Below, in pieces: positions 1-64,000 of a DNA stretch of 64,000 bases. The translations under genes were made by a program, and so were the position numbers. The stretch lies in NCBI RefSeq assembly GCF_900182905.1, contig NZ_FXUF01000011.1:1-64000 (forward strand), read 5' to 3'. This DNA is from Anoxynatronum buryatiense (GTDB lineage: Bacteria > Bacillota > Clostridia > Peptostreptococcales > Tindalliaceae). A model generated the notes under the pieces. It searched no databases, was not told the origin of the DNA, and was given only the letters and a program-made list of their open reading frames with translations. The first letter of the stretch is position 1; each line of letters begins with the position of its first letter.

Positions 1-909
1 CTGATGTTCCGGCACCTGGTCACCCTCGATGACCAGTGTCTTCAGTCGCTTGGGCGGATTTTTTCCGTAAACCGCCAGGGCTTCCGTTCCCACGCAGTCG
101 GGATGCAGCTTGATAAACCTGTCAAGAGAAAGATCCCAGGGAGAAACAGTACCCAGGTCAAAATCCAGGTAGATCAGCAGCAGGCCTGCTTCCACCCGGG
201 CAATATCTACCGCCATCACGCCGTAGGGAACGCCGCCAGCCGCCACCAGTTTCTCCCACAGATGCAGGGCATCTTTGATTTCCACCCATACCTCATACCC
301 CTTTTCGCCGGAATATCCGGTTCTTGAAACCCAGCCCCGGCGGCCGGCAACGGTGGTGGGTTCCGGCCAAAAGTGAAAGAACTTCAGCTGAGACAGGTCA
401 CCCGCCACCAGCGGCGCCAGGATTTTCTCAGATTCCGGGCCCTGAACACCAATCATGCAGTAATCATCGGTACGGTCGATGACACGGGCATCAAGGCCCT
501 CTGCATAAGACTTGATCTGGTGGATGGCCCGGGGAGCGTTCACCATGATCATAAACCGGTCTTCGGCAAACCGGTAGACATTACCTTCATCCATGAGCAT
601 CCCCTGATGGTTCACAAAGGCCCCATACCGCACATCTCCCGGCTTCATGCCGGCCACCGTGTTGGTGAAGGTGCGCTGAATGAAATCGGCGGCCGCCGGC
701 CCCACAATTTCATAGGTGAAAATGGCGAAAAGATCCAAAAGACCGGCACCCGTGCGAATGGCTTCGTATTCCAGCAACGGGTCACCCCCCTGGTGCACCG
801 TCCAGGGGTAGCCGTCATCCCACAGCATTTCAGCTCCATGGTTCATGTGCCAGTCGTGCAGAGGCGATGTTTTCCCTTCAATTTTGTCAGCCACCATTTT
901 TTCCCACAT
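1..909 (-). CDS. GcvT-family aminomethyltransferase (3' end outside window)
   Basis: The reading frame is open from the ATG at 909 to the window edge (303 codons), so the C-terminus is missing. It translates to a GcvT/folate-binding protein: GVQGPES at about residues 154-160, RTGYSGEKGYE at 196-206 and DIARVEAGL at 235-243 are hallmarks of the T-protein fold, which moves one-carbon units to tetrahydrofolate. GcvT itself is about 365 residues, so roughly 60 are missing. A GGGAGAT ribosome site lies before the ATG. No gcvH or gcvP is visible, so it could instead be a demethylase of another N- or S-methylated substrate. The family is well supported; the substrate is not. Confidence 0.85.
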   Translation of the reverse strand, partial: MWEKMVADKIEGKTSPLHDWHMNHGAEMLWDDGYPWTVHQGGDPLLEYEAIRTGAGLLDLFAIFTYEIVGPAAADFIQRTFTNTVAGMKPGDVRYGAFVNHQGMLMDEGNVYRFAEDRFMIMVNAPRAIHQIKSYAEGLDARVIDRTDDYCMIGVQGPESEKILAPLVAGDLSQLKFFHFWPEPTTVAGRRGWVSRTGYSGEKGYEVWVEIKDALHLWEKLVAAGGVPYGVMAVDIARVEAGLLLIYLDFDLGTVSPWDLSLDRFIKLHPDCVGTEALAVYGKNPPKRLKTLVIEGDQVPEHQ

Positions 910-1046
910 GCTTTCATCTCCCTGTTGATGTATTTGAACTGTACTGTAATCTCTTGGCGAAAAATCCGGCTTCCTTCGCCGCTCCCTGTATGTGGCAGAC
1001 GGGATCGCGGAGCCTGATAAGATCTTTCAATGAACATTCGACACAT

Positions 1047-1087
1047 TTGCCTGAATTCCTGCCTGAAAAATGATTTATTTCAGGCAA
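1047..1087 (-). promoter_or_regulatory. Overlapping inverted repeats in the leader of the GcvT-like gene
   Basis: GCCTGAAA (1061-1068) pairs with TTTCAGGC (1078-1085), and TTGCCTGAA (1047-1055) pairs with TTCAGGCAA (1079-1087). The two pairings share one arm and exclude each other. They lie 140-180 bases upstream of the gcvT-like start. They do not look like a glycine riboswitch. The function is unknown. Confidence 0.4.
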
Positions 1088-1124
1088 TTTCGTTTTTTTA
1101 TTAATCTTTTTTTTAAAATCTCCC

Positions 1125-1153
1125 TTGACAAGTCGACAGGAAAAGCATATAGT
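1125..1153 (+). promoter_or_regulatory. Promoter of the tetR gene
   Basis: TTGACA at 1125-1130, a 17-base spacer and TATAGT at 1148-1153 form a near-consensus sigma-A promoter. The predicted start of transcription falls on the adjoining palindrome, so a repressor bound there would block it. Confidence 0.8.
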
Positions 1154-1160
1154 CAGTTTG

Positions 1161-1179
1161 TAGACCGACGGTCGGTCTA
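1161..1179. promoter_or_regulatory. TetR-type operator
   Basis: TAGACCGACGGTCGGTCTA is a perfect inverted repeat with 9-base arms around one central base. It covers the predicted transcription start of the tetR promoter. Placement and symmetry indicate that the TetR protein controls its own operon, which includes the downstream exporter. Confidence 0.75.
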
Positions 1180-1239
1180 TCGTTGGGCACTCAAACATTT
1201 TTGCTGAAATGACAAGGAACGTGATATGGAGGCGGTCAC

Positions 1240-1875
1240 ATGAACCGAATCGTGAAAAACTACGAAGAACGCAGAAACGAAATTCTGGATGCTGCAGAGT
1301 CACTGTTCTATTCCAAAGGATTTGAGGCTTGTACCGTCAATGACATTCTTAAGACCGTTGGCATCGCCAAGGGCACTTTTTACCACTATTTCCCATCAAA
1401 GGAAGCGGCGATGGATGGCGTGATTGCCAGAAATGTGGATAAAATCATCGACCGGGTACAGGCAACCATTGAAAAAGCGGCGGGTGATCCGAATGAAAAA
1501 CTGATGAATGCTTTTCTGGCCATGCGGGTTGATGACCCCGCCGCCCATCACATGCTGGAAGACATGCACCAACCCGCCAACGCCCTCTTGCATCAGAAAA
1601 GCCTGAAGCAGCTGATTCAGTCCCTTTCGCCCATTTTGGCAGATGTTGTACAGGAAGGGATCGACCAAAAAATCTGGCGGTGTTCCCACCCTTTGCAGTG
1701 CATGCAGATTTTTCTGGCGGCAGCATTATCGCTGACAGATGAAGGTATCTTTGAAATGGATGCTGATTCCCAGACGCTGATCATGATCGCTTTAATTGGC
1801 ACTCTGGAAAAAATGCTGGGAGTCCCTGAAAATGAATTTTTGAAGCAATATAGCGCCCACTGGGCCACCGAATGA
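1240..1875 (+). CDS. TetR/AcrR family transcriptional regulator
   Basis: This is a 211-residue protein of normal TetR length. The N-terminal helix-turn-helix spans about residues 17-58 (AAESLFYSKGFEACTVNDI, then KGTFYHYFPSKEAAM), followed by a helical ligand-binding domain that cannot be assigned from sequence. GGAGG at 1228-1232 supports the ATG at 1240. The gene is followed, 131 bases later and on the same strand, by an FtsX-type permease and an ABC ATPase. The likely job is to repress this exporter until an inducer, perhaps a toxic small molecule, is bound. The inducer is unknown. Confidence 0.9.
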   Translation: MNRIVKNYEERRNEILDAAESLFYSKGFEACTVNDILKTVGIAKGTFYHYFPSKEAAMDGVIARNVDKIIDRVQATIEKAAGDPNEKLMNAFLAMRVDDPAAHHMLEDMHQPANALLHQKSLKQLIQSLSPILADVVQEGIDQKIWRCSHPLQCMQIFLAAALSLTDEGIFEMDADSQTLIMIALIGTLEKMLGVPENEFLKQYSAHWATE

Positions 1876-2006
1876 TGACACTGTCGCTTTGCCTGCGATT
1901 TTGAAAATACTTTTTGTAAAAATGCAGATCAATGTAAAAAAGATGGATGCATGCAGTGGATGATAAATGGATGCAGCATAAGATAAATGAATGTGGAGGA
2001 AGAGCG

Positions 2007-4361
2007 ATGAACTGGATCATCATTAAAAATGATTTCAAAAGAAACAAAGTCATTCATGCCGGCCTGCTGCTGTTCATTATTTTTTCAGCAAGCCTGGCAG
2101 TTTTGTCTGTGATGGTGGCGACTCAAACCCTGACAGGCATTTCAAACCTCTATCGCATCGCCCAGCCCCCGCATTTTCTTCAGATGCATAAAGGCGAACT
2201 GGATCAGGGCGCCATTGACGCCTTTATGGCAGGTCAGGAAAATGTCATTGACTGGCAAACCGTGACCATGCTGAACGTCTATGGCGACCATCTGACCATC
2301 GCGGGAACCAGGGAGGCTTTCACCCTGGCTGATTTGCGGCTGGACATTGGCCTGGTGAGGCAAAATGAAACCAGGGATCTGCTGCTGGATGCCGCCCATG
2401 AAAAGGTGGTTCTTGGCGAAGGCGAAGTGGGCATTCCAGTTCTCCTCAGGGAAATGTACGGCATTGAAATCGGCGACCGGCTGATGTTATCCAATGGAGA
2501 TGTGATGCAAGAACTGGTGATTGTCACCTTTGTGCTGGACTCTCAGATGAATTCACCCATGACTTCTTCCACCCGAATCCTGCTGAGTGATCATGATTTT
2601 GAAACCCTGTCAATGGGAGTCAGCGAGCATGAATATCTTATTGAAGCCTATCTCAATGATCCAAAAGAGGCTTCCGGATTAAAAACCGCCTATGAAAATG
2701 CAGGGCTTCCCCAGAACGGCCCCACCATCACCTATGCCATGATCTTTGTTTTGAGTGCCCTCACAGATCTGGTGACCGTGTTTGTCATGCTTCTGGTGAG
2801 CCTCCTGTTGATCATGGTGGCCTTCATCTGCATCAGATTTACCATTTTGGCAACTCTCGAAGAGGAGATCGTTGAAATTGGCATTATGAAAGCCATCGGT
2901 CTTTCCTTTAAGGATCAGCGGAATCTTTACCTCCATAAGTATCGGTTGTTGGCTGTGGCAGGTGTTTTGGCCGGTTATGGCTTTGCCTTTTCTATCAGCG
3001 GCTTCTTCACCCGGCACATCAGCACCACCTTTGGAAAAACCACACTCTCAGTGTCTGTCATTACCCTGTCCCTTGCCACAGCCTGTCTTTTGTATCTTTT
3101 AATTGTTCTCTACGCCAAAAAGATTCTGAAGCGAATCCGCAGGCTGACGGTTGTGGAAGCCCTGGTCAGCGGTAAGGGTTTTGGAAAGGAAAAGCGGTTT
3201 GAAAAACAGGGGCTTCATCGTTCCAGAAAGCTGTCTGTCAACTGGCTCCTTGCCCTCCGGGAGGTTTATCATCATTTCAGGGACTGGACCATTCTCTTTG
3301 CCGTTGTGATGACGGCAGTGCTCATGATGCTCATCCCCACCCATTTGATGAACACCTTTGAATCCCCGGCATTTATCACCTACATGGGCAGCTCTCTGAA
3401 GGATATTCTTATTGAGGTGGAAAGCGGCGAGCACCTTGAGACAGGCTATACAAAGGTTCGGGAAGTACTGGATGGGGATCCGGCCATTGCCAGCTATGAT
3501 GCGTTCCGAAGGGTGCGTGTTCAGACGATTGATGGCGACCATCAGCCCTTCAACATTGATATTGATGTCGGCCCCCACGCCGGCAGCGGACTTCAGTACC
3601 TCACCGGACAACAGCCTGAGACCGCATATGAAATCGCCCTGTCTTATCTGAATGCCAATGAAATGAGAAAAGCGCCGGGAGATACCGTCATCATTTTCCT
3701 TCACGGCGAAGCCCGTGAGTTCATTGTTTCCGGAGTCTATCAGGATGTCACCAGCGGAGGCTTTACGGCAAAATCAACCGATGTTTTCCCTGAACTGGCC
3801 AGTACCAAATACGCCTTCTCCGTAAGCCTGAAGGATGGTGTTCACCCCGAGAGCAAGGCGGATGAATGGTCGGCCATCATTGGCACCGGTGTCAAGGTGG
3901 ACCCCATGGACCAATATATCAGCCAGACCCTGGGCGGTGTTGTCAGTCAGCTCAGGCTCATGGTGATTGCCATTGCCATCATGAGCATCTGCCTGGTGAT
4001 GCTTCTCACCGCTTTGTTCATGAAGCTGCGCCTGGCTAAAGATGTGTGGGAAATTGCCATCTTCAAAGCGGTGGGGTTTTCAGAAAAGGATATTCAAAAG
4101 CAGTACCTTATCAAAATGGGCGGGGTGGCCCTCCTGGGCATTGTCACGGGAATCATGCTGACCCATGTGCTGGGAAGCCGCATCATCAATGGAGCTCTGC
4201 GTGTGGCAGGCATCGGCATCAGACAGGTTGAACTCATTGCAAATCCACTGGTCACCTATCTCATGTGCCCCCTGTTGCTGCTGGCCCTGGTTCTTGTTGT
4301 CACAGGCATTTCAGCAGGATCTGCCAAAAGACACAGCATCATTTCGATGATGACCCAATAG
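2007..4361 (+). CDS. ABC transporter permease, FtsX/MacB type
   Basis: The protein has 784 residues in two similar halves. There is an N-terminal membrane helix at about residues 18-40, an extracytoplasmic domain, three helices around 250-370, a further helix near 425-445, a second extracytoplasmic domain and three C-terminal helices. Repeats such as EIGIMKAIGLS and EIAIFKAVGFS are the FtsX signature. The ATG at 2007 is chosen because GGAGGA lies just before it; an in-frame ATG at 1947 has no such site. Together with the next gene it should form a MacB/LolCDE-like exporter or mechanotransmitter. No substrate can be named. Confidence 0.88.
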   Translation: MNWIIIKNDFKRNKVIHAGLLLFIIFSASLAVLSVMVATQTLTGISNLYRIAQPPHFLQMHKGELDQGAIDAFMAGQENVIDWQTVTMLNVYGDHLTIAGTREAFTLADLRLDIGLVRQNETRDLLLDAAHEKVVLGEGEVGIPVLLREMYGIEIGDRLMLSNGDVMQELVIVTFVLDSQMNSPMTSSTRILLSDHDFETLSMGVSEHEYLIEAYLNDPKEASGLKTAYENAGLPQNGPTITYAMIFVLSALTDLVTVFVMLLVSLLLIMVAFICIRFTILATLEEEIVEIGIMKAIGLSFKDQRNLYLHKYRLLAVAGVLAGYGFAFSISGFFTRHISTTFGKTTLSVSVITLSLATACLLYLLIVLYAKKILKRIRRLTVVEALVSGKGFGKEKRFEKQGLHRSRKLSVNWLLALREVYHHFRDWTILFAVVMTAVLMMLIPTHLMNTFESPAFITYMGSSLKDILIEVESGEHLETGYTKVREVLDGDPAIASYDAFRRVRVQTIDGDHQPFNIDIDVGPHAGSGLQYLTGQQPETAYEIALSYLNANEMRKAPGDTVIIFLHGEAREFIVSGVYQDVTSGGFTAKSTDVFPELASTKYAFSVSLKDGVHPESKADEWSAIIGTGVKVDPMDQYISQTLGGVVSQLRLMVIAIAIMSICLVMLLTALFMKLRLAKDVWEIAIFKAVGFSEKDIQKQYLIKMGGVALLGIVTGIMLTHVLGSRIINGALRVAGIGIRQVELIANPLVTYLMCPLLLLALVLVVTGISAGSAKRHSIISMMTQ

Positions 4362-4426
4362 ACATTTACCCGCACAGAATCGTCCCTTTATCAGAAAAAC
4401 CAAACAATCATTCGAGGAGATTTGAG

Positions 4427-5179
4427 ATGAAAACACTACTGGAAGTCACAGGGTTGGCGAAAGACTTTGATGGGACACAGGTATTAAAAGGGGTCCATCT
4501 CACTGTTTATGAAGGAGAGATGGTGGCCATCATGGGGAGATCGGGATCAGGAAAATCCACCTTGCTCTATGGCATCAGCGGCATGGACAAGCCGACTTCC
4601 GGCAGCGTTTCATTATTTGACCGGGAGATCACATCTCTGGACGATGACCAGATGAGCGAGCTGCGGCTGAGGCACATGGGCTTTGTTTTTCAGCATGCCT
4701 ACCTGCTTCACAAGCTTTCTGTAATGGATAACATTGTGCTGCCAGGGTTTAAGGCCGGGGCCCTCTCCCGGGATGATGTGAACCAGCGGGGAAAGGCTTT
4801 AATGGAAAAAACCGGCATCTCTTCTGTGGCGGCTCATGACCCGGGAAAGGTTTCCGGCGGCCAGCTGCAACGCGCGGCCATTTGCAGAGCGCTGATTAAT
4901 GATCCTGATATTCTGTTTGCCGACGAACCCACCGGCGCATTAAACAGCCGCGCCACACAGGAAATCATGGACATCTTCAACCGCATCAACCGCGAGGGCA
5001 CCACCGTTGTGCTGGTGACCCATGATGCCAAAGTGGCTGCCCGGGCAGACCGGATTATTTTCCTGGTTGATGGATTAATTCAGGATGAACTGGCTCTGGG
5101 AAAGCATGAGGCGGATGAACAGGCACAGGCTGCCCGGGAGAAAAAAATCTTTGAATGGTTGGAACATCAAGGGTTTTAG
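4427..5179 (+). CDS. ABC transporter ATP-binding protein, MacB/LolD type
   Basis: A 250-residue ATPase that powers the preceding permease. Walker A GRSGSGKST lies at residues 37-45. The signature VSGGQLQRA, Walker B ILFADEPTGAL and the VTHD switch histidine are all intact. The DEPTGAL form is typical of the LolD/MacB/FtsE subfamily that pairs with FtsX permeases. The open frame runs upstream to 4265, but GAGGAGA before the ATG at 4427 sets the start. A 65-base gap separates it from the permease, so the pair is probably one transcript under TetR control. Confidence 0.92.
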   Translation: MKTLLEVTGLAKDFDGTQVLKGVHLTVYEGEMVAIMGRSGSGKSTLLYGISGMDKPTSGSVSLFDREITSLDDDQMSELRLRHMGFVFQHAYLLHKLSVMDNIVLPGFKAGALSRDDVNQRGKALMEKTGISSVAAHDPGKVSGGQLQRAAICRALINDPDILFADEPTGALNSRATQEIMDIFNRINREGTTVVLVTHDAKVAARADRIIFLVDGLIQDELALGKHEADEQAQAAREKKIFEWLEHQGF

Positions 5180-5204
5180 AAGCATTGCAGAAAAATGATT
5201 CAAA

Positions 5205-5232
5205 AAAAGATCCGAATTGCTCCGGATCTTTT
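5205..5232. terminator. Bidirectional intrinsic terminator
   Basis: AAAAGATCCG (5205-5214) and CGGATCTTTT (5223-5232) form a perfect 10-base stem with an 8-base loop. It lies between the ends of two converging operons and has a poly-A on one side and a poly-T on the other, so it can end both. Confidence 0.85.
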
Positions 5233-5234
5233 CT

Positions 5235-6053
5235 TCAGTTTAACGCAGGTATTTCTTCCGTTATTGCTTCGTTTTTCAGCGCTTCTTCGTACATACGGGA
5301 AACATGGTCGTCATCCAGCAGCGCAAGATACCCTTTGTTTCCCAAAAACCGGCGAACAAAGTCATTGGCCGGTCTTAGCACCAGTTCCCCGGGGGTGCCG
5401 GTTTGCTCAATCACGCCCTGGTTCATCAGCACCACCCGGGTGCCCAGCTTCATGGCTTCCTGAATATCATGGGTCACAAATAAAATCGTATTGTTCATTT
5501 GCCGGTGGATGGCCCCCATTTCTTCCTGCAGTTGGTTTCGGGTCCGTTCATCCACCGCTCCAAAGGGTTCATCCATCAGAATAATTTCCGGTTCAGCCGC
5601 CAGTGCCCTGGCTACTCCCACCCGCTGCTTTTGACCACCGCTGAGTTCACGGGGATAGCGGGGCATGAACTCCCGGGGCAGGCCCACCAGGTCCATGAGC
5701 ATTTCTGCCTTTTGCTGCTGCAGTGTTTTGGGAGATTTCTGAAGCGACAATACGTAGGCGATGTTTTCCGCCACCGTCATGTGGGGAAACAGGCCAATGT
5801 GCTGAATCACATAGCCGATTTGCCGCCGCAGCTCCACAATATTCCACTCACTCAACAGTTTGCCGCCAATTTTCACATAGCCGGTGTCAAAGGGAATCAT
5901 CCCGTTGATGATTTTCAGCAGGGTGGTTTTTCCGCAGCCGGATTCACCCAGCAATGTGATAAACTCTCCTTTTTCAACCTGCAGGTCAAGCCCTTTGAGC
6001 ACGTCTCCTTCACCATAGGATTTCGTCACCTTCTGAAACTCAATGACAGCCAT
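5235..6053 (-). CDS. Osmoprotectant ABC transporter ATP-binding protein (OpuCA/OpuBA-like)
   Basis: The protein has 272 residues with Walker A GESGCGKTT at 36-44, signature LSGGQKQR, Walker B ILMDEPFGAVD and switch FVTHD. The sequence is of the glycine betaine/choline importer family. It ends soon after the ATPase domain and lacks the C-terminal CBS pair of typical OpuCA, which senses ionic strength, so it resembles the short OpuBA form or is controlled in another way. It is the last gene of a three-gene operon and its start abuts the stop of the binding-protein gene. Confidence 0.88.
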   Translation of the reverse strand: MAVIEFQKVTKSYGEGDVLKGLDLQVEKGEFITLLGESGCGKTTLLKIINGMIPFDTGYVKIGGKLLSEWNIVELRRQIGYVIQHIGLFPHMTVAENIAYVLSLQKSPKTLQQQKAEMLMDLVGLPREFMPRYPRELSGGQKQRVGVARALAAEPEIILMDEPFGAVDERTRNQLQEEMGAIHRQMNNTILFVTHDIQEAMKLGTRVVLMNQGVIEQTGTPGELVLRPANDFVRRFLGNKGYLALLDDDHVSRMYEEALKNEAITEEIPALN

Positions 6054-7057
6054 TATGGCAGCAGTCCCTTCTCTCTCAGAAAGTTTTCAGCCACTTCTCT
6101 GGGGTCTTTGTTTTCCACTTCCACCGCGTAATTCATGGCAATCATATCTTCATTGGCAATTTGACCTGTCAGCTTTTCCAGAACAGCTTCCAGCTCAGGA
6201 TACTTGTCAAGCGTTTCCATGCGCACCAGAGTGGCGGCATGATAGGCGGGGAAAAAGTGCCGGTCATCCTCCAGCACCACCACATCGACTTCCTGCAGCT
6301 GGCCGTCGGTGGTGAACACTGCCAGGGCGTCCGTTTGATTGTTGCGTACCACATCATATCGAAGGCCAATGTCAATTTCCTTCAATGATCCAAACGCCAG
6401 CCCATACACTTCTTGCAGGCCCGGATACCCATCTTCTCTTTCGAAGAAATCGGCATTGGTGGCGAAGGTGAGCGTCGGGCTAACCGCCACCAGATCGGTA
6501 ATGCTGTTCATCTGGTGGGCCGCCGCCACTTCCCGGGTCACGGCAATGCCATAGGTGTTTTCAAAGCCATACAACCCCGTCCAGTGAATCTGGTACGCTG
6601 CTGCATAGGCTTCTTTGGTGGCCTGGTACAGGGCCTGGGGATCAGAGATCAGATCTTCCTTTAAAACAAACAGCCATCCTGTACCGGTATATTCCGGGTA
6701 GATGTCGATATCTCCCCGTTCCATGGCCGGGTGAATGTTGGAGGTGCCCCCGCCGATGCCGTGGTTCAGCTCCACTTCAATATCTGTTTCTGCTTCAATG
6801 AGCAACCCCAGCATTTCTGCCAGCACATACTGTTCCGGCATGGGTTTACTGGCAATCACCACCTTGTTTACTTCCTGGCTGCCGCATCCGGCCAGAAGCA
6901 CAGCCATTACCAGCAGCGTCAACAGGAGGGCAGCACCTCTAAAACCAGGTCTGTGAACAGCGCGGTGGCTATGGTTGGGACTGTGGCTTTGGCGATGGTG
7001 ATCGCGTTGGCCATTTTCAGGTTTTGACTCTCTCATGGTGCAGCTGTGTTTTTTCAT
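6053..7057 (-). CDS. Osmoprotectant-binding lipoprotein (OpuCC/OpuBC-like)
   Basis: This is a 334-residue extracytoplasmic binding protein. A lipobox (VLLAGC) places the lipidated cysteine at residue 58, preceded by a hydrophobic stretch at about 41-56. The mature part (KVVIASKPMPEQYVLAEML onward) matches betaine/carnitine/choline binders of the OpuAC type. AAGGAGG directly before the ATG at 7057 supports this start, which makes the gene overlap the permease by 41 bases. The odd part is the leader: about 40 residues before the hydrophobic core, rich in histidine (RDHHRQSHSPNHSHRAVHR). Such a long n-region is rare for a lipoprotein. Confidence 0.87.
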   Translation of the reverse strand: MKKHSCTMRESKPENGQRDHHRQSHSPNHSHRAVHRPGFRGAALLLTLLVMAVLLAGCGSQEVNKVVIASKPMPEQYVLAEMLGLLIEAETDIEVELNHGIGGGTSNIHPAMERGDIDIYPEYTGTGWLFVLKEDLISDPQALYQATKEAYAAAYQIHWTGLYGFENTYGIAVTREVAAAHQMNSITDLVAVSPTLTFATNADFFEREDGYPGLQEVYGLAFGSLKEIDIGLRYDVVRNNQTDALAVFTTDGQLQEVDVVVLEDDRHFFPAYHAATLVRMETLDKYPELEAVLEKLTGQIANEDMIAMNYAVEVENKDPREVAENFLREKGLLP

Positions 7058-7706
7058 GTTTTCCTCCTTCTCCCAGATAATGGGTTCGTAAGTATTGTTC
7101 GACTTTTTCCAGCATCATATCTGTGATAATGGCAAAAAGAGCAATGAGCAGACTGCCTGCAATGGTCATTTCAGCATAATTGGTGGAAATTCCCCGCCAG
7201 ATGGCACGCCCCAGACCACCGGCTCCAATAAAGGAAGCAATGCCTCCCAGGGCAATGGTCATCACCACCATGGTACGAAATCCGCTGAAAATCACCGGCA
7301 GCGCCAGAGGCAGCTGGATGCGCAGCAGCAACTGCCCAGGGGTACTGCCCATTCCCTCGGCCGCTTCCATAATCTCCGGGTCGACTTCAATGAGGCCGGT
7401 ATAGGTATTGCGAATCATGGGAAGCAGCCCATAGAGAATAATGGCGATGAGGGCACTGCGCAACCCAATGCCGGTGATGGATACCAGAACGCCAAAAAGA
7501 GCAATGGAAGGAATGGTGAATAAAAAACTGGTGAGCCGCAACAGTAACACGGCCATCCATTTGTTTTTTGTCATGGCGATTCCCAGCACCAAACCCAGCA
7601 CTGTGATAATCCCCACGGCGATCAGAGTGATATAAGCATGCTGAACAAAAAGCTCCCAAAAGAAATCGGAACGGTCACGATATAACTGCAGAATTCGAAT
7701 GGGCAT
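7017..7706 (-). CDS. Osmoprotectant ABC transporter permease (OpuCB/OpuBB-like)
   Basis: A 229-residue membrane protein with about six transmembrane segments and the permease loop motif (EAAEGMGSTPGQLLLRIQLPLALP) that docks on the ATPase. It is the first gene of the operon. GAAGGAG upstream supports the ATG at 7706. Only one permease gene is present, so the channel is probably a homodimer, unlike the B and D pair of Bacillus OpuC. Substrates in this family are betaine, choline and carnitine; which one applies here is not visible. Confidence 0.88.
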   Translation of the reverse strand: MPIRILQLYRDRSDFFWELFVQHAYITLIAVGIITVLGLVLGIAMTKNKWMAVLLLRLTSFLFTIPSIALFGVLVSITGIGLRSALIAIILYGLLPMIRNTYTGLIEVDPEIMEAAEGMGSTPGQLLLRIQLPLALPVIFSGFRTMVVMTIALGGIASFIGAGGLGRAIWRGISTNYAEMTIAGSLLIALFAIITDMMLEKVEQYLRTHYLGEGGKHEKTQLHHERVKT

Positions 7707-7744
7707 GTCATCAACTCCTTCAACCTGAACGTTCCCGTTTTTAC

Positions 7745-7774
7745 ATCATACCCGAACCTCCAAAAAATAAGCAA
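7745..7774 (-). promoter_or_regulatory. Possible promoter of the osmoprotectant operon
   Basis: On the minus strand TTGCTT (7774-7769) and TATGAT (7750-7745) are 18 bases apart. The -35 box is weak, which would fit a promoter that responds to osmotic stress, but that is inference. Confidence 0.4.
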
Positions 7775-7824
7775 TCGCCACCCGCCTGTTCCCGGGAAGA
7801 TTCGATAACACCATAAAAAATACC

Positions 7825-7853
7825 TTGACAGAAAACAGGGAGGCGGGTATATT
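7825..7853 (+). promoter_or_regulatory. Promoter of the DUF6530/GIY-YIG genes
   Basis: TTGACA at 7825-7830, a 17-base spacer and TATATT at 7848-7853. The palindrome TTGATATTATCAA (7852-7864) sits on the predicted transcription start and could be an operator. Confidence 0.7.
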
Positions 7854-7862
7854 GATATTATC

Positions 7863-7905
7863 AACTTAGTAATTTAGTAAATTAGTAAATTAGTAAATTA
7901 GTAAG
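7863..7905 (+). repeat. Tandem 8-base repeat in the 5' untranslated region
   Basis: About five copies of a TTAGTAAA unit run from 7863 to 7905, flanked by AACTTA and TAAGTT. They start just after the predicted transcription start of the DUF6530 gene. Copy number could vary by slippage. Confidence 0.85.
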
Positions 7906-8029
7906 TTGGAAGATTGCTTGATTGGCAAATGAGAAAGTTGACCCTTGGCAATTTGCCTGTTTCGCGAATGATTGCACTGGTACGTTAGATGTTTCGTGGT
8001 TTCTGTGGTTTCCAAAGGAGGAAAATGAA

Positions 8030-8509
8030 ATGAACATCCCAACCAACTTAAAACACAAACCCGTGATTGTTTCTGAGAACTATGGCAATGTGGATGGGCA
8101 TTATGCCTACAATACCGATGCCCAGGGTTTATCACTGGGCCTGGCTCAATGGAATGACCGGGGCAAGGTGGATATTTCTGCCAAAGTGTGGCGTCACACC
8201 GGCGGCAAGTGGTCACGGCAGTCGGAAGAACTTCCCCTGCACCGGGTGTTGGATCTGGCGATTTTAGTATGCCGAACCAGCCAGCATTTTCGTGATGCCT
8301 ACCGGTTCGAAAAGCTGTATGACCCGGAAAACCCCACGCTGGATCGCGTGGGGCTTCAGGGAGATGCCATGACGGTGGCTGTATGCACCGATAACGAAAG
8401 AATTGATGAAGACATTCAACTGTTCAGCCAGGCACTGACGGAGGACGGTGAACTGATTGGCGAACGCCTCAGCACCCTGGCCAGGATTCTGCGGGAAATG
8501 GGGTACTAG
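8030..8509 (+). CDS. DUF6530 family protein
   Basis: A 159-residue soluble protein with no signal peptide or membrane segment. Stretches such as SLGLAQWNDRGKVDISAKV, WRHTGGKWSRQSEELPLHR and ERLSTLARILREMGY are what I recall as typical of DUF6530, a family of unknown function common in Clostridia. The ATG at 8030 follows AAAGGAGG; the open frame upstream to 7922 has no good site. It is followed after one base by the GIY-YIG gene, so the two are probably translationally coupled. The biochemical role is unknown. Confidence 0.75.
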   Translation: MNIPTNLKHKPVIVSENYGNVDGHYAYNTDAQGLSLGLAQWNDRGKVDISAKVWRHTGGKWSRQSEELPLHRVLDLAILVCRTSQHFRDAYRFEKLYDPENPTLDRVGLQGDAMTVAVCTDNERIDEDIQLFSQALTEDGELIGERLSTLARILREMGY

Positions 8510-8510
8510 C

Positions 8511-8855
8511 ATGGACCGTCGCAAAGAATTGAAAGCGCAGTATAAGCAGATGAAAACGGAGATGGGGATTTTTGCCATCCGCTCAGCATCTCCCCCCTTC
8601 TGCTATCTTGAAACCACACAGGATCTGAAGGGCACCATGAATAAAACGATTTTTCAGCTTCGTTTCGGCAGCCACCCCCAAAAAGAACTGCAGCGGGTCT
8701 GGAAAGAACTGGGTGAAAATCACTTGTCGGTGGAGGTGTTGGAGGTACTGCCCTACAGCAAGGATGAAACCAAGACCGATTATTCGGAAGAGCTTCAGAT
8801 CCTGAAACAGCTCTGGGAGGAGAAGCCGGCAGATGAACTTTACGGTCGAGAGTGA
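8511..8855 (+). CDS. GIY-YIG-like nuclease family protein
   Basis: A 114-residue protein. GIFAIR near residue 20 stands in for the GIY element, followed by a CYLETTQDLKGTMNKTIFQL segment like that of the short GIY-YIG proteins in Bacillus and Clostridium (the YIG tyrosine position is degenerate). These proteins are often encoded alone and their substrates are unknown. The start ATG at 8511 lies one base after the previous stop, with no separate ribosome site, pointing to coupled translation. The gene ends 5 bases from a converging gene with no terminator between them. Confidence 0.7.
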   Translation: MDRRKELKAQYKQMKTEMGIFAIRSASPPFCYLETTQDLKGTMNKTIFQLRFGSHPQKELQRVWKELGENHLSVEVLEVLPYSKDETKTDYSEELQILKQLWEEKPADELYGRE

Positions 8856-8860
8856 TTCTT

Positions 8861-9070
8861 TCAGTCAATATTGATGGACTTCAACTCTTTGGATGAAGAG
8901 GACTCCCTGTCTTTGCGGACAGGGTTATCCCTGTATTCTGTCACTGCTTCCAGAATGGTGTTCCCCAGCTTTCGCACTTCGGCAGCCTCTTCTTCCGGCA
9001 GGTGATCGATCACATTGTCCATCATGCCCAATTTCAGCTTCACCAGTCCCTTGATCAGATTTTCATTCAC
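8861..9070 (-). CDS. Small protein downstream of ArsA ATPase
   Basis: A 69-residue acidic/helical protein of unknown family, ending in a polar tail (RKDRESSSSKELKS). GTG at 9070 is chosen because GGAGGTG sits just before it inside the end of the ArsA gene; the two frames overlap by 8 bases (9063-9070). The tight overlap suggests that it is made in step with the ATPase and may be a partner of it. No domain was recognised. Confidence 0.6.
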   Translation of the reverse strand: MNENLIKGLVKLKLGMMDNVIDHLPEEEAAEVRKLGNTILEAVTEYRDNPVRKDRESSSSKELKSINID

Positions 9071-10238
9071 TTTTTTCACCTCCAAACTCAATGTGAAGAC
9101 TGCTTTCCTCAAACTTTGCTTTTTGAATGGTATAGTTCAGCAGGGTGCGGGGTAATGTGATATTCCGTTTTCGGCTGCCCACCCTGATGAGCAGCTCATC
9201 ACCCTTTTGGTTCAGATTGATTTCTCCCTTGTCGGCAAAGGGCATGTGGATCGTCAGGCGGTAGCCCTGTTCCGTTTTTTCGATGACCTGAGACCTGCCG
9301 GTGTACATGATGGCTTCAGGTGTTTCATCACCAAAGACGGCCTCTGCCATACGGTTCAGCATGTGCATCCCCACCACCTCTGTTTCGAAAAGGGGCGCGT
9401 AGTAGATGGGCAGCGGACTGAAGCTGTCGATGATTTCTTTTCTGTATTTTTGCTGGATGTCCTTCCACACCATGAAATAATCGTCGGTGACTGTATCTGG
9501 AATCACCCGATTGACCACAATGGCATCCACATTGAAATCATAGAGATTCAAATATGTGAAGCTGCGCTGAGCCTCCTTGATCACCATTTTTTCCGGATTC
9601 ACCACCACCCGGATGCTGGTGATCTCTTTGTTTGAGAAGAGCTGTTTCATTTCGTCCAAATGATAGTACAGATTGTCGATTTCATTCATCACATCACTGG
9701 AAGGCATGGGAATCCCCAGAAGCGGCTGCATCACCGGGCCCATTACTTTTATGGCTTTCTTTTTCAGGGGGAAGAGCTTTTCCATCCACCACCGGAACAT
9801 ATCCGGAAAACTTAAAAGGGCCAGGCTTTCACCCGTGGGGGCACAGTCAATGATAATCACCTCAAAGCGGCCTTCCTTATAGTATTGCAGTACCCGCAGC
9901 AGGCTGAGCAAGTCTTCCATGCCGGGGAACATGGTCAACTCTTCGGTGGTGATATCCTTCACTGCCTTGGCGGTGAACAGTTCGGTGAGATAGTGCTGCA
10001 CCTTTCCCCAACCCTGCTCCATTTCATGAATGCTGTCAATCTCCTGGGCCCACAGGTTGGGAGCCACTTCTTCCGGCTCAGGGGTTAATTTGACTTCCAG
10101 TGAATCTCCCAGGCTATGGGCCGGGTCTGTGCTCACCACCAGGGTTTTGAGTCCTTTTGCAGCGCATTTTGCAGCCGTTGCTGCTGCCACACTGGTTTTT
10201 CCAACGCCGCCCTTGCCTGTGTACAAAATAATTCTCAT
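9063..10238 (-). CDS. ArsA/Get3-type ATPase with C-terminal Hsp20-like domain
   Basis: The protein has 391 residues. The N-terminal deviant P-loop is GKGGVGKTS at 8-16, followed by the switch regions DPAHSLGDSLE and DCAPTGESLALL, all standard for ArsA/Get3/MinD ATPases. The last 80 residues (TIHMPFADKGEINLNQKGD to LHIEFGGEKSE) form a beta-rich domain like the ArsA_HSP20 module. There is a single ATPase half, unlike the tandem arsenite pump ArsA, and no arsB or arsenic regulator nearby, so a role in protein targeting or chaperoning is as likely as arsenic resistance. The start ATG at 10238 follows GGAAGGA. Confidence 0.85.
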   Translation of the reverse strand: MRIILYTGKGGVGKTSVAAATAAKCAAKGLKTLVVSTDPAHSLGDSLEVKLTPEPEEVAPNLWAQEIDSIHEMEQGWGKVQHYLTELFTAKAVKDITTEELTMFPGMEDLLSLLRVLQYYKEGRFEVIIIDCAPTGESLALLSFPDMFRWWMEKLFPLKKKAIKVMGPVMQPLLGIPMPSSDVMNEIDNLYYHLDEMKQLFSNKEITSIRVVVNPEKMVIKEAQRSFTYLNLYDFNVDAIVVNRVIPDTVTDDYFMVWKDIQQKYRKEIIDSFSPLPIYYAPLFETEVVGMHMLNRMAEAVFGDETPEAIMYTGRSQVIEKTEQGYRLTIHMPFADKGEINLNQKGDELLIRVGSRKRNITLPRTLLNYTIQKAKFEESSLHIEFGGEKSE

Positions 10239-10386
10239 GTGATCCTTCCTCTCCTTTTGCCTGTTGTTGTGCTGTGTTTCGGGGTTATTGTTTCTTGTTG
10301 CGAATACTTCGTACCTCGTAATATTTGGGTAAAAAAAAGCCATTGTCACTTTATGAGCCGATTCGCTGTCCCTTTTTCTTCGCCCA

Positions 10387-10420
10387 TTGATTTATTGATT
10401 TATTGATTGATTGATTGATG
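10387..10420. repeat. Simple repeat between marR and arsA
   Basis: TTGATTTA occurs twice and is followed by about four TTGA units. The tract lies in the 196-base gap between the MarR stop and the ArsA start. Confidence 0.8.
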
Positions 10421-10434
10421 AAAATGGCATGTTT

Positions 10435-10920
10435 CTATTCAATCTCGATTCGTTTGATCCCGGTTTCCTGAACCACTTGTTCCTCTTCGGATTCTTTTCT
10501 TTGCTTCAGTTTCCGGAATACTTTAAGGGCAATACGCATTAATAATTGGTGTTCTTCAACTGTCAGGTCATCCATGATCATGGCAAAGTACTCCGACATC
10601 ACTTTTTTAAAGTTATCCACCAACCCCTGGCCAGCCTCTGTCAGCACCAGCACCACGATTCGCCGGTCTTCCTCACTTCGTCCCCGTCTGACATACTGCT
10701 GGCGCACCAGGCGATCCATCAGACCGGTGGCGGTGCTCATGGGAAGGCCGATGGTTTCTGCCAGTTCTGTCATGGTGGTATTCTCTTTTCGGGAAAGATA
10801 CAGCAATGCAAACAGCTCTGTTTTGGACACTTTCATGTCCAGCTCAAGCCATTCTTCCGGGAAAAAGATTTTTTTCAGGTTGTCTGTGACAAATTGCAGA
10901 AACTCGTCTGATGGGTTCAC
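10435..10920 (-). CDS. MarR family transcriptional regulator
   Basis: A 161-residue winged-helix regulator. The recognition region TTMTELAETIGLPMSTATGL and the wing RRGRSEEDRRIVVLVLTEAG are typical of MarR. GTG at 10920 is chosen because GGAGGA lies 7 bases before it; a TTG at 10947 in the same frame has no ribosome site. The C-terminal 20 residues are highly charged. It is the first gene before ArsA on the same strand, and its promoter contains a palindrome, so self-repression is likely. The ligand is unknown. Confidence 0.88.
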   Translation of the reverse strand: MNPSDEFLQFVTDNLKKIFFPEEWLELDMKVSKTELFALLYLSRKENTTMTELAETIGLPMSTATGLMDRLVRQQYVRRGRSEEDRRIVVLVLTEAGQGLVDNFKKVMSEYFAMIMDDLTVEEHQLLMRIALKVFRKLKQRKESEEEQVVQETGIKRIEIE

Positions 10921-10957
10921 TGTTTCTTCCTCCGAATATTTCGTCAACCGAAGTATT

Positions 10958-10967
10958 TACTTAAGTA
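10958..10967. promoter_or_regulatory. Candidate MarR operator
   Basis: TACTTAAGTA is a perfect 10-base palindrome overlapping the -10 box of the marR promoter. A very similar core, TTACTTAAGT, lies by the promoter near 29995-30034. Confidence 0.55.
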
Positions 10968-10992
10968 TACACCTGCCATTTCCATATGTCAA
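10964..10992 (-). promoter_or_regulatory. Promoter of the marR-arsA operon
   Basis: On the minus strand TTGACA (10992-10987), a 17-base spacer and TATACT (10969-10964) form a near-consensus sigma-A promoter. Confidence 0.8.
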
Positions 10993-11023
10993 TGGTTTTA
11001 CTCAAAAAAGATGCCATTCGACT

Positions 11024-11500
11024 TCATTTCCCCAGTTTGAAGGGAATGGTACGCAAAGCTGCACCTATGAGAATGAGCATATAGAGGCCTATGTCCAGCA
11101 CAAGTCCCGCCTTCAGCCCCCAGGACACCAACGAGTATAAGGCGTAAAGACCTGTTGCCTGGAGGAAGGTGCGCAGGTGCTGACTGGCAAAGCGAAGGCG
11201 TTCTTCTTCTGTTGCCGCCACTGCCTCTTTGTAGGAAACATAGTTGATGTAGTAAACCCGCTGGGTTTTCAAAATCATGTAAAACAGCCCTGCCAAAAGC
11301 AGGTTCACCAGGTTGAGCCACACCAGGGTAACTGCCTTAACACCCAGTACTTCTCCCCACCGGGGAGTAACCATGGAGAAAATACCCACGCACACGAAAA
11401 ATACCAGGAACCACAGTCCCAGCATGCCGTATCCCTTCACCGGGTACTGGTTTCGAACTTTCCCAGAATCTTGCTGTTGTTCAGTCGCTTGATGGTCCAT
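11024..11500 (-). CDS. Hypothetical membrane protein, four predicted helices
   Basis: The protein has 158 residues. Two hydrophobic segments lie at about 28-47 and 58-77 and a further pair at about 118-150, with a charged cytoplasmic-looking loop (KEAVAATEEERLRFASQHL) between the pairs. GGAGGA before the ATG at 11500 supports the start. I do not recognise a family. It lies downstream of the ABC-F gene on the same strand, separated by a stem-loop, and upstream of marR. Its relation to either is unclear. Confidence 0.7.
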   Translation of the reverse strand: MDHQATEQQQDSGKVRNQYPVKGYGMLGLWFLVFFVCVGIFSMVTPRWGEVLGVKAVTLVWLNLVNLLLAGLFYMILKTQRVYYINYVSYKEAVAATEEERLRFASQHLRTFLQATGLYALYSLVSWGLKAGLVLDIGLYMLILIGAALRTIPFKLGK

Positions 11501-11519
11501 GCTGATTTCCTCCCGGATG

Positions 11520-11550
11520 ATAAGGGGCAGATGAACGAACTGCCCCTTAT
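11520..11550 (-). terminator. Stem-loop after the ABC-F gene
   Basis: ATAAGGGGCAG (11520-11530) and CTGCCCCTTAT (11540-11550) form a perfect 11-base stem with a 9-base loop. The T-tract is poor on both strands, so it may act as an incomplete terminator or an mRNA 3' stabiliser. Confidence 0.55.
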
Positions 11551-11601
11551 TATTCCCTTGATCCTTTTGAGTCTATAATACTGTCAATCAAACTGTCAAT
11601 G

Positions 11602-13314
11602 TCATCTGCTGCCACTAATCGCTTCTTTCAACTCCCGAATCGCCTTCAGCACTTTCATATACGCGTCATCGAGGGCTGCCACGTCGTCGTCAGGGGCAGG
11701 GAGAGACAGGCGTCCAATAAGATGATTCTTCCGGTTTTCCAACACCAGCAGCTGTTCTTCTCTTTGCTGCATGGCTTGCTCCTGTTCATCGCCGCGCTCC
11801 TGGTTCTGTTTTTGATGCTGCTCCACATCCTGTGACTGACCCTTGGCCTGTTGTTGCTGATAGGCTTCATAGGTGCCGGAGTAGCTGTTGATTTTCCGGT
11901 TTTCCACCACCAATAGATGCTCCGCCACCTGACTGATGAGGTGCCGGTCATGGGAGATGAGCAGCAGGGTGCCTTCAAAGGCTTTCAGTGCTTCTTCCAC
12001 CGCTTCCATGGAAGGAATGTCCAGATGATTGGTGGGTTCGTCCAGAAGCAACAGGTTAAATCCCTGAAGCAGGATTTTGGCCAGGGATACTTTGACTTTT
12101 TCGCCGCCGCTGAGGACCTTCACCTGCTGATGCACCCGGTCACCGGGAAAAAGAAGCTTGGCCAGTAACATGCGGGCACCGGTTTCAGGCAGTTGTGCCG
12201 CTGCCATCACATTCTCCAGAATGGTTTTTTCATCGTCCAGAATGTGCATCTGCTGATCAAAATAGCCTATGGTGGCTTTTTCAGCCACCTGAACCGCCGG
12301 ATGGCCTTCCAGCAGCAAACGCACCAGGGTGCTTTTTCCACAGCCATTGGGACCCACCAGGGCTGTGCGGCTGTTTTTCATCAGCCGGAAAGCGGCATTC
12401 TGAAACAACAGGTGTTCCCCGTAGGCAAAAGTCAGCCCTTCAACCCGAACCACCTCCTGCTTATGGAGGGATTTTGTTCCTTCGAAATGCAATTGCATGG
12501 AGGTGAGGCGCAAGGGTTTCTCTTTTATTTCCAATTGCTCCAGCTTGGTTTTCAATCGATTGGCCGCCTGATCCAGATTTTTTTTCGCCGACTGGTTCCC
12601 CATTTTATGAAGACGGGCTTCCGAGTTGCCCATGCGGCGGGGTGTCTTGCGAATGCCGGCGGACTTTTCTTTCGTTTGCTGAATGGTTTTTTTCAGCCGC
12701 TTCTTTTCCTGCCGGTAGGCTTCGTACGCACTCTGATCCCGGCTTCGTTCAGCTTCTTTCTGCGCCGCATAGTCGCTGTAGTTCCCTTTGTAGCTACTGA
12801 TTTTTCCGGCTTCCACTTCCAGAATGTCGGTGCACAGTGTATCCAACAGCCGTCGGTCATGGGAAATCAGAAGCAGTGTTCCCTTGTAGTGGTCAAAAAA
12901 CTGTTCCAGTTGTTCAATTCCTTCCATGTCCAGGTTGGTGGTGGGTTCGTCCACCAGCATCAGCGGTGCCGGATTCTGAAAGGCGGCCGCTGCCCGATAA
13001 CGGGTTTTTTCGCCACCGCTGAGATTTTCCCGCCAGAAGACCGGCACATTGAACCGGGATGCCATTTCCGGTAATAACTCCTTGATTTCAGGGGGTTCCA
13101 TTTGAGACCAGAAGACAGCCGGCACATGGAGGTGTACCAGCCCCGCATCCGGCTCAAGCTGCCTGCCGAGAAGCCGGAGCAAAGTGGTTTTGCCTGCCCC
13201 ATTGGCACCGACGATGCCAATGCGCCGCCCCGCTTCAACCTTCAGTTGTTCAATATGAATCACTTCACGGATTCCAAAGCTTTTGGAAATCCCATTCGCT
13301 TCAATTACATACAA
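11602..13314 (-). CDS. ABC-F family ATPase, ribosome-protection type
   Basis: The protein has 570 residues, two ABC domains and no membrane segment. The first has GANGAGKTT, LSGGEKTR and LVDEPTTNLD; the second has GPNGCGKST, LSGGEKVKVS and LLDEPTNHLD. The domains are joined by a long charged linker (about residues 185-270) that in Vga/Lsa/VmlR-type proteins reaches the ribosomal P site and displaces antibiotics. A coiled C-terminal extension follows. The start codon is TTG at 13314: GGAGGGG lies 7 bases before it, and the nearby ATG is followed at once by a stop. The leader carries an attenuator, as in antibiotic-induced ABC-F genes. Resistance class cannot be predicted. Confidence 0.85.
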   Translation of the reverse strand: MYVIEANGISKSFGIREVIHIEQLKVEAGRRIGIVGANGAGKTTLLRLLGRQLEPDAGLVHLHVPAVFWSQMEPPEIKELLPEMASRFNVPVFWRENLSGGEKTRYRAAAAFQNPAPLMLVDEPTTNLDMEGIEQLEQFFDHYKGTLLLISHDRRLLDTLCTDILEVEAGKISSYKGNYSDYAAQKEAERSRDQSAYEAYRQEKKRLKKTIQQTKEKSAGIRKTPRRMGNSEARLHKMGNQSAKKNLDQAANRLKTKLEQLEIKEKPLRLTSMQLHFEGTKSLHKQEVVRVEGLTFAYGEHLLFQNAAFRLMKNSRTALVGPNGCGKSTLVRLLLEGHPAVQVAEKATIGYFDQQMHILDDEKTILENVMAAAQLPETGARMLLAKLLFPGDRVHQQVKVLSGGEKVKVSLAKILLQGFNLLLLDEPTNHLDIPSMEAVEEALKAFEGTLLLISHDRHLISQVAEHLLVVENRKINSYSGTYEAYQQQQAKGQSQDVEQHQKQNQERGDEQEQAMQQREEQLLVLENRKNHLIGRLSLPAPDDDVAALDDAYMKVLKAIRELKEAISGSR

Positions 13315-13444
13315 AAAAATCCCCTCCGTTCAATTGGGAGAGGATGCCACTTTCGGATAACAGAAAGGCAACAGCGCAATATCACCCCCTGAAGGGTATG
13401 TGCGCCGTGTGCTGATCCCGTAAAGATGCCGTCCTCTCGCGTTT

Positions 13445-13459
13445 TCAAAAGATGTTCAC
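13445..13459 (-). CDS. Candidate four-codon leader peptide (MNIF)
   Basis: GTG-AAC-ATC-TTT-TGA lies 7 bases after AGGAG (13471-13467), an ideal ribosome site. Its TGA lies 7 bases before the antiterminator strand GAGAGGA. A ribosome stalled here would cover the TCTTTT that could otherwise mask that strand. No start/stop alternative fits as well; translation is unproven. Confidence 0.4.
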   Translation of the reverse strand: MNIF

Positions 13460-13503
13460 CACAACACTCCTGACAGCAGCTTGCCGGCAAGAACGAATGT
13501 CAT
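13456..13503 (-). CDS. Candidate 15-residue leader peptide
   Basis: ATG at 13503 opens a 15-codon frame (MTFVLAGKLLSGVLW) whose TGA overlaps the GTG of the four-codon frame. The ribosome site (AAGAAG) is weak. It may be an alternative or coupled leader peptide. Confidence 0.3.
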   Translation of the reverse strand: MTFVLAGKLLSGVLW

Positions 13504-13608
13504 GATGCTTCTTTGTGACGTGAGGTTATTTGCGCATCTTTTCAGGCACCTTTTCCTTTCGTGTATTGGTTTTAGAATTTTGTTTCCTGTAATCACCTGT
13601 ACCATTTT

Positions 13609-13638
13609 ATTATAAAATGTTTCAGAGCGGATTGTCAA
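13609..13638 (-). promoter_or_regulatory. Promoter of the ABC-F transcript
   Basis: On the minus strand TTGACA (13638-13633), an 18-base spacer and TATAAT (13614-13609): both hexamers are perfect. It yields a leader of roughly 290 bases before the TTG start. Confidence 0.85.
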
Positions 13639-13659
13639 ATGCGCGCATTCATCATGGCT

Positions 13660-14757
13660 TTACTGGACTTTTTCCAGCCTGAAAATCACATGGTGATACT
13701 GTTCTTGACCCTCTTTGGGAACTGGCCTAACGCCCACCTGGTCAAAGCCGCTGTGGGTCACTTCGTTGGTGATGCGAACGCCGGCAATTTCACGGGTATA
13801 GCTGTCCCGCTGGCTCAGCATCTCCTGTAATCCGGACCTGAAGATTAACCCATAACCGTTCACGTTCTTCTGGGCACCTATAAAGGCCATCACCATCAGT
13901 TCTTTCTGGTAGCTGTAAGTAGGTTGCCAGAAATCTGTGTCGGTTCGCTCCACTTCGAAGCTGACACCTGTTACCAAACCGTTCTCGACGGTGAGTTCAT
14001 GGGTGGGAGGCGGCCCGTCAAAATCAAAATAAATGACACTTCCCCGATGATCTGACGATTCCACCCATTCCCCCGTTGCCGTCATACGGCGGCTCATGGT
14101 TCCCCTGTTTGGCCGGGAAAGCAGGTCGTTCACATTGGCTGCATAGGCTTCCGGTGTCAGATCTCCCCGGTGCACCGGCAACTGGGCCTGCATGATGATC
14201 CAAAAGGCAGTGGCCAGCACCATCACATAGGCACCCGCCATGATCCAGCCCCGTAGCGGCCGGGTATCTTTCAACTGATAGCTCAGCCCTTCATCCCATT
14301 CCAGTATTTCCCCCTGCAGGGTGGCTTCACTGCTGCGCCAGCAACGCACCAGATTATAAATGGGAATGCCATAACCCAGCCCCTTGGAGAATACGCCCAG
14401 CATCCGACTGAACCCTTGGCTGTAGGTGAGCCGGGACCCATCGGTATTGCGAATCTCAAGCCCGAATATGAACTTCCCCGGGGTGGTTCCCCAGAAAGCC
14501 AGCAGGGCCGGTTCGATGACCATCATCATGGCCAGTGTTATGTAGCTGTCCAGCAGATTGAAGAAAAAACTGTTTGGCGGATGCCACCAGATGATAAAAT
14601 AATGAAACACAGCCCATATGATGCCGTACAGGGACTGATCAAAAGACCGGGCAATCAGCCGCCGCCAGGGGTGACCCACGACGGTTGATTCAACTTCTTT
14701 CACAAGTTTCTCATCATCAGCCATGCTCTGTGTTGTTGCTGCTTCTGTCATTGTCAT
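13660..14757 (-). CDS. RDD family membrane protein
   Basis: The protein has 365 residues. The RDD domain occupies about residues 28-165 with RLIARSFDQSLYGIIWAVF, a GTTPGKFIFGLEIRN segment and membrane helices; a further helix follows at about 172-192. The C-terminal 150 residues are soluble and rich in beta strands, and are not recognised. GAAGGG precedes the ATG at 14757. RDD proteins have been linked to sodium or ion transport and stress tolerance, but no general function is set. It is a single gene; the ABC-F promoter starts just after its stop. Confidence 0.8.
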   Translation of the reverse strand: MTMTEAATTQSMADDEKLVKEVESTVVGHPWRRLIARSFDQSLYGIIWAVFHYFIIWWHPPNSFFFNLLDSYITLAMMMVIEPALLAFWGTTPGKFIFGLEIRNTDGSRLTYSQGFSRMLGVFSKGLGYGIPIYNLVRCWRSSEATLQGEILEWDEGLSYQLKDTRPLRGWIMAGAYVMVLATAFWIIMQAQLPVHRGDLTPEAYAANVNDLLSRPNRGTMSRRMTATGEWVESSDHRGSVIYFDFDGPPPTHELTVENGLVTGVSFEVERTDTDFWQPTYSYQKELMVMAFIGAQKNVNGYGLIFRSGLQEMLSQRDSYTREIAGVRITNEVTHSGFDQVGVRPVPKEGQEQYHHVIFRLEKVQ

Positions 14758-15127
14758 TCATTCCCTTCTTGTTGTCCTTACATATCAGCTGTTCTCCGTA
14801 ATCTCATTCCGCCCGTTCATCTCAGGTATTTTTCCCATCCATATGCATTTCATGAGACGACTCTCAACATGACCCATTCTACGCGTTGGAAACAGGTGCG
14901 TCAAGTCAACTGGGCTTTTGAGGGTCATTTAGACCCCCTCTTAAGTCTTTCCGAAATTTCTCTTGCGATCATGACTGACGCAAAAAAGGAACTCCTTGTT
15001 TGCTGTCCAAAGAAATTCCCTTTTTCGTCTCTTATGGGATGTAGGGGGCTATGTCTTCCGCCCGGCAGCCCTAAGTGGCCGGTCGGTATCAGATTTCCAC
15101 TTGAAGCATATGAAACATATTGTACTT
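14758..15127. other. Intergenic region, no gene seen
   Basis: 370 bases between the RDD gene and manA. It holds the manA-side terminator (14982-15025) and a hairpin GAGGGTC/GACCCCCTC (14920-14940). A frame at 14869-15198 on the plus strand has no ribosome site and no recognisable protein. Confidence 0.6.
14982..15025 (-). terminator. Intrinsic terminator of the sugar-kinase/isomerase operon
   Basis: On the minus strand AAAAAGGGAA pairs with TTCCTTTTTT across a 24-base loop that can fold further; the 3' side is T-rich. It lies about 100 bases after the manA stop. Confidence 0.55.
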
Positions 15128-16057
15128 TTACAAGTGCGCAAGAATTATCTCCATTTCTCCTGCTATTTTCATTGAACCAAATTGATGAGGCACCATAAAA
15201 TGATCGCCTTTTTTCACCTCTATCCCAGCAACGCGCCCGCTGCCTTTGATGACACTCGCCAATTTAAATGTCTCATCATGCTCAAAAATTAGATTTTCGC
15301 TTACTGTCAGCTTCCAGACTGTAAAATGTTCCTTTGCCACTAAACATGTCTGACTTCCACCTGCCATATGTGAAATCTGCGGTGTTGACGCGTAATCTTG
15401 ATGAGGTATGGTGATCACATCCAAACTCTTGCTTATATCCAATTTTCTCGGCCTGCCGCCTTCCAGCCGGTTAAAATCAAACACACGATACGTCACATCA
15501 CTGGATTGCTGAATCTCCAACAGCAGCGTGCCTTTTCCGATGGAGTGGATCGTGCCTGCCGGAATGTACAAAAAGTCCCCGGGTCTAATCTTCTTTTTTT
15601 TCAGCAGCTCTCCCCATCGTTCTTCCCTGATCATTGCTTCCATTTCATCTATATGTGATGCATGATGACCCAGAATGAGTTCAGCGCCTTCTTCACATTC
15701 TAAGATGTACCAGCATTCTGTTTTTCCCCGTTCACCATTCTCGTGCCGGTGTGCATAATGATCATTTGGATGCACCTGAACGCTTAAATCCTCTTTTGCG
15801 TCAATGATTTTTATCAACAACGGAAAAGTGGCTCCTTTTAGATTTCCAAAGATAGACTTTTCATGTTGCCACAACCAGCTAAGTGTTCGACCTTTATACC
15901 TGCCATTGATGACGGTGCTGTCTCCATTGGGATGTCCGCTGACTGTCCAGCATTCACCGATCTTGTCGCCTGCAAGGGCCGTATCAAAGTACTTTGCAAG
16001 CCGGTTTCCGCCCCATAATTTTTCATAAAACAGCTTGTCAAAAAAAATCAGCTCCAT
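15128..16057 (-). CDS. manA: Mannose-6-phosphate isomerase, class I
   Basis: A 309-residue cupin enzyme that interconverts mannose 6-phosphate and fructose 6-phosphate. The metal site is visible as QVHPNDHYAHRHE and TECWYI, with a further histidine in PAGTIHSIG, and the start KLFYEKLWGG is typical of short Bacillota-type ManA. GGAAGGGGG precedes the ATG at 16057; the frame continues upstream to 16156 without a ribosome site. It ends an apparent sugar operon and follows the ROK kinase by 102 bases. With that kinase it would feed fructose and mannose into glycolysis. Confidence 0.88.
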   Translation of the reverse strand: MELIFFDKLFYEKLWGGNRLAKYFDTALAGDKIGECWTVSGHPNGDSTVINGRYKGRTLSWLWQHEKSIFGNLKGATFPLLIKIIDAKEDLSVQVHPNDHYAHRHENGERGKTECWYILECEEGAELILGHHASHIDEMEAMIREERWGELLKKKKIRPGDFLYIPAGTIHSIGKGTLLLEIQQSSDVTYRVFDFNRLEGGRPRKLDISKSLDVITIPHQDYASTPQISHMAGGSQTCLVAKEHFTVWKLTVSENLIFEHDETFKLASVIKGSGRVAGIEVKKGDHFMVPHQFGSMKIAGEMEIILAHL

Positions 16058-16159
16058 TAGATCCCCCTTCCATACTTTTATGGTCTGCTGTTTTCTCATA
16101 CCTTGTATATGATTGACTGCTCTGCTTTTTCCAGTTAGCTGCATGCATATTGTCATTAG

Positions 16160-17017
16160 TTACAGAAGCTGATGCGCCAGTATCAGTCCGCCAGTAATAC
16201 CTGCATTATTCCCCAGTGACGGAAGCACAATATACTCATCCACCTCAGGTGTATCCACATAGCCTGCCAGCATCAACGCGAACTCTTTTTTGACACATGT
16301 CAACACCTTGCTTTGATTCATGACGCCTCCCCCCAGAATAATTCTTTCGGGCCGGAGTATGAGCGTGTAGTTCAGCAAAGCCTGGGCTAAATAGTGCCCA
16401 ATCATCTCCCATACTTGATGGTTCTTGTCTAATTCTTCTGCTTTTACCCCTACTCTTTTCTCAATGGCCGGACCCGATGCAAGCCCCTCCAAACAGTTTC
16501 CATGATAAGGGCAGACTCCTTGAAAGGGGTCTGCAGAATGATTTCTCAAGATAATATGTCCCATCTCTGCATGACCAAAGCCTTCGATGAACCTGCCGTT
16601 AAAAATGGCACCGCCACCCACTCCGGTTCCAACAGTCAGGTAAATGCAGCTATGCTTATCTTTCCCACTGCCCAAATGATATTCGCCCAAACAAGCCGCG
16701 TTCACATCGGTTGTCCAGCCAATTGGGAACTGATAATGCTTTTTCATTTCACCCAGAAAATTGTAATTTCTCCACTTTACTTTGGGGGTGGAAGTAATGT
16801 ATCCATAATTTGACGCATGTTGATTAATGCCAATGGGTCCAAATGAACCAATTCCCATGGCTTCAATCTCATCATAGGCGTCAAAAAAACCAATGATTTT
16901 TGCCATGGTTTCCTCTGGATAGGTGGTTGGAAAGGATGTTCTGTCTATGATATTAAACTGGTGATCTCCCACTGCACACACAAATTTGGTTCCCCCTGCT
17001 TCAATGGCTGCCAGCAT
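16160..17017 (-). CDS. ROK family sugar kinase, probable fructokinase
   Basis: A 285-residue kinase with the ATP-binding AIEAGGTKFVCAVG start and the ROK zinc motif CPYHGNCLEGLASG preceded by GHI. This form is characteristic of the ScrK/GmuE fructokinases, which phosphorylate fructose (and sometimes mannose) at C6. GGAG before the ATG at 17017 sets the start; the frame is open to 17113. Its position between a sugar-binding protein and manA supports a role in the first intracellular step for the imported sugar. The exact sugar is inferred. Confidence 0.82.
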   Translation of the reverse strand: MLAAIEAGGTKFVCAVGDHQFNIIDRTSFPTTYPEETMAKIIGFFDAYDEIEAMGIGSFGPIGINQHASNYGYITSTPKVKWRNYNFLGEMKKHYQFPIGWTTDVNAACLGEYHLGSGKDKHSCIYLTVGTGVGGGAIFNGRFIEGFGHAEMGHIILRNHSADPFQGVCPYHGNCLEGLASGPAIEKRVGVKAEELDKNHQVWEMIGHYLAQALLNYTLILRPERIILGGGVMNQSKVLTCVKKEFALMLAGYVDTPEVDEYIVLPSLGNNAGITGGLILAHQLL

Positions 17018-17128
17018 ACTGATCACTCCTTCGTGGTGCCTCCCTTGCCCCAAGGCAACTTTTGTCATGACAATAATGAAAACGAATGATTCTGCATAAA
17101 GTTTCACAGGCATCCCGAATTACCTATA

Positions 17129-17164
17129 GGATATGAAAACCCAGCAGGATATGAAAACCCAGCA
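17129..17164. repeat. Perfect 18-base tandem duplication
   Basis: GGATATGAAAACCCAGCA occurs at 17129-17146 and again at 17147-17164. The second copy supplies one arm of the adjoining terminator, so the first looks like a recent duplication of that arm. Confidence 0.9.
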
Positions 17165-17202
17165 ACCATAGACTGTACCATGCGTCAGGTTGCCGGGTTT
17201 TC
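17153..17202 (-). terminator. Long stem-loop after the sugar-binding protein gene
   Basis: GAAAACCCAGCAACC (17153-17167) and GGTTGCCGGGTTTTC (17188-17202) form a 15-base stem with one mismatch. It lies between the binding-protein stop and the kinase start and probably lowers transcription of the enzymes relative to the importer. Confidence 0.65.
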
Positions 17203-17239
17203 TATGAAAAAAGAGAAGGCATTTTAACAGCCCTGTGTA

Positions 17240-18193
17240 TTACAGGGATGACTTGTCAATCACCGACACACCTGTGTCAACTAATTCGTCTGCAATCGTC
17301 TCTCCTTTAAGTGCTTTAACTGCAGTTTTCATGCCTTCGTAACCCATCACATCTGGATTCTGTGCCATTGTCGCCAGTAATTGTCCTTCTGAAATCAACT
17401 GCAGGATGGTGTCTGATTTGTCAAAACCAACACCCACAACTCCTCCACCAGCTTCTTTAATGGCATTTCCCGCTCCCACTGTTGAACCTTCATTGGCGCC
17501 AAAGATTCCCACGACCCCTTCAGTAATGTAGTTGGCCGCAATGTCTTGTGATCTTGCCGCGTCCCCTTCTCCGTACTGGGTCTGCAACAGCTCAAAGGCT
17601 GTGCCTTCAAATGCTGCTCTAAATCCATTTTCTCTTGCCACTACTGAGGAAGTGGATGCATTCACATTCACAATACCAATTTTTCCTTCGGTGATCCCTT
17701 GCGCTTCCAATGCTGCCAGCATTTCCATACCGGCTGTTTTTCCAGCCGCTTCATTATCTGTGGCCAGTGTCTGCACCGCAGGGAAATCTGCCGGCGAATC
17801 AACATAGATAATTTTAATGCCTTCATTTTCCGCTTCCCTCAGCGCTGAAGTAACCGCATTGGGACCGTTGGCTGCCAACAGTATGGCTTGTGCCCCGCCG
17901 GCAATCGCATTATTGATACTCTCGATTTGTTTTGCATCATCTTTAACGTCAGGCGCCAGCCATGTGTAGCTAATATTACCCAGCTCTTCAGCCGCCTGTT
18001 TTGCCCCTGCATCCACCGTCACCCAGTGCTGATCCATTTGATCCATTGTGATCAGATACACCTTAAAGCTTTCCTCTGCTGTTGCCTGACCTGCCGGTTC
18101 GCCTGCGTTGGTGGAACCGGTATCATTGGAGCATCCAACCATGGCCATCAGAAGCATCAAAACAAGAACTGCTGTCACTAATTTTCTCATCAT
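17240..18193 (-). CDS. Sugar-binding lipoprotein of an ABC importer (RbsB type)
   Basis: A 317-residue periplasmic-binding-protein-like lipoprotein: lipobox MAMVGC with Cys at residue 21, a Ser/Thr/Gly linker, then a type I binding fold (YLITMDQMDQHW, IVNVNASTSSVVARENGFRAAF, GIFGANEGSTVGAGNAIKEAG). The fold and neighbours place it with ribose/fructose/xylose-type binders. AGGGGG precedes the ATG at 18193. It is the third gene after the ATPase and permease, an order found in RbsACB-like operons. The ligand is not readable; nearby fructokinase and ManA favour fructose or mannose. Confidence 0.88.
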   Translation of the reverse strand: MMRKLVTAVLVLMLLMAMVGCSNDTGSTNAGEPAGQATAEESFKVYLITMDQMDQHWVTVDAGAKQAAEELGNISYTWLAPDVKDDAKQIESINNAIAGGAQAILLAANGPNAVTSALREAENEGIKIIYVDSPADFPAVQTLATDNEAAGKTAGMEMLAALEAQGITEGKIGIVNVNASTSSVVARENGFRAAFEGTAFELLQTQYGEGDAARSQDIAANYITEGVVGIFGANEGSTVGAGNAIKEAGGGVVGVGFDKSDTILQLISEGQLLATMAQNPDVMGYEGMKTAVKALKGETIADELVDTGVSVIDKSSL

Positions 18194-18214
18194 GTTAATC
18201 CCCCTTGATTTTAT

Positions 18215-18234
18215 TTTAAAGCTTTCGCTTTAAA
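18215..18234 (-). promoter_or_regulatory. Stem-loop between permease and binding-protein genes
   Basis: TTTAAAGC (18215-18222) and GCTTTAAA (18227-18234) form a perfect 8-base stem with a 4-base loop in the 78-base gap. Such hairpins often protect the downstream binding-protein mRNA; that role is inferred. Confidence 0.5.
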
Positions 18235-18271
18235 GACATATTCAGGCACGTTGAAAAAAGTTGGGTTGCGT

Positions 18272-19285
18272 TCACGCTGCCGCTTTCCCTTTTTTGTTTT
18301 TTCTATTATTGGCTCTTAAGACAATGTCTAAAAGAACAGAAATAATGACGATGACCCCAATCACGATATTTCTGATGGCCACAGGCGCTCCAGCAAACTG
18401 AAGCCCGTTCTGCAATACGCCCCATATGGATGCGCCAACGATTGTACCTAGGAGTATGCCCTGACCACCCAGGGTACTGACACCACCAATCACCGATGCT
18501 GCAACAGCGTATAATTCATAGGTGGTCCCCGCATCCATGGTGCCCATACCGCTGATGGCCGTCATGATCAGGCCCACGGTTGCTGCACAAACAGCACTGA
18601 CAAGATATGCTTTTGTAACGGTCTGTGCAATATTCACGCCAGATAAGTGTGCTGCATGGGCATTGCTGCCGACCGCGTAAATATGCCTGCCTGTTCTGGT
18701 TTTGCTCAGGATAAAGTTAAACACCAGCCATAATCCAAGGGCAATCCAGATGGTATTAAATAGTCCCGCTGTTTTTCCATAATAAAAGAGTTCTCTAAAC
18801 CCTTCAGCCCCTGCTCCAATCGAGTCTGTATTGTAATTGTTGTTCACAATTTGGGCGATCCCCCGGGCGATGGTCATTGTTCCCAATGTGGCAATAAATG
18901 GTGGCAGTTTTGCTTTTGACACCAACTGCCCATTCAGTATGCCCATGGCCAGTGCTGCCACATAGGTGAACCCAACTGCCAACCAGGGGCTCATGCCTTT
19001 GGTCATTAATGTGGCCGAAATCATACAACTCATGCCCACCACTGATCCAATGGACAAATCAATATTCCCGGTGATAAGTACATAAGATTGTCCAATACCA
19101 ATCAATATGATGGGGGCGATTTGTCTAAGCAGATTGGAAACGTTTCTGCTGGAAAAGAAGTTGGGATTTAAGATGCCGAATACGACAACCAGCACCACCA
19201 ACCCCACAGACGCCGTAATAACCTGCCCCATTCCTCTTTTCGAAAACACTTTTAGCATTTTTTTGCCGAGATCCTTATTTCCCAT
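18272..19285 (-). CDS. Sugar ABC transporter permease (RbsC type)
   Basis: The protein has 337 residues and about eight to ten membrane helices. Family marks are GQSYVLITGNIDLSIGSVVG near the N-terminal third and TRTGRHIYAVGSNAHAAHLSG in the cytoplasmic loop that contacts the ATPase. GAGGAG precedes the ATG at 19285. The gene lies 21 bases after the ATPase gene and would form a homodimeric channel with two ATPase sites supplied by the single double-domain protein. Confidence 0.92.
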   Translation of the reverse strand: MGNKDLGKKMLKVFSKRGMGQVITASVGLVVLVVVFGILNPNFFSSRNVSNLLRQIAPIILIGIGQSYVLITGNIDLSIGSVVGMSCMISATLMTKGMSPWLAVGFTYVAALAMGILNGQLVSKAKLPPFIATLGTMTIARGIAQIVNNNYNTDSIGAGAEGFRELFYYGKTAGLFNTIWIALGLWLVFNFILSKTRTGRHIYAVGSNAHAAHLSGVNIAQTVTKAYLVSAVCAATVGLIMTAISGMGTMDAGTTYELYAVAASVIGGVSTLGGQGILLGTIVGASIWGVLQNGLQFAGAPVAIRNIVIGVIVIISVLLDIVLRANNRKNKKGKAAA

Positions 19286-19306
19286 ACCCAGTCTCCTCTG
19301 CTTTTT

Positions 19307-20821
19307 TTACGCGATGTCATGATGAATCTTTTTATCAAACTGCGTTGCATACGCCAGAATGGAATCCTGTGTTGCCTCTTCGATGTCCAGCTCTTTTGTG
19401 ATTCTGCCATCTGCCATTACCAATATTCTGTCGCTAATTCCAAGTATTTCCGGCATTTCCGACGAAACAAAAATGACACCGATTCCCTGGCTTTTTAACG
19501 CATTCATGATATTGTATATTTCCACTTTTGAACCAACATCGATGCCCCGTGTCGGCTCATCGAATATCACCACTCTTGAGTTTCTTGCAAGCCATTTTCC
19601 CACCACTACTTTTTGCTGATTACCACCCGACAGGCTCTCTGCATCCACATCTGAGTTAGCCAGTCGTATATCTAAATTCTTAATCGCTTTCACGGTCATT
19701 TCTTCTTCTTTTTTTGTGTTCACAATCCCCAATGGGTTAACCATCATATCCAAATTGGGTAAAGCGATATTATCCTTAATGCTGAGCTTGGTGCACAATC
19801 CGTCTTTTTTTCTGTTTTCGGGAGCCAGAACGATCCCTGCATTGATGGCATCAATCGGTTGATTGATTTCCACCACTTCACCATCTATGATAATGGTGCC
19901 TGATTCCTTTGCATCTGCTCCAAAAATCGCCCGGGTCGTTTCCGTTCTGCCTGCTCCCATGAGTCCTGCAATACCCACAATTTCTCCCTCGTACAGAGAA
20001 AAGCTAATATCCTTCACCAGTTTCCCTGCATTTAAATGCTGCACTTCAAAAATCTTACGCCCCACACTTCGGTTAACCCTTGGGAACTTTTCTGTGATTT
20101 CTCTGCCAACCATATGGGCGATCACTTCTTGAATACTGGTATCCTTAAAATCCATGGAAGTAATATACTGTCCATCACGGAGAATCATCACTCGATCAAC
20201 AATGTGTTGCAGTTCTTCCAACCGGTGAGAAATGTACACAATGCCACAGCCTTCGTTTTTTAAGCGATTGATGATGGTGAACAGCTCGTCGATTTCTTGA
20301 GAGGTTAGTGCCGATGTGGGTTCGTCCATAATGAGTATTCTTGCATTGGTGGACAGTGCTTTTGCTATTTCCACCATTTGTTGCTTAGAAACAGACAGAT
20401 CCCCCAGGACTGTGTCCGGATCAATATCCATGCTCAAACTGCTGAGAATTTCCGACGCTTTTTGATTCATTTCCGCATCTGATAAAATGCCTTTTTTAGT
20501 CACTTCCCGGCCAAGAAAAATGTTCTGGGCCACAGTGAGGTGGTCGCACATATTCAGTTCCTGATGAATAATGGCTATTCCAAGTTCTTGTGCCGCGACA
20601 GGGTTCATTTCTGTCACCATTTCACCAAAGATCTTCATTGTCCCTTCATCCATTGTATAGACTCCTGACAGAATTTTCATGAGGGTTGATTTGCCGGCAC
20701 CATTTTCTCCCAGCAATGCCAGCACCTCACCAGCTCTTAGCTGAAGCGACACATGATCCAGTGCCTTCACACCCGGAAAACCCTTGGAAACGTTTTCCAA
20801 TTCCACAATAAAATTGCCCAT
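19307..20821 (-). CDS. Sugar ABC transporter ATP-binding protein (RbsA type, two domains)
   Basis: The protein has 504 residues and two ABC domains. The first is complete: [35 protein letters not shown] and a switch histidine in YISHR. The second has GLMGAGRTE in place of Walker A but keeps LSGGNQQKVVVGKWL and VIFDEPTRGID, a normal arrangement for RbsA/MglA/XylG. GAGGGGG precedes the ATG at 20821. It is separated from the upstream degenerate ABC protein by 206 bases, probably holding its own promoter. Confidence 0.93.
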   Translation of the reverse strand: MGNFIVELENVSKGFPGVKALDHVSLQLRAGEVLALLGENGAGKSTLMKILSGVYTMDEGTMKIFGEMVTEMNPVAAQELGIAIIHQELNMCDHLTVAQNIFLGREVTKKGILSDAEMNQKASEILSSLSMDIDPDTVLGDLSVSKQQMVEIAKALSTNARILIMDEPTSALTSQEIDELFTIINRLKNEGCGIVYISHRLEELQHIVDRVMILRDGQYITSMDFKDTSIQEVIAHMVGREITEKFPRVNRSVGRKIFEVQHLNAGKLVKDISFSLYEGEIVGIAGLMGAGRTETTRAIFGADAKESGTIIIDGEVVEINQPIDAINAGIVLAPENRKKDGLCTKLSIKDNIALPNLDMMVNPLGIVNTKKEEEMTVKAIKNLDIRLANSDVDAESLSGGNQQKVVVGKWLARNSRVVIFDEPTRGIDVGSKVEIYNIMNALKSQGIGVIFVSSEMPEILGISDRILVMADGRITKELDIEEATQDSILAYATQFDKKIHHDIA

Positions 20822-21027
20822 AAGAAACCCCCTCGTCCTGCTTCCGTCACATTGTCTTAAAAAGATACCATACTTTTTAAAAAAATGAGGTAGGAATTCT
20901 TTTGAAATAGGGGGACATTTTTTAGATATTTCGTTTTATTACTGCTTTTGATATGATTCTTCACCTTTGTGTTGTTCTTCATTTCTATGCTGTCTTGCAA
21001 GGCCCGGTTCCCTGATGAATTGAAATT

Positions 21028-22482
21028 CTATAATCTAACGTGGGACAGTTCACTCTTGTCATAGTTTTTCAGGAAAACACCGTTCTCCATCATTAGCAGC
21101 CTGTCTGAAACAGTTAATGTGTCTGCAATGTTTACTGCCAGTATAATGACAGCACTTCCCTTATTTTTGAGCCTGTTGATGAGTTTTACAATACTGCCGC
21201 GCAAATACATGTCGGCATCAGCAAAGGGCTGCATAATAAACACCACTTTAGGATTAAAAATTTCAACTCGATAATAAGCCAGCTGATACAGCGATTTTGC
21301 GTCCAGCGTTCTGATGTCCTTTACATCAATATCGTTTCCCATCAATAGATGGTATTCTTCTTTTATGCTTTTTAGAACTCTTTTGGGGATCACATATGTT
21401 TTCAGCTTGTAGTCCATCAGAAACGTTACGTTTTCCAGGTATGACATATGATAAAACAGCATATTTTTGACAGGATTTTCCGGAATAAACACCACTTTGT
21501 TTTCCAATAGGTTGCCTACGCTGATGGGATCTATTCGTTGACCGTCCAACAATAATTCACCGCTGATCGGTTGAAAAGACCCTTGAAGTATTTCGGCGAT
21601 ATCTTGAATGCCCTTGTTGTTCACATCAAGCAGCGTCACACACTCCCCTCTTCTGACAGAGAAGCTGATGTCGTTAAGATGTTCTGTCTTAAAGTGATGA
21701 CATTCAAAAATGCCTTGAAATGACTTGCTTTCATGAGTGCTGCTGTGACGGTCAAAGGCGATGATATATGGCTGTATCGTCTCCACAGAAAAATCTTTTT
21801 GATCAATCACCTTGATGACGCTGCCATTTTCCAAAAGACATACCCGGTCACAAATTTTAAATGCCTCTTCATGGTGATTTGCTATGTAGATAAATGCGGT
21901 TCCTTTGCGGGCATAGGGGAGCATCAGCTCTTGAAACACGCCCAGCTCTTCAATGCTTAGAAAACTTGCCAGCTCATTGAGTATAATCAGCTGGGCACCG
22001 GTGATCAATGCCTTGATTAACTCAATAATCGTTTTTTCAAACATGGATAACGCTGAAATGTATTCGTTGGCACGTATCTTAACGCCCATTTCTTTTAGTA
22101 ATTGATCGGTTTTCTCCTGAAGTTTTTTTTCATGAATAATGTGCTCATTAAACTGATTGTTGAGGACATTAATATTATCTGTTACTTTTAAGCTTTCTAT
22201 TAGCTTTGTCTCTTTATCAATAACATACACTTTGTTGTTGGTCATATTGCTATGTTCATAATAGTTGACTAACGTTTCGTTAAAGTAAATTCTGCCAAAC
22301 TTGATGGATTTGTTTTGAGCTATCAGTTCTATCAACTGCTTCTTGCCATGATTGTTCAAAGGGATCAATCCCATTATTTCACCCTTGAAGACATGAAAAT
22401 TAATATTGTCCAAATAAGTGATCCCGTCAATTCGACTGGTGACATTTTCCACCCTCAGAATTTCTTCCTTCATCATTGGCAT
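21028..22482 (-). CDS. Degenerate double ABC-ATPase-like protein of a sensory operon
   Basis: The protein has 484 residues with the outline of RbsA but broken active sites. The first P-loop reads LNNHGKKQL at 42-50, and its Walker B has Asn for Asp (LIILNELASFL). The second P-loop reads DVNNKGIQD, lacking the lysine, with FIMQPFADAD at Walker B. The LSGGQ signatures are gone (ALSMFEKTIIELIKAL) and the second switch histidine is replaced. Lysine and glutamate survive in the first half, so nucleotide binding there remains possible. It follows the sensor kinase by 16 bases. GTG at 22497 is an alternative start. A regulatory or adaptor role is inferred. Confidence 0.8.
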   Translation of the reverse strand: MPMMKEEILRVENVTSRIDGITYLDNINFHVFKGEIMGLIPLNNHGKKQLIELIAQNKSIKFGRIYFNETLVNYYEHSNMTNNKVYVIDKETKLIESLKVTDNINVLNNQFNEHIIHEKKLQEKTDQLLKEMGVKIRANEYISALSMFEKTIIELIKALITGAQLIILNELASFLSIEELGVFQELMLPYARKGTAFIYIANHHEEAFKICDRVCLLENGSVIKVIDQKDFSVETIQPYIIAFDRHSSTHESKSFQGIFECHHFKTEHLNDISFSVRRGECVTLLDVNNKGIQDIAEILQGSFQPISGELLLDGQRIDPISVGNLLENKVVFIPENPVKNMLFYHMSYLENVTFLMDYKLKTYVIPKRVLKSIKEEYHLLMGNDIDVKDIRTLDAKSLYQLAYYRVEIFNPKVVFIMQPFADADMYLRGSIVKLINRLKNKGSAVIILAVNIADTLTVSDRLLMMENGVFLKNYDKSELSHVRL

Positions 22483-22498
22483 CACACAACACCTCACC

Positions 22499-23518
22499 TT
22501 ATAGGGGCTCCTTAATCAGCGGCATGGTTATTTCCACATCTGTACCTGCCCCCACACGGCTATAGATGTAGACCCCGTACTCATCACCAAAAATTAATTT
22601 GATTCGGTTGTTGACATTCAACAGAGCAATTCCTGCCTGACTTTTATCTTCTTTCATATACTCCAGCGAAGCCCCTCGAAGTTTTTTATTCAGACTTCGC
22701 ACCCGGTTTTCTTCAATGCCCACCCCATTATCCGAAATGATAATCATCAATCGTTTCTGGGTGGCTTGAATTTTTAATGCCAGCATTCCCACCCCCATTT
22801 TCCGCTCTACCCCATGGAAAATGGCATTTTCAAAAACTGGTTGCAATGTGAGTTTTGGTATTTTCGCTTTAAGAATCTCCTTTTCTTCCCCTTGTTCCAC
22901 TTGATATTCCGTATGAAAGTTCAGTTTCTCTCCAAATCGAAACTTTTGGATAAGATAGTAGTTCTCCACATTTGCAATCTCATCTTCAAGGCTGACCAGC
23001 TTATCGACGTTGGAAATGGTATATCTGAAGAAAGTGGCCAGAGCTTCTGTCATATTGGCAATGCTATCCACACCTTCAATCAATGCCTCACTGCGAATCC
23101 CTTCCAAGGTGTTATACAGAAAATGTGGGTTAATCTGATTTTGAAGCGCCAGGTATTCAGCATGTTTTTTAGAGCCTTCAATGAGTTCTTTTGTGTCTAT
23201 GATCTCCTTGAATTTTTGAAAAGCAAGATGGGAAGCTTCGTTAAAGTGTACCCTCACGTCAAAGACACCTTTGAAAATGTACCCTTCCTGAAATAATCTA
23301 AGTACCTTGCTTGTTTCTTTATACGGTCTGTAGATCCATTGATAGGAAATGTAGATTCCACCAATGATCAGCGCTGCATACAGCGCCAGCCATGCGTAAC
23401 CGCTCTTGTTCGTTGACATAAAAATCAACCGCAGACAAACGAGTGTCAACAAAGAGCCCATCACGAGCAACAGCACAACAACTCTGGTCAATAGGTATGG
23501 TCCCCGGTTATCTCTCAT
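22499..23518 (-). CDS. Sensor histidine kinase, YesM/LytS family
   Basis: The protein has 339 residues. Two membrane helices at about 10-33 and 42-60 enclose only a short external loop, so it has little of its own sensing domain. The His_kinase motif QNQINPHFLYNTLEGIR carries the phospho-accepting His132, and the HATPase N-box is PVFENAIFHGVE, with DNGVGI as G1. AGGAG precedes the ATG at 23518. It sits between the response regulator and the degenerate ABC protein. With almost no extracellular domain, it may take its signal from a membrane or transport partner; that is inference. Confidence 0.92.
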   Translation of the reverse strand: MRDNRGPYLLTRVVVLLLVMGSLLTLVCLRLIFMSTNKSGYAWLALYAALIIGGIYISYQWIYRPYKETSKVLRLFQEGYIFKGVFDVRVHFNEASHLAFQKFKEIIDTKELIEGSKKHAEYLALQNQINPHFLYNTLEGIRSEALIEGVDSIANMTEALATFFRYTISNVDKLVSLEDEIANVENYYLIQKFRFGEKLNFHTEYQVEQGEEKEILKAKIPKLTLQPVFENAIFHGVERKMGVGMLALKIQATQKRLMIIISDNGVGIEENRVRSLNKKLRGASLEYMKEDKSQAGIALLNVNNRIKLIFGDEYGVYIYSRVGAGTDVEITMPLIKEPL

Positions 23519-23527
23519 CTTTTTCTC

Positions 23528-25138
23528 CTAAGAAAATATTTTTCTGTATTCATTGGGTTGTAAACCCGTGTGCTTTTTAAATGACTTGGTAAAATATTTC
23601 ACATCATTATATCCCACCATCAAAGACACGTCCAAGATCCTCAAATCAGATTCTTTAAGCAGTGCCTTTGCTTTTTCAATTCGGGTCTTTGACAGATACT
23701 CAACGAAAGAGCTGCCTGTCTCTTTCTTGAACACACTGCTAAAATAGCAGGCATTAAACCCGATATGCGTGCCTACTTCTTCCAGTGTCAGCTGGTTCAT
23801 ATAGTTCTCTTCAATATATTTCTTTGCCTGTCTGATTGATTTTAAACCGCTGCGAGATCCATCTTCGATAAAAGCGCTGATGGAAGTTGTGATATGGAAA
23901 CTAAGGGCTTCAAATAGTTCATCCACAGAGCTGGCTTGTTCCAGACGACGAATGAGAACGTTTTCATGTTCTATGGCAGTACTAAAATGACTATGACTGC
24001 TCTTCATGGTCATCTCGTATAAATGAAGTGTTTCCTGAACCATTTGTTTTAGATAAGCACCGCTGATGGGAACCTGTTCGATTTCTTTCTTAAACGCACC
24101 AATGGCCCTTTCAATACCTTCCAAATCCAAGTGTTCTATTTTGGGGATGAATTTTTTGGAAAAACGATGATACAGATGATCCACTACAGCCTGATCCATC
24201 ATCTGATGTTTTGGCATAATAACGCTGCCTCTTCCCGTCACAATTCGATCTTCCACTAACTGACTTGCCGATCCCAGAGATTCCACCAGACCATTCAGGT
24301 CCCCCTTTTCTTCTCCAATGGCAATGGTCACAACAAACCCTTGCTTTCTTCCTTCCATTTGATTGCTCTGTTCCAAGATCTGATTCAGTTCCTCTTCCAT
24401 GTTGTTTTTCTGCTCTGAAGAATAATTCATGATCAAATAGAGCGTTCTCTGTTTTCTGACAACCTCCCCTTCATACACTAAATTTTGAATAGAGGCTGTC
24501 AGACGGGCAGTCATTTCATCCATCAGATTTTGAAGACTTAGCGACCCGTTCTCTGATTCTTGATCAATCTTGATGCATGCCACACCAAACAACCCTTCTC
24601 GAAAATTGAAGTGGTACGTCTCGTTAATTTCACACAATCGATGCTCGTGATAACTTCGCGCATTAATAAACATAAGATCATTTAAAAACGATTGCCTTGT
24701 CTTGCTCACATCGTCTTTAAGCATCATTACATAGTCTTTTTCCAAATCAATTTGGTCATTTTTTTTGTTAACACAGGTGATCACTTTCATCAGTGATTTG
24801 AGCAGTTCGTTTTGATTGATGGGCTTTAGTAAATACTCCTGCACACCTAAAGCAATTGCTTTTTTAGCATACTCAAACTCGCCATACCCACTGATGATGA
24901 TAAACTCGACATCGTTTCTTATTTTTTTTATTTTTTCGATCATCTCCAGCCCGTCACAACCAGGCATTCTAATATCAGTAATGACAATATCAGGTTTTTC
25001 TTTTTCAACCAGAGCCAATGCTTCCACACCATTATGTGCAGTCCCCACCAGGCACATCTCATGCTTCTCCCACTCAATTAACTTGATAATTAACTGACAT
25101 ATCCGCACTTCGTCATCCGCAATGATCACTCTCACCAT
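23528..25138 (-). CDS. Response regulator, YesN type (receiver plus AraC DNA-binding domain)
   Basis: The protein has 536 residues. The receiver domain (about 1-120) has the acidic pair in IIADDE, the phospho-acceptor Asp in KPDIVITDIRMPG and the lysine in LLKPINQ. A long middle region of about 300 residues follows, then an AraC-type double helix-turn-helix at about 430-536 (LTLEEVGTHIGFNACYFSSVF, VSLMVGYNDVKYFTKSFKK). ATG at 25138 is chosen because GGGGAG precedes it. It is the first gene of the sugar regulon and would activate the importer operon when phosphorylated by the adjacent kinase. Confidence 0.92.
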   Translation of the reverse strand: MVRVIIADDEVRICQLIIKLIEWEKHEMCLVGTAHNGVEALALVEKEKPDIVITDIRMPGCDGLEMIEKIKKIRNDVEFIIISGYGEFEYAKKAIALGVQEYLLKPINQNELLKSLMKVITCVNKKNDQIDLEKDYVMMLKDDVSKTRQSFLNDLMFINARSYHEHRLCEINETYHFNFREGLFGVACIKIDQESENGSLSLQNLMDEMTARLTASIQNLVYEGEVVRKQRTLYLIMNYSSEQKNNMEEELNQILEQSNQMEGRKQGFVVTIAIGEEKGDLNGLVESLGSASQLVEDRIVTGRGSVIMPKHQMMDQAVVDHLYHRFSKKFIPKIEHLDLEGIERAIGAFKKEIEQVPISGAYLKQMVQETLHLYEMTMKSSHSHFSTAIEHENVLIRRLEQASSVDELFEALSFHITTSISAFIEDGSRSGLKSIRQAKKYIEENYMNQLTLEEVGTHIGFNACYFSSVFKKETGSSFVEYLSKTRIEKAKALLKESDLRILDVSLMVGYNDVKYFTKSFKKHTGLQPNEYRKIFS

Positions 25139-25456
25139 CTGCTTCAACTCCCCCATCATCAGGCTTCAGTTGCGACCACATCTATTGGCTTAAACCCGAC
25201 TATGTTACATGTGCTACAGGCTGATTATACCATTACCACTACGCATCACAAAATATTCTGTCTCATCTGCACGTGCTGGCAGAGGAACACCTTCTTCGAA
25301 CACTTAAAATTTTATTGCCAACATGACGGATTCTTGCCGCTATGCTTTTTTACAGTGTGGTTTTTCTTTTATCTCTTACTGCTTTTTGATAGAATGGAAA
25401 TCGAGTTGTTTCGTCAATTGTTTCAAACAGATGTTCCATTACAGGAGGAATTATCC
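25139..25456. other. Intergenic region between divergent genes
   Basis: 318 bases with no gene. On the minus strand a TATAAT (25229-25224) with a weak -35 could serve the response-regulator operon. On the plus strand TAGAAT (25390-25395) could serve the DUF4317 gene. The frame upstream of 25457 has no ribosome site. Confidence 0.45.
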
Positions 25457-26716
25457 ATGCAAAAAAAAGACATTTTGGAATTAAAAAAGCGGTTTAAAAA
25501 GAACGACTGCACTTTCACCAGGGTGTGTGGCTGCTATGTAAGCAATGACCAGCGCATCCTGCTGCAGTTTCGGGAAACCTTTCTCACCCTGGAAGAGGAT
25601 GATGCTTTCAAATATCTGGAAATTGCAGGAAAAGTCATGTCCGGCGGTATTGATAATCAGATTTTGTCATTGCAGTTTCCTTTGGATGAGAGCCTTGAAA
25701 ATCAGCAGCAGGCTTCTCTTTATCAGCTGAAAAAAAGCCAGCTGAAGGACGACGAACTGCTGAGCACCTTTTATCAGTCTGTGATTGATCAGTATGATCA
25801 CGATAACAGCAATTATCTGATTTTGTTGTTTCATGATGCCTATGATGTTATCACCAAAACCAGCGACAATGCCAAGCTGGATGAGTCTGAAGAGGTATAT
25901 GAATACCTTTTGTGTGCCATCTGCCCCGTCACCCTTTCTGAGCCAGGCCTTCGTTATGATGAGCAGGTACAGAAAATCAAGGCACGGGCACGGGACTGGG
26001 TGGTGGAAAAACCTGTGGTGGGCTTTGTTTTCCCCGCCTTTATTGAGCGCAGCCCCGATGTGAACACGGTGATGTATTACACCAAGAACCCCAAAGCACC
26101 TCACCCGGAAGTGATGGCCGGTGTACTTGGCTGTCTTCCCAGGCAAACAGCCACTTTGCAGCGGGAATCCTTTCAGATGATTGTGAATGACTGCCTGGGA
26201 CCAGACGAGGAAAAGGGCGAGCGTGCCCTGCTGGAAATTCATGAAAACCTGCGCACCATGGTGGAAGACCATGAGTTTCAATACGAAGGAATGGAAGAGC
26301 CTCCTTTTCATTTGAATCAGGAACAGGTACAGCGTTTAATGCAGGAAAGCGGCATTCCCGAAGAGGCGGCTGCCAAAATTGAACTTTCTTATCGCCAGTG
26401 TTTTGAGGAAGATCTGCCTCTGGCCAAGCATATCATGGACCCCAAAGTTCTAAAAGCCGGCGAACAGCGCAAAAAAGAAACCCGCCTGGAGAGGCAGGTG
26501 GAAACACTGCAGACGGAACTGGAAAAAGTCTCCAGCGATCTTCAGCCAGATATGAATGAAGTGATTCTGCGGGTGAATCCCAGTAAGACTTCCCAGATTT
26601 CCACTCAAATCATTGATGGCCAGCGTTGCCTGGTAATTCCCCTTGACGCGCACGAGCAGGCCACCATCAACGGCCAGCGGCAAGCCCCCGGGGAGGAGAC
26701 TGAAAAAAAAGCCTGA
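25457..26716 (+). CDS. DUF4317 family protein
   Basis: A 419-residue soluble protein matching the DUF4317 family (MQKKDILELKKRFKKNDC start, RVCGCYV, PEVMAGVLGC and a late VETLQTELEKV helix) found widely in Clostridia with no known role. CAGGAGG before the ATG at 25457 sets the start. The C-terminus carries a charged coiled segment (about 335-370). The final 50 bases overlap the end of the converging histidine kinase gene (26667-26716), so both tails are encoded by the same DNA. No operon partner on its strand. Confidence 0.8.
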   Translation: MQKKDILELKKRFKKNDCTFTRVCGCYVSNDQRILLQFRETFLTLEEDDAFKYLEIAGKVMSGGIDNQILSLQFPLDESLENQQQASLYQLKKSQLKDDELLSTFYQSVIDQYDHDNSNYLILLFHDAYDVITKTSDNAKLDESEEVYEYLLCAICPVTLSEPGLRYDEQVQKIKARARDWVVEKPVVGFVFPAFIERSPDVNTVMYYTKNPKAPHPEVMAGVLGCLPRQTATLQRESFQMIVNDCLGPDEEKGERALLEIHENLRTMVEDHEFQYEGMEEPPFHLNQEQVQRLMQESGIPEEAAAKIELSYRQCFEEDLPLAKHIMDPKVLKAGEQRKKETRLERQVETLQTELEKVSSDLQPDMNEVILRVNPSKTSQISTQIIDGQRCLVIPLDAHEQATINGQRQAPGEETEKKA

Positions 26717-28178
26717 TCACAGTCCCCTGATCCACCTGGCTGTCAATTTCCAGCCTGCCCTGATTCAGTTGAACAAATTCCCTGACAATATTAAAGCCCA
26801 GGCCCGTGCCCCTTTCATTGGCCGTTCCCACAGTTGATTCATTTATTTCTGACACCAATAGCTTCTCCACTTGCTCCGGTGTCATGCCCACACCATGATC
26901 CTGCACCTGGATGATCACTTCCCGGGAGTCCTGGTGCACGCTGAGATTAATATGGCCGCCGGTGTGTGAAAACTTAATGGCATTGGACATCAGGTTTCGG
27001 ATAATGGCCTCTGCACTTTTGGCGTCTGCCATTATGGTCAATTCTGGATCGCCCGATATATTTATTTGCAGTGCCTTTTTTTCCAAAATGCCCTTCAGCC
27101 CGTTCACCGCCTCATCCATGATTTCCATGGGACTGATTTCCATTGTATCCAGCTTCAGACCCTCCATGTTCACAGAAGCCCAGGATAGCAGGTTATTCAC
27201 CAGGCTGTAGGTTTCTTTGGTGGTTTCATGCAATTCGTTGAACAGCTCTTTCTGTTCTTCGGGATCAAAGGCTCTGGGATCGTTCGTAAGCACTTCCACC
27301 ACACCCAGCAGATTATTGAAGGGACTGCGCAGGTCATGGCCAATGATGGAAAAAAGCTTCATTTTGGTTTCGTTGGCTTTTGTCAATTGGCTTCGTTTCT
27401 TTTCCAGTCGCCTGAATATGATTTCATAGGGCTCCTGAATGCCTTTTTCGACAATGGACTTGTAGATCAGATAAAAGGAAATGATTTTGAAATAATGTCC
27501 CATAACATTGGAAATACCATAGTTATCAATGTAGAAAGTGAAGAACAGTTCCGAGATAATGGTCATGGCCACTGAGAGGCCGATGAGGCGCACCAGATGG
27601 GGGCCAAAATGATCCCTGTAATACCTCAGTCCCACCAGTACCAGCATAAGAATACCCATAACCATATAACCGCTGATGATTTTAAAAGGAGTTTGTCCCA
27701 CACCGGCGATGAAGGCCTCCGGGAAAATTTTCCAGACAAAGATCGCCAGAATTCCCAGTGCAGAAATAAGCGTATACACCATCATGACCCACAGTTCACT
27801 GCATTTCTTTTTCTGATGAAGATAATAGAAACCTGCCAACAGGGTAAGGCTTTCCATATACCGGCCAAGCACCCACAACTGATTGGCGTGATAGTCGTAG
27901 TTGGGAAATATGTTCATGCCTGTGTATCCCAACACGTGCAGAAAGTCGATATTGGCAATAAACAGATATGCCAGCCCAATGAAATGCAGGTAGTGGTCAT
28001 CAATATAGTGCCGGGCATTCCATGTGATGACAAACATGAGGACTGCGATGACAATGGCGAAGCCCTCAGCATACGCGTGAAAAAGCAGAAAATTGCTGGT
28101 CATCAGGTAAAGACTAACCAACAGTGCGGCGTACATGAAAGCAGAAAGCAGCTTGTTGTTTTCTTTTACCCTGTTCAT
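26667..28178 (-). CDS. Histidine kinase with N-terminal MASE3 membrane sensor
   Basis: The protein has 503 residues. About eight membrane helices fill residues 10-240 and include HFIGLAYLFIANIDFLHVLG, characteristic of the MASE3 sensor. The transmitter follows: HisKA with SIIGHDLRSPFNNLLG, HATPase N-box IIRNLMSNAIKFSHTGG, DHGVGM and RGTGLGF. GGAGG precedes the ATG at 28178. No response regulator is adjacent, so the partner is encoded elsewhere. The signal sensed by MASE3 is unknown. The 3' end overlaps the DUF4317 gene by 50 bases. Confidence 0.9.
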   Translation of the reverse strand: MNRVKENNKLLSAFMYAALLVSLYLMTSNFLLFHAYAEGFAIVIAVLMFVITWNARHYIDDHYLHFIGLAYLFIANIDFLHVLGYTGMNIFPNYDYHANQLWVLGRYMESLTLLAGFYYLHQKKKCSELWVMMVYTLISALGILAIFVWKIFPEAFIAGVGQTPFKIISGYMVMGILMLVLVGLRYYRDHFGPHLVRLIGLSVAMTIISELFFTFYIDNYGISNVMGHYFKIISFYLIYKSIVEKGIQEPYEIIFRRLEKKRSQLTKANETKMKLFSIIGHDLRSPFNNLLGVVEVLTNDPRAFDPEEQKELFNELHETTKETYSLVNNLLSWASVNMEGLKLDTMEISPMEIMDEAVNGLKGILEKKALQINISGDPELTIMADAKSAEAIIRNLMSNAIKFSHTGGHINLSVHQDSREVIIQVQDHGVGMTPEQVEKLLVSEINESTVGTANERGTGLGFNIVREFVQLNQGRLEIDSQVDQGTVIRLFFQSPPRGLAAGR

Positions 28179-28409
28179 GGTGTCCTCCTATTATTTGTCG
28201 ATGTGATAAATGATTCCGGCTTCCTTTTTGACAATGTTGTAATATTGCAAAATCAGTCCTGCCAGAAAACGTCCTAAATTCAAATGGTTATCTCCTCATT
28301 GAAGATACCTCTGGCTACGAAGACCGCCTTGACACCTATTATACCCGAAAAGAGCGGTCATTGTTTTTTGAAAAGGCGCCATCCATGCTGATTTATGGAG
28401 CAGCGAATG

Positions 28410-28434
28410 AAAAGACACCCTGAGAAGGTGTCTT
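28410..28434 (-). terminator. Intrinsic terminator attached to RNA element copy A
   Basis: AAGACACC and GGTGTCTT form a perfect 8-base stem (28434-28427 with 28419-28412), loop of 7, then a short T-tract on the minus strand. It ends the 81-residue gene. The stem sequence differs wholly from that of copy B while staying paired. Confidence 0.7.
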
Positions 28435-28477
28435 GAGGTTGAAGACAAAGGACTTTGGTCAGGGCGGCTGATTCCAA
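28432..28477 (-). repeat. 46-nt conserved RNA element, copy A
   Basis: This minus-strand sequence (begins TTGGAATCAGCCGCCCTGAC) matches copy B at 54793-54838 at 38 of 46 positions with no gap. It starts 7 bases after the stop of the 81-residue gene and runs into a terminator. The core CCCTGACCAAAG and the small hairpin CAAA-GTCC-TTTG are kept in both. Confidence 0.7.
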
Positions 28478-28484
28478 CAGGCAC

Positions 28485-28730
28485 TCACACCGGACTGACT
28501 TTTTCATTATCATCCTTATGCACGTACACATAATAGGTATAGGCTAAGTCCAGGCGCTGTCCGGCAGTGCCGGTTCTGGCTCTGCCCGAACCCATCACAT
28601 TGGCATTGTTCCGGTTAACCACGCGGGTTTTGTATTTTATCCGGCTTTTTTCCAATGCATCACACACACGCTGATATTGATCCAATGATGTTCCCACATA
28701 TACTTCACGCCGGTTCCAAAATCCGATCAT
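28485..28730 (-). CDS. Small protein of unknown function (81 residues)
   Basis: A soluble 81-residue protein starting MIGFWNRREVYVGTS with a predicted alpha/beta pattern; basic in the middle (RIKYKTRVVNRN) and ending YTYYVYVHKDDNEK. GGAGGGG precedes the ATG at 28730. I recall similar unnamed short proteins in Clostridia but cannot give a family. The fold pattern resembles ACT- or DUF2007-like small domains; this is a guess. It stands alone, with RNA element copy A as its 3' end. Confidence 0.7.
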   Translation of the reverse strand: MIGFWNRREVYVGTSLDQYQRVCDALEKSRIKYKTRVVNRNNANVMGSGRARTGTAGQRLDLAYTYYVYVHKDDNEKVSPV

Positions 28731-28948
28731 TTTAACCCCTCCTTTTAATCTCCCTATCCATTTTCCTTACGGAACTTCTTATGCACCTTCTTAAGCCGGC
28801 AAACTCATTGACCCGTTGTTCCCTGTTTCCTGCCGGCTGTCTCACGCACCATAGCGGGCACAATTCTGAAGGGAGCTGCGGCGGCCGTCACCTGACTGAC
28901 GGTGCCGGCTGATAAGCTTCTGCATGGGATTCGGCAGCAACCGTATGC

Positions 28949-29863
28949 CTATACTGATTCTCGTTCATATTTTAATCTTCCTTTCCGAAAGGTGCTGTCG
29001 CTCAGCAGCAGCTCGCAGCAATAGGCACTTATAATGACGAGGGTGACATCGATCGCCACTCTGACAAGAACATCCACAAGAAATCCTTTGAACAGCAAGG
29101 GCATGAAGCAGATGAACAAAAGCCAGGTTGTGCCGAAAATACAGATGCCAAATGTGACAGATTTCATGATTTTAAGATCATCCTTCACCGCATGATGTAA
29201 GAGAAGATAGGCCGCTCCCATTGTCAGACCCATGAAGAACGTCCAGACTGCCGTTGACAACCCGTTGACCCGATACCCGGACATAATCAGTTCAGTATGG
29301 TACGCCACATACCTTCCCACCAAAAACAATGTAGCAAAAACAATCAAGGTCAACAGGTTCTTTCTTTGACTAGCCAGCTTCTTCATATCCGGGTTCTTTC
29401 TCCTCTTAACCAGGCTTGATGCCGGCCGAGTGCTTTCATTGTTGCCGGTGAACAGACTTAAAAGAACGCTCATGACCACGACAGGGATAAAGTCTGACAA
29501 ACCCACGATGAACTCGTTCAGCAATGAATTGCCGAAGAGTGCCACCCCTTCAAGCATCGCTATTAGCCACATCATACCGATTGCGATCCCATATCGCAAC
29601 CCTTTTGTGAACTTTGACCCTTTTATACTGCCTTCGAATCGATGAAAAACATACGCCACCCCTGAAAAAGCCAGCACCGCCCACAGGATGGCTGCTCCTT
29701 CTTCGCCCACATGTTCAGCGAGGGAGCTCAGTTCCAATGCATGTGGTGCTGTCTCACTGTATCCACCGGTCAAAACGTGCAAAAGAATATCCAATGCGAC
29801 AGCGATGGTTATGATCACTGCATATTTCCATTTCTTACTTTTCATGGATCGCTTTCCTTTCAT
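28949..29863 (-). CDS. Hypothetical multi-pass membrane protein
   Basis: A 304-residue protein with about eight hydrophobic segments, including a first helix at 14-30 and pairs near 55-75, 90-112, 120-140, 170-187, 200-222, 232-252 and 262-285. The middle loop is basic (SLVKRRKNPDMKKLASQRK). No family is recognised. Both ATG 29863 and ATG 29845 have AAGGA-type sites; the longer is given. Its promoter (30006-30034) carries a TTACTTAAGT box like that of the MarR gene at 10435, so it may belong to that regulon. Confidence 0.7.
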   Translation of the reverse strand: MKGKRSMKSKKWKYAVIITIAVALDILLHVLTGGYSETAPHALELSSLAEHVGEEGAAILWAVLAFSGVAYVFHRFEGSIKGSKFTKGLRYGIAIGMMWLIAMLEGVALFGNSLLNEFIVGLSDFIPVVVMSVLLSLFTGNNESTRPASSLVKRRKNPDMKKLASQRKNLLTLIVFATLFLVGRYVAYHTELIMSGYRVNGLSTAVWTFFMGLTMGAAYLLLHHAVKDDLKIMKSVTFGICIFGTTWLLFICFMPLLFKGFLVDVLVRVAIDVTLVIISAYCCELLLSDSTFRKGRLKYERESV

Positions 29864-29994
29864 TAGTCGGTTTCCTTCTCACAGCAGTCGTTTTCGTTTC
29901 ATTAGCCCTTTCTTTTCACAGTTTTTTCCCCATTGATCTGGGAAGGGATTGCCCTCATTCTCTGCCATTCAAAAAGTGGTGTGTCTATTAAATT

Positions 29995-30034
29995 ACTTAA
30001 GTTATATAATAGGGTAAATTTATCTTCCTGTCAA
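29995..30034 (-). promoter_or_regulatory. Promoter with MarR-box-like palindrome
   Basis: On the minus strand TTGACA (30034-30029), 17 bases and TATTAT (30011-30006) form a strong promoter. ACTTAAGT (29995-30002), a palindrome matching the core of the marR operator at 10958, lies at the predicted transcription start. Confidence 0.65.
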
Positions 30035-30064
30035 TGATTTTAACATCTTTCAGCTGTTCTTCAC

Positions 30065-31489
30065 CTACTGCACATACACTATGAGGGTTTCCCTGGCAAT
30101 GACATGTTGGTTGCTGCTGCCTTCGAAGGTGATGACATGAAAATTGCCATGGTTCAGCAGGGGATCCGGCATCTCCAGGGAAAGGATGCCCGTTGCCGCA
30201 TGCCACTCCGGTTCGTAGACAATGCCGTTAACGATCACCCGAAAGGTGGCGGCCTCCACAAAATCACCGCCATGACTGATAACGTTAGCCGTAAAGCGGG
30301 GGCGGGCGTTGTGGATGATTTCCCCTGGCTGAAGTTCCGGCAAAATGGTGAACCCCAGTCCTCTTGGGGAAGACGACTGGTGGGCCAATGCCTCCACTTC
30401 TCTAAAGACGCGCAGCAAATTGCCCCCCAGTATTTTTTCCAGTTCTTCTTCTGAATAGCCTCGCCTGACCAACTCTGCTGTCAGTGCCGGCAAGTAGGAC
30501 GCATTGGGCAAATCCACCGGCATGGGCGCCCCGTCGAAATCGGAGCCAAGCCCCACATGATCCACTCCAATGAACCCTGCCACATAATCGATGTGATCTG
30601 CCAAACGGGCGATGGTGGCCGTCTGCCCCACGTCTGCCACAGTGGTGGACCAGAAGTTGATATGTGCCACTCCCCCGTTTTCTTTCAGTGCCAGCAACTG
30701 ATCGTCTGACAGATTTCGTACATGGGGCCGCACACCGTCCACACCGGAATGTGAAGCAATCACTGGCGCCTGAACGATGGCCATGGTGTCGTAAAAAGTG
30801 GTTTCATTCATGTGGGAAACATCCACGATGATTCCCAGTCGGTTCATTTCCCGAATAACGGCTTTTCCCAGATCTGTGAGTCCTGCATCAGGGCCCTGGT
30901 TGGCAACATGGGCACCGGCTCCCAGGGAATTGGGGGTATTCCACACAATCCCGGCTGCTCTAACCCCCAGGTCATCATACTGATGAAGGAGTTCAATGGC
31001 GTTTTCATCAGTGAAGGCATACATGCCCTCCAGTGTGGCCACAGCCACATGTTTTCCGTCTGCCAGACCCTTTTCCAGTTCACTCATACTGCGGGCAATG
31101 ACCATGGTGTCCCTGTTTCGCTGTGCCGTCCAGTGCAGGGCGTTGATGAGTGCCAGGGTGCGGCTGTTGGTGCGGGGAATGATGTGTGCGCTGTCGGTCT
31201 GGTACACGTTGTAGGCGGCATAAAAGGCCACATCAAGGCCACCGGCCTTTGCTTTTGCAATGTCCAGCTGAAAATCTGACGGCGTCGTGCCACCGATGTC
31301 AATCACCGGCAGCCAGGTGCGTTCATCCACCACTTTCATCATGGTGTCGTTGTGGGTATCGATGACAATGGCGTTTAAATGAATTTCTTCTGCCCTTGGG
31401 CTGGATGTGGTGGCCCCGGCAGTGATTCCTCCAAAGCATAGCAACGCTGCCACCAACAATGGAACAAGTCGAATCCAAAGGTTTTTCAT
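30065..31489 (-). CDS. Secreted membrane-dipeptidase-like enzyme (peptidase M19)
   Basis: The protein has 474 residues. The Sec signal peptide spans about 1-26. The M19 (renal dipeptidase) metal site is complete: DTHNDT near residue 44, ATLEGMYAF, DVSHMNETTFYDT, ASHSGVDGV and GLGSDFDG. The enzyme hydrolyses dipeptides at a binuclear zinc centre. About 110 extra residues at the C-terminus (after LGFTILPELQPGE) look like a beta-sandwich domain, longer than usual for the family. GGGAGG precedes the ATG at 31489. Its stop lies 30 bases before the -35 of the next gene, so it is its own unit. Confidence 0.88.
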   Translation of the reverse strand: MKNLWIRLVPLLVAALLCFGGITAGATTSSPRAEEIHLNAIVIDTHNDTMMKVVDERTWLPVIDIGGTTPSDFQLDIAKAKAGGLDVAFYAAYNVYQTDSAHIIPRTNSRTLALINALHWTAQRNRDTMVIARSMSELEKGLADGKHVAVATLEGMYAFTDENAIELLHQYDDLGVRAAGIVWNTPNSLGAGAHVANQGPDAGLTDLGKAVIREMNRLGIIVDVSHMNETTFYDTMAIVQAPVIASHSGVDGVRPHVRNLSDDQLLALKENGGVAHINFWSTTVADVGQTATIARLADHIDYVAGFIGVDHVGLGSDFDGAPMPVDLPNASYLPALTAELVRRGYSEEELEKILGGNLLRVFREVEALAHQSSSPRGLGFTILPELQPGEIIHNARPRFTANVISHGGDFVEAATFRVIVNGIVYEPEWHAATGILSLEMPDPLLNHGNFHVITFEGSSNQHVIARETLIVYVQ

Positions 31490-31617
31490 TCACATGCCTC
31501 CCGCTGATTCATTTTTCCACCTGAAACACGCTTTATCACGAATATGCCGCAGGAAAACTGATAACATCCTCTTTTTTTGCCCAACAAGGAGCTTTCCCCA
31601 TTTGCCCTCCGATTCTT

Positions 31618-32997
31618 TTACAGAAACTTTTTGGCAAGCTTCAGTTTTTCCTCATCATAGGGTGCATATCGAAGGGATGGATCCAGCAGCGTGCTGCTTC
31701 GCATCATTGCCTTCATGTTGGAAAACAGCTGAAAGGAGGCTTCTCCGTGGTAGCGGCCCATGCCGCTGTTGCCCACGCCGCCGAAGGGCAGGTGGGGGTT
31801 AGCCACATGAACGATGCAGTTGTTGATGCATCCTCCGCCAAACTCAATGGCGTCGATGATCTGTTCTTCAATGCGCCGGTTTTCTGTAAACAGATAGAGG
31901 GCCAGGGGGTGGCGATGACGGCGAACAATGTGCATCACCTCTTCCAGATCATTAAAAGTCATCACCGGCAAAATGGGGCCAAAAATTTCTGCCTGCATGA
32001 TGGTATCCTCCAGGGTAATGTCGTCCAGAATCGTGGGCGCCATGTACAGCTGCGCCGGATCGATTTCACCGCCGGTGACCAGTGTTCCCTCAGCCAGATA
32101 GCCGGCCAGTTTGTCGAAATGACGCCGGTTGACAATGCGACCATAGCTGTCGCTGCGGGAGGGGTAGGGCCCGTAAAAGGCATGAATGGCTTCCACCATA
32201 TGGTGCATCAGGTCTTCTTTCACGTCCTGGTGAACCAGCAGATAATCGGGGGCGATGCAGGTCTGGCCCGCATTGTAGTATTTTCCCCAGACAATGCGCC
32301 TGGCGGTTACTTCCAAATTGGCATCCTTCGCCACAATGGCCGGGCTTTTACCTCCCAGTTCCAGAGTGACGGGTGTCAGGTGAGGGGCTGCCATGGCTAG
32401 AATTTCTTTTCCCACCCCGGTGCTGCCAGTGAAGAAAATGTGGTCGAATCGGTGGGGTTCAATGAGCTTTGGCCCCACTTCAGCACCGGGACCCCGCACC
32501 ACCGTCACATAACGGGGTTCGAAAGTGCTTTCAATCATGGTTTCAATCAGTGCTGCTGTGTGAGGTGTCTGTTCCGAGGGTTTCAGCATCACGCAGTTTC
32601 CTGCCGCCAAGGCTCCAATGAGGGGCACCATCGCCAGCTGAAAGGGATAGTTCCAGGGGCCGATGATGAGCACAACCCCCTTGGGTTCCGGCTGAATATA
32701 GCTTTTGGAAGGTTCCAGCACCAGGGGAGTGGACACCTTTTCCGGTTTCACCCAGGAACGCAGGTGGCTGATGCTTCGGCTCACTTCGTCATAAAACAGG
32801 GCCAGTTCTGCGGTATAGGCTTCGAAGGCGGGCTTGCCCAGATCTTGATGAAGGGCTTCCATCAGTGCCTCTTCGTGCTTTTTCACCGTTTGCTTCAGGG
32901 CCCGAAGCTGTTTCAAGCGAAACAGGGTGGTACGGGTGGCACCGCTGTCGAAATAGATGCGCTGCTGTTGAAATTGTTCTGTGATGGTTGGTTGCAT
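31618..32997 (-). CDS. Aldehyde dehydrogenase, class 3 type
   Basis: The protein has 459 residues, the length of class 3 ALDH rather than the 490-500 of class 1/2. The NAD(P)-fold loop FFTGSTGVGKEI, the general-base glutamate in TLELGGKSPAIV and the nucleophilic cysteine in YNAGQTCIAPDYLLV are present. It oxidises aldehydes to acids with NAD(P). GGAGG precedes the ATG at 32997. It is divergent from the Lrp-type regulator and shows no operon partner. The natural aldehyde is unknown; long-chain fatty or aromatic aldehydes are common for this class. Confidence 0.9.
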   Translation of the reverse strand: MQPTITEQFQQQRIYFDSGATRTTLFRLKQLRALKQTVKKHEEALMEALHQDLGKPAFEAYTAELALFYDEVSRSISHLRSWVKPEKVSTPLVLEPSKSYIQPEPKGVVLIIGPWNYPFQLAMVPLIGALAAGNCVMLKPSEQTPHTAALIETMIESTFEPRYVTVVRGPGAEVGPKLIEPHRFDHIFFTGSTGVGKEILAMAAPHLTPVTLELGGKSPAIVAKDANLEVTARRIVWGKYYNAGQTCIAPDYLLVHQDVKEDLMHHMVEAIHAFYGPYPSRSDSYGRIVNRRHFDKLAGYLAEGTLVTGGEIDPAQLYMAPTILDDITLEDTIMQAEIFGPILPVMTFNDLEEVMHIVRRHRHPLALYLFTENRRIEEQIIDAIEFGGGCINNCIVHVANPHLPFGGVGNSGMGRYHGEASFQLFSNMKAMMRSSTLLDPSLRYAPYDEEKLKLAKKFL

Positions 32998-33238
32998 GGA
33001 ACGACCTCCTGTTCGTTGATTCAGGGAAACTGTACCCCCACTTCACTGTGGGAAAACAGATCCCGGACGGATAGTTCAAAAACAGTTATTGATCCATTAT
33101 GTCATTATGCCCTTTTCATCATGATATCATTTTCGTCATTGCGTTCTTCTCATCATTAAAACATTTAATTGTAATCATCTATTCCTTAAATTGTTTTTGA
33201 ATTATACCCATTTCATATGAAAACATAATAAAGTCATG

Positions 33239-33262
33239 TATAATTTCATTAAATTATTTAAT
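33239..33262 (+). promoter_or_regulatory. -10 box and palindrome before the Lrp-type gene
   Basis: TATAAT at 33239-33244 is followed by ATTAAATTATTTAAT (33248-33262), a perfect 7-1-7 palindrome lying at the predicted transcription start. A second palindrome, TTTCATATGAAA, is at 33211-33222 over the -35 region. Both are candidate binding sites for the encoded Lrp protein. Confidence 0.5.
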
Positions 33263-33281
33263 TCGAGAGGAGATATGCCTG

Positions 33282-33722
33282 ATGGACCAGATGGACAGCC
33301 ATATTCTTGAGATCATGAAGGCGAACGGGCGAGTAACTGTTTCAGAAATCAGTAAAAGGGTGAATCTTTCCATCCCTGCCGTCTCTGAGCGCATCAGAAA
33401 GCTGGAAGAGAGCCAGGTAATTGAGGAATACAGCATCAGAGTCAACCGCAGGAAGATGGGCTACCACCTGCTGACCATTATTTTTGTCAATATTGATCAC
33501 ACCGCACACATCGGTGACTTTCGGGAGACCATTGTTGGATTTGAAGAAGTCATTGAATGCCACCACATGGCCGGCGAGTATGATTATATGCTGAAGGTGC
33601 TGCTGAAAGACACTGCTGAGCTGGAAGTCTTTCTCAGTCAAAAGCTGAAGGGGATTCCAGGTGTCCAGAAGTCAAACTCATTCATCGTTCTATCCACCTT
33701 AAAAGAAATTCCCAACCGATAG
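33282..33722 (+). CDS. Lrp/AsnC family transcriptional regulator
   Basis: A 146-residue regulator: N-terminal winged helix (VTVSEISKRVNLSIPAVSERIRKLEE, residues 18-43) and C-terminal RAM amino-acid-sensing domain (VIECHHMAGEYDYMLKVL). GAGGAG precedes the ATG at 33282. It is followed after 10 bases by a LysE-type exporter, the classic pairing in which an Lrp-type sensor turns on efflux when a given amino acid builds up. Which amino acid is not visible. Confidence 0.92.
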   Translation: MDQMDSHILEIMKANGRVTVSEISKRVNLSIPAVSERIRKLEESQVIEEYSIRVNRRKMGYHLLTIIFVNIDHTAHIGDFRETIVGFEEVIECHHMAGEYDYMLKVLLKDTAELEVFLSQKLKGIPGVQKSNSFIVLSTLKEIPNR

Positions 33723-33732
33723 GAGGGTCTTT

Positions 33733-34401
33733 ATGGTGATCAGAGGATTCAAATTTGGTATGCTGCTGCAGATAGCCGTCGGCCCCATTTGTCTCTTCGT
33801 GTTTCAAACAGCTGTCACTCATGGGTTTCCCGCCGCCATGGCCGGCGTCACCGGCGTCACACTGATTGATGCATTATTCATCCTGGCGGCCATCCGGGGG
33901 CTGGGAACGCTGCTGCAACGCAACAACCGCATCAAAAAAGCCCTTCAGACTATCGGTGCGGTCATTCTCATTGTTTTTGGAATCAGTATCATCGCCGGAG
34001 CCTTTGGATTTTCCGTCATCCCCAGCGTCACCTTTTTGTCACTGTCCACTGTCACCCATCCCTTTCTGAAAGCTTTGCTGCTGACCCTTTCAAATCCGTT
34101 GACGATTCTGTTCTGGGCCGGCGTTTTCTCCACAAAAATGATTGAGGAAGAGCTGCGCCTGGGTGATATGTATCTTTTTGGTTTTGGAGCCGTCTTGTCA
34201 ACAGTGCTCTTTTTATCCCTGGTCGCCGCCATTGGTCATTCTGTCAATGCGTTTCTGCCAGCTGCACTGCTGACGGGTTTAAATGTGTTCATCGGCCTTG
34301 TGTTGATTTTTTTGGGCATCAGGGCATTCAGAAGTGCTTCAAATAAAAAATGGCCAGCTGGGTGCGATCCCGCAGAGACAGTTTGTCCAAGAGAACGGTG
34401 A
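33733..34401 (+). CDS. LysE/RhtB family amino acid exporter
   Basis: A 222-residue protein with six hydrophobic segments. The N-terminal GMLLQIAVGPICLFVFQTA and the TLSNPLTILFWAGVF segment are LysE-family marks. AGGAGGG precedes the ATG at 33733. The last 25 codons run through the end of the converging response-regulator gene (overlap 34328-34401) and give a polar tail (KKWPAGCDPAETVCPRER) not typical of the family; the original stop may have been lost. It exports an amino acid under control of the upstream Lrp protein (inferred). Confidence 0.88.
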   Translation: MVIRGFKFGMLLQIAVGPICLFVFQTAVTHGFPAAMAGVTGVTLIDALFILAAIRGLGTLLQRNNRIKKALQTIGAVILIVFGISIIAGAFGFSVIPSVTFLSLSTVTHPFLKALLLTLSNPLTILFWAGVFSTKMIEEELRLGDMYLFGFGAVLSTVLFLSLVAAIGHSVNAFLPAALLTGLNVFIGLVLIFLGIRAFRSASNKKWPAGCDPAETVCPRER

Positions 34402-34954
34402 TATAATTGCGCACGGTGCCTTCACTCAAATAGAGCTTTTCAGCGATTTCCCGGTTGGAGTGGCCCTCTGCCACCATTTCCAGCACTGCCATTTCGCGGT
34501 CGGTGAGCTCCAGATCTGTCTGGCTCATTTTTTTTCCTTCACGAATCATATGGGTAAGGCTGCTGGCCACTTGGGCCTCCAGCACGGTATTGCCCCGGGC
34601 CACTGCCCGCAGGGTTTCCACAATGCTTTCTGCCGGCTGACTCTTGAGAATATAGCCCGAAGCACCATGCTTCAGGGCTTCTTTGATGTAGGCTTCATCT
34701 TTAAAGGTGGTGAGAATCACCACTTTGGTGGCGGGGTATTGTTCCCGAATGCGCCGGGTGCCCAGCACACCGTCCATCACCGGCATGCGCACGTCCATCA
34801 AGACCAGGTCCGGTTGTGCGCTGCCACAGAGGGCCACGGCCTCTTGCCCGTTGGCAGCGGTTCCCACCACCTGAAAATCAGCTTCCATCTCCAGTATCAA
34901 TGTCAAGCTGTCCCGAATCAGGGCGTCGTCATCCACGATGATGATCTTCAGCAT
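34328..34954 (-). CDS. Response regulator, NarL/LuxR family
   Basis: The protein has 208 residues: receiver (IIIVDDD start, phospho-Asp in PDLVLMDVRMPV, Lys in YILKSQ) and a C-terminal LuxR-type helix-turn-helix (LTDREMAVLEMVAEGHSNREI). GAAGGAA precedes the ATG at 34954, inside the end of the kinase gene (26-base overlap). It is the last gene of the DUF418-ABC-kinase operon. In related systems (YvfTU, LnrJK) the regulator activates the linked ABC exporter. A palindrome upstream of the operon (40752-40765) is the candidate target. Confidence 0.92.
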   Translation of the reverse strand: MLKIIIVDDDALIRDSLTLILEMEADFQVVGTAANGQEAVALCGSAQPDLVLMDVRMPVMDGVLGTRRIREQYPATKVVILTTFKDEAYIKEALKHGASGYILKSQPAESIVETLRAVARGNTVLEAQVASSLTHMIREGKKMSQTDLELTDREMAVLEMVAEGHSNREIAEKLYLSEGTVRNYITVLLDKLSLRDRTQLAIFYLKHF

Positions 34955-36035
34955 TTCCTTCGCCTCCACTCTCATGATCTCTGGGCAGAATACACACAAT
35001 CATAAAGCCTTCCCGGGAGTTCACCGAGAAGCTGCCTCCGGCATGGTGCACCCGCTCCCGCATACCGCTGATGCCCATCCCTTCCCGAATTTGCCGGCAG
35101 CCGCTGCCGTTGTCCTGAATGAACAGGCGAATGATTTTGTCCCGCACATCCAGTTCCATGGTCACACGGCTGGCGCCGGAGTGGCGGGCGGTATTTGTGA
35201 GGGATTCTTTGATGATGGTGGTTAGAATGGCCACCTGGTGGGGGGTGATCAGGCTGAAATCTCCCTGGTGGCGAAAATCAACAGGGCAGTACTGAAAATT
35301 GTCAGCGATTTTTTGGAAGTGTGACCAATCCTGTACCTGCCGGGGCCGAATGTTGTGAACGGTGTTGCGAAGCAGTTCCACCGAACCTGCCAGGCCAATG
35401 ACGGTTTTTTGGATCAGTTCTTTGGTTTTTGCCGGGTCTTTTGCCATCACCCGTTCAGCCGCCTGGAGCTGCAGCAGGTTTCCTGCCAGATCATGACCAA
35501 TGCTGTCGTGAATTTCCCGCGCGATCCGGTTACGCTCCCTGATTTCCGCCAGGTGGGTGGTTTCTTCTGCTGCCTGCAGCAACTGGTTCTTGGTCGCTTC
35601 CAGCACATACCGGTTTTGACGTTCCTGGTCATAGGCCTGCCGGTACGTGCGGCGGGCATTATCCAGCTGCTGTTTCTGAAGGCCGGCATAGGTGCAGACT
35701 GCCATGAGCAGCAGATAGGCCATGAACCACTGTCTGTCAAGAAAGAACACGCCCGGCAATAACAGTACCGGTACCAGCGGGACCCATCCCCGGGTCGCCA
35801 GGTCATGGGCTGTTATCCCCAGCAATGTGAGGTACAGGGGATTCGCAGCAGACAGGATCAGCACCAGTATCCCCTCAAGGGTTATCATCACCAGGTTACT
35901 GAGGTACCGGGCGCGCACCACATAAAAGGCTGCTAAAAGCAGCAGCCCGGCAAATTCCTGCAATGGCACCGTTTCTCCAAACTTCAGGCTGGCGGCAACC
36001 CAGATGAGCAGCAGGATTTTCAGTGGGTCTCTCAT
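34929..36035 (-). CDS. Sensor histidine kinase, NarX/DesK-like (HisKA_3)
   Basis: The protein has 368 residues. Four to six membrane helices occupy about residues 5-125, a short coiled segment follows, and then comes the HisKA_3 dimerisation domain with NRIAREIHDSIGHDLAGNLL carrying the phospho-accepting histidine. The HATPase has ESLTNTARHSGA and DNGSGC. AGGGGA precedes the ATG at 36035. Sensing through membrane helices, without an external domain, is typical of kinases that watch membrane state or lipophilic drugs, as in DesK and LnrJ. That function is inferred from type and neighbours. Confidence 0.92.
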   Translation of the reverse strand: MRDPLKILLLIWVAASLKFGETVPLQEFAGLLLLAAFYVVRARYLSNLVMITLEGILVLILSAANPLYLTLLGITAHDLATRGWVPLVPVLLLPGVFFLDRQWFMAYLLLMAVCTYAGLQKQQLDNARRTYRQAYDQERQNRYVLEATKNQLLQAAEETTHLAEIRERNRIAREIHDSIGHDLAGNLLQLQAAERVMAKDPAKTKELIQKTVIGLAGSVELLRNTVHNIRPRQVQDWSHFQKIADNFQYCPVDFRHQGDFSLITPHQVAILTTIIKESLTNTARHSGASRVTMELDVRDKIIRLFIQDNGSGCRQIREGMGISGMRERVHHAGGSFSVNSREGFMIVCILPRDHESGGEGNAEDHHRG

Positions 36036-36114
36036 GGCATTCCCCTGCCTTTATTGTCAGTTGTCCCGTTGATTATTGGTTGATTGATCTTTGCTTACTC
36101 CCATCATAATGCTC

Positions 36115-37227
36115 TCAGCTGCTAATGTCTACCCGTCGCCACCCACCCAGAAGAAAAAATACCAGGGCAAAGAGCATGAGGATGATGAGTTCCCAGGTGG
36201 CATCCACCAGCCGGCCAGTTTCAACAACCTTACCGGCGGCCTGCATCATCCATGTGGTGGGCAGGAAAAGCCCCACATGCTGGAGCACTTCGGGCATGAT
36301 TTCACGGGGCCACAGCAAACCTCCCAGCATGGCCATGGGGGTCACCAGTAAAGACGACAGTGTCCCTGCATGCCGGGTACTCTTCACATTGGCGGCAACA
36401 GCCACTCCCAGGGAAATGCATACCACCGCAAAGACCATCATGACTCCGAAAAGAGCAGTCATATTGACTCCCAGGTACATTTCCATCAACCACCGGGATA
36501 CCACAAAGACCCCTGCCACCTGAATGAGCATGATAACAATGAAGCAGGTGATCATCTGAAACAAATAGCTGCGCTGGGTCAGCGGCGTGATCATCGCCCG
36601 GTGGAATGTTCTGTTTTCCCGGTCTTTCAGCAAATACATGGCTGCATAAAAAGACAGAAAAAGCATGTTCATCCCTAAAATTCCCATGGCACTCACCGCA
36701 TCCCAGGCCTGCTGGGGCGAGGTGCCGTCTGCCTGGGCCACCACCACTTGCATCTGTGTCTGGCGCAGGGCATCCATCCGCTGGTAAAAAACATTCTCAT
36801 CACCCTGAGCTGCCAGACCCTGGCTGCGGGCTGTGGCAATGAAACCCTCCGCCGCCATGCGTACCGGCATTGAAAGGTTGGATTCCTCGATGCTGTAACG
36901 ATACACCTCTGGCTGGCGCCCTGCCAGCACATCGCCGGTAAATCCTTTCTCCACCACCAGCACCATGCTGACCTGACTTCTGGCCAAGGCACCCCTCACC
37001 GCTTCTTCTTTCATGGAAATCACCAACACCTGGTCGCGAAGCATTTCTTCCAGTTGCCGGGTCAGCGGGGTTTGGTCCTGATCCACCAGGCCCACGTTCA
37101 TGGCATCGCTTCCCGTCATTCCCAGCCCTAACAGCAGGCTGATCATCACAGGTGGAATCACCAGTACCAGCAGCAGGCTTAGTTTATTGCGAAAAAGCCG
37201 TCGAAAAATGGTTCCGGAAACAATCAT
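36115..37227 (-). CDS. ABC-2 type exporter permease (second subunit)
   Basis: A 370-residue permease of the YhgE/LnrN type: one N-terminal helix (about 16-36), a large extracytoplasmic domain to about 185, then five to six helices with the TRHAGTLSSLLVTPMAMLGG core. It overlaps the preceding permease gene by four bases (ATGA), so the two are co-translated and probably pair as a heterodimer. It ends 79 bases before the kinase gene. The likely substrate is a lipophilic or antibiotic compound, by analogy to LnrLMN. Confidence 0.88.
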   Translation of the reverse strand: MIVSGTIFRRLFRNKLSLLLVLVIPPVMISLLLGLGMTGSDAMNVGLVDQDQTPLTRQLEEMLRDQVLVISMKEEAVRGALARSQVSMVLVVEKGFTGDVLAGRQPEVYRYSIEESNLSMPVRMAAEGFIATARSQGLAAQGDENVFYQRMDALRQTQMQVVVAQADGTSPQQAWDAVSAMGILGMNMLFLSFYAAMYLLKDRENRTFHRAMITPLTQRSYLFQMITCFIVIMLIQVAGVFVVSRWLMEMYLGVNMTALFGVMMVFAVVCISLGVAVAANVKSTRHAGTLSSLLVTPMAMLGGLLWPREIMPEVLQHVGLFLPTTWMMQAAGKVVETGRLVDATWELIILMLFALVFFLLGGWRRVDISS

Positions 37228-38315
37228 ATGCGGGCCCTCCTTTCACTGAGCAGGGCTGCCAGAAAAGCGACACTGATGAACAGGCCCATGACTCCCAGCG
37301 TAACCATGATGGTCAGATCATCGCCCCCGTAGATGGTGGTGAAGAGCGCCGTCTGTGCCAGATAATTGGGCGAAAGATACTGAAGGTAGCTGATCCATGA
37401 GCCGTCCGAAAAATTGATGCGGAAAAAACCGCCGGCTAAAAATGTCATGGCCGGTACCAGCACATTGATGATATTGCCTGCCAGGGTCTCATCCTGCACG
37501 ATCATGACCAGCGCTGTGCCCAACCCGGTGGCCACCAACCCCGCGAGTAAGATAATGACACCCACCAGAAGGGCATTGGTGCCCCAGTTGACGCCAAATA
37601 CCGTTCGGGTGAACAATACCACGATGACAGATTGCATCAAAATGGTGGTCAGGTTCGCCAGCACAAGCCCCCAGTAGTGCTGCCCCGGCAACAGGGGCGT
37701 ACTGGCAATGCGTTTGCCCACCGGCCCCAAATAACAATGTTTCATCCCATATACCGAATAGATGGCGCCATACATGATAAACATCACCATCATGGTGACA
37801 GCGTAATAATCCATGGCTCCGGGCAGTACTTCACTGGCCGCCAGCGGCCTGGGAAGAATCTGCTCCGGTTGAATCTCTGAGGAGAGGCCGATGACAAAGC
37901 TGTTCAGCAGACTCTCCAACACGCTGGTGCGCAGCGAGTTTTGTGAATCGGTCAACAGCTGGATGGACGCCGGCTGAAGTGCCGTATCACCGGCAGGCAA
38001 ATGGATGAAAGCATGACTTTCACCGGTTTTTACCCGTTCCTTCCCTGCTTGCTCTGTTAAAACCGGCTGAATTTTCAGCAGGCCTTCTTCTTCCCTTTCC
38101 AGAAGAAATTGCTTCAGACCCGCTCCTGCGGGTCCCTGATCTTCGACGAAAAGGGCTGTTTCAATGGTGGGCAGCAGCGTAACATGAAAAGCAGGGGCCA
38201 GAGAAACGCCCAGAATAAAAATCAGTGCCAGTGGCAGCAGCATCATTTCCAGATAGGTGGAACGATCCCGCCAGTTTTGTTTCAGGGTGTACCAAAAGAT
38301 GGTGACAACACTCAT
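37224..38315 (-). CDS. ABC-2 type exporter permease (first subunit)
   Basis: A 363-residue protein built like its partner: N-terminal helix at about 22-45, extracytoplasmic domain, then about six helices (YYAVTMMVMFIMYGAIYS; MTFLAGGFFRINFSDGSW). It overlaps both the ATPase gene (38312-38315) and the second permease gene (37224-37227) by four bases, a pattern of strict translational coupling that keeps subunit ratios fixed. Confidence 0.88.
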   Translation of the reverse strand: MSVVTIFWYTLKQNWRDRSTYLEMMLLPLALIFILGVSLAPAFHVTLLPTIETALFVEDQGPAGAGLKQFLLEREEEGLLKIQPVLTEQAGKERVKTGESHAFIHLPAGDTALQPASIQLLTDSQNSLRTSVLESLLNSFVIGLSSEIQPEQILPRPLAASEVLPGAMDYYAVTMMVMFIMYGAIYSVYGMKHCYLGPVGKRIASTPLLPGQHYWGLVLANLTTILMQSVIVVLFTRTVFGVNWGTNALLVGVIILLAGLVATGLGTALVMIVQDETLAGNIINVLVPAMTFLAGGFFRINFSDGSWISYLQYLSPNYLAQTALFTTIYGGDDLTIMVTLGVMGLFISVAFLAALLSERRARI

Positions 38316-39265
38316 GGCTGTTCCCCCGTTCCGCTGTCACGCAGACTTTTGCCTGTCAATGTGAGAAAGACATTTTCAAGGGTGATTTTTTCCACCTGCA
38401 GAGAACGGATTTCTGAATCGAAGCGTCCGATGATCTGACTGATTTTTCCAATGAGGCCGCTGTCTTTTTGCACCAGCACCGTCAGCTTTTTGCCCTCCAG
38501 ATGGCATTCCAGCACCCCCGGAAGCCGCTTCATTTCATCCACCAGCGAGTAGTTGATTTCCGAAAGAATAATATCGATCCTTTCTTCTGAAGAAATCATG
38601 CTTTTCAACTCTTCTGAGGTGCCCTGGGCAATGATGCGCCCCTGGTCCATAATGGCGATGCGGCTGCATAGATCATCCACTTCTTCCATATAATGGGAGG
38701 TGTATAGAATGGTGGTTCCTTTCTGTTGAAGGGTGCGCACCGATTCAAGGATATGGCTGCGTGACTGAGGATCAATTCCCACTGTCGGTTCGTCCATAAT
38801 GAGCAGACGGGGTTGATGAACAATGGCGCAGGCAATGTTCAATCGCCGCTTCATGCCGCCGGAGTACTTTTTGGGAAACTGCTTCTCGTGCCCTGTCAGG
38901 CCTGAAAATGCCAGTGCTTCTTTGACCCGCTCCCTTAGGAGGCTCCCCCTGAGCCCGTACAGTTTTCCAAAAAAAGTGACATTTTCCTCAGCGGTTAAAT
39001 CATCGAAAACAGCAATCTCCTGGGGAACCACTCCAATTTTCCCCTTCACTTCACGGCTGTTTAAATGCAGTTCTTCCCCAAAAATGCGAATGATCCCTGC
39101 ATCTTTTTTGGCAAGCCCGGTGATCATGTTCAGCGTGGTGGTTTTTCCCGCCCCGTTGGGCCCCAGCAGCCCCATGATCTCCCCTTCTTTTATCTTAAGG
39201 TTTAGGTGATCCACCGCCAGGTGATCCTGGTAGCGTTTCACCAAACTTTCCAGTTCCAGCAGCAT
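38312..39265 (-). CDS. ABC exporter ATP-binding protein (LnrL/CcmA type)
   Basis: A 317-residue ATPase with GPNGAGKTT, signature YSGGMKRRLN, Walker B LLIMDEPTVGIDP and switch YTSHYMEE. A C-terminal domain of about 90 residues follows (DEMKRLPGVLECHLEGKKL). The subfamily is that of drug and antibiotic exporters. GGAGGT before the ATG at 39265 sets the start, although the frame is open for 38 more codons through a three-copy 30-base repeat. Confidence 0.92.
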   Translation of the reverse strand: MLLELESLVKRYQDHLAVDHLNLKIKEGEIMGLLGPNGAGKTTTLNMITGLAKKDAGIIRIFGEELHLNSREVKGKIGVVPQEIAVFDDLTAEENVTFFGKLYGLRGSLLRERVKEALAFSGLTGHEKQFPKKYSGGMKRRLNIACAIVHQPRLLIMDEPTVGIDPQSRSHILESVRTLQQKGTTILYTSHYMEEVDDLCSRIAIMDQGRIIAQGTSEELKSMISSEERIDIILSEINYSLVDEMKRLPGVLECHLEGKKLTVLVQKDSGLIGKISQIIGRFDSEIRSLQVEKITLENVFLTLTGKSLRDSGTGEQP

Positions 39266-39279
39266 TGCTGCACCTCCAT

Positions 39280-39368
39280 TCTGTCTGTTTGACTTAGTTA
39301 ATGGCAGTTCGGTCTGTTCTGATTCAGTGAGTGGTGACTCGGTCTGTTCTGATTCAGTTTGAAATCGT
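39280..39368. repeat. Three-copy 30-base repeat before the exporter ATPase gene
   Basis: TCGGTCTGTTCTGATTCAGT occurs exactly at 39309-39328 and 39339-39358, a 30-base period, and a degenerate third copy lies at about 39280-39299. On the minus strand the repeats are an open frame (units like TESEQTESPL) in phase with the ATPase, but lie upstream of its ribosome site. Confidence 0.85.
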
Positions 39369-39391
39369 ATATGGGGCAATAGACCGGGTAT

Positions 39392-40609
39392 TCATGAACC
39401 CTGCTCCATTAATCCTGATGAACCTGCCGTCACCGGGAAGACCTTTTTGAAGGGCTGGCGCTTTTTGTAGGTTAATGAACGCCACAGCCATTCCATGGGG
39501 CCAAACTGGTACCGGTTCAGCCACCAGGTGCTGAAGGGAATCTGCAGCAGGTAAATGAGGAATGTGATGCCCAAAAGCCCCGCCGGACCCACTTTTTCAT
39601 AGAATCCCAGGCCATACCCGTTAAAGATCAGTGAGCCAATGAGAGAGTGCATCAGGTAATTGGTCAGCGCCATGCGCCCTACCCGGCCCACAGGGGCCAG
39701 CCATTTGGCTCCCCGGGGTTTCAGGTATAAGAGACACAGCCACGCCATATACACACTGCCCAGCAGCGGCGCCCCCACCACCCAGAAAAAAGTGGAGACC
39801 CAGGGTAGTTCGGCAAAGAGGATAAACGCACCGTTAAAGGAGAGTCCGAAGATGAATCCCCAAACCGCCACATTTTTCAGCACCGGTTTCTTTTCTGCCA
39901 ATTGCTGGAAAAACTGTTTTCTTCCCGCCAGAAGCCCCAGAAGAAAAAGTGCCATCACCACACCACCCTGAGACGCAAAGGTGATGAAGAAGGAAAATAC
40001 TCCGCCCACCGCCTGGAATATGACCACCTGCAAAAAGCTGCTGCCGGTATAAACGTCCCGGGCCATGGGAACAATAAAGGCCAGTTCTTCCGGTATCTCC
40101 CCACCGACGGCCAGCGGCCCTCCCGTGATGCCCATTGTGATAAACCCAATCACCATAAAGACTGCCGCCCAGATCATCAGTGTGCGGTCACTTCGTTTGC
40201 GAAAAGCCATGAGGACAAACCCCAGCAAAGCATAGTGGCGCAAGATGTCGCCAAGAAAGAAAAAAGTGTTGTGAAGCAGGCCCAGGCCAAATAAAATCCA
40301 GAGACGCCGGGGATAAAAGCTTTTCAGTGACTGGCCTTTCACTTCGGCCCGACTCATTTGAATGGAGAATCCCAAGCCAAATAAAAACGAAAAAATCACG
40401 TAGAACTTGCCCATGGCCAGAAAATTCACCAGAAATGTTGCGATCTGGTCGTGCCAGGGCAGGGCGGGTGGCAGATAGCCCGGTAAAAAGGCAGGGCCCG
40501 CCATACCCGCAATATTCACTGCCAGAATGCCAAAAATGGCGAAGCCTCGTAGAATATCCAGTATGTCCATCCGTTCACTGGGTCGAATCGGTTCATGTGT
40601 TGGTTTCAT
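39392..40609 (-). CDS. DUF418 family membrane protein (YeiB-like)
   Basis: A 405-residue protein with about ten membrane helices. The N-terminal RMDILDILRGFAIFGILAVNI and the C-terminal GRMALTNYLMHSLIGSLIFN plus PFSTWWLNRYQFGPMEWLWRSLTY are the DUF418 signature. The family is related to acyltransferase-3-like membrane proteins, but no reaction is established. AAAGGAG lies 9 bases before the ATG at 40609. It is the first gene of the ABC/two-component operon, so it may modify the envelope as part of the same response. Confidence 0.87.
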   Translation of the reverse strand: MKPTHEPIRPSERMDILDILRGFAIFGILAVNIAGMAGPAFLPGYLPPALPWHDQIATFLVNFLAMGKFYVIFSFLFGLGFSIQMSRAEVKGQSLKSFYPRRLWILFGLGLLHNTFFFLGDILRHYALLGFVLMAFRKRSDRTLMIWAAVFMVIGFITMGITGGPLAVGGEIPEELAFIVPMARDVYTGSSFLQVVIFQAVGGVFSFFITFASQGGVVMALFLLGLLAGRKQFFQQLAEKKPVLKNVAVWGFIFGLSFNGAFILFAELPWVSTFFWVVGAPLLGSVYMAWLCLLYLKPRGAKWLAPVGRVGRMALTNYLMHSLIGSLIFNGYGLGFYEKVGPAGLLGITFLIYLLQIPFSTWWLNRYQFGPMEWLWRSLTYKKRQPFKKVFPVTAGSSGLMEQGS

Positions 40610-40701
40610 GATCAAACGCTCCTTTCATGTGGCTGCTGATTATCAAAGCGGCCACCCTCACCAGGGCATCTTGTGCCGGTTGGTGTGCACCGCTTATCTC
40701 C

Positions 40702-40765
40702 AGTATAGCGGTTTAGAAATCCACTGCCAGTGAGCATCTGCCAATCATGACATGACAATTGTCAT
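40702..40765 (-). promoter_or_regulatory. Activator-type promoter with palindromic site
   Basis: On the minus strand a good -10 (TATACT, 40707-40702) has only a weak -35 (CTGGCA, 40730-40725). The perfect palindrome ATGACAATTGTCAT (40752-40765) is centred about 62 bases upstream of the predicted start, where a NarL-type activator would bind. It probably controls the six-gene operon from DUF418 to the response regulator. Confidence 0.6.
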
Positions 40766-41107
40766 TTATGGTAAACAGATATTTTCCATCTGTCGACTAT
40801 TCATGTTTTAAACCCTGCCATTGGTATATTAATATAAGGTAACTTCTTCTGACGTGTATTCTTACTCAGAAACCGAAAAAATGCCACCATAGATTGATTA
40901 CTTTTACGAGTATCAAACGCTATATCCCCGGCTTCTTTGCGCATTCTATTTACTTATCCAAAACAAAACCGCCTGCATCGAGATTTTGGTTGACAGTTGA
41001 CTTCACAAAGTGAGCAGTGAGCGTCAAAAACTGGCAAAAATCAACGGAATGATAGCTGTCGCCTGCTGCCGAACCACAGTAGATAAGAACCTATAGGGAG
41101 GTACTCC
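40766..41107. other. Intergenic region upstream of the hybrid kinase
   Basis: About 340 bases with no gene. TTGACA and TTGACT hexamers occur near 40990-41003 but no clear -10 follows at the right distance. No riboswitch class was recognised. Confidence 0.4.
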
Positions 41108-43552
41108 ATGAAGACCATCCGGATTCATCAACAACACTTAAATCAATTGGCAATCCGGTATTCCAAGAGTTGCGTCCAGAAAGAAAAATGGAAGATTTTA
41201 GCTGAAGAAGCTGATAATCGCCTGCACTCGGTCCTGAATGCCATCCAAGATGGTATTCGGGTGATGGATCCCCAGTTAATCATTCGGCTTCAAAATGAAA
41301 CAACGCGCCGATTAAGCAAAGGCCGCCAGGAACTGGGGCTCCCCTGCTATCAGGTTCATTATGGCCGCCAGACACCCTGCGACAATTGCCATGTTTTGGA
41401 AGCCATGAAAACGGGCCGCTTGGTGAAAAAGAAAGAGTATTATCAAAACGAGGATGATCGTCACATTTTCGAGGTATTTGCTTATCCCGTCTACAATAGC
41501 GAAGGTGCTTTGGCAGGGGCTGTTGAATATTTTCGGGACATCACCGAGATCCAAACGCGGGAAGAATCACTGGAAAAGAGTGAGGCCCGGTATCGAAATA
41601 TCGTTGAAAACATCAACGATGCCCTCTACATCCATGATTTTCATGGCATCATCCTTGATGTCAACCAGCAGGCCTGTCAAATGACTGGCTATCAGCGGGA
41701 TGAATTAATCGGCAGTCATCTGTCTGACCTTTTGGATCCAAAGGCTGCCGTTATCCTGCCTCAGGAAATGACCCAGCTTCAACGGGCAGGCAAAGCCGTT
41801 TTTGAAAGTGCTGACCGTCATAAAAATGGGTCTTACATTCCTGTGGAAGTCAGTGTTAAAGTCATTTCTTATGACGGCGACGGCCTTATTCAGAGCATTG
41901 TTCGGGATATTTCTGAACGAAAACAGGCTGAGAAACAAATGAAGCTGACTGAAAACAGATACGAAACCGTCACCGCCGTATCTGAGATCGGTGCCTGGGA
42001 GTATCATCACGAAACAAAAGCAGATTGGTACAGCCCCACTTATTTCTCCATGCTGGGTTACGAAGAAAGTGCGTTTTTGCTGCCTGATGGCAACGGTCAT
42101 ATCAATGCCTGGCGTGCACTGATTCATCCCCAGGATATGGATCGAGCGGTTGAATATCTTGAAAACTATGTGGCGGGTGGTTCTCAGGGGATTTACGAGT
42201 CATCTTTTCGCATGAAACGAAGGGATGGCACCTGGGCCTGGATTTTATCACGTGGGCAGACATTGCAGGATGAGCAGGGTAAACTCATGGGGATCACTTT
42301 GGGTACCCACGTGGATATTTCTCAACTCAGGCAGATTCAACTTGAACTGGAGACAAAAAACCAGGAACTGGCCCTGGCCAAGGAGAGTGCCGATGCCGCC
42401 AATCATGCTAAAACCCGGTTTTTGACCAATATGAGTCATGAGTTGCGTACACCTTTAAATGGTCTCATGGGCATGCTTCAGCTTTTGAAAACCACAGCCC
42501 TCACCGAAGAGCAGGTTGAATTCACACAGGTTGCCCTGGATGGCAGCCTGGCCCTCACCCGGGTAGTGAATGACATTCTTAACTACACCAGGCTGACCAA
42601 TATGGAAAATATCATTCATCCAATCACCGAAGCACCCTTCGAATTGGATGTGTTACTTCAGGAAATCATGGATTTGCACCAGGTGGCCGCCGTACACAAA
42701 GGGCTCACGCTGAGCCTTAACAAAGAAAACCACCTGCCAAATCAGCTGGTGGGTGACCGGTTTAAGTTAATTCAGATTCTGGGAAACCTCATGGGAAATG
42801 CTCTGAAGTTTACGGAAAACGGCACGGTGACTCTGCGTATCATGCAGGGTGAAAAAACAGCAGCTTCTGGCCGCATCAACATTCAATTCCAAGTTCAAGA
42901 CACCGGCATTGGTATTCCTCCAGATAAAATGAAGTATATTTTCCAGCATTTCAGCCAGGCTGATGAATCTCACAGCCGGTTACACGGCGGCTTGGGTTTG
43001 GGGCTGACTGTAGCCCAGGAACAGGCAGTCACGTTGGGGGGCAGCATTACCGCCGTCAGCACTCCTGGAGCCGGAAGCACCTTCACACTCGCCTGTGAAC
43101 TTAAACTGGACCAGGAAGTTCTCCAACATTCCGATAAGCCGGTTTACAGCGAGTCGTTTTCAAAGTTAAACCAACTACCAAGTTTCAAAACCCTTGTGGT
43201 GGATGACGATTATGCCAGCCGTATCATGACGCAGCTCTTTCTTGAAAAGTTGGGCTGTCAGGTGGACACCGCTACCCATGGCGAAGAAGCTCTTGAAATG
43301 GCGATCCGTTACTCCTACCACCTCGTACTCATGGACTGTCAGATGCCGATAATGGATGGTTACGAGGCCACACGCCGCATTCGATATTATGAAATCAGCA
43401 CTGGCCGCCATACTCCCATTGTGGCCATCACAGCCAAAACGCTGCCTGGCGATCGGGAAGAATGCCTCAATGCGGGCATGGACGGTTTTCTGTCAAAACC
43501 ATTTAATCTGAGTCTGCTGCAATCAGTGATTAAACGGTATGCAAAAGCATAA
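41108..43552 (+). CDS. Hybrid sensor kinase with three PAS domains and a receiver
   Basis: A soluble 814-residue protein. Three PAS domains lie at about 38-150, 157-270 and 280-415 (the third PAS_3-like, SPTYFSMLGYEE). They are followed by HisKA with NMSHELRTPLNGLMG, HATPase (NLMGNALKFTENG, DTGIGI, GGLGLGL) and a C-terminal receiver (VVDDDYASR, LVLMDCQMPIMDG, SKPFN). The first PAS has a CYQVHYGRQTPCDNC stretch with Cys residues that could hold a cofactor or sense redox. AGGGAGG precedes the ATG. No membrane segment or output domain is present, so phosphate must pass to another protein. Confidence 0.92.
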   Translation: MKTIRIHQQHLNQLAIRYSKSCVQKEKWKILAEEADNRLHSVLNAIQDGIRVMDPQLIIRLQNETTRRLSKGRQELGLPCYQVHYGRQTPCDNCHVLEAMKTGRLVKKKEYYQNEDDRHIFEVFAYPVYNSEGALAGAVEYFRDITEIQTREESLEKSEARYRNIVENINDALYIHDFHGIILDVNQQACQMTGYQRDELIGSHLSDLLDPKAAVILPQEMTQLQRAGKAVFESADRHKNGSYIPVEVSVKVISYDGDGLIQSIVRDISERKQAEKQMKLTENRYETVTAVSEIGAWEYHHETKADWYSPTYFSMLGYEESAFLLPDGNGHINAWRALIHPQDMDRAVEYLENYVAGGSQGIYESSFRMKRRDGTWAWILSRGQTLQDEQGKLMGITLGTHVDISQLRQIQLELETKNQELALAKESADAANHAKTRFLTNMSHELRTPLNGLMGMLQLLKTTALTEEQVEFTQVALDGSLALTRVVNDILNYTRLTNMENIIHPITEAPFELDVLLQEIMDLHQVAAVHKGLTLSLNKENHLPNQLVGDRFKLIQILGNLMGNALKFTENGTVTLRIMQGEKTAASGRINIQFQVQDTGIGIPPDKMKYIFQHFSQADESHSRLHGGLGLGLTVAQEQAVTLGGSITAVSTPGAGSTFTLACELKLDQEVLQHSDKPVYSESFSKLNQLPSFKTLVVDDDYASRIMTQLFLEKLGCQVDTATHGEEALEMAIRYSYHLVLMDCQMPIMDGYEATRRIRYYEISTGRHTPIVAITAKTLPGDREECLNAGMDGFLSKPFNLSLLQSVIKRYAKA

Positions 43553-43600
43553 GTCGACGCCACTCATCATAGGATTTAAGCTGTTATCCTGTCAATTCTC

Positions 43601-44350
43601 TCAGTGGGGGCCAACACCCTGAACCAGAAAATGAAGATCTTCAGGCACTCGAACCCATTGAATAATACGAAATTCTGGAATCATAAAATGGAAATCCATC
43701 TCCTGTGAAATGCTTCCATTCTTTATGATATTGTGCTTCTCTTGAAAATGAAAGAGCAGCGGATTGGGTGACAACCTGTGCCGAACAATTTCCGTCTGAT
43801 GAATCTCCGGTTTCAGACGGCCTTCTGTCATGGTCCACGACCAGGGAACCAGCTCCTGACTAATCTCCACCTGGTCAGTATAAGTTCGTTGTACAAATTG
43901 TGATATTTCCACGTTTTCCACTTCATCTGTCACTTCCACCATCAGCTGGTATCGATACATGTGGTCGAACTGGTCATGATCCCGATGCCGTGAGGCAATT
44001 TTCAAAGGACGGTCCTTTGAGAAATCATTGAGAGCCACGGGAATCTCCCGCACATCAAGCAAAACGAAATGTTCATCCTCGACCAGATCTTCCAGTGTCA
44101 TAGTATCTGCATTCTCCACCACACTCATAAAGTAAGAGTCGGGCACTCTGACCGGCTCATTTATTTTGTCAGCACCCTGCATCATGGTTGCCATGAGAGG
44201 TGAAAAAAACAGCAAAATGAAGTAAATGGCCATTACCCAGATTGATATCTTTTTAGAAATGCGACTTTTCACTATTTTGCTGATTCCCAGAATTAAAAGA
44301 ACCAGGAAGAGAAGATTCAAAATGACCCAAAACCCCGCCATTGCCATCAC
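43601..44350 (-). CDS. Hypothetical membrane-anchored protein of the GntR-ABC operon
   Basis: A 249-residue protein with two N-terminal helices (about 5-24 and 35-55) and a 190-residue hydrophilic domain, probably outside the membrane, with no recognised family. GTG at 44350 is preferred because GGAGG lies 7 bases before it; it overlaps the stop of the permease gene (start codons GTG and ATG are adjacent). It is the last gene of the YtrA-type operon and may be an accessory subunit of the exporter. Confidence 0.72.
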   Translation of the reverse strand: MMAMAGFWVILNLLFLVLLILGISKIVKSRISKKISIWVMAIYFILLFFSPLMATMMQGADKINEPVRVPDSYFMSVVENADTMTLEDLVEDEHFVLLDVREIPVALNDFSKDRPLKIASRHRDHDQFDHMYRYQLMVEVTDEVENVEISQFVQRTYTDQVEISQELVPWSWTMTEGRLKPEIHQTEIVRHRLSPNPLLFHFQEKHNIIKNGSISQEMDFHFMIPEFRIIQWVRVPEDLHFLVQGVGPH

Positions 44351-45114
44351 GCATTCACCTCCAGATTACGAATTCCCAGATAACTGATCCCATAAAGCGC
44401 TCCAATGGTGACGGCCATTTTCAGAAACCAGATCATGCCTCGTGTTTCGTGAAGATAGAAATTGACTGCAGATTCAATAGTGGATCCAAATGCAGGGCCC
44501 AACAGGCGCGCTGCCAGTACACTTCCGAAGATAAGCAGGGCAATCAAAAGAAATATCCCCAGAAAGAACCGGCCTTTAAAGCGGGCTCTGAGAATGCCCA
44601 CCGTATAGGCGGCCGCCCCAAACATCAGCAAATACAGCGTGGCAGTGACAAAGAGACTCACATAGTTGATGAAGCCCACCTCTGAAAAAGATGCCTGCAA
44701 AGTGACATTTTCATACAAGACAGAGACCATCACCTGAAGAAAAGACTCTGACAGCAACAGAGTGACGCCCCCCGTCACTGCAAAGATCTCCAGGACGGCA
44801 ATATCAGAAAAATAGGCGGTAAAATTGTTGGAGACAAGGTAATACTCCCGGCTTTTTTCTCCGGCCAGATGCAGCCCCTGCAGGAGCATCCAGATGATAG
44901 TGAAAAAAATCAGGGGGACGCTGCTGGCAATGCGTACCGTATAACTAAAGTATTCTGTTCCAGACCCGCTCATTCCCACATTATTGGCAAGGAAATATCC
45001 CAACAGCTGAAGAATGATGAGATACATAAACGCATTGGCATTATGATAGAGCTTGTCTCTGGTTTGCCGGAGGGCGATGGTCATCTGGGTCTCTTTATGA
45101 ATGATAGAGTTCAT
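44347..45114 (-). CDS. ABC transporter permease of the GntR-controlled operon
   Basis: A 255-residue protein with six predicted helices (around 28-45, 60-82, 105-125, 150-172, 180-205, 228-248). It has no strong family motif but lies directly after the ATPase gene, whose end it overlaps by 20 bases, and has AAGGAGG before its ATG. The layout GntR-ATPase-membrane protein is that of YtrABCD-like systems, which are induced by cell-wall antibiotics or lipid II disturbance in Bacillus. Function is inferred. Confidence 0.8.
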   Translation of the reverse strand: MNSIIHKETQMTIALRQTRDKLYHNANAFMYLIILQLLGYFLANNVGMSGSGTEYFSYTVRIASSVPLIFFTIIWMLLQGLHLAGEKSREYYLVSNNFTAYFSDIAVLEIFAVTGGVTLLLSESFLQVMVSVLYENVTLQASFSEVGFINYVSLFVTATLYLLMFGAAAYTVGILRARFKGRFFLGIFLLIALLIFGSVLAARLLGPAFGSTIESAVNFYLHETRGMIWFLKMAVTIGALYGISYLGIRNLEVNA

Positions 45115-45991
45115 CGATGCCGCCTCCTTTTCGTTGTGTCAGATAGATAAAGCTGTCTTCCAGGCTGATGCCCGTGGTTTTTAGCACTCCGGCTTCTTCC
45201 TCTTTCAGCTGTAGCTGTTGAAATGCTTCTCTTTTGACGACTATCTGCCGGATTCCCGGACCAAAGTCTTTTCCTTCATACACCTGCAGCTTTTCTTCAA
45301 TGGGTTTGATCGCCTGGGGAGAGCCCTTCAAAGCCACCAGAAACGTTTGAAATTCTTCCAAAGCGCTGTGCAGCATGACTTTACCCCCATGAATCAGCAA
45401 CATATTTTCCAGTATCTGTTCCATTTCCCCCAGGTAATGGCTGGCAATGAGTATGATTCGGGGTACTTTAATGTAGTCCTTTAATATCACTTCATAAAGA
45501 TCTTTCCGCACCGTAGGGTCCATCCCGTTGGCGGGTTCATCCAGAAGTGTGATGGGCGCCCGTGCAGCCAGAGTGATGATGAGCCGAAAAGTACTGGCCA
45601 TCCCCTTTGACAGCTTGGAATACTGCCGCTTTTCATCCAACTGAAAGTACTCCAGCAGTCCCCTTGCCAGTTTTTCGTCAAAGTTCAGGTAGAAGCGGCC
45701 GTAAGAATGCACTAACTCCTGTAACGTGGCATTGGCATGGAAGGTCATTCTCCCTTCGTTCAGCACCACATTCTGCGCCACGTTGATATTTTGAAAGGCC
45801 GGCTCACCTAAAACACGGGCTTCGCCACTGCTGGGCCTCAGGAAACCTGCCAGGATTTTAAACAAGGTGGTTTTCCCTGCTCCATTCACACCGATAACCC
45901 CGGTTAGTGTGGGTGCTTCAATCTGAAAGCTGCACCCATTCAGCGCTCTTGTGCCGCCAAAATCTTTTGTCAGTTCTTCGCATTGAATCAT
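45095..45991 (-). CDS. ABC transporter ATP-binding protein (YtrB type)
   Basis: A 298-residue ATPase: GVNGAGKTT at about 34-42, a degenerate signature (YSKLSKGMASTFRLI), Walker B ITLLDEPANGMDP and switch ASHYLGEM. DEPANGMDP and the loose signature are typical of the YtrB/BcrA-like group linked to GntR repressors. It overlaps the regulator gene by four bases (ATGA). The C-terminal 90 residues form an accessory domain. Confidence 0.9.
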   Translation of the reverse strand: MIQCEELTKDFGGTRALNGCSFQIEAPTLTGVIGVNGAGKTTLFKILAGFLRPSSGEARVLGEPAFQNINVAQNVVLNEGRMTFHANATLQELVHSYGRFYLNFDEKLARGLLEYFQLDEKRQYSKLSKGMASTFRLIITLAARAPITLLDEPANGMDPTVRKDLYEVILKDYIKVPRIILIASHYLGEMEQILENMLLIHGGKVMLHSALEEFQTFLVALKGSPQAIKPIEEKLQVYEGKDFGPGIRQIVVKREAFQQLQLKEEEAGVLKTTGISLEDSFIYLTQRKGGGIDELYHS

Positions 45992-46371
45992 AGTGTCTTC
46001 CCACCTTTTTTCATTTCATTTTCGATGGCCTTTATCAGTTCTGCCTGTGAGATTTCCAGTCGTTTGGCTTCTTCCACCAGGTTTCTGATCTGTTCTTTCA
46101 TTACCTGGCCCCGCCGCTCTTCCTTCACGATTGTCAGTGCATCAGCAGAAACAAACATTCCCAGTCCCCTCTTTTTATAGACAATGCCTTTCTCCACCAG
46201 AAGATTCAACCCCTTGAGAGCCGTTGCCGGGTTGATTCCGAAGATTTCTGAGAGCTTGTATTGGGAGTAGATTTTTTCTTCCGACCTGACATGCCCTGAG
46301 AGAATTTCATTCTCCAGCCAGTCTGCAATTTGCAGATAGATGGGTTCTGTGCCCTCCAGCTGTTTCACCAC
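45988..46371 (-). CDS. GntR family regulator, YtrA subfamily
   Basis: A 127-residue protein: winged helix (PIYLQIADWLENEILSG; YSQYKLSEIFGINPATALKGL) followed by a short helical tail of about 50 residues, which defines the YtrA subfamily with no large ligand domain. It is the first gene of the ABC operon and should repress it through the inverted repeat at 46396-46419. The inducing signal is unknown; in Bacillus the homologue responds to wall-active antibiotics. Confidence 0.9.
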   Translation of the reverse strand: MVKQLEGTEPIYLQIADWLENEILSGHVRSEEKIYSQYKLSEIFGINPATALKGLNLLVEKGIVYKKRGLGMFVSADALTIVKEERRGQVMKEQIRNLVEEAKRLEISQAELIKAIENEMKKGGKTL

Positions 46372-46395
46372 TCACCGCCCCCTTCAGAGTAGCTC

Positions 46396-46445
46396 ACTAA
46401 GTTAGTGTTGTAACTTAGTATATCTTCAGATTTCTTTTTTGTCAA
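46396..46445 (-). promoter_or_regulatory. Promoter and YtrA-type operator
   Basis: On the minus strand TTGACA (46445-46440), 17 bases and TATACT (46422-46417). ACTAAGTT (46396-46403) and AACTTAGT (46412-46419) are perfect 8-base inverted arms with an 8-base spacer, one arm overlapping the -10 box. This fits a dimeric GntR repressor blocking its own promoter. Confidence 0.8.
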
Positions 46446-46485
46446 CATAAAGGATGTTTAGACCAGCCTTGATGGGGTAATTATC

Positions 46486-46500
46486 AGGTATACCTTAACA
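46486..46500. promoter_or_regulatory. Candidate metal-regulator operator
   Basis: AGGTATACCT (46486-46495) is a perfect palindrome in the context TCAGGTATACCTTA, which fits DtxR/MntR-type sites. A possible -35 (TTAACA, 46495-46500) overlaps it. The site is 46 bases before the regulator's start, so repression of the metal operon in metal-replete cells is the likely effect. Confidence 0.55.
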
Positions 46501-46541
46501 TTTTTCACTTGCTATCCTTATTGCAAAGGGTGTGTATTCTA

Positions 46542-47252
46542 ATGAACCGCGGCGAAGAGGATTACCTGAAAGTGCTTTACGAACTTCAGAGTGCCAGTGA
46601 TAAGCCTGTGAGCAATGCAACACTGGCACTCACCCTCGATCATTCTGTTCAGTCAGTGAATGAAATGATCAAAAAGCTGGCATCAAAAAGCCATGTGGTA
46701 TACACCCCTTACCAGGGTACCCGGCTGACTCAAAGCGGAATAAAAGCAGCTGTTTCTCTCCTGCGAAAGCACCGGTTATGGGAATACTTTCTACATGAAA
46801 AACTCCACTATTCATGGGAAGAAATTCATGAAGAAGCCGAACTGCTGGAACACGTCACATCGGCAAGGCTGGAGGAATCCCTCTTTGATTTTTTAGGCAG
46901 ACCGGCGTACTGTCCCCACGGGAACCCCATTCCCACCTTTGAGGGCCATATGCCTGATCTGCCCCTCATCTCATTGATGGAGGCTGAGCCGGGCAGCAGT
47001 TACAAGCTGGTGCGGGTAACAGACGAACAACAGGTGCTGGCTTATTTGCTGGAAATCGGACTGAAGCTGGGAGACAAACTGCAGGTGGTTCGTAAAGACA
47101 ACATCAGCGACATTATCACACTGAAATTGCAGCATGAGCACATTGCCATTGGCTTTAAGGTGGCCAAGTTGCTCTACGTTGAATGCTTCCCGAAAACAAA
47201 ACAGTCAACACTTCCCGATGAACAACCACAAAGAATGGAGGATCTCACATGA
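46542..47252 (+). CDS. DtxR/MntR family metal-dependent repressor
   Basis: The protein has 236 residues: an N-terminal winged helix (about 3-65), the helical dimerisation and metal domain (HRLWEYFLHEKLHYSWEEIHEEAELLEHV with candidate ligands Glu and His; CPHGNPIP), and a C-terminal FeoA/SH3-like domain (about 155-225). ATG at 46542 follows AAAGGG. Its last four bases overlap the start of the metal-binding lipoprotein gene. The full-length form with the SH3 domain resembles TroR/IdeR more than short MntR. Metal is probably Mn or Zn. Confidence 0.9.
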   Translation: MNRGEEDYLKVLYELQSASDKPVSNATLALTLDHSVQSVNEMIKKLASKSHVVYTPYQGTRLTQSGIKAAVSLLRKHRLWEYFLHEKLHYSWEEIHEEAELLEHVTSARLEESLFDFLGRPAYCPHGNPIPTFEGHMPDLPLISLMEAEPGSSYKLVRVTDEQQVLAYLLEIGLKLGDKLQVVRKDNISDIITLKLQHEHIAIGFKVAKLLYVECFPKTKQSTLPDEQPQRMEDLT

Positions 47253-48178
47253 AAAAATGGAAATTAATCACAGTGATCATAACAGCGGCTGCCTTAGCAG
47301 CTGTGGGTTGCAGTTCTGCACCTGTTTCGGAAGAAAGCGACCAGTATCAGGTGGTGGCAACCACCACCATGCTCGCAGACCTGGCCCGGGTCATCGGAAG
47401 CGATCACGTTACCGTCACCGGCCTCATGGGGCCAGGTATTGACCCCCATCTTTACAGTGCCAGCGCCGGTGATGTGGAAACCATCAGTTCGGCCGATCTG
47501 ATACTTTATAACGGCCTCCATCTGGAAGCAAAGCTGGGTGAAGTGTTCAGTCAGATGAGAAGTCAGAACAAAAAAGTGGTGGCCGTTGCTGAAGCACTGC
47601 CCGAGGAACTCTTCCTGGAATCCGATGAGGAAGACGAAATATACGACCCCCATATCTGGTTTGACGTACAACTGTGGAAAATGGCAGCCGAGGCTGTACA
47701 GGATGCCCTGATTGATTTGGACGAAGCCAATGCAGATGCTTACCGGGAAAACTATGAAGCCTACGCAACCCAACTTGATGAACTGGATGCCTATATCCTG
47801 TCCCGTGTGGAAGAGCTTCCCGAAGCCTCTCGCGTACTCATCACCGCCCACGATGCCTTTGCTTATTTTGGCGAAGCTTACGGATTTGAAGTGCTGGGAC
47901 TGCAGGGTATTTCGACCGTCAGCGAAGCCGGTACAGCTGATATTCGGGAACTGGCTGACTATATTTACGAAAAACAGATCAAGGCGATTTTTATCGAATC
48001 ATCTGTTCCAACCCGAAGCATTGAAGCCGTTCAGGAAGCCGTCAGTTCCAGAGGCTTCGATACAGCCATCGGAGGAGAGCTATATTCAGATTCTCTGGGA
48101 TCTGCCGGTACCGATGCCGAAACCTACATTGGAACTGTCCGGGCCAATATCGACACCATTGTGGATGCATTGAAATAG
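47249..48178 (+). CDS. Metal-binding lipoprotein of an ABC importer (ZnuA/TroA/MntA type)
   Basis: A 309-residue cluster A-I binding protein. Lipobox ALAAVGC gives Cys at about residue 21. Metal ligands typical of the family are visible: His in [11 protein letters not shown], His in DPHIWFDVQ, the [10 protein letters not shown] histidine, and Asp/Glu near the C-terminus (IFIESSV). The acidic run [12 protein letters not shown] replaces the long His-rich loop of zinc-specific ZnuA, which favours manganese or broader specificity. ATGA overlap with the regulator gene shows one operon. Confidence 0.9.
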
Positions 48179-48189
48179 GAGGCACAGCC

Positions 48190-48930
48190 ATGAATCAGGA
48201 ACACGCACTGATCGTTGAAGACATGACAGTCGCCTATCAGACAACCCCCGTACTCTGGGATATTGACATAAAAGTACCCACGGGTGTTCTGATGGCCATC
48301 GTCGGCCCAAACGGTGCCGGCAAATCAACACTTATCAAGGCCGTTTTGCAATTGATTAAACCAATCTCCGGCACTGTGACCATTCAAGGCAGCAGCTATG
48401 AAGCGCAGCGAAAAAAAATTGCCTACGTGCCCCAACGGGGCAGTGTGGACTGGGATTTTCCCACCAATGTTTTAGATGTGGTCCTCATGGGACGTTACGG
48501 ATTTCTGGGTTGGATTAAGCGCCCCAGCCAGCAAGACCGTCAGCTGGCCATGGACGCCCTTCAAAAAGTGGGAATGGAAGCATTTGCCCAGCGTCAGATC
48601 AGCCAGCTCTCAGGCGGCCAGCAACAGCGGGTGTTTCTTGCCCGGGCACTGGTCCAGGATGCGGAAATATACTTCATGGACGAACCTTTTCAGGGTGTCG
48701 ATGCCAAAACAGAACAGGCAATCATGGTGCTGCTGAAAGAACTCCGGGCCTCCGGTAAAACCGTGGTGGTTGTCCATCATGACCTGCAAACCGTTGCCGA
48801 CTATTTTGACTGGGTAACACTGCTCAATACCCAGCTGATTGCCAGCGGGCCTGTGGCCGATGTTTTTACGGAAGAAAACCTGAGAAAAACCTACCGCAGC
48901 ACCGGCAAGGTGCTGCAGAGCGAGGAGTGA
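48190..48930 (+). CDS. Metal ABC importer ATP-binding protein
   Basis: A 246-residue ATPase: GPNGAGKST at about 38-46, [28 protein letters not shown] and VVHHDLQ. The DEPFQGVD form and the [13 protein letters not shown] segment are typical of Mn/Zn importers (MntB, ZnuC, TroB). AGGAGGC precedes the ATG, 11 bases after the lipoprotein stop. Confidence 0.92.
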
Positions 48931-48934
48931 TTTG

Positions 48935-50062
48935 ATGCTCACATCGTTGGGACTTGATTATACATTGTTGGTTGTATCGGCAGGTTCAGGACTTTTGGGA
49001 CTTGTCAGTGGTGTTCTGGGTGTTTTTGCAGTCCTGCGAAAACAATCTCTTCTGGGTGATGCCGTGGCACACGCGGCATTGCCCGGTATTGCCCTGATGT
49101 TCCTATTGACCCAGACTCGCCAGACAGAATTGCTTTTGCTGGGAGCCACTCTCACCGGTGTTCTTGCCACAGGCACCATCATCGCCATTGACCGATTTTC
49201 CAGGATTAAATATGACAGCGCCCTGGCCCTGATTCTTTCCGTTTTCTTTGGATTTGGGCTGGTACTCATCACCTTTATTCAAAAAATTCCCACTGCCAAC
49301 CAGGCCGGGCTTGATAAATTCATCTTTGGCCAGGCCTCCACCATGCTGGTGCGAGACGTGCGCCTGATGATCTGGGTCACGTTACTCATGCTGGGCCTGA
49401 CAGTGCTCTTCTGGAAAGAACTGAAAATGTTTTCTTTTGATCCTGGTTTTACCGAAGTGGCCGGCTTTTCCACACGCCGCATCAATGCACTCCTGTCTGG
49501 AATGATTGTGGTTGCCATTATGATCGGCCTCCAGACCGTTGGCGTTATTCTGATGAGCGCCCTCATTGTGGCACCAGGCGCGGCGGCCAGACAGTGGTCA
49601 GACCGGCTGTCGGTGGTGGCACTGCTGGCCGGCTTTTTCGGGGCTGTTTCCGGCCTCATTGGAACGCTGATCAGTTCATCCATCACCAAAATGCCCACTG
49701 GTCCCACCATTGTTATTGTCTTAAGCCTGTTTACCCTTATAAGTCTGTTATTGGCTCCCAACCGGGGTTTGCTGTGGCAGCACCTGCGCCAGCGGAAAAA
49801 TCAGCAGATGATCTCTTACGACAAAGTTCTGACAGCCATCCATGAACTGGCCATGAATCACGAAAATCACCAACATACCCACGCCATGGCCATGATTCAA
49901 CCGTCAAAAAATATTGCCGGCAAACCTTCCAAGGCACTCCAGGCCGCAGTTGAAAACCTGGAGCAACGGGGGCTGGTGCGGCGAAATGAAGATAACCAGG
50001 TGGCCATCACCCCCGAAGGAATCCGGCATGTGAACCGGCATCTCGTGAAAGGAGATGAATAA
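48935..50062 (+). CDS. Metal ABC importer permease with C-terminal winged-helix-like domain (1)
   Basis: The protein has 375 residues. The first 280 hold eight or so membrane helices of the ZnuB/MntC fold (VLRKQSLLGDAVAHAALPG; GVILMSALIVAPGAAARQWSD). A 90-residue cytoplasmic tail follows: YDKVLTAIHELAMN, a His-rich stretch, then LQAAVENLEQRGLVRRNEDNQ, which looks like a DtxR-type winged helix. ATG at 48935 follows GAGGAG; a TTG three bases earlier is possible. Such fusions exist in some Tro/Mnt systems; the tail could sense metal on the inner face. It overlaps the next gene by one base. Confidence 0.88.
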   Translation: MLTSLGLDYTLLVVSAGSGLLGLVSGVLGVFAVLRKQSLLGDAVAHAALPGIALMFLLTQTRQTELLLLGATLTGVLATGTIIAIDRFSRIKYDSALALILSVFFGFGLVLITFIQKIPTANQAGLDKFIFGQASTMLVRDVRLMIWVTLLMLGLTVLFWKELKMFSFDPGFTEVAGFSTRRINALLSGMIVVAIMIGLQTVGVILMSALIVAPGAAARQWSDRLSVVALLAGFFGAVSGLIGTLISSSITKMPTGPTIVIVLSLFTLISLLLAPNRGLLWQHLRQRKNQQMISYDKVLTAIHELAMNHENHQHTHAMAMIQPSKNIAGKPSKALQAAVENLEQRGLVRRNEDNQVAITPEGIRHVNRHLVKGDE

Positions 50063-51198
50063 TGAGCGCTCAAGGCGAAATTTTACTGATTGCCATCATT
50101 GTTTCCACTGCCTGCACCATTCCCGGCATGTTTCTGGTGCTGCGTTCCATGGCCATGATGTCCGATGCCATCACCCACACCATTCTTCTGGGGATTGTCG
50201 CGGCCTTCTTTATCGTCCACAGCCTCACTTCTCCCTTCCTGATTCTGGGAGCAGCGCTGATGGGACTTCTCACCGTCTTTATGGTGGAATCTATCACCAA
50301 AACCAAACTGATGGCTGAAGACTCTGCCATCGGCATTGTGTTTCCTTTCCTATTCAGCATTGCCATTATTCTCATCACCCGTTATGCCGGATCGGTGCAT
50401 CTGGACACAGATTCTGTGCTGCTGGGAGAACTGGCTTTCGCTCCCTTCAACCGATTTGTGTTCCTGGGGGTAGATATGGGGGCCAAAGCCATCTACGTCA
50501 TGGGAGCCGTCCTGCTGATGAACCTGCTGCTGGCTTTCGTGTTCTTCAAAGAACTGAAAATCGCCACCTTTGATCCGGCACTGGCAGCCGTATTGGGATT
50601 GGCCCCCACCCTGGTTCATTATGGTTTAATGGCTGCAGTTTCCATCACCGCCGTGGCTGCTTTTGAAACGGTGGGTTCTATCCTGGTGGTTGCCTTTATG
50701 GTGGGACCACCTGTCACAGCCTATTTACTGACAGATGACTTGAAAAGGATGATGCTCATCAGTTTTGCCGTTGGAGCGCTCAATGCATTCCTGGGTTTTC
50801 GGATGGCCATATGGCTTGATGTTTCCATTGCGGGATCCATGGCTACTTTGACAGGCATTACCTTTTTTATGGTTTTCTTAATCGCTCCCAGCAGGGGTAT
50901 GCTGTCGGTTTTTCTAAGACGACGCCGGCAAAAAGTCGATTTTGCTGAAAAATCCCTTCTTTTTCATTTACACAACCACGAGGGAGACCCCGATGAGGCG
51001 CTGGAAAACGGAAGACATACCATTTATGACCATCTCCACTGGCCCCATGATTTTCTGGACCGGCTGGTGAAGCGGCTGATTGACCACCATCATGTGGTGG
51101 TGGAAAATGATATCCTGAAGCTCACTGATCAGGGCAGAGCCTACGCCATTCAAAGCTATGAGCAAATCGTTGCAGGAATACAGGTTAAAGAAAAGTAG
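50062..51198 (+). CDS. Metal ABC importer permease with C-terminal winged-helix-like domain (2)
   Basis: A 378-residue second permease of the same family (VLRSMAMMSDAITHTILLGI; AFETVGSILVVAFMVGPPVTA). It also ends in about 100 cytoplasmic residues (FHLHNHEGDPDEALENGRH; FLDRLVKRLIDHHHVVVEN; LTDQGRAYA) that look like a winged helix and carry histidines. Both permeases having such tails suggests a paired regulatory surface in the heterodimer. TAATG overlap with the first permease gene. Metal: Mn, Zn or Fe, not decidable here. Confidence 0.88.
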   Translation: MSAQGEILLIAIIVSTACTIPGMFLVLRSMAMMSDAITHTILLGIVAAFFIVHSLTSPFLILGAALMGLLTVFMVESITKTKLMAEDSAIGIVFPFLFSIAIILITRYAGSVHLDTDSVLLGELAFAPFNRFVFLGVDMGAKAIYVMGAVLLMNLLLAFVFFKELKIATFDPALAAVLGLAPTLVHYGLMAAVSITAVAAFETVGSILVVAFMVGPPVTAYLLTDDLKRMMLISFAVGALNAFLGFRMAIWLDVSIAGSMATLTGITFFMVFLIAPSRGMLSVFLRRRRQKVDFAEKSLLFHLHNHEGDPDEALENGRHTIYDHLHWPHDFLDRLVKRLIDHHHVVVENDILKLTDQGRAYAIQSYEQIVAGIQVKEK

Positions 51199-51260
51199 CC
51201 CGAATGGCTGATGCCCGGCAATAACCACGTTTCCTAAGAACTGCGTTTTTTAACATCAAA

Positions 51261-51298
51261 CAGCCGCAGTGCTTTTAAGAAAAAAGGCACTGCGGCTG
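51261..51298. terminator. Stem-loop between converging genes
   Basis: CAGCCGCAGTGC (51261-51272) and GCACTGCGGCTG (51287-51298) form a perfect 12-base stem; the loop holds T and A runs. There is no long T-tract after it on either strand, but its position after the metal operon and before the converging protease gene suits a terminator. Confidence 0.6.
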
Positions 51299-51320
51299 CA
51301 GCTGTTTCTGCCGGCCATGT

Positions 51321-52031
51321 TTACCCGGACAATTCACCGCGAAAATCCCGCCACTGTGGCAGGAACTGGTCCATCAATCCTTTAAACCGTTGATTATGAT
51401 GGCGTTCCAGTAAATGAGCCAACTCATGAACCACTATGTATTCCAGGCATTCAGGCCGCTTTCTGGCCAGCTCCAGGTTGATCCAGATGCGTTTTGCCTG
51501 AATGTTGCAGGTTCCCCACCGGGTCTTCATACGTTTGATCCCCCATTGGTGAACTTTAACCCCCATCACAGGTTCCCACTTGTTGATGTAGTGAGGAATC
51601 AGCTTCTTTAACTGTTCCCGGTACCACTGGTAGAGAAGTGCCTCCCGTTTCTCTTTGGTATGCTCCGGCTGCACATATATCTCCAGGCATTCGCCTTGCT
51701 GAACCACCCGTTGTTGTTCCTGTTGATGGCTCACTTCAATCACCTTCAGCCGGTACATTTTTCCCAGAAAACCATGGACTTCGCCTGTGATATACTCCCT
51801 CACGGGAGGTTTTTCCCGGGATTCGAGCCGTGTTTTGTGTTTTTTGATCCAGGAAAGCTTTGCCCTGACAAAAGCGTTGATGGAGTGATCATCCACCCCA
51901 CGGGGCACTGACATCCTCACCATGCCTTCCGGCCCCCGAACCGTCAGGTTGATATTTTTAATGTTTTTACGCACCACCTGAATGGTGATGTCGTCGATCA
52001 CCAGATTTTTCACCGAATTCTTCAACGGCAT
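51321..52031 (-). CDS. YgjP-like (SprT/WLM-type) metallopeptidase
   Basis: A 236-residue soluble protein with the zinc motif VVHELAHLLERHHNQRF near the C-terminus and the family motif MKTRWGTCNIQAKRIWINLEL before it. It belongs to the YgjP/DUF45 group, often linked to DNA repair or restriction loci, though none is seen here. The ATG at 52031 has a GGTGGG ribosome site. It is a single gene. Substrate unknown. Confidence 0.88.
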   Translation of the reverse strand: MPLKNSVKNLVIDDITIQVVRKNIKNINLTVRGPEGMVRMSVPRGVDDHSINAFVRAKLSWIKKHKTRLESREKPPVREYITGEVHGFLGKMYRLKVIEVSHQQEQQRVVQQGECLEIYVQPEHTKEKREALLYQWYREQLKKLIPHYINKWEPVMGVKVHQWGIKRMKTRWGTCNIQAKRIWINLELARKRPECLEYIVVHELAHLLERHHNQRFKGLMDQFLPQWRDFRGELSG

Positions 52032-52319
52032 TACCCACCTATCTCCATTTTATGTATCCGCTCCATATATGTGCTATGAAATTCTCAAACCATCCTGCTT
52101 ATTCCCAGATTTCCTGCGTTTCACTCCTGTGGCGAATTCAGGGTAAAAGAAAGAAACCCCGGGATCAAACATGCTATTTTTATTAGATACCCCTCTTCAG
52201 ACTGCTCATTCGCTTTTGATCATAAACAGCAGCAGTGACACACGCGGTTCCATCAGAATGCCATCTCTGTATACTACACCTTACCATAAAGCAGGTATTA
52301 AAAAAGCAACAACCAATCA

Positions 52320-52359
52320 TTGACGCGTTTACTTTAGTGGTTTATAATTTATTTTAGTG
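52320..52359 (+). promoter_or_regulatory. Promoter and direct repeats before the ArsR-type gene
   Basis: TTGACG (52320-52325), 17 bases and TATAAT (52343-52348) form a strong promoter. TTTAGTG occurs at 52333-52339 and 52353-52359, exactly 20 bases apart and flanking the -10 box, a plausible binding site for the encoded ArsR repressor. Confidence 0.7.
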
Positions 52360-52379
52360 TTTACTTAATTAAACAGGAG

Positions 52380-52787
52380 GTGATCATTATTCCTGAGTTA
52401 TTTGAAATCCTCAAATCTTTATCTGACGAGACTCGATATCATCTGATTAAACTGCTGTTAAGACACGATTATTGTGTTGGTGCTTTAGCCCACCATCTGG
52501 GTGTTTCAGAATCTGCAGTTTCACAGCATCTCAAAATTCTGCGAAACGCCGGAATCGTAAAGGGGGATAAAAGAGGCTATTTCACCCATTACTATGTTGA
52601 CCGGCATCTTCTGAAACAGGCAGCAAAAGAACTTAACGAGCTGGCTGATTTGGCGCAGGGTCTTTCGGAGTGTCATCAATCAGCTTCAAGCAAACATTCC
52701 TGTTGCAAAAAAACAGGAATAACGAAAGATCGCCCAGGCGAGGATCATCATCAAAAAAGTTTCATGACTGATGAAACAAATCTCTGA
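52380..52787 (+). CDS. ArsR/SmtB family transcriptional regulator
   Basis: A winged-helix protein of about 130-135 residues: LFEILKSLSDETRYHLIKLL and VGALAHHLGVSESAVSQHLKIL are the ArsR core, and a Cys/His-rich tail (ECHQSASSKHSCCKK) could bind metal. The start is unusual. The only standard start codon, GTG at 52380, lies inside the ribosome site AGGAGG (52375-52380); the codons at the proper distance are ATT at 52386 and 52389. Coordinates give the longest frame. It precedes an ABC exporter that it probably represses. Metal or drug sensing remains open. Confidence 0.82.
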   Translation: MIIIPELFEILKSLSDETRYHLIKLLLRHDYCVGALAHHLGVSESAVSQHLKILRNAGIVKGDKRGYFTHYYVDRHLLKQAAKELNELADLAQGLSECHQSASSKHSCCKKTGITKDRPGEDHHQKSFMTDETNL

Positions 52788-52844
52788 AAAGAACAGAATT
52801 TTACATGACTTGCCCGTTCTTTTTGGCTTTAGGAGGCGGCTACG

Positions 52845-53810
52845 GTGCACATTATTGACGTTAAAAATCTGAGTAAACGATTTGGAGATTTTACTGCAGT
52901 GAAAGAGATCAGCTTTTCGGTTGAAAAAGGAGAGGTTTTTGGCTTTCTGGGTCCCAACGGTGCCGGAAAAACCACGACCATTAACATGCTCACAGGGCTT
53001 GCACAACCGACATCCGGTGAAATCATGATTGCCTCACAGGACGGCATTAAAGATATCAAAAAAGTACAGCAGATCATCGGAATCGTTCCGGATGAAAGCA
53101 ACCTGTACGATGAGATGAGTGGGTATGCTAATTTGGTTTTCTGCGCTTCTCTTTACGGCCTGGAGAAGGCAACACGTGAAAAGAGAGCCCTGGAACTTTT
53201 AAAACAGTTTTCCTTGGACAACACAGGCGACAGACCATTCAAAGCTTATTCCAAGGGCATGAAGCGAAAGCTGACCATTGCTGCTGGCATCATTCATGAA
53301 CCGGAAATCCTTTTTCTGGATGAGCCCACCACCGGGATTGATGTGGAAAGCGCCCGACAGATCAGGCATCTGATCAAAACATTGAACGCAAAAGGAACAA
53401 CCATTTTTTTAACCACCCACTACATTGAAGATGCAGAGAGGCTCTGTAACCGTATTGGATTTATTGTCAATGGCAAGGTAATAAAAGTCAGCAAAACCAA
53501 TGATTTGATGAGTGAAGCGCAACAGGAAAACATCGTTGAGTTTTTCATTGAAAAAAGCGAGAGTGAGCTGGAAGCGGCTCTTTTACATCAGTTTCCTCAG
53601 GTTTCCATTAAACAGTCCTCGCCGGACAGCATCAAAATCAGTTCAGTTGAAAGAGTTCAACTGATGCCTTTTATGCGTTTTTTTGAAGCACAAGGTGTTG
53701 TTGTCAGTGAGGCAAGGATTCTGCGCCCTTCCCTGGAAGAAGTTTTTGTCAATATCACCGGGATCGAAATCAATAAACTGAAAAAAGAAAAGGAGGGGAA
53801 AAAGAAATGA
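52845..53810 (+). CDS. ABC exporter ATP-binding protein (NatA/CcmA type)
   Basis: The protein has 321 residues: GPNGAGKTT, a loose signature (YSKGMKRKLTIAAG), Walker B ILFLDEPTTGIDV and switch LTTHYIEDA. A C-terminal domain of about 95 residues follows. GTG at 52845 is the start, 8 bases after AGGAGG. It overlaps the permease gene by four bases. NatA- and DrrA-type exporters expel drugs, Na+ or peptides. The upstream ArsR-type gene is the likely regulator. Confidence 0.92.
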   Translation: MHIIDVKNLSKRFGDFTAVKEISFSVEKGEVFGFLGPNGAGKTTTINMLTGLAQPTSGEIMIASQDGIKDIKKVQQIIGIVPDESNLYDEMSGYANLVFCASLYGLEKATREKRALELLKQFSLDNTGDRPFKAYSKGMKRKLTIAAGIIHEPEILFLDEPTTGIDVESARQIRHLIKTLNAKGTTIFLTTHYIEDAERLCNRIGFIVNGKVIKVSKTNDLMSEAQQENIVEFFIEKSESELEAALLHQFPQVSIKQSSPDSIKISSVERVQLMPFMRFFEAQGVVVSEARILRPSLEEVFVNITGIEINKLKKEKEGKKK

Positions 53811-54541
53811 GACAACGAATGGCTTTCTGGAGTATTTTGGTGAAAGACATGCAGAACTACTATCTTAAGCCGCCGAATATCAGCTGGGGCATCATTTTTC
53901 CCATCTCTTGGACTCTTATGTTCTTTATGCGATCATCAACACCGGTGGATATTCGAGATATTCTCCCGGGGGTCATGGCCTTATCAGTCTTATTTGGCAC
54001 CACCTCCATGCTTGCCGTTACCATTACTTTTGAGCGAAAAAGCCGCTCTTTTGAGCGACTCCTGCTGGCACCCATCAGTCTAAATTTGTTAATGTTGGCC
54101 AAAACCACAGGGGCCATTGTGTTTGGTATTGTCAATGCCTTTGTTCCAGTGCTGTTTGCTTCTTTTCTGGTGGATCTTTCTGGCATTCACTGGGTTACAA
54201 TGATCGTTGGTGTTTTCCTGATTGCGGTTACATCAACTTTCCTGGGACTTTTTATTGCGGTATCTGTCCGCGAAGTTTTTGAAGCTCAGACCTTTTCAAA
54301 TTTTTTCCGTTTCCCCATGATGTTTCTTTGTGGATTGTTCATCCCCATCGAAAGCCTCCCTGTTTTTGTAAGACCCATTTCTTATGTATTGCCGTTGACC
54401 TATGGTGCTGATCTGCTCAAGTTTTCCATTAACCAAAACGGTCATATTCAGCTGTGGATCAGCCTCATTGTTCTGTTGGCTTACAGTGTCGGACTCTTTC
54501 TGATTAGCACCCATAATATTAAGAAAAAATGGATTTACTAG
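53807..54541 (+). CDS. ABC-2 type exporter permease
   Basis: A 244-residue protein with six membrane helices and the ABC-2 core (FERKSRSFERLLLAPISLNLL; FRFPMMFLCGLFIPIESLP; YVLPLTYGADLLKF). It is of the DrrB/NodJ type. Its ATG overlaps the ATPase stop, so the pair is translationally coupled. A single short permease gene suggests a homodimeric channel. Substrate unknown. Confidence 0.9.
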   Translation: MRQRMAFWSILVKDMQNYYLKPPNISWGIIFPISWTLMFFMRSSTPVDIRDILPGVMALSVLFGTTSMLAVTITFERKSRSFERLLLAPISLNLLMLAKTTGAIVFGIVNAFVPVLFASFLVDLSGIHWVTMIVGVFLIAVTSTFLGLFIAVSVREVFEAQTFSNFFRFPMMFLCGLFIPIESLPVFVRPISYVLPLTYGADLLKFSINQNGHIQLWISLIVLLAYSVGLFLISTHNIKKKWIY

Positions 54542-54723
54542 ACCTTTACCAGACACCGATGTGGGTATCGCTCTCTGTTCCCTTAACATTATTGGCTGAA
54601 CCACCTTCCAGTTATCAGGTGCCTTTATACGTAACATGATATTATCTCCCCTGGCGCCCCTACTGAATATTCTGGCAGCCTTGGAAATCTTGTCAGTGTT
54701 TTTCGAAAAGATGAGAAAACCGC

Positions 54724-54764
54724 CAGCGCCTGCTGTTTAGCGCAGCGAGTTCAGGCGCTGTTTT
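54724..54764 (+). terminator. Terminator after the ArsR-linked ABC operon
   Basis: CAGCGCCTG (54724-54732) and CAGGCGCTG (54752-54760) form a perfect 9-base stem followed by TTTT. The loop holds a smaller CTG/CAG pairing. It lies about 180 bases after the permease stop and before RNA element copy B. Confidence 0.65.
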
Positions 54765-54792
54765 CGAGACTTTTGACTAAAAACACACAAGA

Positions 54793-54838
54793 TTGGAGTC
54801 CGCTGCCCTGACCAAAGCCCTTTGACTCCAACTTCGAG
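54793..54838 (+). repeat. 46-nt conserved RNA element, copy B
   Basis: This plus-strand sequence (begins TTGGAGTCCGCTGCCCTGAC) matches copy A at 28477-28432 at 38 of 46 positions. TTGGAGT pairs with ACTCCAA to close a 7-base stem; inside are a conserved unpaired CCGCTGCCCTGAC and a small hairpin CAAA-GCCC-TTTG. An intrinsic terminator follows at once. It lies downstream of a first terminator, so it may be a separate small transcript. Confidence 0.7.
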
Positions 54839-54862
54839 CCTGCCCCAACGCAGGCTTTTTTT
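54838..54862 (+). terminator. Intrinsic terminator attached to RNA element copy B
   Basis: GCCTGC (54838-54843), a 6-base loop, GCAGGC (54850-54855) and seven T make a classic rho-independent terminator on the plus strand. Confidence 0.85.
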
Positions 54863-54973
54863 ATCGCCTATTCCATCAAAGTAACTGTAGGACGTCATTG
54901 ACTATGATCTCGTTCTATTTATTGCCGGCCCGAATCTGCCTTAAACGTGTAGAAGGAAGAGTCATCAAGATGA

Positions 54974-55002
54974 TTGACCGAAATTTAAGATCCGGATATA
55001 AT
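54974..55002 (+). promoter_or_regulatory. Promoter of the YjiH-type gene
   Basis: TTGACC (54974-54979), a 17-base spacer and TATAAT (54997-55002) form a strong sigma-A promoter about 50 bases before the ATG. Confidence 0.8.
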
Positions 55003-55051
55003 GGGTTTGTTATGCATCAGATCATTAAGCATCAATGTAAAGGAGCCTTTC

Positions 55052-56377
55052 ATGGATACAAAATCAGATGACACAACACGACAAACTCCCCCAAAAGTGC
55101 TCAGTCTTATGAAGTTTATCCTAAACAGCACCATCGGCATTTGCATTTATTTCATTCCCTTTACCATTGCCGGCAGAAAAACGATTTTACTGGATCATCT
55201 GGTCACCGCCATCACACGAAATGCCCTGACTTTTGGCGCTTTGGTGACACTGGGAATGATTCTTGCGGGAAGCCTGCTGCCATTTTATGAAAAAAGCTGG
55301 AAACGGGATGTGCCCTCGGTGATTATCACCTGCCTGAAACTGCTGGGCGCAGCTCTTGGGGTAATGGCATTTTTTCACCTGGGCCCTGAATGGTTACTGG
55401 CCTCAGACATGCTGCCGCTCTTGTTTTATACCATCGCCACTTCAGTTGCCCTGATTGTTCCCCTGGGATCTTTTTTCTTAACCTTTCTGACCGACTACGG
55501 CTTAATCGGTTTTCTGGGTGTTATCCTGCAGCCGGTGATGAGGCCTGTCTGGAAGATTCCGGGAAGTGCCGCAGTGAATGTGGTCGCTTCTGTTGTGGGG
55601 AGTTTTTCAGTGGGTATTTTCATGGCAGACCAGTTTTTCAGGGATCAGATGTACACCCGCCGGGAAACAGCCATCGTTATCACCGGATTTTCAACGGTTT
55701 CAACCGCATTTTTCGTCATCGTTGCCCGCAACCTGGACCTGATGTCCATATGGCCCACTTTTTTCGGCGCATCAATCGTGGTCACTTGTTTGGTAACTGC
55801 CATCACTGTCCACTTACCTCCCCTAAAACATTTTGGAGAAGAAGCGCCACCCGAAAAGGCAGAACAGGTGACAAAAGGCCATCTTTTCTCGCGCGCCTTA
55901 CACCAGGCCACTTTGGAAGCTGGAAATAATCAGCAGGCGCTGAAATGCATGCTTAAGAATGTTAAAGAAGGCATCATCATGAGCCTTCGTTTTCTTCCCC
56001 TGATTCTATCCATTGGCACCATCGCGTTTTATATGGCCAGAATGACGCCATTCTTCGATTTTGCCGCTAATGTTTTCCATCCCCTTGTTCGCCTTTTGGG
56101 TATTCCAGATTCACTTGCTGTTACGAAAGCCATTGTGACAGCAGGCGTTGACGTCACCATGCCTTCATTGATGATGGCTGGTATGGAAGCCTCTTTGGCC
56201 GCACGGTTTACCGTGGGTGTGTTTTCCATTTCGTCGGTACTGTTTCTGGCAGGCACCGTCCCCTGCATTCTGAGCACCACCATTGGAATAACTCTCAAAG
56301 ACCTGATGGTGATTCTTGCACTGAGAATGTTTTTTTCGCTGATCCTGTTGAGTCTGCTGATTCGCTTGATTTTTTGA
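55052..56377 (+). CDS. YjiH family membrane protein (nucleoside-recognition/Gate domain)
   Basis: A 441-residue protein with about ten membrane helices. Marks include FIPFTIAGRKTILLDHLVTAI near the N-terminus, VASVVGSFSVGIFMADQFF, and the late ATKAIVTAGVDVTMPSLM-like segment (VTKAIVTAGVDVTMPSLMM). These are of the YjiH/Gate-domain family, presumed solute transporters with no proven substrate. AAAGGAG precedes the ATG at 55052; the frame upstream to 55001 starts inside the promoter. It stands alone and converges on tatA. Confidence 0.8.
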   Translation: MDTKSDDTTRQTPPKVLSLMKFILNSTIGICIYFIPFTIAGRKTILLDHLVTAITRNALTFGALVTLGMILAGSLLPFYEKSWKRDVPSVIITCLKLLGAALGVMAFFHLGPEWLLASDMLPLLFYTIATSVALIVPLGSFFLTFLTDYGLIGFLGVILQPVMRPVWKIPGSAAVNVVASVVGSFSVGIFMADQFFRDQMYTRRETAIVITGFSTVSTAFFVIVARNLDLMSIWPTFFGASIVVTCLVTAITVHLPPLKHFGEEAPPEKAEQVTKGHLFSRALHQATLEAGNNQQALKCMLKNVKEGIIMSLRFLPLILSIGTIAFYMARMTPFFDFAANVFHPLVRLLGIPDSLAVTKAIVTAGVDVTMPSLMMAGMEASLAARFTVGVFSISSVLFLAGTVPCILSTTIGITLKDLMVILALRMFFSLILLSLLIRLIF

Positions 56378-56468
56378 CCACACATTCCACAATTTCCAGA
56401 AACGCCTGATCGTTGAGTTTTAGGAAAATACCTGTCTGTCGTTTCATAACGTTGGTCTTTTTTTCCAA

Positions 56469-56503
56469 AAAACCACCTGCCTCTTTTTGGGGCAGGTGGT
56501 TTT
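56469..56503. terminator. Bidirectional intrinsic terminator
   Basis: AAAACCACCTGCC (56469-56481) and GGCAGGTGGTTTT (56491-56503) form a perfect 13-base stem with a 9-base loop. It ends both the YjiH gene and the converging tatA operon. Confidence 0.9.
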
Positions 56504-56512
56504 GGCAGCATG

Positions 56513-56692
56513 TTATTCTTTGTTGTCTTCAATGTCTATCGACTTGGTAATTTCTCTGGAAGCCTTTCGAAATTCCCCGATACCGTTTCCAATCGCTTTT
56601 CCGATCTCCGGTACCTTTGAAGGGCCAAATATCAGCAATGCAATCCCAAACACCACCAGTAATTCCTGAAACCCTATTCTTCCAAAACCCAT
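56513..56692 (-). CDS. tatA: TatA-type twin-arginine translocase subunit
   Basis: A 59-residue protein with the TatA/E plan: a single helix (about 8-21), the FGP hinge at 22-24, an amphipathic helix (VPEIGKAIGNGIGEFRKA) and an acidic tail. TatA assembles the pore that carries folded proteins across the membrane. GAGGTG precedes the ATG at 56692. It is the last gene of the flavoprotein operon, whose reductase has a twin-arginine signal, so it appears dedicated to that cargo. TatC is not in this window. Confidence 0.9.
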   Translation of the reverse strand: MGFGRIGFQELLVVFGIALLIFGPSKVPEIGKAIGNGIGEFRKASREITKSIDIEDNKE

Positions 56693-56755
56693 TTTTTTCA
56701 CCTCGTTTTCTGTTCCCATCAAAACCCTGCGTTTGATCAGTTCTTATGGCAATCC

Positions 56756-58279
56756 CTATGCTTTCGAAGCTTCCTGCCCGGCAATGCGACCAAAGACGAT
56801 GCAATCGGCAATGGCAACACCGCCCAATCGAACAGCCCCGTGAACTCCGCCTGTGATTTCGCCGGCGGCATAGAGTCCTTCTATTGGTTCGAAATCCTGG
56901 TTGATTACCTGGGTTTTTTCATTGGTAACTAACCCACCCATGGTATGATGCACACGTGGCCAGAGTCGGGCAGCGTAGAAAGGCCCTGCTTCAGTTGGCT
57001 GTGCTCCTTCCAGAATGGCACAGTTGAAATCATCGTCTTTTCCCTGGATCACCATTGAATTCCAACGGTCAAGGGTTTCACTAAACGCGGCCGAATCCAT
57101 GTTATATTCCTGTACCAGTTCGTCGATGGTGTCAAACTTCTTTACCGCTCCGTTTTCCAGTCCTTTTTCCAGTATATGAGGCAGCACCTGGCGTTCCACT
57201 GCATAGGAATCACCAATAATGAGAACAGGTTCACCGATGGCAATGATGGCGTCCGCCCTTACCTTACGATTACCGGTTTCGGCAATGAACCGTTTGGCGT
57301 CCTGGGGATTGACCATCAATCCGTACCCGACCAGACGCTCGCAGAACTGGGGGACGTAACCGAAACCCTTTTCGTCGGGGCTTGTCCAGGGGCCCAACTG
57401 AATCCAATCCATGTGAACATCCATGGCGTTCACTTTCAAGGCTTCCCGCAGTGCTTCACCGGTAGCTCCCACATGGTTAGTTGTTTCAAATTCTTCCGTA
57501 ATACGAGGGTCCTGTAAGATCCGCATGCGGGCATCCCCTGAAAAGCCTCCGCTGGCCAGCACCACTGCTTTGTTGGCTTTGATAAACAGTTCTGTTCCGC
57601 TGTCTTCATCTCCAAAGCGGTAACCGTCTCTCATTTTTATGCCCACAATTCGCTTCTCATCGCTCTGAATAAGTCCTGTGAGCTTGCGGCCATTAATGGA
57701 GGAAACGCCGAGAGATTCAAGTTTTGCAGCCATGGCCAGAATAATGTCAGATCCGGTTCCATTACTGGTGGTGTGTGTTCTGGGAACAGAATGGCCGCCA
57801 TGAAAGGCGATTCGAATATATTCCACCCCAAGATGATCCATGGTCCATTCCAGGGCCTCATTGGATTTTTCCGTCAACACTTTGACTTTTTCCGGATGAT
57901 TCAGAAAAGACCCTGAACGCATCATATCTTCTGCCATTTTTTCTGCGGAATCTTCAATTCCATTTGCTGCCTGCATGGCTGTTCCTGCACAGGAAAAATC
58001 ACCGCCATTGATCATGGAGTTACCGCCAATTAAAGGCATTTTTTCAATCAACATCACATCGGCGCCCGTTTCTTTCGCTTCAATGGCCGCTGCAAAGCCG
58101 GCAAAGCCGCTGCCGACAACTAGCACATCTGTTTCCTCATTCCAGACAATGTCTTTGTCTGATTGAGTGTCTTCGGCAAGCTGGCTCACACAACCCGGCA
58201 GCAGGCTGACTCCCGCCAGGGCTGCTCCAGCTATTGTGGCTTGTTTTAAAAACTTTCTTCTGTCAAGTGATTGGCTCAT
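56756..58279 (-). CDS. Tat-exported FAD-dependent fumarate-reductase-like flavoprotein
   Basis: The protein has 507 residues. Its twin-arginine signal (SLDRRKFLKQ, residues 4-13) is followed by a hydrophobic stretch and a lipobox (LLPGC, Cys30), so it is a Tat-exported lipoprotein. The FAD fold has VVGSGFAGFAAAIEA at 55-69. Active-site features of fumarate/urocanate reductases are present: GGHSVPRTHTT, ETGNRKVRAD, HHTMGG and GAVRLGG. It likely reduces an alpha,beta-unsaturated acid outside the cell as an electron acceptor; the substrate is unknown. It lacks the heme and FMN domains, the latter being encoded next door. ATG at 58279 has GGAGG at 7 bases. Confidence 0.9.
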   Translation of the reverse strand: MSQSLDRRKFLKQATIAGAALAGVSLLPGCVSQLAEDTQSDKDIVWNEETDVLVVGSGFAGFAAAIEAKETGADVMLIEKMPLIGGNSMINGGDFSCAGTAMQAANGIEDSAEKMAEDMMRSGSFLNHPEKVKVLTEKSNEALEWTMDHLGVEYIRIAFHGGHSVPRTHTTSNGTGSDIILAMAAKLESLGVSSINGRKLTGLIQSDEKRIVGIKMRDGYRFGDEDSGTELFIKANKAVVLASGGFSGDARMRILQDPRITEEFETTNHVGATGEALREALKVNAMDVHMDWIQLGPWTSPDEKGFGYVPQFCERLVGYGLMVNPQDAKRFIAETGNRKVRADAIIAIGEPVLIIGDSYAVERQVLPHILEKGLENGAVKKFDTIDELVQEYNMDSAAFSETLDRWNSMVIQGKDDDFNCAILEGAQPTEAGPFYAARLWPRVHHTMGGLVTNEKTQVINQDFEPIEGLYAAGEITGGVHGAVRLGGVAIADCIVFGRIAGQEASKA

Positions 58280-58324
58280 GTTCATCCCTCCAATAATTTT
58301 TACTGTATCGTTTCTGCTCTCCGG

Positions 58325-58705
58325 TTACTCGACTTTCGACAAAGCATCTTCTATGGCCGTTATAACGCCACCGCTGGAACCTGTCGCCCCGGCAACCGCG
58401 TCAATGCCTTCGATTGTTTGCTTTTGAAGTACTTCATCAATGACTGCCTTGAAAGCACCCTCAGAAAGCCCCGGGGTATCACCGGATTCAATCACTTCGA
58501 TTGCCGTGATCACGGTTCCTTCGAGTATCACTTCTGCAACTATTTCACTGGCATACCCTTGTCCGGTTCCGGTAACCGTCTGAACTGTTACTGGTTCATC
58601 CGTCGCTCCAGCGCCACCACAACCACCGAGCGCAATTGACATCAAAATCAACAGCATCAGCATCGGCATCCTGGCGTTTTTATTGCTTTTATCTGCTTTG
58701 ATCAT
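58325..58705 (-). CDS. FMN-binding (flavinylated) lipoprotein
   Basis: A 126-residue protein: signal peptide with lipobox IALGGC (Cys29), then an FMN-binding domain ending DAVAGATGSS at 102-111. In this family the threonine of the GAT motif (here Thr108) is linked to FMN by ApbE. It would pass electrons on the outer face of the membrane to the flavoprotein reductase encoded 45 bases later. ATG at 58705 lies 10 bases after AGGAGG; TTG at 58711 is possible. A sigma-54 promoter lies upstream. Confidence 0.87.
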   Translation of the reverse strand: MIKADKSNKNARMPMLMLLILMSIALGGCGGAGATDEPVTVQTVTGTGQGYASEIVAEVILEGTVITAIEVIESGDTPGLSEGAFKAVIDEVLQKQTIEGIDAVAGATGSSGGVITAIEDALSKVE

Positions 58706-58760
58706 TTTCAATCATCCTCCTTTCATTTTCGTTCATTATCTCTCTCTTTCCCCTTAATAA

Positions 58761-58776
58761 AGCATGAAGCATGCCA
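58761..58776 (-). promoter_or_regulatory. Sigma-54 promoter of the flavoprotein operon
   Basis: On the minus strand TGGCATGCTTCATGCT contains GG and GC exactly 10 bases apart, matching the -24/-12 consensus (TGGCAC-N5-TTGCW). Transcription would start about 45 bases before the lipoprotein ATG. The adjacent gene encodes a sigma-54 activator. Confidence 0.75.
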
Positions 58777-58816
58777 ACTTGGAAATTTTGTTAAATATTA
58801 AACAGTTTTTCATCCC

Positions 58817-58831
58817 CATGATGCATTTGCA
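58817..58831. promoter_or_regulatory. Possible activator half-site near the sigma-54 promoter
   Basis: CATGATGCATTTGCA resembles CATGATTTGCA in the inverted repeat before the activator gene (60430-60450). It lies about 70-80 bases upstream of the predicted transcription start. A second match, TGCAACATC, is at 58895-58903. Confidence 0.4.
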
Positions 58832-58919
58832 GTGAAATTTTTCATTTTCGCCCTAACAATCGTTCACACTTTCTTTAAGTAAATGTATCCATTCTGCAAC
58901 ATCTTCAATTTCGCACGAA

Positions 58920-58947
58920 AAAAACGTTGCCATTTGACAACGTTTTT
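58920..58947 (-). terminator. Intrinsic terminator of the sigma-54 activator gene
   Basis: On the minus strand AAAAACGTTG and CAACGTTTTT form a perfect 10-base stem with an 8-base loop, followed by further T. It separates the activator gene from its target operon. Confidence 0.85.
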
Positions 58948-58987
58948 GACTCTTGATAACCTTTCATTACTTTTGACGACTTTTGAC
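58944..58987. repeat. TTTTGAC direct repeats
   Basis: TTTTGAC occurs at 58944-58950, 58971-58977 and 58981-58987. The last two are 10 bases apart, one helical turn. They lie between the activator stop and its terminator, about 200 bases from the sigma-54 promoter, and might be protein-binding sites. Confidence 0.4.
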
Positions 58988-58992
58988 AGCGT

Positions 58993-60408
58993 TTATTTCT
59001 GCAGATGATACGACTTCATTTTTCTGTAAAGTGCAGTGCGATGAATGCCCAATTTCTCGGCTGTCTCATTGAGTTTTCCGCCGCAGTTTGCCAGCATATA
59101 CTGAATGTACTTTTTTTCAACAGTTTCAGTCACTTCTTTGAGTGTTCCTTCCAGACCAAGCAGTTTAAATTCATGACCTTCTGCTAATGATGCTGCTGAT
59201 GCGATTCCGGTTAAATCAAACAGGTCTTGGGAGAGGGTACTTAACCTGCAAATGACGCGGCGCTCCACTTCGTTTTTCAACTCACGCACATTTCCCGGCC
59301 AGCTATGGTGCTGAAAGGCATTAAGCGTATCTGCATCCAATGTGACATCCAAATCGTACTTTTTATTCAATACATCCAAATAATGATTCACCAGCGGGAG
59401 AATATCTTCAGGACGTTCGCGAAGCGAGGGGATTGCAATGGGAAATACATTCAGACGATAAAAGAGATCCTGGCGGAAAGTGCCTTCATCTTTCATTTTA
59501 TCGAGATTTTTATGGGTAGCAGCAATGAGGCGAAAATTGATTTTTCTTCCAGCATGACTTCCCACCCGGCGCACCACGCTGTCTTCCAAAACCCTCAGAA
59601 GCTTGGACTGCAGGTGAAGAGGGAGCTCAGCGATTTCGTCCAGGAACAAGGTGCCCCCATCAGCTGCTTCGATCAACCCGATGTTTCCTTCTGGATTAGC
59701 ACCGGTAAATGCACCTTTTTCATAACCGAACAACTCGGATTCCACAAGATTTTCAGGCAGTGCCCCACAGTTTACCGATATAAAAGGACCTTCTGCCTGT
59801 TTGCTGTGACGGTGCAGGTATTTTGCCAGCACTTCTTTTCCTGTTCCGGTTTCACCATGAAGAAGCACAATGCTGTCTGTGGAGGCAACTGCATTGGCTG
59901 ACAGGATTGCCTGCTGCATTTTCGGGCTGGAGGCTATGAAATTTTCCTGTTCCAACAGACACCTGCGCAAGTACTCAACTTCTCTTTTTCGCTGAGCAAC
60001 AGCTTCACTGGATTCGCTGCTGATAAACTGATCAATGAGAGCTTTGGGCCGGGCACTGGTGATCACCAGTTCCACTTCTCCATTTTGATCAAAAACCGGT
60101 GTGCTGGTGGACAGATAGGTCAGGTTCATCTTTGTTGTCAGCAGACTGGTCACGGCAGCTCTTTTCTCCACCGCCTCAATAGCGTTGGTTTTGGTGTAAT
60201 GGCCCTTTGCCACCAGATCTTTCACATTGGAGTTAAGGAATTGAGACAATGACAAATCCAAAACCAATGCCGTGGTTGAGTTGGAGAGCAGCACATTTCC
60301 CTCCCGGTCTGTTACGAACATAGGGTCTGGGAGGTTTTGCAGAATATGACGCAACTGACTCTGTTCGCCATTCTTGATACCATCTGTCTTCTTCAGTTTT
60401 TTGGTCAT
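58993..60408 (-). CDS. Sigma-54-dependent transcriptional activator (PAS-AAA-Fis)
   Basis: The protein has 471 residues: a PAS sensor at about 15-120, an AAA+ domain with Walker A GETGTGKE at 185-192, the sigma-54 contact loop GAFTGA at 232-237, Walker B GGTLFLDEIA and the arginine-rich VFPIAIPSLRERPEDI. A C-terminal Fis-type helix-turn-helix (NETAEKLGIHRTALYRKM) follows. ATG at 60408 is preferred over GTG codons just upstream. It would bind upstream sites and switch on the flavoprotein operon, through the sigma-54 promoter at 58761, when its PAS domain senses a ligand, possibly the electron acceptor. Confidence 0.92.
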   Translation of the reverse strand: MTKKLKKTDGIKNGEQSQLRHILQNLPDPMFVTDREGNVLLSNSTTALVLDLSLSQFLNSNVKDLVAKGHYTKTNAIEAVEKRAAVTSLLTTKMNLTYLSTSTPVFDQNGEVELVITSARPKALIDQFISSESSEAVAQRKREVEYLRRCLLEQENFIASSPKMQQAILSANAVASTDSIVLLHGETGTGKEVLAKYLHRHSKQAEGPFISVNCGALPENLVESELFGYEKGAFTGANPEGNIGLIEAADGGTLFLDEIAELPLHLQSKLLRVLEDSVVRRVGSHAGRKINFRLIAATHKNLDKMKDEGTFRQDLFYRLNVFPIAIPSLRERPEDILPLVNHYLDVLNKKYDLDVTLDADTLNAFQHHSWPGNVRELKNEVERRVICRLSTLSQDLFDLTGIASAASLAEGHEFKLLGLEGTLKEVTETVEKKYIQYMLANCGGKLNETAEKLGIHRTALYRKMKSYHLQK

Positions 60409-60429
60409 TTTGAGCACCACCTGTTTAGA

Positions 60430-60450
60430 ACATGATTTGCAACATCATGT
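60430..60450. promoter_or_regulatory. Inverted repeat before the sigma-54 activator gene
   Basis: ACATGAT (60430-60436) and ATCATGT (60444-60450) are perfect 7-base arms around TTGCAAC, just upstream of the start. Partial matches occur upstream of the sigma-54 promoter, so it may be the activator's own binding site. Confidence 0.5.
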
Positions 60451-60605
60451 CTTTTGCACCGCATACTTGTCATTCATTTTAAATCATTTTTTGCATAAAC
60501 AAAAGCTTTTCGCAGATTAATGTTAAGCATTGCTTTCGGGCTGCCGTGTTTAACTTTTGTAAAACATCAGATGAAATAATCATTAAACTCCAGATATATG
60601 GCATC

Positions 60606-60653
60606 AAAAAACTCCCCTGGCTGAATCCGTTTTACAGGATTACGACAGGGGAG
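60606..60653 (-). terminator. Intrinsic terminator of the LysM-hydrolase gene
   Basis: On the minus strand CTCCCCTG pairs with CAGGGGAG, with an inner AATCC/GGATT pairing, followed by six T. It lies about 35 bases after the stop. Confidence 0.85.
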
Positions 60654-60685
60654 CCCGTTTGTCAACAGTATGTGGCGTTGTTTTT

Positions 60686-62611
60686 CTACCTCAGTGCTTC
60701 AAAAAAGAAGTTCGCCAGGGAATCTTCCACTGCTGCGGTTACATCAGGCTGATCACTGTAGAACCCATACCCGTGGTCGGCATTGGGCACCACCCTCACC
60801 GTTGCCGCTTCATAGGCTTCGGCTACCGCCTGGTTGACACCGGCACGCACCACGTTGTCCTGGTCACCAAAGATGACCAGCATGGCACCGTCATAGCCGG
60901 CGATGTTTTCAAGAGGACGGGAAGCAATCATTTCGTCAAACCAATTGAGGCTAAGCTGCTGCACCTGTCCCCACTGGGTGGTGAAATCAGCGTAGCCTTT
61001 TTCGCTTTGGGCTTCTTCGTAGAGTTGGTCAAACGCTTCCTGTCCGCCCAGGAAACTGACCATCATTTCCTGCCCCCAATCGGCGGAAGGTGCCAGCAGG
61101 CCCATGGCCTTGTAGGGTTGATCATCTTCGCTGCCAATGTGCAGGGCGATTCTGCCGCCCATGCTGTACCCCATGATGCCCAGACGCTGGGGGTCAATGG
61201 GGTAGTTTTCCAACAGATAGGCCAGACTGGCATTGGAGTCGGAAATCATGTTGGACAGGTAATTTTCGGTGAAGGGCTCGGTACTGTCACCGCATCCGGG
61301 GAAGTCCATGCGGATGGTGGCAATACCTCGGCCGGCCAGTGCTTCAGCCACACCGCCGAACCCGCCGTTTTCCTGACGACTGCCCCCATGCCCATGGTTC
61401 ATCACCACGGCGGGGAAGGGGCCGTTACCCACGGGCATGACCACTGTGGCGGGAACTGCCCGCCGGCCATTCATCACAGTGACTTCTTCAATGGTAAATG
61501 CCGGTTGCAGGGTAACGTCAAACCAGTTGACGGTGGCGTCGATGAGCTGATCAAAAGCGGTCATGTCACCGGTGAAGATATTGAAGGTATGGTCGGCGCC
61601 TTCCAGTATCAGCTGTCGGGAAGCCGGGTTGGCAGATGCTTCCACAATGAGGGCTGCATTGGCAGGAACGACCACATCATCTTCGCTGCCATTGACGGCC
61701 AGCACTGGCGCGTTGGAATCACCAAACACTTCCAGCACATCGGTGTTGTACACATCTTCAAACCACTGAAGGCTGACACGCAGCGGTGAACGCCATCCAA
61801 ATTCGCGGAGGAAAAAGCCGTCTTCTTTGGCCGTTTCGTATTCTTCTTCAGAGCCGCCGATGGTCATATCAGGAGCGCCGGCCCAGGTGACCACTGACTG
61901 GAAGGAACGGTTGTCAGCGGCAGCCAGCATGGCGATGGTGCCGCCCTGGCTCCAGCCCATCACACCGATTCGGGTGGCATCGACGGCTTCCAGGTTCGCC
62001 ATGTACTGGAAAGCGGCGTTGGCATCGGAAACAGCAGTGCTAAAATTGTATTCAATGTAGTCCACCTGGCTGTCGCCGGTGCCGATGAAGTCAATGCGAA
62101 TACTGGCAATACCGGCTTCTGCCAGCGCTGGAGCGGTTAATGCATAGCCGCCCCCCGCTTCGTCTTTCTCAGAACCGGTGCCGTGAAGCATCACCACAGC
62201 GGGGAAGGGACCGTTACCCAGAGGCAGGGTCACGATACCGGGCACCTGGTAACTGCCATTGGGAATGGACACATCATACGCCATGAAGGCTTCCTCGGCA
62301 GGTTCTTCAATAATGACTTCAGAAACGGGAGGTGCCGGTTCTTCTGCTGGTTCCGGCATTGGTGCCGGAGCAGGTTCCTCCGGTGCCACTTCGCCTGGAA
62401 CTGGAATTTCCAGCACTGTGCCGATTTGCAGCTTTCGGGCGTCATGAACGCCGTTGAGTTCAGCAATCTCGCCCCATTCAACACCGTACTTTATCCCCAA
62501 GTCCCACAGGGTATCTCCTTTGACCACGGTATAAGAAAGCGCATAAACACTTGAAAAGCTGGATGCAACCATGACTAAAACGATGATTACTGCTAACACT
62601 TTTCGATTCAT
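60686..62611 (-). CDS. Secreted LysM protein with two tandem alpha/beta-hydrolase domains
   Basis: The protein has 641 residues: signal peptide (1-25), a LysM wall-binding domain at about 27-70 (YTVVKGDTLWDLGIKYG), a Pro/Glu-rich linker (72-105), then two alpha/beta-hydrolase domains. The first has the nucleophile elbow GWSQGG (219-224), an acid in GSEDDVV (about 309-315) and His in GADHTF (341). The second has GYSMGG (481-486), GDQDNVV and NADHGYG. Both triads look intact. The domains match dienelactone-hydrolase/acetyl-esterase-like enzymes. A wall-bound esterase or peptidase is likely; the substrate is unknown. A single-gene unit with its own terminator. Confidence 0.85.
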   Translation of the reverse strand: MNRKVLAVIIVLVMVASSFSSVYALSYTVVKGDTLWDLGIKYGVEWGEIAELNGVHDARKLQIGTVLEIPVPGEVAPEEPAPAPMPEPAEEPAPPVSEVIIEEPAEEAFMAYDVSIPNGSYQVPGIVTLPLGNGPFPAVVMLHGTGSEKDEAGGGYALTAPALAEAGIASIRIDFIGTGDSQVDYIEYNFSTAVSDANAAFQYMANLEAVDATRIGVMGWSQGGTIAMLAAADNRSFQSVVTWAGAPDMTIGGSEEEYETAKEDGFFLREFGWRSPLRVSLQWFEDVYNTDVLEVFGDSNAPVLAVNGSEDDVVVPANAALIVEASANPASRQLILEGADHTFNIFTGDMTAFDQLIDATVNWFDVTLQPAFTIEEVTVMNGRRAVPATVVMPVGNGPFPAVVMNHGHGGSRQENGGFGGVAEALAGRGIATIRMDFPGCGDSTEPFTENYLSNMISDSNASLAYLLENYPIDPQRLGIMGYSMGGRIALHIGSEDDQPYKAMGLLAPSADWGQEMMVSFLGGQEAFDQLYEEAQSEKGYADFTTQWGQVQQLSLNWFDEMIASRPLENIAGYDGAMLVIFGDQDNVVRAGVNQAVAEAYEAATVRVVPNADHGYGFYSDQPDVTAAVEDSLANFFFEALR

Positions 62612-62680
62612 TCTTATTCTCTCATCCTTTCGTATGAAAAGTCATTCAGGGTGAAGGTTCGCTATGGATGAAACCTTTCT

Positions 62681-62702
62681 CAGGTCATGCCCAGGTCATG
62701 CC
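62681..62702. repeat. Tandem 11-base duplication
   Basis: CAGGTCATGCC occurs twice in direct contact (62681-62691, 62692-62702) in the leader of the LysM-hydrolase gene. Confidence 0.9.
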
Positions 62703-62772
62703 ATCGCCCTCTTTCCTTCATTAACTTGCTTTGTTTATTTACCCCGAATTCTGAGGCTGTAACGGTGGCGGG

Positions 62773-63180
62773 CTATAGTTTCCTTTCTTCCTTTCTTTGG
62801 GGTTGTGCCACCGTGGTGTCAGCTCTATTTGCTGGAACAACATCAGGATCCCGGCCAATGAGCAGTCTGCGAATGAGGCCTGCAATGATGGCCGTCACCA
62901 CCAACGCAATCACTGAGGATGACTCAAAGATATGCAGCATCTCATAGTTTTCTAACATTACTTCGGGAAAAATCCCGTCAAAAATACTTGTTAAAGGTGA
63001 CGTGATCGAATAAAGCATGGCGATAAACTGATTGGATGCGTTGGCACCCAACAGCTTAAAGATGAATCTGAATGCCAGCAGAATTTGGACAACATAAAAG
63101 AAAATGCCCACGTAATAGGCGACTTTCTGACGCCCACTTCCCTGGGAACCGTAAGTCCTATTCCAGTTTTTTCGAGTCAT
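62773..63180 (-). CDS. YggT-like small membrane protein
   Basis: A 135-residue protein with two hydrophobic segments (about 22-44 and 87-107) around FKLLGANASNQFIAMLYSITSPL, which resembles the YggT family. The N-terminus is basic and polar, and the C-terminus is a charged tail (QPQRKEERKL). GGAGG lies 8 bases before the ATG at 63180. YggT proteins have been tied loosely to osmotic tolerance and to cell division loci, without a defined role. Single gene. Confidence 0.75.
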   Translation of the reverse strand: MTRKNWNRTYGSQGSGRQKVAYYVGIFFYVVQILLAFRFIFKLLGANASNQFIAMLYSITSPLTSIFDGIFPEVMLENYEMLHIFESSSVIALVVTAIIAGLIRRLLIGRDPDVVPANRADTTVAQPQRKEERKL

Positions 63181-63463
63181 TACAAATACCTCCAAATTGG
63201 TGGATCGATGGATAATGAGACGCTTCTATTTTCTTCCAGTGATCAAAGATATGACTAACAGGATCAAAAAGATGAGTGAATACCGTAACATAACGTCAAC
63301 TCTTTTATTATTAAACAACCTGTGATAGATGTTATGTTAATACCCGCGGGCGCACCATCCAAACAACGCGAACGAACATTTATTCAGCGTTCAGTTATGT
63401 CAACCCTGCTGTTTGTCGCCTGCTCACGTCTTTTTGCCCGCTTTACTTTTGTCCCTTGCAAAG

Positions 63464-63502
63464 AAAAAACGACTTCTCGGCTGCAAAGCAGCTGTCAGTC
63501 GC
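63464..63502 (-). terminator. Intrinsic terminator of the GNAT/YoaP gene
   Basis: On the minus strand CGACT pairs with AGTCG, with inner GCTGC/GCAGC, then six T. The rest of the region 63181-63546 shows no gene. Confidence 0.65.
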
Positions 63503-63546
63503 TTTAAGATGACCAACCACAGGTACATATTGTCGCGTGATTGTCT

Positions 63547-64000
63547 TTATTTAAGCGAAGCAATCTTATCAAACCTGCTATCCATACAGACACTCACATC
63601 AGTTGTCATGAATTCCCCATTATAAAACAAAGAAAAAATCGTCGCAGGTGTTGGGGCAGATTGCGCCTGCTCCATTGTTTCCAGTTTAATGACTTTCATA
63701 TTCAGCTGCCTTTTTTCAACAGTTTCTGCCAGCGACTCCCTGACATGATATTCGGTAAAAGGACAGCGGTTCGAATAATAGACCACATAACCCTTGTCAT
63801 CCGGACATTTGCCCCGTTTCGCCTGCTCATTAAAATGGGGCATCGAATCTTTTCCATTGAATCGTAAGCTCAATAAAGAAAAACCGGCAGGTGTGGTGTC
63901 ACATTCTACAAATCCCTGCTTCAGCAGCCATTTTGTATCACTCATGAAATGATACTTTTTGGTTCCCACCACCGTTACCAATCCATCTTTTCCCTGTTGT
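63547..64000 (-). CDS. YoaP-type GNAT acetyltransferase, C-terminal part (5' end outside window)
   Basis: The frame is open to the window edge; the upstream codons read QQGKDG before LVTVVGTKKYHFMSDTKWLL, so the start lies beyond position 64000. About 150 residues are visible. They match the C-terminal part of YoaP-like proteins, which join a GNAT acetyltransferase domain to a YoaP domain (GYVVYYSNRCPFTEYHV with a conserved cysteine; APTPATIFSLFYNGEF). The visible part looks like a thioredoxin-like fold. Function in these proteins is not established. Confidence 0.8.
   Translation of the reverse strand, partial: QQGKDGLVTVVGTKKYHFMSDTKWLLKQGFVECDTTPAGFSLLSLRFNGKDSMPHFNEQAKRGKCPDDKGYVVYYSNRCPFTEYHVRESLAETVEKRQLNMKVIKLETMEQAQSAPTPATIFSLFYNGEFMTTDVSVCMDSRFDKIASLK

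Follow-up and report, generated by a model that had tools for sequence, protein, structure and literature searches.

Insertion sequences (ISs) of the IS1182 family are listed in ISfinder with direct repeats of variable length. Some members target palindromes, according to a review cited in the relevant passages of PMC5678879 and PMC4923244, and the same passages describe, for the family members IS1272 and TnSha1, hairpin targets, several of them terminators, which have no sequence consensus and are replaced or partly deleted upon insertion without any target duplication (PMC5678879, PMC4923244). Duplication of the whole stem-loop is drawn in the section of PMC5678879 used here only as a possible alternative pathway. 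Non-coding derivatives (MITEs) of ISMac2, another member of the IS1182 family, are tabulated for Methanosarcina acetivorans with sizes of 160 and 169 bp, 14 and 7 copies and, if the columns follow the order of the legend, direct repeats of 4 and 0 bp (table passage of PMC3852290). IS1182 is named among the families that are over-represented between convergent genes (excerpt of PMC9208149), and enrichment between convergent genes is likewise described for SPRITE, RUP and BOX, the small dispersed repeats of Streptococcus pneumoniae (excerpt of PMC3049150).

Here we describe a 46-nt element of Anoxynatronum buryatiense, which very probably forms the right end of an IS1182-family MITE, a non-autonomous transposable element that inserted at terminator hairpins and duplicated them. 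The MITE family is new within a known IS family, and the footprint left by its hairpin-guided insertion is unusually clear. The repeat family, its ends, the hairpin duplication, the IS1182-like tips and a filled and empty site of an autonomous relative can all be read from sequence comparison. The tips are the same as those of IS1182-family ISs with CAGACTG-AGACAAA ends, such as ISEfa7 of Enterococcus faecium, and in these ISs, too, the target is duplicated, usually as a whole hairpin (48 of 63 loci, from the best 80 of 364 relatives); the ISs are about 1.4-2.1 kb long and encode a transposase, whereas the MITE has ~208 nt or less and is non-coding. Hairpin targets are shared with IS1272 and TnSha1 as presented in the passages cited above, but the MITE duplicates the hairpin and IS1272 and TnSha1 do not. 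Like the MITE described here, the ISMac2 MITEs are non-coding and IS1182-derived, and a link to terminators is absent from the table passage of PMC3852290. SPRITE is itself terminator-like and a target duplication could not be established for it (excerpt of PMC3049150), whereas here a pre-existing terminator is the target. In the open literature, with ISfinder and most subscription papers outside the search, no report of hairpin-duplicating IS1182 MITEs was found.

Two truncated copies in the window

The window, i.e., the whole stretch of 64,000 nt that was analysed, comprises positions 1-64,000 (forward strand) of the A. buryatiense contig NZ_FXUF01000011.1. An initial annotation of this stretch had reported two matching segments, and recounting gave the same result: 28477-28432 on the minus strand and 54793-54838 on the plus strand align without gaps, with 38 of 46 positions identical, and both run into a hairpin and then a T-run, the two terminators differing in sequence. 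The features of the two loci are as follows.

28412..28434, minus strand: terminator hairpin of copy A, AAGACACC / GGTGTCTT plus T-run; no left-hand counterpart remains
28435..28477, minus strand: copy A, 43-nt right end of the MITE; the left part is gone, with nothing element-like upstream of 28477
28485..28730, minus strand: 81-aa open reading frame (ORF) that stops 7 nt before copy A, without Pfam match
53807..54541, plus strand: ABC-2 type transporter permease gene, upstream of copy B
54674..54835, plus strand: copy B, 5'-truncated MITE, about the last 162 nt of ~208, with the right end at 54793-54835
54837..54862, plus strand: terminator hairpin of copy B, AGCCTGC / GCAGGCT plus T-run

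Exact matches to the core GCCCTGACCAAAG are confined, in the window, to copies A and B, and at up to three mismatches the core has 21 window matches, which do not exceed the mean of 23 in shuffled sequence, hence the core alone proves nothing. As had been proposed, the match as a whole exceeds chance, since copy A as a query finds copy B at E=1.3e-6 and has 37 matches in the genome. Copies A and B are eroded, truncated remnants, both without the left end. By analogy with the intact copies described below, the hairpin of copy A is read as the surviving right-hand copy of a putative duplicated target; that of copy B is read in the same way, and its stem motifs do not recur in the 400 nt upstream. 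Both copies probably arose, before truncation, by the same kind of insertion as the intact ones.

The 46-nt stretch belongs to an element of about 208 nt

The 37 matches in the source genome were obtained with copy A and its flanks as the query (40 candidates scored), and most of them span query base 24 to about 67, which corresponds to the 46-mer without the terminator. The 35 further copies were retrieved, most with about 3 kb per side, and the upstream sequence was read for all 37. In many copies the same ~165 nt precede the 46-mer, so that the latter is the right end of an element of ~208 nt, which runs from CAGACTGTAGACAAAATAAGATGAAGACAAGG to CTTTGTCTTCAACCTC and whose left arm is an imperfect reverse complement of the right arm. 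With the left end as the query, 38 matches were obtained (40 scored), some of them degenerate left ends that have lost the right end. Among the 27 two-ended copies, 20 have 206-208 nt and seven have 84-112 nt and lack the centre; six of the 206-208-nt copies fold as one long hairpin of about -72 to -84 kcal/mol. The element is thus a short non-coding dispersed repeat with terminal inverted repeats, that is, a MITE. Where both neighbouring genes were called (34 copies), 11 copies lie between convergent, 21 between tandem and two between divergent genes, rough counts in which genes are plain ORFs.

Some copies consist of little more than the tips. A 50-nt derivative (C6:180441; L140 1041-1090) has a hairpin on each side, which suggests that insertion may need little more than the tips; a 34-nt derivative (C4:218711; L139 1011-1044) has hairpin-like stretches at its sides, and at a 45-nt derivative (C9:56713; L136 1013-1057) no flanking hairpin is visible. 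In a further, very short copy (L016, C12:50065-50103), CAGAC is fused directly to the right end and the same terminator hairpin stands on both sides, therefore the deletion occurred inside the element. A 334-nt derivative (L135 1741-2076, C2:99241-99574) has exact tips at both ends and flanking hairpins that are unlike each other, and one of its ends carries the sub-terminal sequence of an IS1182 remnant. Three copies (L027, L019 and L031, at C7:112361, C1:497402 and C14:73483) have private changes in common, with the right end GGCCAGTCCAAATCC...CTTCAGCC, which suggests a recent burst of a putative sub-family.

The terminator hairpin is duplicated around the MITE

In 20 of the 27 two-ended copies, the hairpin is present as a direct repeat of 19-30 bp on both sides of the element, with zero to five differences between the paired hairpins (none in 5 of the 20). 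When left flanks were compared with the right flanks of other copies as a control, the same repeat was found in only 4 of 702 pairs. Insertion hence duplicated whole terminator hairpins, and the stems differ between copies yet stay paired because each stem is a different duplicated target hairpin. Since the targets are near-palindromic, direct and inverted agreement of the flanks blur into each other; across the 27 copies, direct agreement was better in 18, inverted agreement in five, and both were equal in four. The 8 nt that precede the left hairpin contain at least five A in 13 of the 20 copies, and the 8 nt that follow the right hairpin contain at least five T in 10 of the 20, both counted without a control. 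The remaining seven of the 27 copies have no direct repeat above the threshold, and some of these have drifted or unlike hairpins on both sides. The outcome described for IS1272, with the hairpin removed and no duplication, does not fit these loci, as 20 of 27 MITE copies and 48 of 63 copies of the related ISs have the hairpin in duplicate.

Relation to IS1182-family elements

The tips of the MITE read CAGACTG(T/A)AGACAAA on the left and ...TTTGTCTTCAACCTC on the right. A scan of the source genome with AGRYTGWAGACAAA, allowing one mismatch, gave 87 matches compared with 18 for the reversed pattern, while the counts for five of the six relatives showed no clear excess, G004 among them being slightly above (23 versus 17). 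Among the tip matches listed, two adjoin matches to the transposase domain PF13751. At C6:201609, seven A are followed by the hairpin GCACCCCTGAATGAAGGGGTGC and then by the tip CAGACTGCAGACAAA, which leads into the end of a transposase frame, and at C16:54421 the tip ends a second transposase remnant and abuts the hairpin AGCATTCAAAAGAATGCT. An open remnant of 185 aa matches the NCBIfam model 'IS1182 family transposase' at 4.5e-43 and 148 bits, the full-length cut-off being 270. Each IS1182 remnant of the source genome shows one end only, and no intact autonomous copy with these tips, just the two truncated ones, was found in the 47 contigs, the gaps of which may conceal one. Five PF01609 matches were considered as the autonomous partner in the source genome and set aside, as none bears the MITE ends.

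The source genome also harbours an intact IS1182-family element on contig C22 (L082 1276-3029), which encodes a transposase of 482-486 aa and was rejected as partner because its tips, GGAGGCCACTGAAAAA, differ. It sits in a terminator-like hairpin and is bordered at each end by 7-10 bp of the loop, the figure varying with tip placement, and it looks like a product of the loop-duplication pathway drawn in the cited section of PMC5678879, whereas the MITE and its IS relatives fit the whole-stem-loop duplication pathway of the same section.

One scan of the genome collection with the remnant yielded 364 relatives, of which the best 80 were analysed. Both tips could be placed in 63 of these 80; of the remaining 17, a contig end cuts off 14 or 15. 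Among the 63 two-tip loci, 48 have a direct repeat of 18-34 bp immediately next to the tips, compared with 1 of 3906 mismatched pairs in the control. The 63 loci are distinct sites, not independent species, with Bacillus sp. OV166 contributing 14 (14 duplicated) and Enterococcus avium seven (five duplicated). At the 15 loci without duplication there are cases with a run of N, with a contig end or with doubtful tips, and others in which the duplication seems truly absent. In a fold test, the feet of a stem lay at most 3 nt from both ends of the duplication in 46 of the 48 cases, as opposed to 117 of 960 random segments of equal length. Self-complementarity of at least 0.6 was found for 42 of the 48 duplicated stretches, although this measure is intolerant of off-centre loops and the fold test is the better one. 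An A-rich left or T-rich right neighbour accompanies 44 of the 48 duplications (counted without a control). The MITE thus has its tips in common with IS1182-family elements, and its target duplications are of the kind that these elements make. Two of the IS1182 copies, L171 and L173 of Robertmurraya kyonggiensis, have long GC-rich inverted repeats near their ends (226 and 129 aligned positions with about 62% and 71% identity).

A filled and an empty site on enterococcal plasmids

IS1182 elements of E. faecium plasmids, several of them annotated as ISEfa7, share about 98% identity with the E. avium copy L191, which matched 268 plasmid records, all from Enterococcus. Five plasmid copies were read, and a duplicated hairpin-like stretch of 19-25 bp was present in three and absent in two. 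On the filled plasmid pELF_AA94, AAACGATGCCTATTTAGCATCGTTT occurs twice, as two 25-bp hairpins, while the empty site on pELF_AA55 has one hairpin and no element. The flanks of the two plasmids are identical at 600 of 600 nt (300 on the left including one hairpin, and 300 on the right without the second). One hairpin is likewise found on a second sister plasmid, pELF_AA96, whose flank differs by at least one base, and on two further plasmids, where the surroundings have diverged. For another plasmid IS copy, L231, the left flank matched no second record. The pair pELF_AA94/pELF_AA55 shows that a whole terminator-like hairpin was duplicated upon insertion of the autonomous relative.

RNA element or mobile element

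The initial annotation had favoured a structured RNA or 3'-UTR motif, and a conserved RNA element that belongs with terminators, as a regulator or stability element, would indeed account for the position at gene 3' ends beside terminators. It would also agree with the ability of the full element to fold as a long hairpin, in which, among 12 representatives, 95% of the cells of 55 pairs are paired, with 12 pairs changed on both sides, 15 on one side and 28 invariant. This covariation is not counted in favour of an RNA function because the inverted repeats alone explain the pairing, and an RNA element leaves it unexplained that the hairpin stands on both sides and that minimal copies are little but tips. 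The pair counts previously given for a small outer stem were correct (7 of 7 in copy B, 5 of 7 in copy A), but the stem is not conserved, being complete in only 1 of 37 copies and having 5 of 7 pairs in 20 of 37; the inner CAAA/TTTG stem is complete in 28 of the 37 copies, which are closely related. Rfam gave no match at the gathering score in the window or in L025, L061 and L082, in line with the earlier failure to assign a family, and a permissive search of 28350-28560 returned two chance-level matches only. Further copies, for which a search had been recommended, do exist in the source genome and in relatives; kinship with a known mobile repeat, which had been named as speaking against the RNA reading, is in substance what emerged, the ends and the target duplication being those of IS1182-family elements. 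A conserved 3'-UTR RNA is thus highly improbable, and the 46 nt are better explained as a transposon end, with the varying terminator as the insertion target. An incidental RNA effect may nevertheless result, since the element comes to lie in 3' regions and may, once transcribed, adopt a long hairpin fold.

Inverted-repeat tips with target duplication indicate a DDE transposase, and group II introns, REP/RAYT and integron attC sites were set aside on these two features. That another transposase family of the source genome moved the element, the IS1182 link being coincidental, has hardly any probability left: the genome does contain transposases of the IS1634 and IS1380 families and another IS1182 element whose tips are unlike, and the ends of these were only partly worked out, yet the 15-nt tips and the hairpin duplication are common to 48 IS1182-family copies elsewhere (best 80 of 364 relatives), and the IS1182 remnants of the source genome itself bear the same tip. 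We give equally little credence to a spread of terminator-linked repeats by recombination or gene conversion without transposition, to which the sequence differences between the terminators and the truncation of several copies could point; against it stand the fixed tips, the duplication of the target right up to these tips, and the exact empty site of an IS relative.

Proposed mechanism and implications

We infer that an IS1182 transposase moved these MITEs, and that it is the shape of a hairpin or cruciform, rather than its sequence, that is recognized. An IS1182-type DDE transposase, supplied in trans, would bind the tips of the element and join it to the two feet of the terminator hairpin, and gap repair would then copy the whole hairpin to both sides, so that the product would have the order A-rich stretch, hairpin, element, hairpin and T-run. 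Mutation and deletion would subsequently erode the copies, those in the window keeping the right part and the right-hand hairpin. On a broader level, it is reasonably likely that a widespread branch of IS1182 transposases, found here mainly in Bacillota, picks its targets by shape, namely an extruded hairpin of any sequence that is joined at its two feet, in which case the hairpin rather than the enzyme would determine how long the duplication is (18-34 bp), and that its MITEs spread in this way through the terminators of a genome and make 3' untranslated regions longer.

A mobile element with a legible footprint hence replaces a candidate RNA family, and dispersed repeats beside terminators can evidently pass for terminator-linked RNAs, which is a warning for similar cases. 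Shape-guided targeting by IS1182-type transposases is directly testable, as in 46 of 48 IS copies the hairpin marks the limits of the duplication, and the loci supply data for the whole-stem-loop duplication branch, a possibility in the drawing of PMC5678879 referred to above.

Distribution in related genomes

The MITE is present, whole or in part, in six of the seven genomes of the family that were drawn, with no match in the seventh (G003). G004, which belongs to another genus, G005 and G006 carry a diverged version of about 223 nt. Three of the four copies in G004 have identical hairpins on both sides (20, 28 and 23 bp) and the fourth lacks the left part, while in G006 one copy (L104) has a drifted duplicate and the second has no clear one. 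The copies of G005, G001 and G002 likewise show no clear hairpin duplicate. Across 198 genomes of the order, matches were found in 10, namely the source genome, five of its family and four outside. Three of these four, all from one other genus, match the central loop only and one matches over 26 nt, and on these sequences no wider spread beyond the family is claimed. Other long-hairpin repeats (L056, L057, L058, L062, L064, L065 and L068) occur in a different family of the order, in three genomes of a single genus, and have the central loop motif GTTTGAGCGCAGCGAGTTCA as their only feature in common with the MITE.
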